DNA of 38,820 bases from an uncultured Gammaproteobacteria bacterium. GTDB taxonomy: Bacteria > Pseudomonadota > Gammaproteobacteria > SZUA-229. Where the stretch lies: positions 1 through 38,820 of the forward strand of contig CAJXZZ010000021.1 in the NCBI GenBank assembly GCA_913065105.1, written 5' to 3'. Of the stretch, positions 1-38,820 are shown one piece after another. The notes under the pieces were generated by a model. The model had not been told where the DNA came from and searched no databases. It saw only the letters and a list, made by a program, of their open reading frames with translations. Position 1 is the stretch's first letter; the number at the start of each line of letters is the position of its first letter. The position numbers and the translations under genes were made by a program.

Positions 1-1557
1 AATCTTTCTTTGTTTCAACAAGCGGTAGACGATTTAATTGTAGAAACCATCAATGGTGAGCAACAAGTGACGGGTGTTGTTACTCAGATGGGGCTTAAGT
101 TCAAAGCAAAAGCCGTCGTGTTAACGGCGGGTACATTTCTTGGTGGGTTAATCCACATCGGCGAAAAGAATTTTTCTGGTGGTCGCGCGGGCGATCCGCC
201 ATCTATCGCTTTAGCGAATCGATTACGTGATTTGCCGTTTCGTGTTGAGCGTTTAAAAACAGGCACGCCACCACGTATTGATAGCCGTACCATTGATTAC
301 ACAGATTTAGCCGAGCAACCTGGCGATACACCATTGCCGGTTTTTTCGTACACAGGCAATGTTAGTGAACATCCCGAGCAGGTTAGTTGCCATATAACGC
401 ACACCAACGAAAAAACGCACGATATTATTCGTCAGGGGCTGCACCGTTCACCTATGTATAGTGGTGTTATCGAAGGCATTGGGCCACGCTATTGTCCGTC
501 GATAGAGGATAAAGTAGTGCGTTTTGCTGATAAAACGTCACACCAGATCTTTATTGAGCCGGAAGGTTTAACCACGACGGAAGTGTATCCAAATGGTATA
601 TCAACTAGCCTGCCGTTTGATATGCAGTTTGAATTCGTGCGCTCGATGAAAGGGTTTGAAAACGCGCACATCACACGTCCGGGTTACGCCATTGAATACG
701 ATTTTTTTGATCCGCGTGATTTAAAGACGTCGTTTGAAACTAAATTTATTAACGGTTTATTTTTTGCTGGCCAGATTAACGGCACCACAGGTTACGAGGA
801 GGCGGGCGCTCAAGGTTTACTGGCAGCGATCAATGCCGCGCGCCTGGTGCAGGAAAAAGAAGCGTGGACACCTGGTCGCGACCAGGCGTATATCGGTGTT
901 TTGGCTGATGACCTGGTCACGCTTGGTACACAAGAACCGTATCGTATGTTTACTTCGCGTGCAGAATACCGCCTGATATTACGTGAAGATAATGCGGATT
1001 TGCGCTTAACCGAAACTGCGCGTGATCTGGGGTTGTTAAGCGACGAACATTGGCGAGCCTTCTCAGAAAAACGCGAAGCCATCGAAAAAGAACAGCAACG
1101 CCTGTCCGAGATGAATGTACAACCAGATTCAATAATGAGCAAAGCCTTTGCAGAAAAACTTGCGGTTGATGGAAAAGTGAAACCGTTAACGCGCAATTAT
1201 AAAGCGGCCGATCTATTGCGCCGTCCAGAAATTGATTATGCAGGGTTAGCCGAAATCATCGGTGAAGGTGAGCGCGTTACACCAAGTGTGGCCGAGCAGG
1301 TAGAAATACAGGCTAAATATTCGGGCTATCTAGATCGTCAGCAGGATGAAATAGATAAAGCCAAACGTCACCAAACAACCGCTATTCCAAACGTGATTGA
1401 TTATGCCCTGGTCCGCGGTTTATCTGCAGAGGCGCTGCAGAAACTTGCCGACCATCGGCCTGAAACGATAGGTCAGGCCGGGCGCATACCGGGTATTACA
1501 CCTGCGGCAATTTCATTATTGATGGTTCATCTGAAAAAAACCAAAGCTTTAGCATAG
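1..1557 (+). CDS. mnmG: tRNA uridine-5-carboxymethylaminomethyl modification enzyme MnmG (5' end missing)
   Basis: The frame is open from base 1, so the gene enters the window already running; 518 residues are present against about 630 for the family, so roughly 110 N-terminal residues, including the FAD dinucleotide-binding start, lie outside. Visible family signatures are [10 protein letters not shown], the conserved cysteine in [10 protein letters not shown], and the FAD-domain block [19 protein letters not shown], followed by the helical C-terminal domain that contacts MnmE and tRNA. With MnmE, MnmG installs the (carboxymethyl)aminomethyl group on wobble U34 of certain tRNAs. The stop at 1557 is one base from the next start, so it is probably cotranscribed with rsmG, as in most Gammaproteobacteria. 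The TTG at position 10 is internal, not the real start. Confidence 0.97.
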
Positions 1558-1558
1558 A

Positions 1559-2194
1559 GTGAAAGAGCCATTACGCCAACAGCTTGAATTTGGCCTCAGC
1601 CAGATGGGGCTGCACTTTTCTGTGCCGGTGCAACAAAAACTGGTCCACTATATACAGCTGATTGCGCGCTGGAACAAAGCATTTAACCTCACCGCAATAC
1701 GTGACGTTGAGGAGATGGTGAGTAAGCACCTGCTCGATAGCCTTGCGGTGCAGCCTTATGTCGAAGGTAATAATGTCCTGGATGTAGGTAGCGGCGCTGG
1801 TTTGCCGGGCATTCCCTTTGCCATAACTTCGCCGGAAAAACATTTTGTGCTTTTAGACTGCAATGGGAAAAAAACGCGGTTTTTAACGCAGGCGAAAATA
1901 GATTTAAAACTGGATAATGTGGAAGTGATCCATCAACGCGTAGAAGATTATCAACCAATAGTTGATGGACATAGGATATACTTCGATGTGATTACAGCGC
2001 GTGCTTATGCGACTACTGATGACATCTTAAGCAGCACAGAGCATTTGCAGGATGCCAACACTCGCATATTGGTGATGCAGGGCAAGCTGGACGAACAGAT
2101 ACAGAGTCATCAGTATCAGCTCATAGAATCACATACACTCGATGTTTATGGTCTGGATGCTGAGCGGCATCTACTGGAAATAAAAAAGTTATAA
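1559..2194 (+). CDS. rsmG: 16S rRNA (guanine-527-N7)-methyltransferase RsmG
   Basis: A protein of 211 residues that methylates N7 of G527 in 16S rRNA using S-adenosylmethionine. The SAM-binding loop is clear at about residues 73-87 (VLDVGSGAGLPGIPF), and the N-terminal RWNKAFNLTAIRD segment is typical of the GidB family. Length matches the usual 205-215. The start is GTG one base after the mnmG stop, pointing to translational coupling. Loss of this enzyme gives low-level streptomycin resistance in other bacteria (family knowledge). The adjacency mnmG-rsmG is the classic gidA-gidB pair. Confidence 0.97.
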   Translation: MKEPLRQQLEFGLSQMGLHFSVPVQQKLVHYIQLIARWNKAFNLTAIRDVEEMVSKHLLDSLAVQPYVEGNNVLDVGSGAGLPGIPFAITSPEKHFVLLDCNGKKTRFLTQAKIDLKLDNVEVIHQRVEDYQPIVDGHRIYFDVITARAYATTDDILSSTEHLQDANTRILVMQGKLDEQIQSHQYQLIESHTLDVYGLDAERHLLEIKKL

Positions 2195-2225
2195 CTTTCA
2201 TAAAGCACACTTACTATACTTATAC

Positions 2226-3017
2226 ATGTCAAAAGTACTCGCATTAGCAAATCAGAAAGGTGGCGTCGGTAAAACGACTACCAGCGTTAATCTTGCGGCA
2301 TCACTCGCTGCAACAAAACGTAAAGTTTTGTTGATTGACCTGGATCCACAGGGCAATGCCACCATGGGCGTTGGTGTGGACAAAAACGCATTGGATCTGA
2401 CCTTTTGTGATTGCCTGCTTGATGGTGTGGATGCGCATGAAGTAGTGCGTCATATTGAAAATGTCGGCATCGACCTGCTGCCTTCTAATGCTGATATGAC
2501 GGCAGCTGAAGTGAATCTAATGCGCGCAGACAATGCCGAGCAGCGACTAAAAAATAGCATTGCATCGATCGTAGATGAATATGACTATGTGTTAATTGAT
2601 TGTCCGCCAGCATTAAATATGCTGACACTTAATGCGTTAGTGGCATCTGATGGTGTCATTATTCCTATGCAGTGTGAGTATTATGCGCTGGAAGGATTAA
2701 CAGCGCTGATGGATACAATCAATCAGGTTCGCTCATCAGTGAACCCCGATCTGAAAATTGAAGGTTTGCTTCGTACCATGTTTGACCCGCGTAATACCCT
2801 GGCAAACGATGTATCGGCGCAATTAATTGAGCATTTTGGTGATCGTGTTTACCGCACCATAGTGCCGCGTAATGTCCGACTGGCTGAAGCGCCCAGTTAT
2901 GGTCTGCCCGCACTGTTATATGAAAAAACGTCCCGTGGGGCACTAGCCTATTTAGCCCTGGCAGGTGAAATGTTGCGACGTGAAACGCGTAGAAGTGCTG
3001 CAGCGGCGACGGTTTAA
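2226..3017 (+). CDS. parA: Chromosome partitioning ATPase ParA (Soj)
   Basis: A 263-residue Walker-type ATPase of the ParA/MinD superfamily. The deviant Walker A motif KGGVGKTT is at residues 11-18 with the signature first lysine, and Walker A' and B segments appear as LLIDLDPQGNATMGV and VLIDCPPALN. Its length and close match to chromosomal Soj proteins, with parB 20 bases downstream, identify the origin-segregation system rather than a plasmid one. ParA forms nucleoid-bound ATP dimers that pull ParB-parS complexes. No Shine-Dalgarno sequence is evident upstream of the ATG; instead a TATACT hexamer lies at 2215-2220. Confidence 0.96.
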   Translation: MSKVLALANQKGGVGKTTTSVNLAASLAATKRKVLLIDLDPQGNATMGVGVDKNALDLTFCDCLLDGVDAHEVVRHIENVGIDLLPSNADMTAAEVNLMRADNAEQRLKNSIASIVDEYDYVLIDCPPALNMLTLNALVASDGVIIPMQCEYYALEGLTALMDTINQVRSSVNPDLKIEGLLRTMFDPRNTLANDVSAQLIEHFGDRVYRTIVPRNVRLAEAPSYGLPALLYEKTSRGALAYLALAGEMLRRETRRSAAAATV

Positions 3018-3037
3018 TAGATTAAAAGGTTTATAGA

Positions 3038-3901
3038 ATGGCTGTAAAGAAAAAAGGCTTGGGCCGTGGATTAACGGCATTGCTGGGAAACAGTGATGTC
3101 GAGGCTATGATTGAGCCACAAAATGATAATGAATTGCGCAATATTGATGTTGATTTAATCGAGCGCGGCCCCTGGCAGCCGCGTGAATACTTTGATGAAG
3201 AGGCGCTGCAGGAATTAGCGAACTCGATTGCAAAACAGGGCGTGGTTCAACCTATTGTGGTTCGGCAAAAAGCCAATAACAGATTTGAGATTGTTGCTGG
3301 TGAACGGCGTTGGCGTGCAGCACAGAAAGCCGGTTTGTCGAAAGTGCCGGCAGTGGTAAAAATCTTTGATGACCAGACCGCAGCGGCAGTGTCATTAATT
3401 GAAAATATTCAGCGTGAGAATCTAAACCCGCTGGAAGAGTCCACAGCGCTAAAACGATTAGTTGATGAATTTCAGATGACGCACCAGCAGGTTGCTGACA
3501 CGGTGGCGCGTTCGCGAGCAACGGTGAGTAATTTATTACGCTTGCAGGACCTGAACCCAGACGTTAAAGCATTGCTTGCAATGCGCGACATAGAAATGGG
3601 CCACGCGCGTGCCTTGTTAGCCATTGATGGTCTGGAACAAAGCAGTGTTGCAAAAGATGTCGCCCGAAAAGGCTTGTCGGTACGTGAAACCGAGGCTTTG
3701 ATTCGAAAGTTATCTAACCCTACGAAAAAAACCACTAGCACTAAAAAAGACCCTGATATTGTTAAGTTAGAGCAGCGCCTAACAGAACGACTGGGTGCAC
3801 CAGTGCATATTAAAGAGAAAGGCAAGGGTAAAGGGTGTTTAGAAATCTCATACACCAGTCTTGACGTGTTAGATGGCATCCTTAGTAAGATAGAGTCTTA
3901 A
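3038..3901 (+). CDS. parB: Chromosome partitioning protein ParB (Spo0J), CTPase
   Basis: A 287-residue parS-binding CTPase clamp. The basic N-terminal tail with KKGLGRGLTALLG is the ParA-stimulating segment. The ParB/Srx domain follows, with the CTP-binding box GERRWRA at residues 88-94 and ENIQREN at 122-128. A helix-turn-helix is at about 147-170, and the C-terminal dimerisation segment ends near residue 287 after a Lys/Thr-rich linker (about 228-238). All nucleotide-binding arginines look intact. It follows parA by 20 bases, so the two form an operon. I found no full parS palindrome inside the window. Confidence 0.96.
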   Translation: MAVKKKGLGRGLTALLGNSDVEAMIEPQNDNELRNIDVDLIERGPWQPREYFDEEALQELANSIAKQGVVQPIVVRQKANNRFEIVAGERRWRAAQKAGLSKVPAVVKIFDDQTAAAVSLIENIQRENLNPLEESTALKRLVDEFQMTHQQVADTVARSRATVSNLLRLQDLNPDVKALLAMRDIEMGHARALLAIDGLEQSSVAKDVARKGLSVRETEALIRKLSNPTKKTTSTKKDPDIVKLEQRLTERLGAPVHIKEKGKGKGCLEISYTSLDVLDGILSKIES

Positions 3902-3979
3902 ATCTGCTGTTTTGTAGTGAACTATCGCTAAAGCATCATGGTCACAACTGCACATTAATTAACGTGTGTTGAGGGAATG

Positions 3980-4696
3980 ATGAGTCTCAATAATCTTTTA
4001 TTACGTCCGCTAAGTATCTTTGTTGCCAGTATTTTTATTTTAAGCGCTTGCAGCGAAGACAGTTCCCCCTCGACTGACAGAGACGCTAATTCAGAAGCCA
4101 GCTATAAAGTAACGTTCAATACAAACTGGAATGACACTGATTTTCCAACAAATTTTCCAGGCGGCGCGCACTTTTCAGGGCTAATTGGTGGAACCCATAA
4201 CGATCAAGTTAAGTTTTGGGAAGTAGGCCAGATTGCTAGCGATGGCATCGAGTCGATGGCGGAAACAGGCGCTCAGTCTACATTAGCGAGTGAAGTCGAA
4301 GCGGCTAAAACTGACGGTAAGGCGCAGTTTGTATTAAGTGGCGCAGGCGCAACAGCGGTTGATAGTGTTGAGCTTGAATTTGATATTAACCAGGCATACC
4401 CATTGGTGACCTTGGTATCGATGGTGGCGCCAAGCCCTGATTGGTTCGTCGGTGTGCGCGATTTATCGTTATTTGATAATAATGCAGGCGATTGGCATCA
4501 AACCGTTACTGTTCAGTTAGCCGTTTATGATGCAGGAAGCGATAGCGGTGCTGTATTTATCTCTGGCAATGCAGATACTCAGCCACCAGAAATTATCATG
4601 TTGTTAACTAGTGTAAACACCGATACAGACTTTGTATTAGGTAGGAGCCCTGCAGATCAAGTAGTGGCTACAATGACTTTTACCCGTAATAAATAG
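3980..4696 (+). CDS. Lipoprotein with Spondin_N-type domain
   Basis: A predicted lipoprotein of about 238 residues. A hydrophobic signal ends in the lipobox LSAC, with the acylated cysteine at about residue 24, followed by a short Ser/Asp-rich linker. The rest matches what I know of bacterial Spondin_N domains: YKVTFNTNWNDTDFP, then AHFSGLIGGTHN, FWEVGQIASDGIESMAETG, and later VSMVAPSPDWFVGV. Such domains are extracellular and are thought to bind carbohydrate or matrix; the substrate here is unknown. Two ATGs occur at 3977 and 3980; the GAGGGA at 3971-3976 abuts the first, so the second is the likelier start. It lies between parB and the atp promoter and is probably its own unit. Family confidence is good, function is open. 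Confidence 0.8.
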   Translation: MSLNNLLLRPLSIFVASIFILSACSEDSSPSTDRDANSEASYKVTFNTNWNDTDFPTNFPGGAHFSGLIGGTHNDQVKFWEVGQIASDGIESMAETGAQSTLASEVEAAKTDGKAQFVLSGAGATAVDSVELEFDINQAYPLVTLVSMVAPSPDWFVGVRDLSLFDNNAGDWHQTVTVQLAVYDAGSDSGAVFISGNADTQPPEIIMLLTSVNTDTDFVLGRSPADQVVATMTFTRNK

Positions 4697-4778
4697 ATTC
4701 ATGGTATAAAAGGACGTTAATGTGAGGTCAGTATTAGGTTTTTATTGTATAGAATATACTTATGTCTAGATTGATTCC

Positions 4779-4808
4779 TTGACCTTAAACAACACTCTCT
4801 TATATAAT
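4779..4808 (+). promoter_or_regulatory. Sigma70-type promoter of the atp operon
   Basis: A -35 hexamer TTGACC (4779-4784) and a perfect -10 TATAAT (4803-4808) are separated by 18 bases and lie 44 bases before the first atpI start codon. Near-consensus hexamers fit a highly expressed energy operon. The position downstream of the Spondin_N gene implies that gene is not needed for atp transcription. Confidence 0.75.
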
Positions 4809-4852
4809 TCGCGCGCATTCTCACGCCGGTCTTTTTGCATTTGACCTGAAAA

Positions 4853-6264
<1,412 letters not shown>

Positions 6265-6311
6265 TTAAAACAGAAACAGATTTTTAACTTTTAACATTTT
6301 TTAATATTTAG

Positions 6312-6551
<240 letters not shown>

Positions 6552-6624
6552 ACCTGTCGTTTTTTAAGACAGCGTTTATTCACGTTATTTATAACCGTAG
6601 TAAGAGAGAAAGCGGAGTTCATTA

Positions 6625-7095
6625 ATGAACATTAACCTAACCCTAATCGGTCAATCGATTACGTTCGCATTGTTCGTCTGGTTCTGCATGAGATTTATAT
6701 GGCCACCTGTTATGGGTGCGCTAGAAGCTCGTCGTAAACAAATTGCTGATGGTCTGGCCGCTGCTGAACGCGGTCAACACGAACAGGAATTGGCAGAGAA
6801 ACGTGCTGCTGAACATATCAAGGAAGCCAAAGGCCAGGCGTCAGAGATCGTTACACAAGCACAGAAGCGTGCCAGTGAAATTGTCGAAGAAGCTAAAGGC
6901 GATGCTAAAACTGAAGCAGACCGGATTGTTACCGGTGCTAATGCTGAAATCGAGCAGGAAATCAATCGTGCACGCGAACACCTTCGTAAAGAAGTTGTTG
7001 GTTTAGCTATTGCAGGTGCTGAAAAAGTATTAAAACGTGAAGTCGATAAAGGCAATCACGCAGCTACTTTAGACGACCTTGCAGCGCAATTATAA
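6625..7095 (+). CDS. atpF: F0F1 ATP synthase subunit b
   Basis: The 156-residue peripheral stalk subunit. One N-terminal membrane helix (residues about 5-25, TLIGQSITFALFVWFCMRF) is followed by a long charged coiled coil rich in Ala, Glu, Lys and Arg that dimerises and reaches subunit delta. Length equals that of E. coli b. It lies 73 bases after atpE and 26 bases before atpH. Confidence 0.96.
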   Translation: MNINLTLIGQSITFALFVWFCMRFIWPPVMGALEARRKQIADGLAAAERGQHEQELAEKRAAEHIKEAKGQASEIVTQAQKRASEIVEEAKGDAKTEADRIVTGANAEIEQEINRAREHLRKEVVGLAIAGAEKVLKREVDKGNHAATLDDLAAQL

Positions 7096-7121
7096 TTGCG
7101 AACGATTAGGCAGAAATAGTT

Positions 7122-7658
7122 ATGACTGATTTCACTACTGCAGCAAGGCCTTATGCACATGCTGTTTATGATACCGCCGCAGAATCTGATTCATTAGATT
7201 CATGGGGCGATGCATTAACAAATCTTGCAGGTGTCGTTAGCGATGCGCAATTGAGTAAATTGCTGGAAAGCCCGGATTTAGGCAAAGCCGAAAAAGGCGA
7301 GCTGATAATTAAGGTATTAGGCGATAAATTAACGGACAAACAACAAAACCTCGTCAAGTTGATGGCGGAGAATAGTCGTTTGAAGTTACTGCCTGATGTA
7401 CTCGAACAATTTGAAGTCGCGCGCGCTAAAGCAGAAAATAAAATTGAAGCAGAAGTTATTTCCGCCTTCGAATTAACGGCCGAACAAATCAGCGAATTAG
7501 TTAACACCTTAAAGAACAAACTTGGCAGTGACGTTACTGTAACCACATCGATAGATGCATCGTTGATTGGTGGTGTAGTGATCAAAGCCGGTGACACAAT
7601 TATTGACGCGTCAATGAAATCGCAGCTAGATTCACTCGCGCTTTCATTAGGACGATAA
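7122..7658 (+). CDS. atpH: F0F1 ATP synthase subunit delta
   Basis: A 178-residue protein linking the b stalk to the top of F1. The N-terminal [12 protein letters not shown] motif and the C-terminal [20 protein letters not shown] block are hallmarks of the OSCP/delta family. Length matches the E. coli protein (177). It sits in the invariant F-H-A order, 11 bases ahead of atpA. Confidence 0.96.
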
Positions 7659-7669
7659 GAGGCAACACA

Positions 7670-9211
7670 ATGCAACTCAATCCATCAGAAATTAGTGAAC
7701 TGATTAAATCACGAATAGATAACTTCGACGAAAAAGTTGAAGCCCGTACCGAAGGTACAATCGTTAGCCTGACTGACGGTATTATTCGTATTCATGGCCT
7801 TGCCGATGCAATGCAAGGCGAGATGATCGAACTTCCTGGCGATACTTTCGCTATGGCGTTGAACCTTGAGCGTGACTCTGTCGGCGCTGTGGTTTTAGGT
7901 GGCTACGGTCATCTGACTGAAGGCGATACCGCTAAATGTACCGGCCGTATTTTAGAAGTACCTATCGGTGAAGAGCTGCTAGGTCGTGTAGTCGATGCAC
8001 TTGGAAGACCTATCGACGGTAAAGGTCCTATCGATGCAAAACTTACTGCACCAATAGAAAAAATTGCACCGGGTGTAATCGAACGTAAATCAGTCGATCA
8101 GCCTGTGCAAACAGGTCTAAAAGCGATTGACGCTATGGTACCAGTTGGTCGTGGTCAACGTGAGTTGATTATTGGTGATCGCCAAACCGGTAAAACAGCG
8201 GTTGCGATCGATGCCATTATCAACCAGACGACTACAGGCGTTAAATGTATTTATGTAGCGATCGGTCAAAAAGCATCAACCGTGGCAAACATTGTTCGTA
8301 AATTAGAAGAGCACGGTGCGATGGAACATACCATCATCGTTGCGGCCACTGCAGCAGAGTCAGCAGCGATGCAATTTATTGCACCGTATGCTGGTTGCAC
8401 CATGGGCGAGTATTTCCGTGATCGTGGCCAGGATGCGTTGATCGTTTATGATGATTTAACAAAACAGGCATGGGCTTACCGTCAGGTGTCATTGTTGTTA
8501 CGTCGTCCGCCGGGCCGTGAAGCGTACCCTGGTGATGTGTTCTATTTACATTCACGTCTATTAGAACGTGCATCACGTGTTAATGCTGAATATGTTGAAG
8601 CGTTCACTAACGGTGAAGTAAAAGGTAAAACCGGTTCTTTAACAGCATTACCTATTATTGAAACTCAGGACGGTGACGTATCTGCGTTCGTGCCAACCAA
8701 TGTGATTTCGATTACTGATGGTCAGATTTTCTTAGAGTCAGACTTGTTTAACTCAGGTATTCGTCCAGCGATCAACGCGGGTCTTTCAGTGTCTCGTGTT
8801 GGTGGTGCGGCACAAACAACCATTATTAAGAAATTAGGTGGCGGTATTCGTTTAGTGCTTGCGCAATATCGTGAGCTTGCAGCATTTGCTCAGTTCGCGT
8901 CAGATCTTGATGATGCAACACGTGCACAGTTAGAGTTAGGTGAGCGTGTAACAGAGTTAATGAAACAAGCACAATACTCACCACTATCAGTTGCTGACAT
9001 GGCATTTTCATTGTACGCCGCGAATGAAGGTTTCCTTAACGAAGTACCAGTTAAGAAAGTAGTTGATTATGAAGCAGCGATGCTTGCCTACATGAAGAGT
9101 AATCATGCTGATGTGATCGCACAGATTAACGAGTCTGGCGATTTTAATGATGACATCGCGGCTTCGATGAGAGCTGCTTTAAAAGCATTTAATGAAAAAG
9201 GCGTTTACTAA
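7670..9211 (+). CDS. atpA: F0F1 ATP synthase subunit alpha
   Basis: The 513-residue non-catalytic nucleotide-binding subunit. The P-loop GDRQTGKT is at residues 169-176, and the family signature with [17 protein letters not shown] is intact, including the arginine of SRVGG that acts as arginine finger for the beta site. Length is identical to E. coli alpha. Part of the unbroken atp operon, 11 bases after atpH and 57 bases before atpG. Confidence 0.98.
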
Positions 9212-9268
9212 GCGTCGTTAAATCGAACTTAGAATAAAGACGATACTTTCGGATATTAGAGAAGAGAT

Positions 9269-10135
9269 ATGGCAGGCGCTAAAGAAATACGCAGCAAGAT
9301 CAAAAGTGTACAAAATACACAAAAGATCACTAAAGCGATGGAAATGGTTGCGGCAAGTAAAATGCGTAAAGCGCAAGAGCGCATGCGTGCTTCACGCCCT
9401 TACGCAGAAAAAATGCGTAGTGTTTTAAGTCATCTGGCGCAAGCGCATTGTGAATATAAACACCCTTATCTACAAGATCGTACAGATGTAAAACGTGTTG
9501 GTTACATTGTTGTTTCAACTGATCGCGGTTTATGTGGCGGTTTAAATACCAACTTATTTAAAGCCGCTGTTATTCAAATGTCTGACTGGCATGATAAGAA
9601 TGTTGAAATAGACATTTGTACCATTGGAAAAAAAGCGGCGTCGTTTTTTTCGCGCTTTCAGGGTAACATTATTTCACAAGCGGCTAACCTGGGCGACCAG
9701 CCTTCACATGAAGAGTTAATCGGTACAGTTAAAGTGATGCTTGATGCTTATGATGAAGGCAAAATTGATCGCTTATTTTTAATAAGTAATGATTTTGAAA
9801 ATACCATGACGCAAACACCAACTGTGCAACAGCTGATACCAGCGACAGGTGAGGTTGATGCCAAGTTGGAGCATCATTGGGACTACATGTACGAGCCTGA
9901 CACAAAGCCAATCATAGATGCATTGATGATGCGTTTTATTGAGTCTCAAGTTTATAAGGGCGTGGTTGAAAACATCGCCTGTGAAATGTCAGCACGTATG
10001 ATCGCGATGAAAAGCGCAACGGATAACGCATCTGACATTATTAAAGAATTACAAACGATTTATAACAAAGCGCGACAAGCAGCAATTACACAGGAAATTT
10101 CTGAGATTGTTGCAGGCGCAGCGGCAGTCTCTTAG
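9269..10135 (+). CDS. atpG: F0F1 ATP synthase subunit gamma
   Basis: The 288-residue central shaft. The N-terminal helix starts [20 protein letters not shown] and continues [15 protein letters not shown], and the C-terminal helix ends with [20 protein letters not shown], the two coiled-coil parts that rotate inside the alpha-beta hexamer. The [11 protein letters not shown] strand is also typical. A ribosome binding site GAAGAGA is close before the ATG. Confidence 0.97.
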
Positions 10136-10189
10136 CGACGCTGCATAAATATAAATCATCGAGCAAGAATTTAACATTTTAATACATAA

Positions 10190-11587
<1,398 letters not shown>

Positions 11588-11620
11588 TAGCGGCTTTGTA
11601 GGTTGTAAGGGTAATTAACA

Positions 11621-12040
11621 ATGGCAATGACCATGCATGTAAATATAGTAAGCGCCGAAAAAGAAATATATTCTGGCACTGTGATACAGGTTTTCGCTCC
11701 TGCAGAAATGGGTGAAGTCGGTGTTATGCCTCGTCACGCTCCGATGTTATCTACATTGAAGCCGGGTGTCGTCCGCGTCCTCTTGCAGGATGGTGATGAG
11801 CAAGCCTTTTATGTCAGTGGCGGCATCTTAGAAATACAGCCGCATGTAGTGACGATACTCTCGGATACAGCTTTACGTGCTGCGGATATTGATGAGTCTG
11901 CTGCTCTAGAAGCAAAAACTCGTGCAGAAGCTGCAATGAAGGATAAAGCCTCTGATATGGATTATGCAAAAGCTAAAACAGAATTAATTGAAGCAGTTGC
12001 TCAGATCGAAGCACTAAGAAAACTACGCAAGAAAAAATAA
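11621..12040 (+). CDS. atpC: F0F1 ATP synthase subunit epsilon
   Basis: A 139-residue regulatory subunit of F1. The N-terminal beta-sandwich carries [22 protein letters not shown], a family hallmark, and the C-terminal part is the Ala/Lys/Glu-rich helical hairpin that can inhibit ATP hydrolysis. Last gene of the operon; a strong terminator follows 21 bases after the stop. Confidence 0.96.
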
Positions 12041-12061
12041 CTTTTTGCCGATGGATTAAAT

Positions 12062-12099
12062 AAAAAGGCCGAATTCGAAAGAGTTCGGCCTTTTTATTT
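12062..12099 (+). terminator. Rho-independent terminator of the atp operon
   Basis: A perfect 12-base-pair stem (12062-12073 with 12084-12095; core GGCCGAA/TTCGGCC) with a 10-base loop, followed by a T-rich run. The A-rich left arm makes it able to act on both strands. It separates the atp operon from glmU. Confidence 0.9.
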
Positions 12100-12100
12100 G

Positions 12101-12106
12101 TATAAT
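12101..12106 (+). promoter_or_regulatory. Possible -10 element of glmU
   Basis: A perfect TATAAT hexamer lies just after the atp terminator and 28 bases before the glmU ATG. No matching -35 is visible because the expected place falls inside the terminator hairpin, so this is only a candidate. Confidence 0.35.
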
Positions 12107-12134
12107 ATAGTTAATAATTTTTAGAGACGAACAA

Positions 12135-13499
12135 ATGAACTTATCTGTCATTATTTTAGCTGCAGGTGCCGGTACGCGTATGCGTTCGTCAAAACCGAAA
12201 GTGTTACATGAACTTGCAGGTATTCCGATGGTGGAGCATGTATACAATACCAGCAAGGTTTTAGGTGCGAAACAGGTCCAGGTAGTTTATGGACACGGTG
12301 GAGAGTTATTAAAGCAGCAATGCCAGCATTTTAACGTTGAGTGGGTTTTGCAGGATGAGCAGTTAGGAACAGCTCATGCTGTGCAACAAGCAAGCCCTAA
12401 TGTAGACGATGATGATATCGCGCTGATTTTATATGGTGATGTGCCGTTACTAAATTCAGAAACATTAGACGAGTTGGTTAAGAAGGTCAGTGCAAATAAT
12501 ATTGCACTGTTAACCGTAGATCTTGATGACCCGACGGGTTATGGTCGAATTGTCCGTGAAAAGGGGAAAGTCACTGAAATTATTGAACATAAGGATGCGT
12601 CAGCGGAAACAAAAAAAATTAATGAAGTTAATACCGGCATACTTGCTGTTCGTGCAGCTTACTTAAATGAATGTTTAGAGAAAATCGATAATAAGAATGT
12701 GCAGGGTGAATATTACTTAACGGACATTATTGCTCTTGCAGTAAATGATGGTAATGAAGTGTTCACCACCCAGGCTAAAAATAGTTACGAAGTTGAAGGT
12801 GTGAATGACAGAAAACAGCTGGCACGCTTAGAGAGAATCTATCAGCGAGGCATAGCGGATAGATTATTAACTGATGGCATCGGCCTGGCTGATCCGGGTC
12901 GTATAGATGTCCGTGGTGAGTTGAGTGCCGGTAATGATAGTTTTATCGATGTGAACTGTGTGTTTGAAGGCGTCGTCAGTTTAGGCAGCGGTGTACACAT
13001 TGGCGCAGGTTGTATAATAAAAAATAGTTCGATTGCCAGTGATTGTATTATAAAACCCTATTCAGTCATTGAAGGTGCGGTTATTGATAAAAATACAGAA
13101 GTAGGCCCTTTTGCACGGATCCGCCCTGGTACACACCTAAAACAGAATAGCCGTGTAGGTAATTTTGTTGAAATCAAAAATACGCAGCTGGGTGAAAACA
13201 GCAAGGCGAGTCATTTAAGTTACCTTGGTGATAGTGAAATTGGTAAAAATGTAAATATCGGTGCAGGTACTATTACCTGCAATTATGATGGTGTTAATAA
13301 ATATAAAACCATAATAAGAGATGGTGCTTTTATCGGTTCAGATACACAACTTGTTGCCCCGGTAACAATTGGCGAGAATGCTACTATTGGTGCAGGCTCT
13401 ACAATAACTAAAAACACAGATGACAACACGCTGGTATTGAGCCGCAGTCCACAAAAACAAATCAAAGGTTGGCAGCGCCCGGAAAAGACAAAATCATAG
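12135..13499 (+). CDS. glmU: Bifunctional GlmU: glucosamine-1-phosphate acetyltransferase / GlcNAc-1-P uridyltransferase
   Basis: A 454-residue cytoplasmic enzyme that makes UDP-N-acetylglucosamine, the precursor of peptidoglycan and LPS. The N-terminal uridyltransferase domain has LAAGAGTRMRSSKPKVLHEL (residues 8-27), QDEQLGTAHAV (73-83) and the metal-site GDVPLL (101-106). The C-terminal half is a left-handed beta-helix of hexapeptide repeats, with acetyltransferase motifs GPFARIRPGT, SHLSYLGDSEIG and GAGTITCNYDG. Length matches E. coli GlmU (456). Location directly after atpC is typical of Gammaproteobacteria. It has its own possible -10. Confidence 0.98.
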   Translation: MNLSVIILAAGAGTRMRSSKPKVLHELAGIPMVEHVYNTSKVLGAKQVQVVYGHGGELLKQQCQHFNVEWVLQDEQLGTAHAVQQASPNVDDDDIALILYGDVPLLNSETLDELVKKVSANNIALLTVDLDDPTGYGRIVREKGKVTEIIEHKDASAETKKINEVNTGILAVRAAYLNECLEKIDNKNVQGEYYLTDIIALAVNDGNEVFTTQAKNSYEVEGVNDRKQLARLERIYQRGIADRLLTDGIGLADPGRIDVRGELSAGNDSFIDVNCVFEGVVSLGSGVHIGAGCIIKNSSIASDCIIKPYSVIEGAVIDKNTEVGPFARIRPGTHLKQNSRVGNFVEIKNTQLGENSKASHLSYLGDSEIGKNVNIGAGTITCNYDGVNKYKTIIRDGAFIGSDTQLVAPVTIGENATIGAGSTITKNTDDNTLVLSRSPQKQIKGWQRPEKTKS

Positions 13500-13524
13500 T
13501 ATTTAAGCGATTTATTAATTTGTA

Positions 13525-13533
13525 TGCTATATA
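13525..13533 (+). promoter_or_regulatory. Possible extended -10 promoter of the Sel1-repeat gene
   Basis: The sequence TGCTATATA fits an extended -10 element (TG, one base, then a TATAAT-like hexamer) about 50 bases before the ATG at 13585. No good -35 is seen. Low confidence. Confidence 0.25.
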
Positions 13534-13584
13534 AGTAATCAACAAATGCGAAAAATGGCACTTATAAATTAACAGGTACTTATT

Positions 13585-14496
13585 ATGAGCATTGTTAGAT
13601 TCTCTTATATAACAACAATTCTAATTTCAATCAGTATATTATTCTCAGGTAGCGCTGCTGCCGTTACTATATCTGGACAGACCAATAACGTTTTTGTTTT
13701 TCAGGAAAAGCTTGCCGCCAAGGGTAATGTAAAAGCTTTATATAAACTCGGCTATATGTATGAGATGGGCGAAGGTGTAGATGCGGATTTAGCTGAGGCG
13801 AAGAAATGTTATCAAGGTGCTGTAGCCAAGGATTACGAGCCGGCAAAACTCCGCTTGACCTATATGGATGTAAAAGCAAAAGGCTATAATAAAGGTAAAG
13901 ATGCTGACTGGTTGAAATCTGTAAAAAGTCAGTCTTCCGGTAGAAGTGTGGAGTCGCTGGAAGCACTTTTTTTACTGGGGCAGTTATATCGTGAAGGCCT
14001 GGGCGTTAAAAAAGACTTAAAAAAATCACTTGAGATCATGTACGAACTAAGTATGGAAGGCGTCATCGCCGCCGATGCTGAAACGGCGAAAATAGAAGCT
14101 GAAATCACAGCTAATCAACTTAAAAAGAAAAAATCTGATGCTGCTTTGGCTAAAAAAGAGGCAAAGAAAGCACAACAGGCAGCGAAAGCGAAACAAGCAG
14201 AACAAGCAGCAAAAGCGAAACAGGCAGCAAAGAAATCGCCTGCAGTTGATAGTGCGACTAAAGCAGCAGCGGTAACCGAGTCAGCCGCGAGACCGGCAGC
14301 AGCGGAAAAACAAGTAACAGAAAAATCTGCTACCCAGGCGAAGAAGGTAGCTGCTGTAGCTGTTGTCGCGAAACCTGCTAAAGTTGACAAAAGGTCAAAA
14401 AAGAGAAAAAGGTATGACGCTATTATGAAGCAGTTAGCTGAAGAACAAGCACTAATTAACGAGATACAAGGCGGTGACGCAGACGGTGAAATCTGA
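13585..14496 (+). CDS. Secreted Sel1-repeat protein with Lys/Ala-rich tail
   Basis: A 303-residue protein. A signal peptide (hydrophobic residues about 10-24, then GSAAA) suggests export to the periplasm. Two Sel1-like/TPR-type repeats follow: residues about 38-75 (ALYKLGYMYEMGEGVDAD, AEAKKCYQGAV) and 125-160 (ALFLLGQLYREGLGVKKD). After residue 170 the protein becomes a low-complexity Lys/Ala/Gln segment with KAKQ-type repeats, then a basic KRSKKRKR stretch and a short acidic end. Sel1 repeats usually mediate protein contacts. The tail resembles the extended linkers of envelope-spanning proteins, but no binding partner can be named. It is a separate unit with its own terminator. Confidence 0.75.
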   Translation: MSIVRFSYITTILISISILFSGSAAAVTISGQTNNVFVFQEKLAAKGNVKALYKLGYMYEMGEGVDADLAEAKKCYQGAVAKDYEPAKLRLTYMDVKAKGYNKGKDADWLKSVKSQSSGRSVESLEALFLLGQLYREGLGVKKDLKKSLEIMYELSMEGVIAADAETAKIEAEITANQLKKKKSDAALAKKEAKKAQQAAKAKQAEQAAKAKQAAKKSPAVDSATKAAAVTESAARPAAAEKQVTEKSATQAKKVAAVAVVAKPAKVDKRSKKRKRYDAIMKQLAEEQALINEIQGGDADGEI

Positions 14497-14528
14497 TATT
14501 TCCACTTAGCAAAAATCTTTTCACAGAT

Positions 14529-14558
14529 AAAACCCTGCCTAAATATGCAGGGTTTTTT
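14529..14558 (+). terminator. Rho-independent terminator after the Sel1-repeat gene
   Basis: A 10-base-pair stem (14529-14538 with 14547-14556; core CCCTGC/GCAGGG), an 8-base loop and a T run. It is 32 bases past the stop at 14496. Confidence 0.88.
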
Positions 14559-14793
14559 ATTATAGTGAGAAAATTTATTCACATAAAATGATCAGTGTAT
14601 TCAAAGAATATGCAAAATAGCTGCAACAACAAAAATATTTTTGCACCATGATTGTGCAGAGAGAACCTTGAAGATTTTAAGGCGCTGTTTTTACAGTATT
14701 TAAGTATATATCGCTATGTTAATATGAATGCAATCCGATTGGTAAAATCAACCACATCTCTCTAAAATTAGCCTCCCGCATCGAAACTCGTAG
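14559..14793 (+). other. Intergenic region upstream of the putative PPi-PEPCK
   Basis: AT-rich, with no credible ORF. A weak promoter-like pair TTTACA (14690-14695) and TATGTT (14715-14720) has a 19-base spacer. A sequence matching the DnaA-box consensus, TTATTCACA, occurs at 14575-14583, but alone it has no weight. Confidence 0.4.
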
Positions 14794-14808
14794 TTGAGGT
14801 TTTTAGCT

Positions 14809-17800
14809 TTGGCAACCGTTATGAAATCAGAAGAAAACATTACTCTCCGCGATAGACGCGCCGTAGATGGACGTCAGGTAACTTTACAGCATATATGTCT
14901 GCAATTGGCCTCATTGGGTCATCGCTGTGACCTCAGTGCCGATCATGGCTATTTATCGGTAGCCGATAGCCTGTTGAAAAATTATTCGGCGCAACGTCAG
15001 CTATTAGCAGAGTACCGCTGCCCAGCAGACCAACGCATTCAGGATTTTTTAAACAACTATTTAAAGCGCAACGGCGTTGATGTAGAAATTAAATTACCAG
15101 GTGAAACCTTTAATTTGAATGAGAAAGGAATTGCGCGTGAGTTGTCACTGCCGTATGACAATAACACCTACAAATCAGATTTAGTTGAATCGTATCGCTT
15201 GATTCAAGGGGTGTTACATAATCCTAAAAACGACCGGCGTACAACATCAGGCGTTTTTCATATAGTTGAAGGCGGATTGCCGATACCTGCAGACAAAAAA
15301 GCGGTTCCTGTTGATGTTTATGCCAACTTGTTACAGGTCGCCCTGGACCCGCCTACAGAATTACTTAGTCTACCTATTGCCAGTGAACACGCTAACCCGG
15401 TAGATATGTGGGTTTCTTTATTACTAAGGCCTGTGGTACGCCCAGAGGTTGAAGGTGCTTTACCAGAGAAGAGTCTTGAAACACGATTTTTTGCACCAGG
15501 CTCCCTGGTATCAAACCTGGATTTTGTAGAGTCTATTTTTGGTAACGCCGGAGACCCGTTTTTATCTGAAAATGATTCTGCGCTGGATATTGATCATTGG
15601 ACCGGGCATAGCGGCTGCGTGATTTTAGCGCCACACCTGACTAAATTAAGTAAAAAAGCACTTGGTTTGCCGCACTGTGATGATGCCACTGAGCGCCAGC
15701 GTGAAGAAGGTATGTGCTGGAAAAATGATGACGAGCTTTATAATGATGGTGGTGCATTTAAAGTAGTTTGCCGTGATATGGATGGTGTCATTGTTACCAT
15801 CATTGCAGACAATTATTTCGGTTACAGCAAAAAAGAAATTAAATCTCAAATCAGTTATTCAGCCAATCTGTTTGGTGGAGCTGAAGAAGAACATTCTGGT
15901 GGTGCGATAGCATTTCCTCGATTCAATTTAGGTAATTACTACCTGCCAAAAGTTGAAGATGAGATGTCAGGTCACACTTTCACTCGTTTATGTAAACAGC
16001 TTGATGGCGGCATTACCGTTAAGGCTGATGGTTATGCGATTGATAATGTTTATCCTGATATTATTTATATTCCTGAAGATGCGCATATTGATATGCAGCA
16101 ACAGAATATTAGCTGGGGTCAAAATGCTAACAAACAGCAGCTTAAATTACGGACAAAACACACATATATTTATCCCAGTGGTTTTAAAGTCCATATGCAA
16201 AAACATCCGCAGGCGCCTAGCTGGCGGTTAATCGGTACGCTGGGTGAAGGAACCTTCTGCCACAAACCGAGCACGGTTTCAGGCGGTGGAAAATCCGAAA
16301 TCTCTAAATCGATTCAGGATTCAATGATTTCAGGGCCAGTTTTTATAGGCGACTTTGAAGACAATCTGAATCAGGTAGAAGCCATATTTAATTATGATTA
16401 TTCAACGCGTCGACGAGACAGTTCGACAAATGATAATCGTGGTGTTTTAAGTAATCAGCGTAGTCTGGGATCAGTGATACGTTTATTAACACCATCAACA
16501 GAAATTTATACTGATGAATACAACCTTTGGTTAGAAAGTATTCCACAATACATTTTGGCTCTGGTTTATATGATCAAACGTTTTTATAAAACAGAGTGGG
16601 GAACTAACTGGCGCGTGCATTTTTCTGTGGATGAAGTAAATGGTAATCCAGGACATGAATTAAAATTTGACGGGCGTAAACTGATTACCAGTTACCTGCG
16701 TGTCGGTGTGCGTAGTGATGGCACCTGGAGAATTTATAAATTGCGACAGGATTTTGTCGCTGCAACAAAAGTACAAACTGAGGATGATATTACTGCGTCA
16801 ACGGTAGTGCCGGTAGCGTATGTTGAAGGTGAATTGAATCCCCGATATAAAAACCCAAGCGTGAAACTGGTAAAAAATTGTGAAAGTCGCTTGTTTCAGC
16901 GGCCTGATGATGCGATTAATCGAGGTTTTGACAGACAAACAGAGTCAGACCTTGCGGAACAGGGTAACTTTATTTCAAACTTTGAACCGCTTACGAGTGA
17001 TGATGCGCGTGAGCAGGTAGAAGATGCCATAAGTTTTCAAGAATACTCGCAACCAATGCAGGACTTGATCCTCAAAGCAGCAAGTACAGAGGGTGAATAT
17101 TTTGTCTCATCAGCACATCCACGTATTGTTGATGGCGAGCCTAGTAAAAATGTTCGATATTTACAAAAGCGACCTGATCTAGCAAATCCTAGATATTTGT
17201 ATCTCGCTCAGACAGGGACAAGACTATCGCGCGGTTTATCGCTGGATAAACCGGTGCATTTTCCAGTCAATGCAGTATTGCAGGGTCGGCGCAATAACCC
17301 AGAAGATAAAGCCGCAGGCATTCGACCGCTTGCGGTTTATAATCCCATTCACTATCAGGAACTGCCCGAATTGTTTATGGATTCAATCTGTAGTCTTACC
17401 GGTAAATCACCATCAACAACAGGCGCGGGTTCTGAAGGTGCTCTAACAAAAGGGCCATTTAATGCGCTTTCAACAACAGCGGATTTAAACAACGCCCTGG
17501 TATCATTTATTTTATGTGATTATGCCGGTTACTCATCAGCTGCCGGTTACATTGGGTCGGGACGTCGTGTTGATCACGACATCAGTATGCTGATTCCAGA
17601 AATCTGGTGTCGTTTACCAATAAAACAACGCGATCCTAAATATTTAATTGAAAATGGTCACCTGGAAAAAATAGAAGACTTTGAGTATGAAGGTAAGACT
17701 ATTAATGCCAGTCGCCTGGGATACAGAATTACAGAGAAATTTGTACATGCATTTTTTGGTAAAGTTTTTGACAGCCCAACTATTGTTTTTGATGAAAAAA

Positions 17801-18270
17801 TGTTACGGCCAGAAACGCAAGGCATGGGTGCATATGTCGATGGTATAAATAACATTGTAGAAGCACAGCAAAAAGTGGCTAAAGCATATATTAAAGATGG
17901 ATCAATTAATGATGCATGCCCACCCCTACAGGCCGTATTAAACATAATGGCAAATGGTAGCCATGAAGGTAAAACTATTGACGACCCATGCATTCGAGAA
18001 ATGTTTACTCTTGATTATCTGTTACAGAGTGATTGGTACAGGCAGCGCTTAATAATTAAACAACAGCGTGATGCAGCATTATGGCAAATGAACCGCGATT
18101 ACATCGAGCAAAAAATGGATGAAACCAATGAATCTGTCACTGACGTATGGGCAAGCCTACAAGGTCAAATGGAAAATGCAGAACAGATGTTGGAGTGGGT
18201 TAATAGCGATAGCTATCTGCAACGATTACAGGGCACGATAGGTGCAGACTGGATACATAAAAGCGCCTAA
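14809..18270 (+). CDS. Putative pyrophosphate-dependent phosphoenolpyruvate carboxykinase (PPi-PEPCK)
   Basis: A very large cytoplasmic protein of about 1,153 residues without membrane segments. I assign it to the PPi-type PEPCK family (EC 4.1.1.38: PEP + CO2 + Pi to oxaloacetate + PPi, reversible), whose known members in Entamoeba and Propionibacterium are also about 1,100-1,200 residues. Conserved-looking blocks, numbered from the upstream TTG at 14794, are GHSGCVILAPHL (271-282), YNDGGAFKVVCRD (316-328), ADNYFGYSKKEIKSQISYS (338-356) and a glycine-rich, P-loop-like VSGGGKSE (495-502). This last resembles the kinase loop of other PEPCKs. The family match rests on memory of sequence style and length, not a search. 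Start choice: GAGG at 14796-14799 is 9 bases before the TTG at 14809; the ATG at 14821 and the TTG at 14794 are alternatives. A pyruvate kinase gene lies downstream on the same strand, which suits a role at the PEP-pyruvate-oxaloacetate node. Confidence 0.62.
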   Translation: MATVMKSEENITLRDRRAVDGRQVTLQHICLQLASLGHRCDLSADHGYLSVADSLLKNYSAQRQLLAEYRCPADQRIQDFLNNYLKRNGVDVEIKLPGETFNLNEKGIARELSLPYDNNTYKSDLVESYRLIQGVLHNPKNDRRTTSGVFHIVEGGLPIPADKKAVPVDVYANLLQVALDPPTELLSLPIASEHANPVDMWVSLLLRPVVRPEVEGALPEKSLETRFFAPGSLVSNLDFVESIFGNAGDPFLSENDSALDIDHWTGHSGCVILAPHLTKLSKKALGLPHCDDATERQREEGMCWKNDDELYNDGGAFKVVCRDMDGVIVTIIADNYFGYSKKEIKSQISYSANLFGGAEEEHSGGAIAFPRFNLGNYYLPKVEDEMSGHTFTRLCKQLDGGITVKADGYAIDNVYPDIIYIPEDAHIDMQQQNISWGQNANKQQLKLRTKHTYIYPSGFKVHMQKHPQAPSWRLIGTLGEGTFCHKPSTVSGGGKSEISKSIQDSMISGPVFIGDFEDNLNQVEAIFNYDYSTRRRDSSTNDNRGVLSNQRSLGSVIRLLTPSTEIYTDEYNLWLESIPQYILALVYMIKRFYKTEWGTNWRVHFSVDEVNGNPGHELKFDGRKLITSYLRVGVRSDGTWRIYKLRQDFVAATKVQTEDDITASTVVPVAYVEGELNPRYKNPSVKLVKNCESRLFQRPDDAINRGFDRQTESDLAEQGNFISNFEPLTSDDAREQVEDAISFQEYSQPMQDLILKAASTEGEYFVSSAHPRIVDGEPSKNVRYLQKRPDLANPRYLYLAQTGTRLSRGLSLDKPVHFPVNAVLQGRRNNPEDKAAGIRPLAVYNPIHYQELPELFMDSICSLTGKSPSTTGAGSEGALTKGPFNALSTTADLNNALVSFILCDYAGYSSAAGYIGSGRRVDHDISMLIPEIWCRLPIKQRDPKYLIENGHLEKIEDFEYEGKTINASRLGYRITEKFVHAFFGKVFDSPTIVFDEKMLRPETQGMGAYVDGINNIVEAQQKVAKAYIKDGSINDACPPLQAVLNIMANGSHEGKTIDDPCIREMFTLDYLLQSDWYRQRLIIKQQRDAALWQMNRDYIEQKMDETNESVTDVWASLQGQMENAEQMLEWVNSDSYLQRLQGTIGADWIHKSA

Positions 18271-18364
18271 GTTAGTTAAAAACTATTGAGGCATGAGATG
18301 CTATTAACAGTATTCATTATGTAGCATACCGTCTTAAATGAGCAAGCTGTTGAAATAGAAAATC

Positions 18365-18410
18365 AAACCTTATTCGATGCCGCCACAAGGTGATATCGAA
18401 TAAGGTTTTT
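18365..18410. terminator. Bidirectional terminator between PPi-PEPCK and dsrC-like genes
   Basis: A perfect 14-base-pair inverted repeat (18365-18378 with 18395-18408) with a 16-base loop. A T run follows on the plus strand and a weaker T-rich stretch on the minus strand. It lies between two convergent genes and can serve both. Confidence 0.8.
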
Positions 18411-18469
18411 GGTGTAAGCCGTCAGGCTTTGTAACTGCGTTTTTGCAGAAAGCTTTAATTTTTGAGCTG

Positions 18470-18793
18470 TTAGGCAGTGCTGCCAAAAGATTTATCCACA
18501 GCGCCTGCGGGAACATTCAGCCCAGCCAGGCGGCAGCCTTCTGCAACTGGACCTCCGGGGATGATTTGATAAAGATATTTCATACCACCACGGGAATGAA
18601 ATTTCTCCTCAAGCGCATCTTTTATCTGTCGTAATTTGGGAAAATCAACTTTACAATAATATTCCTGTAAAGCGCGAATTAAGTCCCAATGGTCGTTGCT
18701 TAGATTCAAGCCATCAATTTTTGCTGTATCTTCTGCTGTTTTGATATCCCAATCCTGTGGCGCATTAGGGAAAGATTCTAGTGAAACGTTCAT
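18470..18793 (-). CDS. DsrC/TusE-family protein lacking the terminal cysteine
   Basis: A 107-residue protein of the DsrC/TusE/RspA family: the helical core shows GLNLSNDHWDLIRALQEYY and the flexible C-terminal arm GGPVAEGCRLAGL. Canonical DsrC carries two arm cysteines 11 residues apart that form the trisulfide used in sulfite reduction or sulfur oxidation; TusE keeps only the last. Here the first (CysB) is present as Cys87, but the CysA position is Ala98 (codon GCT), and a further nine residues (DKSFGSTA end) follow. It therefore can neither form the DsrC disulfide nor act as a TusE persulfide carrier in the known way. A regulatory or RspA-like role is possible. An AGGAG ribosome binding site 6 bases before the ATG is clear. 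It lies 45 bases downstream of a membrane protein gene on the same strand, likely one operon. No dsrAB is in the window. Confidence 0.85.
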   Translation of the reverse strand: MNVSLESFPNAPQDWDIKTAEDTAKIDGLNLSNDHWDLIRALQEYYCKVDFPKLRQIKDALEEKFHSRGGMKYLYQIIPGGPVAEGCRLAGLNVPAGAVDKSFGSTA

Positions 18794-18838
18794 TAATTTC
18801 TCCTTATAGTCTATTATCGAAAATGTAACCGCTATTGG

Positions 18839-19399
18839 TTAGGGAAAAGTGGTTGTTGTAAAGTCTTTGAAACCTTGCTGCCCCATAACAATCCAACGAG
18901 GTGTGGCTGTCCCTGTCCCGGCATCGACGAGAAGAGGATGATTTATTTCAACTTGTTCGATGATATCTTCCTGTGAGGAATCGACATCTACGAAAAAGAC
19001 ATGTTTGCCGTTTTTCAGGTCTGACTGAAATCGACGAAATTCTTTGTGTGGTGTCTGAATGCCATAGAAGCCGCCACTCCATGTAATAAAGCCAAACAAT
19101 ATAATGGCAAGAAAATAAAATGGTACCCAGGTATATGTTTCAGGAAGTGTTGTGAGATAACCAATAGCCATTACCAGGGCTGCTGCTAACAGGCCTAACG
19201 TGGCGCCGACTATGGTACCGTTTACTATGTTTTGTTTGAACACGGATTCAATATTATGCAGATGTTTATGCATATCTACACCGGTATCGTCTTTGCTTAA
19301 GACATGAATTTGTGGTCTATGAATACCTCTTTCCTCTAATTCAGCTTCGATACGATCAAGGTCATCAAGGTTATCACTAATAAAGTAATGTCTTTTCAT
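18839..19399 (-). CDS. Membrane protein of unknown function with soluble N-terminal domain
   Basis: A 186-residue protein. The N-terminus (residues 1-55, RHYFISDNLDDLDRIEAEL) looks like a small alpha/beta domain, followed by two membrane helices at about 61-85 (GTIVGATLGLLAAALVMAIG) and 90-112 (WVPFYFLAIILFGFITWSGG), then a C-terminal soluble part containing HVFFVDVDSSQEDI, which repeats the style of the N-terminal fold. Homologues are often labelled magnesium transporter-like or glycine-zipper proteins, without proof. GGAG lies 6 bases before the ATG. It is upstream of, and probably cotranscribed with, the DsrC-like gene, which hints at a shared task. Confidence 0.7.
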   Translation of the reverse strand: MKRHYFISDNLDDLDRIEAELEERGIHRPQIHVLSKDDTGVDMHKHLHNIESVFKQNIVNGTIVGATLGLLAAALVMAIGYLTTLPETYTWVPFYFLAIILFGFITWSGGFYGIQTPHKEFRRFQSDLKNGKHVFFVDVDSSQEDIIEQVEINHPLLVDAGTGTATPRWIVMGQQGFKDFTTTTFP

Positions 19400-20088
19400 C
19401 TCTGTTCTCCACTAAGTTTAGTTAAAGGGGCAGGTTATAAAATTACGCTTGAAAGATGTGCTGTTTAAGCTCATCATCTTATTAGTTCACGTTTAATCTA
19501 CCCAGTTCCCGGAACATGTTTTTCTGGCAGACACTAAATGTTTGATCGGTTAGATTTCTTAGCGTCCGGAAACCTTGCATCGTGTTGGTCGTTTTTAACA
19601 GGTATAGTGAATATGGATCAAATAAGGGACCCAATAAAAGTGTTTTAATATCAACATTAGTAGCTATACGCTGCCAGCAAGATATAAAAGCATTTATTAG
19701 CACGGCCTGTTTCCCCCACGGTTAAGATTAGAAAATTACATATGCCGATTAGGGCGCCGATAAATATAAATGTCAAGAAACCAGCGATAATAATAATATG
19801 ATGTTTGATTTATATTGCTGGATTAAAAAACGCGATAGTTAGATAAGTTATTGTTATTATGAGGATAAAAAGAGATTATTTAGATGTGTAAGAAAAAACA
19901 CGTTTATATTAAATGAATTGTTAATCTTGCTAAATCAAGGCAGGGAAAATATAAAGTTAGTAACAAAAGGTAAATTTAGAGATAATTACGTAGCAGTTTG
20001 TCAAGTCAATATTACTTAGAATAGTGAGCTGAAGTGTTGTGTTGCAATCAGATAAAATTGAATGGTCAAAATGAGGTGAAAGACGGCG
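19400..20088. other. Long AT-rich intergenic region before pyruvate kinase
   Basis: About 690 bases between two divergent genes. I see only weak, short reading frames: a minus-strand GTG frame at 19482-19703 (73 residues) and, overlapping its start in another frame, a hydrophobic minus-strand stretch around 19660-19800 (residues such as FLTFIFIGALIGICNFLILT) that lacks a good start. These may be decayed gene remains or chance. The last 200 bases are strongly AT-rich and probably hold promoters for pyk, but no hexamer pair with good spacing is obvious. Confidence 0.4.
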
Positions 20089-21546
20089 GTGATAAATAAA
20101 AATAATAAAAAAGTGTCTTTACATTGGCGTAGAACGAAAATTATTGCCACTGTAGGTCCGGCTACCGACACACAAAAAAGCATTAAGGAATTAATAAAGT
20201 CGGGGGTGAATGTGTTTCGTCTGAATATGTCACACGGCGACCATGAATATCATACGAAGATATTTAAACGGATTCGTAACTGTACGAGACAAATGGACTC
20301 ATATACCGCTATCTTAATGGACTTGTGCGGTCCGAAGATACGTGTCGGTAAGTTTGAAAATGGCAGCATAACGTTAAAGAGAAATGCAAAAGTAATGATT
20401 AGTTGTGCCGGTGGTATTGGACAGGAAGGCCTAATTATTTCCCAGTACAAGCAGCTTTATAAAGATGTAAAAAAAGGCGAAAGAATCTTGCTTGATGATG
20501 GCAATATGGAATGTAGGGTCGAAAGTATCAAGGCTAAAAAGGTACTCTGTAAAGTGATTTATGGTGGCGAGCTCAAAGATAATAAGGGGTTGAATCTACC
20601 TGACTCAGTAGTGTCTGTATCAAGCTTTACTGCCAAGGATAAAAGGGATGTTCAGTTGGCCATGGATTTAGGCAGTGATTTTGTTGCATTAAGTTTTGTG
20701 CGCTCAGCTAAAGACGTTGATGGATTGAAGCGATATATGCAACGCACAAACAAGGAAGTACCGATAGTAGCAAAGATTGAAAAACCAGAAGCGGTAGCTA
20801 ATATAGACGAAATTATTAAATCAACTTACGGGATTATGATTGCACGTGGCGATTTAGGAATAGAAATGCCAGCCGAACAAGTACCATTGATTCAAAAAGA
20901 AGTTATTAATAAAGCGAGAGCTAATAATTGTCCGGTTATAGTTGCAACCCAGATGATGGAATCAATGATTACCAATGCAAGACCAACGAGAGCTGAAGTT
21001 GGTGATGTTGCGAATGCAGCAATGTCGAGTGCAGACGCCGTCATGCTGTCAGCGGAAACGGCAGCTGGTAAATATCCGATCAAAACTGTAAAAATGATGG
21101 ATAAGATATTACGCGAAATAGAAAGTCATCAATGGGCCACAGGTAATTTCGGTGATGATTTAGGCATTTATCGAAAAGTGCCTTCATCGAGAAGAGCAAT
21201 AGCACACGCAGCAAACAATTTAGCTCGCGATCTGAAGTTACAGGGAATTATAGTGCCTACTCACAGTGGACATACTGCCGCAGTATTATCTGCAAGTCGC
21301 CCTTCTTCGCCATTATTGGGTGTGTCGAGTAGCCATGCCACCTGCCAGAAGTTATCGTTACACTGGGGTATTATCCCGTTTCAGATTAAAGAAGAGGAGA
21401 CGCATGACTGGCAACAGCTGAGTCAGGAAATTGGTAGGCGATGTAAATTAACAAAAACAGGAAACCGTGTATTACTTGTCTCTGGTTTTAATGATGACGA
21501 GTCATTAAATGAACCCGTGATGAAAATTATCAAAATAAAAGAGTAG
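20089..21546 (+). CDS. pyk: Pyruvate kinase
   Basis: A 485-residue glycolytic enzyme transferring phosphate from PEP to ADP. The A domain starts with RRTKIIATVGPATD and carries VFRLNMSHGDHEYH. The catalytic lysine region is VPIVAKIEKPEAVANIDEII, the metal site is MIARGDLGIEMPAEQVP, and ATQMMESMITNARPTRAEV contains the catalytic threonine region. The C-terminal allosteric domain covers about 350-485. Length is normal (470-480). The start is GTG at 20089, with GAGGTG at 20073-20078 as ribosome binding site, 10 bases upstream. It lies 1.8 kb downstream of the putative PPi-PEPCK on the same strand but is not in the same transcript, because a terminator and an opposite-strand pair separate them. 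Confidence 0.96.
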   Translation: MINKNNKKVSLHWRRTKIIATVGPATDTQKSIKELIKSGVNVFRLNMSHGDHEYHTKIFKRIRNCTRQMDSYTAILMDLCGPKIRVGKFENGSITLKRNAKVMISCAGGIGQEGLIISQYKQLYKDVKKGERILLDDGNMECRVESIKAKKVLCKVIYGGELKDNKGLNLPDSVVSVSSFTAKDKRDVQLAMDLGSDFVALSFVRSAKDVDGLKRYMQRTNKEVPIVAKIEKPEAVANIDEIIKSTYGIMIARGDLGIEMPAEQVPLIQKEVINKARANNCPVIVATQMMESMITNARPTRAEVGDVANAAMSSADAVMLSAETAAGKYPIKTVKMMDKILREIESHQWATGNFGDDLGIYRKVPSSRRAIAHAANNLARDLKLQGIIVPTHSGHTAAVLSASRPSSPLLGVSSSHATCQKLSLHWGIIPFQIKEEETHDWQQLSQEIGRRCKLTKTGNRVLLVSGFNDDESLNEPVMKIIKIKE

Positions 21547-21585
21547 AGGTAAGTTAGTAAAAAAGAAGTTTAAGCGGGAGATGCC

Positions 21586-21942
21586 TTAGTAGTTTCGTAC
21601 AGAGGGTGTAGGCTGCCGTCGGTACGCAGGATTATCCGTATAACTGCGCGGTGAGTAATAATATGGACGATAGGGGTTACGTCTATAATCGGCCGAGTTA
21701 TTTGGGATTGGTCGATAGTAATAAGGATCGGGATAAAAAGATGGATGCTGCGGGTATCGACGTAATATATTTTGGTCGCGTTTGTAATCAAAATAGTTCA
21801 TCCAGCCTGGTGGTCCCCCGCCTGGACAAAAAGGTAGCTCTTTGCGTGGAAATTCGCTTCTTGATTGGGCGTTTGATGCTAGTAGCAGGATGAAAAAAAC
21901 CAAAAGGATTTTGTTCAGAGCTAATGGAGATTGCATTTTCAT
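21586..21942 (-). CDS. Small secreted Pro/Tyr-rich protein
   Basis: About 118 residues if it begins at the ATG at 21942 (MKMQSPLALNK); a longer frame upstream to 21996 would place a non-signal segment in front, so the shorter start is preferred. A signal peptide (ILLVFFILLLASNAQS) is followed by CPGGGPPGWMNYFDYKRD and then a low-complexity tail dense in Tyr, Pro, Arg and Asn (for example PDPYYYRPIPNN). It is likely exported; a surface or matrix role is possible but unproven. It converges on pyk. Confidence 0.6.
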   Translation of the reverse strand: MKMQSPLALNKILLVFFILLLASNAQSRSEFPRKELPFCPGGGPPGWMNYFDYKRDQNILRRYPQHPSFYPDPYYYRPIPNNSADYRRNPYRPYYYSPRSYTDNPAYRRQPTPSVRNY

Positions 21943-22092
21943 CGTCGTTAACCCATTAAAGAGAATAGTGTGATTATATAAAATATTTCCAAGCAAGGTT
22001 GTTTTTTCTGCCGGGAGATTAACTTGTGTATAAGTTTTGTTCGTTCTACTATAAGCATATGTTTATAGGTACTAAAATAGCAGTATAAAATA

Positions 22093-22674
22093 ATGTTATA
22101 TAAAAAAACTTTAATTACAGCTTTATTATTAATAAGTACTGCTGCGTTTGCCGCAAAGGTATCAATCTATAAAGATGAAACCAGTGGGCTACTTACATGG
22201 ACTGCCGAGGATGATGGTTTTAGTATAGAACTGATTCAGTTATTACCGGATTTCATACGCGCGATATATGCAAAACATGACTTTCCAAAACAGGAAATTG
22301 AGCGGGCAGCTTCCTACTGTATGTTTGGCACTATTATAAAAAACACGTCGAATCAACATTTAAGTTATCGTGTAGCAAACTGGCGTTACAGAACAAATGA
22401 TGGAAAGGGTAATTATGGAAAAGAGCAGCCGGTAAAAACTAAAACACAATGGTTAGAGCAATGGAGAAAAGCGGGCATTATATTTTCCTGGACATTATTG
22501 CCTGACACAGGTGAATTTTCAGTAGGCGATTGGCAGCAGGGATTTACTACGATTAAATTGCCGCGTGAAAATAAATTTGATCTGATATATAAATGGTCGC
22601 TTGATGGTGTTGAACATACGGGAATTTTAGAAAATTTGGAATGCGCGCCTGAATCACTTTCAAATGAAAAATAA
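22093..22674 (+). CDS. Secreted conserved hypothetical protein
   Basis: A 193-residue protein with an N-terminal signal peptide (residues 1-20, ITALLLISTAAFA, cleavage after AFA). The mature part has no motif I recognise. Features: a single Cys near residue 76 (ASYCMFGTII) and another at about 185, Trp-rich segments (NWRYRTNDGKG, TQWLEQWRKAG, WTLLPDTGEFSVGDWQQG), suggesting a beta-sandwich fold. It is 48 bases upstream of the TlpA-like start on the same strand, so the two may form an operon acting in the periplasm. No clear ribosome binding site is visible. Confidence 0.6.
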   Translation: MLYKKTLITALLLISTAAFAAKVSIYKDETSGLLTWTAEDDGFSIELIQLLPDFIRAIYAKHDFPKQEIERAASYCMFGTIIKNTSNQHLSYRVANWRYRTNDGKGNYGKEQPVKTKTQWLEQWRKAGIIFSWTLLPDTGEFSVGDWQQGFTTIKLPRENKFDLIYKWSLDGVEHTGILENLECAPESLSNEK

Positions 22675-22722
22675 AAAGCACCGGGTTAGTCACTAATAAT
22701 TAATTTGAGATTTGATGATCGC

Positions 22723-23253
22723 ATGATAAATAAATTTTTGTTCATATTTCTAGTATTGGTTTCGCTTACTGTCAGTGCAGATCGGCAGCAACCTGAACTT
22801 AGTTTTAATTTAACGCCGGTTAAAAATGTGATCCCTGCCAGTGATTTTGAATTGCTGAATATGGATGATGAGAAAGTAAAGTTTTCTAAATATCGCGGTA
22901 AAGTTGTATTATTAAATTTCTGGGCAACCTGGTGTCCGCCATGTATTCGTGAGTTGCCTTCGATGGAAAAATTACATCAACAGGTCAGCGCAGAAGACTT
23001 TAAAGTAATTGCGGTTAATCAAATGGAGGATGTTGATCAGGTATTTTCTTTTACCGGGCAGTTAGATCTTGATCTAACATTTGAGGTTTTATTTGATACG
23101 ACCAGTGAAGTATCTCAGGCGTATGCAGTGCGTGGATTGCCTACCACCTATCTAATTGATAAGCAGGGGAACATCCGATACCGCGCTGTCGGTGGCCGCG
23201 AATTTAATCATCCTGAAGTAATAAAGATCATCAATAAACTTATTGAAGAATAG
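22723..23253 (+). CDS. TlpA/ResA-type periplasmic thioredoxin
   Basis: A 176-residue thiol-disulfide oxidoreductase. The signal anchor is FLFIFLVLVSLTVSA (residues about 5-19). The thioredoxin fold has NFWATWCPPCIRELP with the redox pair Cys71-Cys74, and the cis-proline is Pro140 in RGLPTTYLID. TlpA/ResA proteins reduce disulfides in the periplasm, often for cytochrome c maturation or copper-site assembly. The ATG at 22723 is preferred over an upstream TTG at 22705 because it puts the signal peptide at the N-terminus. It converges on the minus-strand cupin/GltS operon. Confidence 0.88.
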   Translation: MINKFLFIFLVLVSLTVSADRQQPELSFNLTPVKNVIPASDFELLNMDDEKVKFSKYRGKVVLLNFWATWCPPCIRELPSMEKLHQQVSAEDFKVIAVNQMEDVDQVFSFTGQLDLDLTFEVLFDTTSEVSQAYAVRGLPTTYLIDKQGNIRYRAVGGREFNHPEVIKIINKLIEE

Positions 23254-23272
23254 TGCATCTGGCCAGCCTGAG

Positions 23273-23614
23273 TTAATCAATAAGTGAAACAGTCGTTACC
23301 GCTGTCATTTTATTGATGCGGAATAACACTTCACAGTATTCATTGTTTTCATCAACAGGTGTCGGGTCATCAGCGCAGTTACAGCCAGCAATTACTCCGG
23401 TATAAAATAACCCTGCAGTTACCAGAAGGTTGTCAGCATCATCAACCGTTTTTAAAATAATAGTCGATAAATTTTCACCATTAGCCATGCTGCTGTATCG
23501 CAGCCCCTGTTGTAAAGGTAATACACCAGCATCTAAGCAACAGATCTCCTTTTGTAACACGTCATTAAATGCCTCGGTTTTCCATGCTTGTAAAGATAAG
23601 GGTAATTTCATCAT
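23273..23614 (-). CDS. Conserved hypothetical protein
   Basis: A 113-residue soluble protein. I recognise the general pattern LDAGVLPLQQGLRYSS, VTAGLFYTGVIAGCNCADDP and EYCEVLFRINK from uncharacterised proteins of Gammaproteobacteria, but no function is known to me. The cysteines in GCNCADDP and EYC, together with CCLDAG, could bind a metal or form disulfides. It is the last gene of the minus-strand unit, 50 bases after the cupin. Two consecutive ATGs at 23614 and 23611 can start it. Confidence 0.65.
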   Translation of the reverse strand: MMKLPLSLQAWKTEAFNDVLQKEICCLDAGVLPLQQGLRYSSMANGENLSTIILKTVDDADNLLVTAGLFYTGVIAGCNCADDPTPVDENNEYCEVLFRINKMTAVTTVSLID

Positions 23615-23664
23615 ATTGTTAAAGAGTAGGTGCCAGGGTCTTGTCTGTCGAGATCATGTAACGT

Positions 23665-24042
23665 TCAGGCTTGTACGGTTTCAAGATCTTCATAAGCAGA
23701 GAGAGAAAATCTGGGCGTGCAAATAGCGAGAAAGAGTAAATCGTTGGTGCCGGTATTGGTTATACGTTGGCGACACATCGCCGGGATAAGTACGACATCA
23801 CTAGCAGTTATATCATGTGGCGGCAGTTCCCCAATCTCGACACATCCTTTGCCGCTGATTATACAATAGCGTTCACTTGTGTCGATTAGCCGGTGCCAGC
23901 ATGTCGTTACTCCGGGCTTTAGCTTCGCTCGAGCAATAGAGGCGTCAGCATCATCAGAAGAGTTAGATAGTTCCGTAATGTAGCATTTTTCAGGGGTGAG
24001 ATATTCATCGCTGAGGTTTTGACGCTTAATAGTTGCTTTCAT
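23665..24042 (-). CDS. Cupin-fold protein
   Basis: A 125-residue single-domain cupin. The first cupin motif is recognisable: LKPGVTTCWHRLIDTSERYCIISGKG, split here as KPGVTTCWHRL with His50 and TSERYCIISGKG with Glu57 and Gly64; the second motif (SDVVLIPAMCRQRITN) lacks the usual histidine. The metal site is therefore incomplete compared with active dioxygenase-type cupins, and it may be a binding or sensing domain instead. It lies in the same minus-strand unit as the CDGSH-GltS fusion, 35 bases after the lipoprotein gene. Confidence 0.8.
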   Translation of the reverse strand: MKATIKRQNLSDEYLTPEKCYITELSNSSDDADASIARAKLKPGVTTCWHRLIDTSERYCIISGKGCVEIGELPPHDITASDVVLIPAMCRQRITNTGTNDLLFLAICTPRFSLSAYEDLETVQA

Positions 24043-24077
24043 CGGCGTTTAATCCTGGCTTGGCCATGTCGATATGG

Positions 24078-24296
24078 CTACTGCCTCTTGGTTTGCTCAT
24101 CTATTTCACGTTGGCGTTGATCAGCGTTGTCTTGAAGTAGCTGCTCAACCCCTTTTGCCTTGTCGAGTGCACGTTTCTGGTCAGAGGCAAAGTGCTCTTT
24201 CTGGGTCGTTTCTGTAGACGTTTCGTCACTGCTACTGGAGCAGCCGCTAATCAAAAAAAGTGTTATGAACAATATATAAGAATATTTAGTTATCAT
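24078..24296 (-). CDS. Small lipoprotein
   Basis: A 72-residue protein with a lipoprotein signal: ILFITLFLISGC, with Cys19 as acylation site, then a Ser-rich linker and a charged, probably helical tail rich in Lys, Asp, Gln and Arg (KAKGVEQLLQDNADQRQREI). No known domain. Its placement between the GltS fusion and the cupin, 54 and 35 bases away, suggests cotranscription. Confidence 0.7.
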   Translation of the reverse strand: MITKYSYILFITLFLISGCSSSSDETSTETTQKEHFASDQKRALDKAKGVEQLLQDNADQRQREIDEQTKRQ

Positions 24297-24350
24297 CAGG
24301 TGACCTATGTAATTAAAAGTTTGTTTAGCAAATACGGTTGTTAGACTTTG

Positions 24351-25895
24351 CTACCTCCCCGGGTCAAAGCCAGAGAATTCGATGCCGGACAATTGTGATA
24401 ATACAGAGTTGAACGTAGCAAGATCATCTTTATTAAACTGATTAAGGTGCGTATGGCCACATGCTCTTGCCATCACTTTCATAAGTTCAACCGATGAATC
24501 AAAAAATGTAGTCAGCCTTTGCGCTGATTGATCGATATCTAATCGTTGTCGTAATTCGGGATTCTGCGTTGCTATTCCGGCCGGGCAATTGTTTGTATTA
24601 CAGATCCTTGCAGCAACGCAGCCTATCGCTTGCATGGCACTATTGGAAATAGCAATGCCATCTGCTCCTAAAGCGAGTGCTTTTACAAAGTCGCTAGGAA
24701 CGCGCAAGCCACCGGTAATGATTAAGCTGACTTTACCTTTTTTGCCCTGTTTATCGAGATAGTGTCTGGCGCGTGCCAGTGCCGGGATGGTCGGTACGCT
24801 GATGTGATCCCTGAACAGTAGAGGGGCTGCGCCAGTACCGCCGCCCCTGCCATCCAGGATGATGTAATCGGCATCAGATTGCAGTGCAAACTCAATATCG
24901 CGTTCAATATGATTTGCACTGAGTTTAAAACCAACAGGAATGCCACCCGTTATTTCGCGGACTCTATCAGCAAAGCGTTTAAAGTCAGCGGGTGTTTCTA
25001 GATCGGTAAAAGTTGGTGGTGAGATTGCCGGTTCACCTTCAGGTATGTTACGCACTGTGGAAATTTTTCCAATATTTTTTGAAGCAGGGAGGTGGCCTCC
25101 AGTACCTGTTTTAGCGCCTTGCCCGCCTTTAAAATGGAATGATTGTACTTTTTTCAGCAAATCCTCATGATAGCCAAACTTTGCACTTGCAAGCTCATAA
25201 AAATAACGACTGTTAGATTCTTGTTCTTCCGGCAGCATGCCACCTTCACCAGAGCAGATACCGGTTCCGGCCAATTCAGCGCCTTTTGCTAATGCTATTT
25301 TCGCCTCTTCAGATAAAGCACCAAAACTCATGTCTGAAACAAATAGTGGAATCTTTAATTCCAGAGGTTTATTGCTCTCAGGGCCTATTATCAGGTTCGT
25401 ATTAACATCGGTATCTTCCATTAATGGTTTTCTATGAAGCTGTGCAACCATGATCTGGATATCATCCCAATCAGGCAACTGGTTTCGCGGCACGCCCATA
25501 GCCCCCATCGGACCGTGGTGACCGAAACTAGTGAGGCCTTCAGCCGCAAGTTGATGGATGAATTCCAGGGTAGGCTCTTCAGCGGTTGCGCGAGCTGTTG
25601 GACTGGCACTTACTTTAGTTTCAATGCCAGGGCCTTCTTTACCTATTTGAGCATCCGAAAATTGTTGGTGAGTGCCATCGCAGAAGGGCGTGTTACCCGT
25701 GTGTTTGCATGCACATAAAAAAGCTTCTCCATCGCTGTCGGCAACGATCACTCTTGGTGTAAACGTTGTGCCTGCATGTGACCCATCGCAAAATGGCTGG
25801 CTTTTTGATTTACCACAGGTGCAAAAATGATATTCCTGGCCTTTACTAAGAGTCACTTTAGCCGGTTTATTATCTGCGATTATAGGGTTCTTCAA
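24351..25895 (-). CDS. Dual-CDGSH iron-sulfur / glutamate synthase FMN-domain fusion protein
   Basis: About 514 residues. Numbered from the ATG at 25904, the first 80 residues hold two CDGSH zinc-finger-type [2Fe-2S] motifs, with ligands Cys28, Cys30, Cys39, His43 (CTCGKSKSQPFCDGSH) and Cys64, Cys66, Cys75, His79 (CACKHTGNTPFCDGTH). The rest is the FMN/[3Fe-4S] synthase domain of glutamate synthase, with SDMSFGALSEEAK, GGQGAKTGTGGHLP and the cluster pattern CX5CX4C in CVAARICNTNNC. The glutaminase domain is absent, so it cannot release ammonia from glutamine itself. Its true substrate is unknown. Start: AGGAG (25905-25909) abuts the ATG, whereas it lies an ideal 9 bases from the TTG at 25895, which I take as start. 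First full gene of a minus-strand operon. Confidence 0.88.
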   Translation of the reverse strand: MKNPIIADNKPAKVTLSKGQEYHFCTCGKSKSQPFCDGSHAGTTFTPRVIVADSDGEAFLCACKHTGNTPFCDGTHQQFSDAQIGKEGPGIETKVSASPTARATAEEPTLEFIHQLAAEGLTSFGHHGPMGAMGVPRNQLPDWDDIQIMVAQLHRKPLMEDTDVNTNLIIGPESNKPLELKIPLFVSDMSFGALSEEAKIALAKGAELAGTGICSGEGGMLPEEQESNSRYFYELASAKFGYHEDLLKKVQSFHFKGGQGAKTGTGGHLPASKNIGKISTVRNIPEGEPAISPPTFTDLETPADFKRFADRVREITGGIPVGFKLSANHIERDIEFALQSDADYIILDGRGGGTGAAPLLFRDHISVPTIPALARARHYLDKQGKKGKVSLIITGGLRVPSDFVKALALGADGIAISNSAMQAIGCVAARICNTNNCPAGIATQNPELRQRLDIDQSAQRLTTFFDSSVELMKVMARACGHTHLNQFNKDDLATFNSVLSQLSGIEFSGFDPGR

Positions 25896-25914
25896 GATCG
25901 TCATCTCCTTTTAA

Positions 25915-26052
25915 CTAACACCCGTGTTGGGTGCGATGATTGTAAAGTGATTTAGGTACATATTTTGTAAGTTCTTTAAGTGCGCCTTTTACTGAATTAT
26001 GACTAACATTGTCACCGTTGATAAGGAGTGTTATTCGTTTTATTTTTGTCAC
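25915..26052 (-). pseudogene. 45-residue fragment resembling the N-terminus of a NYN-domain nuclease
   Basis: A short frame beginning with GTG at 26052, with a strong AGGAG 7 bases upstream. The product reads KIKRITLLINGDNVS followed by VKGALKELTKYVP. This resembles the first strand and helix of NYN/DUF88 (PIN-like) ribonucleases, whose usual start is a hydrophobic strand then IDGDN. Here the first catalytic aspartate is replaced by Asn (INGDN), and the frame stops before any further conserved block. It is either a remnant of a nuclease gene or a small stand-alone protein. It ends 10 bases before the ATG of the CDGSH-GltS gene and may couple translation to it. Confidence 0.5.
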
Positions 26053-26381
26053 AAATGTTCTCCTGAATGTATAGCTGTAATATGATTCCTTAAATGCCTG
26101 TTAAGAATAGGAAGTTTAGAGCACATGATAAGCTGAGTTTTTTATAAATCAATCATATAGTTGTGATTTAGCCGGTAAAGATAGATTTTATAGATGCTGA
26201 TGAGCATTGTGGCTGTAATACTAAACTTATTCGAATAGCCTGTTTTCAAAAACAACCGCGTTAAATTTTTGAGATGAGAAAAGTGCGCGCACTCATTTTT
26301 GTTTTAATAGCCTGGTTGACCTGTATCAATGCCGTTATGTAGTAGATGGATATACTATATGTTTTTAAAAAGGTAACTACG
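26053..26381. other. Intergenic region with a GC palindrome
   Basis: No gene is visible on either strand apart from short chance frames. A perfect 12-base palindrome AGTGCGCGCACT occurs at 26282-26293 in otherwise AT-rich DNA. A TTGACC at 26316-26321 may be a -35 element for the small membrane protein gene, with only weak -10 candidates (TAGTAG after 18 bases). Confidence 0.4.
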
Positions 26382-26513
26382 ATGAAAATATTCGGTGACT
26401 TATTTAATGATTTTACCGGCTTGCTAACGGTTGGCATAATTGTTTTTATGATCGTTATGATGGCATTTTTATTCAGGATGTTTATTAGCAAATCATCAAA
26501 AAGTGGTGAATAA
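26382..26513 (+). CDS. DUF3149-like small membrane protein
   Basis: A 43-residue protein: MKIFGDLFNDFTGLLTVGII, then a hydrophobic helix VFMIVMMAFLFRMF and a short polar Ser/Lys tail. The pattern (short amphipathic start, Asp-Phe/Pro-x-Gly-Leu-Leu, one membrane helix, KS-rich end) fits the DUF3149 family of tiny gammaproteobacterial membrane proteins. A ribosome binding site AAAAAGG lies about 10 bases upstream of the ATG. No function is known. A longer minus-strand frame over the same bases is a shadow. Confidence 0.65.
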   Translation: MKIFGDLFNDFTGLLTVGIIVFMIVMMAFLFRMFISKSSKSGE

Positions 26514-26538
26514 GCTGCCGTCGGCACGATAGTGCTAG

Positions 26539-26934
26539 TTAATAAGTTTGAGAATGGTATTCATAGCTGTACCAGTTTACCTCGGTACCGGTTAGGTAAG
26601 CGATAGAGATAAAACCGATTACCCCAATAATAGCCATAACGATAGCACCTAGAAAGGCACTACCGAAGCCTTTAACTTCAAAATTGGGTACAAGCGCTGC
26701 TGCTAGCATTATCATTAGCGCGTTAATCACTAATGCGAATAAACCAAAACTTAATACTGATAGTGGCAATGTTAAAAACCATAATGCCGGACGTAGAAAT
26801 GCGTTTATCAGGCCAAGTACAGTTGCTGCAATGATAAAAGCTAAAAAGTTTTTTGCTTTTATTCCTGAAATTAATAATGTGGATATACCCAGCCCAATGA
26901 TGGTCGCAAGCCAGGTTATAAATAGAGCTGTCAT
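26539..26934 (-). CDS. Four-helix membrane protein of the phage-holin-like (YvlD) family
   Basis: A 131-residue very hydrophobic protein with four membrane helices (about residues 3-23, 28-46, 53-80, 90-115). The pattern GLINAFLRPALWFLTLPLSV in the second-third helix region is a hallmark of the family annotated as mycobacterial four-helix holin superfamily or YvlD. Despite the name, chromosomal members are not tied to phages; their function is unclear, possibly envelope stress. No phage genes are nearby. Start ATG at 26934. Confidence 0.82.
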   Translation of the reverse strand: MTALFITWLATIIGLGISTLLISGIKAKNFLAFIIAATVLGLINAFLRPALWFLTLPLSVLSFGLFALVINALMIMLAAALVPNFEVKGFGSAFLGAIVMAIIGVIGFISIAYLTGTEVNWYSYEYHSQTY

Positions 26935-27016
26935 TAATTTTACCTATTGATGAATCTTGTTACTGCAAGCATAAAGACAAAACAGACGGAGTGCTAAGGT
27001 GGTTTTTAATAGTAGT

Positions 27017-28525
27017 TTATTCAAAACTTAGTTTATAGCCCGCGGCTTTTAGATAACTCCTCTCCTTTAATAAATCAGCAAGAGTCATATTGTGACTATC
27101 TAACCAGCTTTCAGGAAAGTGTAAATTAATATTATTATTGCGCACACTTATTTCAATATCAGGGAGCGGCTGGTCGCTGCGACCGCGGTGTAATAATACA
27201 GCGATGCGTAAAAGAACACACATATGTTTGCCTGCTCTAACGAATGGTTTCATTAACGTTTTAAATGAATGCGTCCTGAATTTACTGCGATGAGATAAAA
27301 CTAAAGCGGCCAATAGCGCTTGTTCCTGTCGAGAGAATCCTTGCATATCTGCATTGGTTAAAATATACGCGCCGTGTTTATGATAATTATTATGGGATAC
27401 CTGAAGCCCTATCTCATGCAACATGGATGCCCATTTAACCAGTGGTTTGATCTGTTCAATGTCTATCGACCATGGTTTGTAAACGGCAAGACATAGTTTC
27501 TCTACAGTATGGGTGATTCGTTTCGCCTGCTCTATATCCACGCTCCATCGAGACATGGCGCCCTCAACTGTAGCATCTCGTACATCGTGATGCGTTATAC
27601 GTCCGACGAGGTCATAAAGCAAACCTTCACGCATGCCCTGATCCGATACCTGCATGAGCCTAATATCTAGTGTTTTAAATACAGCAAGTAAAACGGACAG
27701 GCCGCCGGCGAGCACCGGCCTACGGTTATCGCTTAGCCCATCAAGTTTACATCTGTCAATATGACCTGCGTCTATTAGATTGTCGCGTAACTTGAGCAGC
27801 GATTCTTTACTGATTCCATTTTTACACCAGCCCTGTTCATGCACGATATTACGAATAGCTTTGATGGTGCCTGAACAGCCGATGGCTTCATCCCATTTGC
27901 CAGACTGAAAGTCAGCGGCTTGAGGAAACAAGGTTAAAGCGGCCTCTGTTACAGCGGCTTTCATTGATTTTTTAGTAATATCGCCGCCATCAAAAAAACG
28001 TCTGCTTGAGCTAACACAGCCTATATAAAGGCTTTCCCGGCGTAGTGGCTGCATTCCGCTGCCGATAATACATTCTGTACTACCGCCGCCGATATCAACA
28101 ACCAGGCGTTTACCTTTTTTAGTTGCCAGACCGTGCGCAACGCCAAGGTAGATCAGACGAGCTTCTTCACGACCCTCAATAATTTCTATCGGGTGGTTTA
28201 AAATTTTTTCTGCTTTTTTGACGAAGCTCCGTGCGTTTTTAGCAATACGTAAGGTATTTGTGCCGGCAATACGAACTGCAGATTGGGGTAGGCCGTGGAT
28301 TCTTTGAGCAAAGGATTCAAGGCATTCAAAGGCTCTATTTTGTGCCGATTCATCTATAATGCCATTTTTATCGAGGCCACCGCCAAGTCGAACATTTTCC
28401 TGTAGGCGGTCAATTATGGATAATGTGCCAGACTCTTCTAGACGAGCAACGATCATATGAAAACTGTTGGAACCGAGATCAATAGCCGCAACAATGTCTG
28501 GTAAGTGATTTTTCGTTGTATTCAT
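27017..28525 (-). CDS. ppx: Exopolyphosphatase / guanosine pentaphosphate phosphatase (Ppx/GppA)
   Basis: A 502-residue member of the ASKHA (actin-like) phosphatase family. Phosphate 1 motif is AAIDLGSNSFHMIV (13-26), the EGREEA catalytic block is at 117-122 and VVDIGGGSTE at 142-151; the C-terminal HD-like domain shows LHEIGLQVSHNNYHKHGAYIL, split as LHEIGLQVSHNN and HKHGAYIL. These proteins cleave inorganic polyphosphate and pppGpp; from sequence alone Ppx and GppA cannot be separated with certainty, but the length is close to E. coli Ppx (513). No ppk gene is in the window. It is divergent from the gene at 28596, with 70 bases between. Confidence 0.9.
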   Translation of the reverse strand: MNTTKNHLPDIVAAIDLGSNSFHMIVARLEESGTLSIIDRLQENVRLGGGLDKNGIIDESAQNRAFECLESFAQRIHGLPQSAVRIAGTNTLRIAKNARSFVKKAEKILNHPIEIIEGREEARLIYLGVAHGLATKKGKRLVVDIGGGSTECIIGSGMQPLRRESLYIGCVSSSRRFFDGGDITKKSMKAAVTEAALTLFPQAADFQSGKWDEAIGCSGTIKAIRNIVHEQGWCKNGISKESLLKLRDNLIDAGHIDRCKLDGLSDNRRPVLAGGLSVLLAVFKTLDIRLMQVSDQGMREGLLYDLVGRITHHDVRDATVEGAMSRWSVDIEQAKRITHTVEKLCLAVYKPWSIDIEQIKPLVKWASMLHEIGLQVSHNNYHKHGAYILTNADMQGFSRQEQALLAALVLSHRSKFRTHSFKTLMKPFVRAGKHMCVLLRIAVLLHRGRSDQPLPDIEISVRNNNINLHFPESWLDSHNMTLADLLKERSYLKAAGYKLSFE

Positions 28526-28595
28526 TTAGCGACTAATGTGAAATTGTGTAGCAAAATAGATAATGACATATTACATCAAAAGGTAAAAGTTGTAA

Positions 28596-29738
28596 GTGAT
28601 AAATAACGTATGTGTGGATTATAGGGTTATTAAACTGCGTATAAAACAGATTGTTTTAATGCTGCCTTTTACCGTTGTAGCGACGGTAAGTGCGCAGTCG
28701 CTAGAGCCGTTGCCAGAAAAAGAAACGGAGACAGACGTTAATGTAGAAACTGAAAAAACTGATGTCGTTACAGAAAAAGAAGAAGAAAAAATTGAAGAGT
28801 ATCAAATTTATAGAAAACAGAACCCAGATAATCCCTGCGCTCGTGATATGGATACCTATGGTTATGAAAAAAACTGGTATGACGAGTCACAAATATTTGT
28901 TAACTCAAAATTTTGTGAGCCGGCATTGTGGTTTGATAATTTTTTCGCTAATGACAGAATATTTAATGAAGGCGCTGCTGGTACGTATATTCGCTGGCGA
29001 AATGAATTTATTTATGATGAAGAAGAGGATTTTTCATTCGACATGGGTATTAGCGCCAGTGTAGAGCTCCCCGGTTTTGAAGACAGGCTACGTGTAACTT
29101 TTGACAATGATGAGGATCAAGATATACAAGATGTTGCACCCGGTAATGCGCAGCAGAATAATAGTAGTCTGGGTCTGCAGTTAGATGTGCTTGAAAACGA
29201 TAGGTCAAAATTTAATATAAAGGTTAGTTTTTCACCAAAAATCCTACTAAGGTATCGTTATACTTACCCTGTTTTAGATAGTTTAACTTTACGTTTTACA
29301 CAGGAAGTGCAAAGGAAAGAACAAGTTAATGATGCGCGCACATTAATAGATATTGAGAAAGCATTCAAGCCACAATTTTTATTTCGCTCTTCGACTGAAG
29401 GCAAAGTATCCGAAGAGTATGATGGCATTGACTGGTTGCAGGCATTTGTTCTATACCAGCGGATAAATAAAAAAACATCACTTGCTTATGAGTCTAGTGT
29501 TAATGGTATAAGTGAGCCAGAGACATTGGCAACAAATTACCGCCTTGGCATTCGCTTTAGAAAAAACTTCCATCGCGAATGGCTTTTTTATGAGATAGCA
29601 CCTGAAGTGACCTGGCCAGTAACGCTTGATGAAGATCGTTTAGTAGTAGAAGAGCGACGTTCTAAATGGCTGTTATTTTTTCGTCTCGAAGTACATTTTG
29701 GCAATGCACAAAAAAAACGATACCAGGATTACAACTAA
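28596..29738 (+). CDS. Putative outer-membrane beta-barrel protein, unknown function
   Basis: Up to 380 residues. A signal-like stretch (IVLMLPFTVVATVSAQS, residues about 18-34) is followed by an acidic Glu/Thr/Val-rich linker (about 35-70) and a segment with CARDMDTYGYEKNWYDES and a second cysteine 46 residues later in SKFCEPALWFDNFF. The remainder has alternating patterns of charged and aromatic residues such as KILLRYRYTYPVLDSLTLRF and a final strand ending in RLEVHFG, consistent with beta-barrel strands. I do not recognise the family. The start is uncertain: GTG at 28596 or a downstream start; the ribosome binding site is weak (AAAGG about 14 bases away). The phosphopantetheinyl transferase gene follows after 12 bases. 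Confidence 0.6.
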   Translation: MINNVCVDYRVIKLRIKQIVLMLPFTVVATVSAQSLEPLPEKETETDVNVETEKTDVVTEKEEEKIEEYQIYRKQNPDNPCARDMDTYGYEKNWYDESQIFVNSKFCEPALWFDNFFANDRIFNEGAAGTYIRWRNEFIYDEEEDFSFDMGISASVELPGFEDRLRVTFDNDEDQDIQDVAPGNAQQNNSSLGLQLDVLENDRSKFNIKVSFSPKILLRYRYTYPVLDSLTLRFTQEVQRKEQVNDARTLIDIEKAFKPQFLFRSSTEGKVSEEYDGIDWLQAFVLYQRINKKTSLAYESSVNGISEPETLATNYRLGIRFRKNFHREWLFYEIAPEVTWPVTLDEDRLVVEERRSKWLLFFRLEVHFGNAQKKRYQDYN

Positions 29739-29750
29739 TAAAAACTGTTA

Positions 29751-30452
29751 ATGAATAGCGTACGATTATATTACATGATCCATAAAGGTAAGAGCGATCT
29801 TGCTAAGGTGGGAAACAAACAGATGGACCAATGGCTGTCTGAATTATCTATGTCGAAGCGTAAGACTGTTCAGCGTTTGATAAATAGTGATGATCAGATA
29901 GCTTCATTGCTAGCTTCACAATTATTAAAAATGTGTGCAAGAGACGAAGCTGTCGATGATTTTCTCCTGTGTGACGTTAATTATCCTGAGACGGGAAAGC
30001 CAAACTGGCAGAGTAAGCAGGGATATGTTCTAGACTTTAATATTTCTCATTCAAATCAATGCGTTCTGGTTGCAGCAAGTAATACCGTAAAAATTGGTGT
30101 TGATGTTGAGAAGATTCGAGAATTAAAAAACTTGAGTTTTAAAATGGTAATGTTGCCCGATGAATTGAAGTTGATACGAGAAACGCCCACTTTGTTTTTT
30201 GAGTTATGGTCAAAAAAAGAAGCCGTTGTGAAAGCTGCAAATACAAGCGGATTATCTCGGATGCGTGATGTCATATTAATGGAAGATCAGGCGACGCTCG
30301 ATGGTGTGGATTGGTACCTGAATAGTGTTGAGACGGGCATGCAGCTTGATGATCAGTATGAAATTTACCTGGCGACATCTGAACCTGTCGATAAATTAAT
30401 AATAAAAAATATAATTCTTGAGGATTTAATCAAAGATCCAGCTTACGATTAA
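29751..30452 (+). CDS. 4'-phosphopantetheinyl transferase (Sfp type)
   Basis: A 233-residue enzyme that moves phosphopantetheine from CoA to a serine of a carrier protein. The three family motifs are FNISHS (96-101), IGVDVEKI (115-122, metal-binding Asp and Glu) and WSKKEAVVKA (153-162). Length is typical of Sfp/Gsp enzymes (220-240), distinct from the smaller AcpS. No polyketide or peptide synthetase is in the window, so it may serve a distant pathway or fatty-acid carrier protein. Its stop overlaps the convergent recQ stop by 4 bases (30449-30452), with no terminator between. Confidence 0.9.
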   Translation: MNSVRLYYMIHKGKSDLAKVGNKQMDQWLSELSMSKRKTVQRLINSDDQIASLLASQLLKMCARDEAVDDFLLCDVNYPETGKPNWQSKQGYVLDFNISHSNQCVLVAASNTVKIGVDVEKIRELKNLSFKMVMLPDELKLIRETPTLFFELWSKKEAVVKAANTSGLSRMRDVILMEDQATLDGVDWYLNSVETGMQLDDQYEIYLATSEPVDKLIIKNIILEDLIKDPAYD

Positions 30453-32572
30453 GCCGGTGATACTGCAGCCTGTACGCAACGTAATGTATCGTAGTCATAC
30501 ATGCCATCGAGTGCATCAAACGCTGGTTTGAGTTTTCGGCTATCGGCTTCAGTGTTCAATAACGCCTCATGAATAATGTTTATTTCCTGTTGGTTTAATT
30601 TAACCACATCATGAAGTTTAAGTTCGCCCTGTTCAATGCACTCAGCAAGATGAGAATATACGGTAGAGGGTTTAAGCTTGCGCTGTGCTGCAATTGTATC
30701 TATATCCAGGCCGCTACGAAACAATAACAAGCTTTCACTGACGGTGTCTGTGGGATCCTGTTTTTCATTATAGATGTGATCGTTTATGACTTTAAGAAAT
30801 GCGTCACCATATTTTTCAAGTTTGCTTTCACCTACACCATTAATACCTAATAGTTGCTCATGGTTGTGAGGCTGCCGTTCCATCATCTCAGATAGTGTCG
30901 CGTCATGAAAAATGACAAACGGTGGTACATTATTTTCATCTGCCATATTTTTACGGCAAGTACGCAAAGCTTCCCATAAAGCATTGTCAGAGGCCTTGCT
31001 GGTATTAAATAATTTTCTACCTTTGCGAGTAGAGCTTGTCTGCTTATTTTGCTTGCGTAATTGCAGGCTTTGCTCGCCACGTAAAACGGCTCGACAGTGT
31101 TCAGTCAGGCGCAGACTGCCATGGCCCTCTACATCAACAGCAAGTAAATTACGGCTGATTAGTTGACGAAAGATATTTCGCCAGTGTTTGGTATCATGCT
31201 CTTTACCAATGCCAAAAACGCTGAGATTGTCATGCCCAAACTGACTGATGCGTTCATCATCTTTTCCGGTTAATACATCAACCAGGTAGTTAACGCCAAA
31301 ACGCTGACCGGTACGGTGCACGCAGGACAGGGCTTTTTGAGCAGCCACACTCGCGTCCCAGGTTTCCACCGGGCTCAGACAGTTGTCACAGTTACCACAG
31401 GCCTCATGCAGGTCTTCATTAAAATAGTTGAGTAAAGATTGTCGTCGGCAGCTGGTTATATCAGTAAAACCAAGCATGGTTTCAAGTTTATGACGCTCAA
31501 CCTGTTTGTATTTTTCTTCAGCGGTTGATGTCGCCATCATCTGCTTGAGTGTGATCACGTCCTGTAAGCCGTAGACCATCCAGGCGTTTGCTGGTAAGCC
31601 ATCACGCCCTGCCCGGCCAGTCTCCTGATAATAGGCTTCCATACTTTTTGGTAGATTAAGATGGGCAACAAAACGTACATCAGGTTTGTCTATGCCCATG
31701 CCAAAAGCGATGGTAGCGACAATAATAACGCCATCTTCTTTGAGAAAACGCTGTTGATTTGTCAGCCTGGTTTCGGCAGACAAACCAGCGTGATATGGCA
31801 GAGCAGTAAAACCTTTTTCTGTTAACCATGCGGCGATAGCGTCAACTTTTTTTCGTGATAGACAATAAACAATGCCAGAGTCATTCTCGTGTTCATTTTG
31901 AATAAATCGTAATAAGGCCGTGCGCGCGTTGCCTTGCGCTTCACTTATGCGGTAACAGATGTTGGGACGATCAAAGCTGGAGATAAATTCACGCGCTGTT
32001 TCCAGCGCCAGTCGATGTTTGATTTCAGCACGGGTTTTTTCATCCGCAGTTGCGGTTAATGCGATCCGCGGGATATCTGGAAATTGCTCGTGTAGCAACG
32101 AAAGCCGAATGTAGTCTGGACGAAAATCGTGACCCCATTGTGAAACACAGTGAGCTTCGTCAATGGCAAAAAGTGAGATTGTGGTGTGTTTTAATAAATT
32201 TAGAAAGCCGCCAGTTGTGAGTCGCTCGGGTGCGACGTATAACATGTCTAACTTGCCGTTGACTAGATCATCTTCGGTCTGGCGCGTGGTTTTAGCATCT
32301 AAGGTTGAATTTAGATAAGCCGCGTTAATACCAAGCTGTCGCAACGCCATTACCTGGTCATGCATCAGTGCGATTAACGGTGAAATAATAATGCCGGTGC
32401 CATTACGGACCAGAGAGGGAATCTGATAACACAGTGATTTACCACCACCGGTTGGCATCAGTACAACCGCATCCTCACCGTTTACTAATGTCTGGACAAT
32501 TTCGCCCTGTTGCAGGCGAAAATCAGAATAACCGAAGGTATTTTGCAGGTAGTTGAGGGCTGAATCATCCAT
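30449..32572 (-). CDS. recQ: ATP-dependent DNA helicase RecQ with extra C-terminal HTH domain
   Basis: A 707-residue 3'-5' DNA helicase, longer than E. coli RecQ (609). Order: Walker A MPTGGGKSLC (39-48), DEAH box (138-141) and motif VSQWGHDFRPDY, helicase core to about 340, the zinc site with four cysteines (SCRRQSLLNYF and ACGNCDNC), a winged helix, an HRDC domain (about 545-610, ALWEALRTCRKNMADE to LLGINGVGESKLEKYG), then about 95 more residues with FRSGLDIDTIAAQRKLKPST, resembling the HTH_40 domain found after HRDC in some bacteria. It repairs stalled or broken forks with RecJ/RecF proteins. It follows pilU after 70 bases. Confidence 0.95.
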   Translation of the reverse strand: MDDSALNYLQNTFGYSDFRLQQGEIVQTLVNGEDAVVLMPTGGGKSLCYQIPSLVRNGTGIIISPLIALMHDQVMALRQLGINAAYLNSTLDAKTTRQTEDDLVNGKLDMLYVAPERLTTGGFLNLLKHTTISLFAIDEAHCVSQWGHDFRPDYIRLSLLHEQFPDIPRIALTATADEKTRAEIKHRLALETAREFISSFDRPNICYRISEAQGNARTALLRFIQNEHENDSGIVYCLSRKKVDAIAAWLTEKGFTALPYHAGLSAETRLTNQQRFLKEDGVIIVATIAFGMGIDKPDVRFVAHLNLPKSMEAYYQETGRAGRDGLPANAWMVYGLQDVITLKQMMATSTAEEKYKQVERHKLETMLGFTDITSCRRQSLLNYFNEDLHEACGNCDNCLSPVETWDASVAAQKALSCVHRTGQRFGVNYLVDVLTGKDDERISQFGHDNLSVFGIGKEHDTKHWRNIFRQLISRNLLAVDVEGHGSLRLTEHCRAVLRGEQSLQLRKQNKQTSSTRKGRKLFNTSKASDNALWEALRTCRKNMADENNVPPFVIFHDATLSEMMERQPHNHEQLLGINGVGESKLEKYGDAFLKVINDHIYNEKQDPTDTVSESLLLFRSGLDIDTIAAQRKLKPSTVYSHLAECIEQGELKLHDVVKLNQQEINIIHEALLNTEADSRKLKPAFDALDGMYDYDTLRCVQAAVSPA

Positions 32573-32642
32573 GATCGCTATTTTATGTTTAATTGAGAAT
32601 AATTATACTTTTATATTCCTTAGCGGTTATTCGTCTGACGTT

Positions 32643-33815
32643 CTAATCAGGAAGTGAGAATTGGGCGAGTCCACCCTCGTCTTCCTCCTCGTCTTCTTCA
32701 TCCGCAATTAAGCTTAATCCGCCATGGCTATCATCAGGTTTACTACTGGACTTACCTTTTGCTGCCAATTCAATTTTTAGACGTAGATTGTTTTCAGCAT
32801 CAGCATTCTTAAGTGTTTCTTCTAATGTGATCTTTCCTGCGTTGTACAGATTAAACAATGCTATATCAAACGTTTGCATTCCCATGGGCTCAGACTTTTC
32901 CATTACCGTTTTGATTTCAAGAATATCGCCTTCTTTTATCAGGTCGGCAATACGTGGTGAATTAAGCAATATCTCAATGGCAGCGCAGCGTTTACCGTCA
33001 ACGGTAGGAATAAGCCGTTGTGAAACAAAGGCCTGTAAATTAATCGAAATATCGCTTAATAGTGACCGGCGTTTTTCCTCAGGGAAAAAGTTAATGATTC
33101 GGTCAAGCGCCTGGTTAGCATTATTGGCATGCAAGGTTGAAATGGCCAGGTGTCCGGTTTCAGCAAAGGCCAGTGCATGCTCCATGGTTTCACGGTCACG
33201 AATCTCGCCGATGAGTATCACGTCGGGTGCTTGCCTTAATGTGTTTTTGAGTGCATCTTCAAAACTGTCAGTATCCATTCCGACTTCACGTTGATTAATG
33301 ATGCAGCCTCTGTGTTTGTGGACAAATTCGATAGGGTCTTCGATGGTGATGATGTGACCTTTAGAATTTCTGTTACGGTAATCAATTAAAGCCGCTAGCG
33401 AGGTAGATTTTCCTGAGCCGGTGCCGCCTACAAAAAGAATTAGGCCGCGTTTGAACATGACTACTTTTTTTAATATATCAGGTAGACCAAGCTGTTCCAG
33501 ATTGGGGATTTCAGTAACGATATTCCGTATGACCATCGAGACTTCATTGCGCTGTTTGAATATATTGACGCGAAAGCGTCCGATATCCGGCAGCGATAAA
33601 GCAAGATTCATCTCAGGTTTATTCTTGAATTCAATTTTTTGTTTATCTGACATTAACTCGTTAGCGAGACTTTCGACCCAGCCCGGTGGTGCCGGATCTT
33701 TTCCAAGAGGGGTCAGGGTGCCGCTGAACTTTGCGCTGGGTTTGGCGCCGGTGGATAAATACAGATCGGAACCGTCTTTTTCAGCGAGAATTTTCAAATA
33801 AGGAGTGACTTTCAT
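32643..33815 (-). CDS. pilU: Type IV pilus retraction ATPase PilU
   Basis: A 390-residue hexameric secretion-type ATPase. Walker A GGTGSGKS (130-137), Asp box TIEDPIE (157-163), Walker B VILIGEIRD (199-207) and His box STLHANN (226-232) are intact. The style (RQAPDVILIGEIRDRETM, LDRIINFFPEEKR) and the length near 380 favour PilU over PilT. It drives or assists pilus retraction. Its partner pilT is not adjacent here, unlike many pseudomonads, where pilT and pilU are neighbours. The C-terminus adds an acidic run with DEEDEEEDEGG. Transcription from here may read into recQ. Confidence 0.9.
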   Translation of the reverse strand: MKVTPYLKILAEKDGSDLYLSTGAKPSAKFSGTLTPLGKDPAPPGWVESLANELMSDKQKIEFKNKPEMNLALSLPDIGRFRVNIFKQRNEVSMVIRNIVTEIPNLEQLGLPDILKKVVMFKRGLILFVGGTGSGKSTSLAALIDYRNRNSKGHIITIEDPIEFVHKHRGCIINQREVGMDTDSFEDALKNTLRQAPDVILIGEIRDRETMEHALAFAETGHLAISTLHANNANQALDRIINFFPEEKRRSLLSDISINLQAFVSQRLIPTVDGKRCAAIEILLNSPRIADLIKEGDILEIKTVMEKSEPMGMQTFDIALFNLYNAGKITLEETLKNADAENNLRLKIELAAKGKSSSKPDDSHGGLSLIADEEDEEEDEGGLAQFSLPD

Positions 33816-33944
33816 TCTGTTGGCCTAAAACATTAATACGATCGATAAAGTATATGGTGAATCAGAGATTAAACAATAAACTTGCAGGAAAACTATTGTC
33901 TATTTTGATGAAAGATAAGGACGTGAGAATAAAAATCAGACAAT

Positions 33945-33975
33945 AAAAAACCACGATGCATATCGTGGTTTTTTA
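33945..33975. terminator. Bidirectional rho-independent terminator downstream of tusE
   Basis: A 13-base-pair stem (33945-33957 with 33962-33974) with a four-base GCAT loop, flanked by A and T runs on both sides, so it can end transcription in either direction. It separates the tusE-like gene from pilU. Confidence 0.87.
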
Positions 33976-34015
33976 TTTTAGCGCTAACTAATGGTTGCAG
34001 CGACGAATGTTTAAA

Positions 34016-34354
34016 TTAGCTGCAGCCCTTTGGTCGTGGTAAACCGGCAATTTTGTTGGCGCATTTTATTAGACCCGTTGGGAATAGAGAATAAATGTAT
34101 TTTTGGTCACTACGGTCTTTACCGTATTTTTTCTTCATAATTTTTGAAAAAGACCGTGGCTCACAAACACTGCCATTTTCCTGAAAATATTCACGTGCTT
34201 CTTTGATGATGTCCCAGTGTTCTTGAGTAAGCCCATCAACAATTTTCTCACTTTTAGCGATTTCAACAGCGAGCTCTTCACTCCACTCATCAAGGTTTTC
34301 CAACCAGCCAGCCTCGCTGAGCTGGATTATTTGACCGTTAATTTCTGCTTGCAT
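34016..34354 (-). CDS. tusE: TusE/DsrC-family sulfur-transfer protein
   Basis: A 112-residue protein. The core LDEWSEELAVEIAKSEKI and GLTQEHWDIIKEAREYF, and the C-terminal arm NKIAGLPRPKGCS, match TusE closely. The terminal redox cysteine is Cys111; the DsrC CysB position is Asn100, as in TusE, which has a non-Cys there. An extra Cys98 sits two residues earlier, and Cys64 is in the middle. TusE accepts sulfur from TusBCD and hands it to MnmA for 2-thiolation of U34 in tRNA; here it is a single gene without tusBCD. GAGG lies 8 bases before the ATG. A bidirectional terminator follows. Confidence 0.85.
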   Translation of the reverse strand: MQAEINGQIIQLSEAGWLENLDEWSEELAVEIAKSEKIVDGLTQEHWDIIKEAREYFQENGSVCEPRSFSKIMKKKYGKDRSDQKYIYSLFPTGLIKCANKIAGLPRPKGCS

Positions 34355-34473
34355 TGGTTTGCCTCGTAATAACCTAGTAATTTAGTCAGGTATTTTAGCT
34401 AATTATTGTCTATTAGTAAACAGCAAAGTTCTTATGGACATCATCTCTCTATAAGCAGTTGAAATTAATGGTC

Positions 34474-35022
34474 TTATCGTAGAAGCTGTTGATTAACTTC
34501 TTCTCGCTTTTCCTTGCCTTCTAGTAATTCTATCAAGGTTAAAGCAAAGTCCATCGCAGTTCCTGGTCCGCGCGAGGTGACTATATTACCGTCGATGACA
34601 ACGGCATTATCTGAGATTGTGATGCTGTCATCATTAAGTGCGGCGAGTACACCAGGAAAACTGGTTGCCGTTTTTCCCTTCAATACGCCGGCTTCGGCAA
34701 GCGCTTTAGGCGCGGCACAGATGGCTGCCAGGTATTTGTTTTGTGAAAACTGCTTTTTTATTAAGGCTTGCAGTTGTTTATTATCCCGCAAGTGGTCTGC
34801 TCCGGGTAGGCCGCCAGGTAAGACAATAAGATCGAAAGACGCATTTTGTACTTTATCAATGCTGGTATCGGGAATGATGGTGGTGCCACGCGAAGCTTTC
34901 ACCGGCTGCTCATCGAGGCCACAGGTGGTGACTGTGATGCCAGCACGCACCAGTAAATCAGTGATAGTTATCGCTTCTAGTTCTTCACAGCCTTGAGCAA
35001 GCGGCACCAGTACATGCGACAT
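34474..35022 (-). CDS. yajL: DJ-1/PfpI-family protein (YajL-like)
   Basis: A 182-residue protein of the DJ-1 superfamily. The nucleophile elbow is YLAAICAAPKALA with Cys102, and the conserved acid is Glu14 in GCEELEAI. VLPGGLPGADHLR is the typical loop. YajL proteins are described as chaperones or glyoxalase/deglycase-type enzymes protecting from oxidative and carbonyl stress; which activity applies is disputed. The start overlaps the end of the upstream yibQ-like gene by 38 bases, and a GGAAG site precedes the ATG. Confidence 0.88.
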   Translation of the reverse strand: MSHVLVPLAQGCEELEAITITDLLVRAGITVTTCGLDEQPVKASRGTTIIPDTSIDKVQNASFDLIVLPGGLPGADHLRDNKQLQALIKKQFSQNKYLAAICAAPKALAEAGVLKGKTATSFPGVLAALNDDSITISDNAVVIDGNIVTSRGPGTAMDFALTLIELLEGKEKREEVNQQLLR

Positions 35023-35788
35023 TATGATCTTCCCGTTTGTTTATGTGTTGGTTTGCAGTCCGAATTAAATTTGAAACGGGGATCAGAGTAATGCCCTGCT
35101 TGTTTAATTCATCTAAGTGGTTTTGTAGAAATTTTATGGTTTCTGGATAAGGATGTGCAATGGCTAAAGCATAACCACGTCGATTTATTCTTTGAATAAA
35201 ACGATCAAATTGTCGGCGTAGAGTGTTTTCTTCATGATCCGGATCAAGAAAAAAATCACGTGATAGATTGGGTATATTATATTCAACGGCAATTTTATCT
35301 GCGATAGACTTGCTCGTGGTTTTACTGTCAATAAAATATAAACCACCGTGTCGAGAAAGCTCGTCCATTAGCCAGGTCATATGACCGGGATGTCTGGTTA
35401 ACAAGCTACCCATGTGATTGTTTACACCGCGGACATAAGGCACTGAATTTAAATTTGAACGTAATTGTTCATTAAACTCTCTTCTTGTCATATGCAGCTT
35501 AAGTGCGCCTGGTGAATGATCGTGATGTTCAACGGATTGCATGGGCAGATGCAGCATGATTTCTTTATTATTTTTTGCTGCCAGGCGAGCCAGGTCTTTT
35601 GCGTAAGTCGTCTGTGGAAGTATGGCGATGGTTAGTGCGGCTGGAAGGTTGATGACATCCTGTCCATGCTGAAAGTTATTGCCGACATCATCAATAATAA
35701 TGCTGGCAACTTTCTCTGCATTTACAGGAGCATTAAATAAAATAAAAATGCTAAAGACGAATATTGCTAATGGTAAATGCCTGCGCAT
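34985..35788 (-). CDS. yibQ: Divergent polysaccharide deacetylase family protein (YibQ-like)
   Basis: A 267-residue protein with an N-terminal signal (LAIFVFSIFILFNAPVNAE). The divergent polysaccharide deacetylase (DUF610-type) core shows SIIIDDVGNNFQHGQ, LTIAILPQTTYAKDLA, EIMLHLPMQS and VRGVNNHMGSLLTRH, and later LAIAHPYPETI. It is a periplasmic protein linked in position to ctpA and envC in many Gammaproteobacteria; substrate unknown. Its last residues (including CTGAACSRL) overlap the yajL start by 38 bases. Confidence 0.88.
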   Translation of the reverse strand: MRRHLPLAIFVFSIFILFNAPVNAEKVASIIIDDVGNNFQHGQDVINLPAALTIAILPQTTYAKDLARLAAKNNKEIMLHLPMQSVEHHDHSPGALKLHMTRREFNEQLRSNLNSVPYVRGVNNHMGSLLTRHPGHMTWLMDELSRHGGLYFIDSKTTSKSIADKIAVEYNIPNLSRDFFLDPDHEENTLRRQFDRFIQRINRRGYALAIAHPYPETIKFLQNHLDELNKQGITLIPVSNLIRTANQHINKREDHNVACTGAACSRL

Positions 35789-35838
35789 AAATAATAGCTT
35801 ATTCCGTGTAGTTAACGTCCGTGTTAGTTGTTGGGCTG

Positions 35839-37170
35839 TTATGATTTGCTAAAGATACTTAAACCTTTTAACAATAATAGTGCTTCATAAAGTTGGAAGT
35901 CGTCAGAAGCTTTTATTTTTGCATCCTCTTTTTCATCAGTCTTGCCCTCTTTGGTAGCATCAATAACTGCTTGCTGTGATTTTGTTGGGTTGCTGATACT
36001 GCCACTTAAATCAGATTCTTTAATACGTAACGAAGCATCGTCCTTTGAATCTTTAATCTCATAGCGATCAAGAGCGATGTCTGGTGTAATGCCTTCACCT
36101 TGAATGGATCGACCGTTCGGTGTGAAATAGCGTGCAGTGGTGATTTTAACCGCACCGCCACTGCGCAGTTCCTGAATAGTCTGCACCGAGCCTTTACCAA
36201 ACGATTTGCTGCCCATAATAACGGCACGTTTGTGATCCTGTAATGCACCGGCAACAATTTCTGATGCTGATGCTGAACCACCATTGATTAATACAACGAC
36301 TGGTAAGCCGTTCATTATGTCACCTGGTTTTGCATTAAATTCAAAGTCTGAATTTTCGATTCGACCTTTGGTGTAAACCAGTTTGCCTTCATCAATGAAA
36401 GCATCTGATACGTCAGCAGCAGCGCTCAATACACCGCCAGGATTGTTTCGTAGGTCAAGCACCAGACCTTTTAATTCGTTTTTATTTTCTGTTTTAAGTT
36501 TGCTTACCTCGCTTACCAGGTCGCGTGCTGTTTTTGACTGGAAATTACTGATACGAATATAACCATAATCTGGCTCAAGTATACGGCTTTTAACACTATT
36601 GACCGAGATGATGGCACGAGTGACAGTGAATGGTAGTGGTTTGTCAGCGCCTTCGCGTATGACCACTAATTTAATATCAGTACCCGGGTCACCACGCATA
36701 ATTTTGACCGCATCGTTTAATGTCATGCCTTTAACTGATTTTTCGTTGAGCCGAATAATCAGGTCGCCTGATTCCAGGCCAGCGCGAAATGCAGGTGTAT
36801 CGTCGATTGGGGAAATGACTTTAACGAAACCATCTTCCATGCCTACCTGGATGCCTAAGCCGCCGAACTTACCTGTAGTACCAATTTTTAATTCATTGTA
36901 TTCATCGGTGTTTAGATAAGTGGAATGAGGGTCAAGACCGGTTAACATGCCGCGAATAGCATTTTCTAGCAAGGTTTTATCATCGACATCTTCAACGTAG
37001 TCGGTTTTGATGCGAGCAAAAATATCTGAGAAATTACGCAATTCATTAAGAGGAAGCCCAACAGACTCTTCCGTTGTTTTCTCGGCTAATACACTACTGG
37101 TTAACGACACAGAAATGCCTACAAAAATACCAAAGACCAAAACCAGAGCGGTCTTATATTGATTACTCAT
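35839..37170 (-). CDS. Carboxy-terminal processing peptidase (S41 family, CtpA-like)
   Basis: A 443-residue exported serine protease. A signal anchor (residues about 6-27), then an N-terminal helical domain, a PDZ domain (about 95-185, FGGLGIQVGMEDGFVKVISP) and the S41 catalytic domain with Ser301 in GGSASASEI and Lys326 in SFGKGSVQ (numbered from the chosen start). The start is the ATG at 37170, with GGAG 6 bases upstream (37177-37180), rather than the TTG at 37182. Such proteases trim or degrade periplasmic proteins and peptidoglycan hydrolases. Gene order envC-ctpA-yibQ is conserved in related bacteria. The C-terminal about 60 residues are charged and lie outside the core. Confidence 0.92.
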   Translation of the reverse strand: MSNQYKTALVLVFGIFVGISVSLTSSVLAEKTTEESVGLPLNELRNFSDIFARIKTDYVEDVDDKTLLENAIRGMLTGLDPHSTYLNTDEYNELKIGTTGKFGGLGIQVGMEDGFVKVISPIDDTPAFRAGLESGDLIIRLNEKSVKGMTLNDAVKIMRGDPGTDIKLVVIREGADKPLPFTVTRAIISVNSVKSRILEPDYGYIRISNFQSKTARDLVSEVSKLKTENKNELKGLVLDLRNNPGGVLSAAADVSDAFIDEGKLVYTKGRIENSDFEFNAKPGDIMNGLPVVVLINGGSASASEIVAGALQDHKRAVIMGSKSFGKGSVQTIQELRSGGAVKITTARYFTPNGRSIQGEGITPDIALDRYEIKDSKDDASLRIKESDLSGSISNPTKSQQAVIDATKEGKTDEKEDAKIKASDDFQLYEALLLLKGLSIFSKS

Positions 37171-37345
37171 AAATAACTCCAATAACTTACTAATGTAAAA
37201 CTGATTTGCATTTAATTCAATATTGCTGGTTTATGGGAAATGGTCACATATAACAAAACAATGGGGTGGATTTGGCTGCAAATCAACAGATGTGTAAATA
37301 ATAGTGGTTAGAGTGCTTTAAAGCTAGCATGTTCCATGATAATTC

Positions 37346-38572
37346 TTATAAAGAATTGGTCTGGGCTGATGCATGTCTGGCAGATGAAGCGCACCATTTT
37401 GAAGGATTGATGGGTTTGCCGCGGGAACGTATCTCAAAATAAACGCCACTGTGCAGCTGACCGCCACTGTCTCCGGCGGTGGCGATAACTTCTCCGGCGC
37501 TCACCCAGTCTCCAGTTTGTTTGAACAATGACTCACTATGACCATACAAACTCATGTAACCGTCGCCATGGTCAATAATGGTGATAAAGCCGAACCCCTG
37601 TAGCCAGTCGGAGAAGGCAACGCGGCCATGGCTTATTACGCGAACCGGTGTGCCATAGTCCGCCTTGATTAAAACTCCGTTCCATTTTAGGTCGCCATAG
37701 TTTTTTGGTTGGCCAAATTTACTGAGAAATAGCCCTTTAGTCGGCCAGGGTAGCTTGCCTTTGAGTGATGCAAACGGTGTGTTTTCAGAAGGGCTAGTAG
37801 GAATATCTGCCAGTAGTTCGCCCAGTGATTTGAGCATATTTTCAATTTTACTGCGGCTGGTTTCCAGACTGGTCAGCGTGCTTTCCTGATTTTGTATTTT
37901 GTCGCTGAGTTCAGCGACGAGTTTTTTACGTTGCCTTCGTTGTTTTTGACGTTGCCTTTTCTTATCAACCTGCGTTTTTAGCAAGACGTTCTGCGTTAAT
38001 AACGTCTGTTTAAGTGCCAACTCCGTCTGTTTTGTTTGTTCTATGGTTTCTGCAAATAAAGTGATTTGCTGTTTTCTGGCGCGATTGAGGTAGTTGAAAT
38101 ATTGTTGGGTTCTACCGGCTTGCGCTGGATCTTGTTGATTTAGGAGCATTTTCAGGTTTTGTTGATTTCCCATGCTGTAAGCTGAGCGCATCTGCTCTGA
38201 TAAAACAGCACGCTGCTCCCGCAGCTGCTTATTAAGTCGTTTTAGTTCGCTTTGCAGCTTTTTTTTCTGTTGGCGAATGTTGCGTATATCTTTTTCTAAT
38301 GCCTTGAGTTTTAGTGCGTTTTTGCTGATTTCAGATTCAAGCGTTTGCAGCTCAGTGACAACGTGACTGCGTTGCTTCTTGTTGCCTTTGAGGTAGCTCT
38401 GTATCTTGGCGATACTTTTCTGAAGTGTTTCGAGCTTACTTTGATAATGCGCCATATCTTCATCTTTTGACGCAAAAACAGAGCTAGAGCAGAAAAAAAG
38501 GCATAAAAATAAAGATATTGAAGATATAGTGCGGAGTTCGGTGCGGATAGAAGATATATTTATTCTAGGCAT
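37346..38572 (-). CDS. envC: Murein hydrolase activator EnvC (degenerate LytM)
   Basis: A 408-residue periplasmic protein. Signal peptide to about residue 34 (LFLCLFFCSSSVFA), long coiled coil about 40-250 (rich in Lys, Gln and Leu), then a LytM/M23 domain (about 275-395). The zinc ligands of active M23 peptidases are lost: the first His and Asp are Trp297 and Leu301 in KWNGVL, and the HxH is Gly376-x-Tyr378 in GVYFEIR; E. coli EnvC differs in the same way. So it should activate amidases AmiA/AmiB at the septum and not cut murein itself. FtsEX normally recruits it through the coiled coil. It is 175 bases upstream of ctpA. Confidence 0.94.
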   Translation of the reverse strand: MPRINISSIRTELRTISSISLFLCLFFCSSSVFASKDEDMAHYQSKLETLQKSIAKIQSYLKGNKKQRSHVVTELQTLESEISKNALKLKALEKDIRNIRQQKKKLQSELKRLNKQLREQRAVLSEQMRSAYSMGNQQNLKMLLNQQDPAQAGRTQQYFNYLNRARKQQITLFAETIEQTKQTELALKQTLLTQNVLLKTQVDKKRQRQKQRRQRKKLVAELSDKIQNQESTLTSLETSRSKIENMLKSLGELLADIPTSPSENTPFASLKGKLPWPTKGLFLSKFGQPKNYGDLKWNGVLIKADYGTPVRVISHGRVAFSDWLQGFGFITIIDHGDGYMSLYGHSESLFKQTGDWVSAGEVIATAGDSGGQLHSGVYFEIRSRGKPINPSKWCASSARHASAQTNSL

Positions 38573-38718
38573 TCTGTATTTATCAAACCGAGATTGAGAA
38601 TAGAGTAAAATATTTACTGATATTTCAAGATTTAGCTATTTCAATTCAAAAAAAAGTGTATTAATGTATGCTTAGTTAATTATATTATTAAGCAACACTT
38701 TTGTTTAGAGGCAACGTC

Positions 38719-38820
38719 ATGGCTGTAACCCCCAACGATCCTAGTTTAATGTCCCGCGATGAAGATATTAGTCGAGCATCGCGATCACTTAAAGCTATGT
38801 CGCATCCCCTGCGCTTAAAA
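38719..38820 (+). CDS. ArsR-family transcriptional regulator (3' end outside window)
   Basis: Only 34 codons are visible. The start of the winged-helix domain reads LKAMSHPLRLK, the usual first helix of ArsR/SmtB-type regulators, after a short leader MAVTPNDPSLMSRDEDI. AGAGG at 38707-38711 lies 7 bases before the ATG. It is divergent from envC, with about 146 AT-rich bases between. Effector and targets cannot be judged. Confidence 0.7.
   Translation, partial: MAVTPNDPSLMSRDEDISRASRSLKAMSHPLRLK

Follow-up and report, generated by a model that had tools for sequence, protein, structure and literature searches.

A CysB-only DsrC-like protein from a gammaproteobacterium belongs to an FG-tailed subfamily that co-occurs with dsrAB

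Dissimilatory sulfur metabolism relies on DsrC as its central sulfur carrier. DsrE passes sulfur to DsrC, persulfuration takes place only at CysA, and the interaction between DsrEFH and DsrC depends on that residue (PMC3397948). The DsrC trisulfide then serves DsrAB (PMC13293266), and a cysteine at the CysB position is nearly confined to organisms that possess DsrAB as well (PMC3397948). Extra DsrC-family genes in sulfur oxidisers are known, without an assigned function (PMC3368242, PMC4287430, PMC7787665). A. vinosum has four DsrC-family homologues (PMC3368242), namely Alvin_0028, Alvin_0345, Alvin_0732 and Alvin_1508, the last of which declines on pyrite alongside the dsr genes (PMC11267869), and the Riftia symbiont has several (PMC7787665). 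In viral DsrC-type proteins, one or both cysteines are lost (PMC4164917, PMC8190135).

The window, by which we mean the whole 38,820-nucleotide stretch of DNA that was analysed, contains a DsrC-like gene at 18470-18793 on the minus strand that encodes 107 amino acids. The Shine-Dalgarno sequence AGGAG lies 6 nt 5′ of its ATG; a promoter scan of the locus gave chance-level sites only, and no terminator-like site was found there. The translated product, MNVSLESFPNAPQDWDIKTAEDTAKIDGLNLSNDHWDLIRALQEYYCKVDFPKLRQIKDALEEKFHSRGGMKYLYQIIPGGPVAEGCRLAGLNVPAGAVDKSFGSTA, which ends in ...GGPVAEGCRLAGLNVPAGAVDKSFGSTA, is a member of the TusE/DsrC/DsvC family, scoring 64 bits against Pfam DsrC PF04358 (cut-off 24.9) and 62.7 bits against TIGR03342 (cut-off 53.5). 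A phmmer alignment pairs its Cys87 with CysB (Cys100) and its Ala98 with CysA (Cys111) of A. vinosum DsrC (1yx3). The original prediction that only the inner cysteine is kept was borne out by this alignment and by the codons, TGC for residue 87 (18533-18535, minus strand) and GCT for residue 98 (18500-18502, minus strand). Past the CysA position runs the tail VDKSFGSTA (18473-18499, minus strand), within which Phe103-Gly104 is encoded at 18482-18487 on the same strand. An arm extension of nine residues had been claimed; nine do follow Ala98, but CysA of canonical DsrC is itself followed by one, which leaves a net gain of eight. The family consensus for the arm base is P-x-G-P-x-x-Q-x-C-x-x-A-G-L-x-x-P, in which the window copy has Glu for Gln.

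An AlphaFold model built from a small alignment of our own loci (pLDDT 81.5, helices only) predicts a DsrC fold. The best structural matches were 7syb (VIA Z 10.2) and A. vinosum DsrC 1yx3 (Z 9.8; Foldseek E 5e-5), and the next best, at Z 3.1-3.4, were PerR-type winged-helix proteins. The last seven residues fall under 50, the tail is disordered in the model at a pLDDT of about 40, and no docking mode is visible in it.

Despite its family membership, the product is not DsrC proper, since CysA is missing and the gene lies outside the dsr operon. Nor is it TusE, as CysA is absent and the score against the TusE equivalog PRK11508 (46.1 bits) is below the cut-off of 191. RspA, as reportedly defined by Venceslau et al. 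in 2014, lacks both arm cysteines. By this definition the product is not RspA either, since CysB is present and its place in the tree is apart; RspA-like paralogues of the same genomes with neither cysteine (KQGNRLAGVRKPKGEH, KQGLKIGGCPQSTRKGGY) fall outside the group to which it belongs.

Five DsrC-family genes with differing arms were found in the genome from which the window derives. One is a true DsrC with both cysteines, located on contig C8 as part of an intact dsr operon in which dsrA, B, E, F, H, C, M, K, L, J, O and P were read. The other four comprise one CysA-only gene, two with neither cysteine, and the CysB-only gene at 18470-18793. With a true DsrC elsewhere in the genome, the loss of CysA in the latter leaves the DsrC function of the cell in place. 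The CysA-only gene also lies in the window (34016-34354, minus strand) and has a TusE-like arm, IKCANKIAGLPRPKGCS, in which an additional Cys precedes the CysB position by two residues. Profiles, alignment and tree place it in a different subfamily of its own, with relatives at L207 and L213. Assignment of both arm cysteines to this gene was considered and rejected, since in the alignment the CysB position is occupied by Asn and the additional Cys stands two residues N-terminal of it. Tandem two-domain DsrC proteins of about 250-260 aa were also seen at four loci (L184, L187, L194, L196), in which domain 1 has no arm cysteines and domain 2 is CysA-only (QGSRIAGLPSPQGCID).

The residue states of the window gene are shared by its relatives. 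In all 25 orthologues from related genomes Cys87 is invariant, the CysA position is Ala, Ser or Thr, and the tail D-x-[SG]-F-G-[ST] is kept; a both-cysteine state is therefore not that of the close relatives, none of which has CysA. The gene is under purifying selection, with dN of 0.06-0.17 against five close orthologues and dS at least 1.8 or saturated, and thus not estimable.

To delimit the group, we define the FG-tailed subfamily by the motif D-x-[SG]-F-G-[ST] past the CysA position together with membership of the one split in the tree that holds the FG-tailed sequences; the window protein has both and is a member. Trees were built from core domain columns only, so that the omitted arm and tail columns could not shape them. 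Close members were found in 41 genomes from 23 families in a survey of 369 Gammaproteobacteria. In the first tree, a core clade of 70 sequences was recovered with support of 100/99, so the clade anticipated for proteins of the Ala98/DKSFGS type exists even with arm and tail columns omitted. In a tree of 168 sequences, one branch (98/74, present in 97% of bootstrap trees) separates 113 FG-tailed sequences, including one truncated row whose tail is lost, from 55 other DsrC/TusE/RspA-like sequences. That the FG tail arose only once is thus well supported but not proven, given that the SH-aLRT value of 74 does not reach what the program counts as strong and that the columns are few.

The distribution of cysteines on this tree is uneven. 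Within the core clade, CysA is Cys in 0 of 70 rows; CysB is Cys in 66 of the 70 rows, counted with the tail, plus one truncated row, and is Ser, Thr or Ala in three members. Outer FG-tailed members often have Ser, Met or Leu at the CysB position and keep the tail. Across the FG-tailed set the tree requires at least 11 losses or gains of CysB and one change of CysA, the latter in a side clade with both cysteines and the tail that comprises five genera of the window's own family. The both-cysteine proteins (L031, L034, L035, L170, L171, L201, L228, L229, L230) belong to genera g3, g6, g7, g11 and g12, in which the CysB-only core type was not found; the core type may have been replaced there by the both-cysteine type, or the reverse. 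In a set of 60 representatives that share less than 70% identity, 98% have Phe103, 100% have Gly104 and 68% have Cys at CysB, and the F-G of the tail is invariant in a 42-row alignment. The fixed element of the subfamily is the tail, not a cysteine. The arm-base residues are common to FG-tailed proteins and true DsrC, while CysA is replaced in the former. Two other CysB-only DsrC-like types (HEVCKLAGLPMPQPDD; KQACKIAGMQRPRAWSTG) have no FG tail and sit on branches of their own, so there was more than one origin of the CysB-only state. CysB-only proteins ending in PMPQPDD occur at L185, L189, L197, L199, L204, L209, L212, L221 and L136:4918-5355, and those ending in RPRAWSTG at L193, L200 and L215.

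The FG-tailed group is associated with dsrAB. Taking as carriers the genomes with an FG-tailed profile match that reaches the tail (65 of the 369), dsrA was present in 59 of 65 carriers versus 63 of 304 non-carriers (Fisher p about 5e-27, a value that treats related genomes as independent data points, which they are not). For this reason, the spread of the core clade over 23 families is a better argument than the p-value. Every one of the 26 carriers assembled into at most 100 contigs has dsrA, and the six carriers without it are all fragmented assemblies. Two of these (G118, G311) have a truncated dsrB match on a contig, and the other four (G142, G232, G338, G324) have same-genus genomes with dsrA (G258, G096, G108/G240/G417 and G224, respectively). 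Sampling the phylum independently gave five further carriers, three of them outside the class, and dsrA is present in all five. The link of the group to dsr is thus well supported, and much firmer than any mechanism. About half of the dsrA-positive genomes have no FG-tailed match, so the protein is not required for reverse dissimilatory sulfite reductase (rDsr). Neither this link nor the FG tail, the most conserved feature, had been part of the original prediction.

Co-occurrence with dsrAB is not accompanied by linkage. No dsr gene was found in or beside the FG-tailed gene in 90 neighbourhood loci, no neighbour recurring across the class was found, and no Dsr component was linked by position. 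In one genus (g5; L042, L043, L058, L158, L159) the FG-tailed gene sits between the ccm cytochrome c maturation cluster and the nap periplasmic nitrate reductase operon. A link to nitrate reduction was dropped, as the presence of napA does not track the gene within the family. In the window, an open frame of 1158 aa at 14794-18270 on the plus strand has no Pfam or NCBIfam match and is conserved beside the locus in several relatives (L037, L038, L039, L046, L060).

What might such a protein do? Lacking CysA, the window protein cannot take the DsrE persulfide at that position or form a CysA-CysB trisulfide or disulfide. Since the arm base of true DsrC is kept, the simplest reading is that the protein docks on a partner of DsrC, and since the group is found almost only in Dsr sulfur oxidisers, it is probably an accessory part or a regulator of the Dsr pathway. 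We tentatively favor, at a little under an even chance, a DsrC-fold accessory of the rDsr sulfur-oxidation pathway that docks and modulates without carrying sulfur. The partner that such a protein docks on would most likely be of the kind used by DsrC, either DsrAB or the DsrMK/DsrEFH side, the invariant FG tail would take the place of the catalytic tip as a docking peptide or plug, and the occupancy or activity of the rDsr machinery could be tuned with no substrate sulfur being carried. The structural match to the DsrC family, the shared arm base, the fixed F-G, the co-occurrence with dsrA and the organism's own dsr operon are consistent with this proposal. Against it stand the prevalence of CysB in the core clade, which a purely structural role does not demand, the dsrA-positive genomes that lack a match, and the absence of any conserved neighbor that ties the gene to Dsr. 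A bolder version is possible but doubtful, namely that FG-tailed DsrC is a dedicated, sulfur-transfer-incompetent component of rDsr, so far unnoticed. In about half of rDsr organisms it would then serve DsrAB or DsrMK as a plug, a gatekeeper or a docking subunit, and its hallmark would be the FG peptide rather than the cysteines. The earlier suggestion of a non-catalytic or regulatory member fits the absence of CysA throughout the subfamily except in one side clade; its assignment to the RspA type does not hold.

The main rival to a docking accessory holds that Cys87 is the working residue, the protein being a redox or sulfur carrier of the rDsr pathway with a single thiol. Cys87 would then carry a persulfide or enter a mixed disulfide, for instance with CysA of DsrC or with a DsrK or DsrL thiol. 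The invariance of Cys87 in the 25 orthologues, its retention in 66 of 70 core rows over wide divergence, and the reported association of CysB with DsrAB (PMC3397948), which matches the dsrA link, all speak for a carrier. Yet three core members and many outer ones have replaced the residue with the tail kept in every case, and in DsrC only CysA is persulfurated (PMC3397948); we regard the carrier as unlikely, though a serious contender. The protein could also bind DNA by means of the helical DsrC fold and regulate the transcription of sulfur-oxidation genes. A role in transcription regulation has been proposed for DsrC, as cited in a passage of PMC7787665, PerR-type proteins are the next-best structural matches after DsrC, and the gene is unlinked and stands alone, like many regulators. 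The PerR scores are nonetheless weak, no better than the noise among small helical proteins, and conservation is highest in the arm and tail rather than in a recognition helix, which makes such a regulator improbable.

Still less probable is that the protein works as one unit with the 186-aa membrane protein whose gene lies just upstream (18839-19399, minus strand) and for which no Pfam or NCBIfam assignment over cut-off was obtained. The two genes are separated by a 45-nt gap and may be co-transcribed here. A close orthologue occurs in 8 of 48 genomes of the order and in all eight directly precedes the FG-tailed gene in the same orientation, separated by a short gap, yet the eight belong to one genus. 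Most FG-tailed carriers do not have it, among them five from that genus (G005, G008, G009, G011, G014), and carriers of all other genera have no close orthologue and unrelated neighbors, so the membrane protein is no general partner. Homologues of 23-35% identity occur elsewhere. The partnership put forward in the original prediction therefore does not generalize, nor does the constant adjacency expected from it, and a two-gene unit as a general mechanism is largely refuted. A sequencing error or decaying DsrC paralogue found no supporting point and can practically be dismissed, given the intact frame with its ribosome-binding site, the residue states shared by many orthologues, and the low dN against a dS of 1.8 or more where estimable.

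No description of the FG-tailed subfamily was found in the open literature, and an earlier mention, for instance in the 2014 RspA-defining review, is possible. One subset of the unexplained extra DsrC copies is a coherent group with the FG tail as its hallmark and a near-exclusive co-occurrence with dsrAB, which together make its function directly testable. Metagenome surveys should be cautious in counting these genes as dsrC or tusE, because the window gene passes the family cut-off yet its product cannot do the known DsrC reaction.

Set against known systems, the window protein resembles each in part. Viral dsrC_1 of SUP05 phages, compared here by description only, likewise misses the second C-terminal cysteine, and it is also without a 7-8 residue insertion (PMC4164917). 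A phage origin was rejected: an IMG/VR scan found no FG-tailed relative among viruses, and a phage collection gave only two weak TusE-like matches. In a plasmid collection only enterobacterial tusE matched. With RspA-type proteins the window protein shares the loss of the catalytic cysteine and its status as an extra paralogue outside the dsr operon, but unlike them it keeps CysB and has the FG tail. TusE, which acts in the tRNA 2-thiouridine relay, is alike in arm base and in fold, as judged from the match to 7syb, described as a DsrC-family sulfurtransferase; TusE keeps CysA without CysB, whereas the window protein shows the reverse. A. vinosum DsrC (38-39% identity in structural alignments) is alike in fold, arm base, CysB and the kind of organism. 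In contrast to it, the window protein has a shorter N-terminus, a gene outside the dsr operon and no CysA, and its arm ends in eight extra residues that include the invariant FG.
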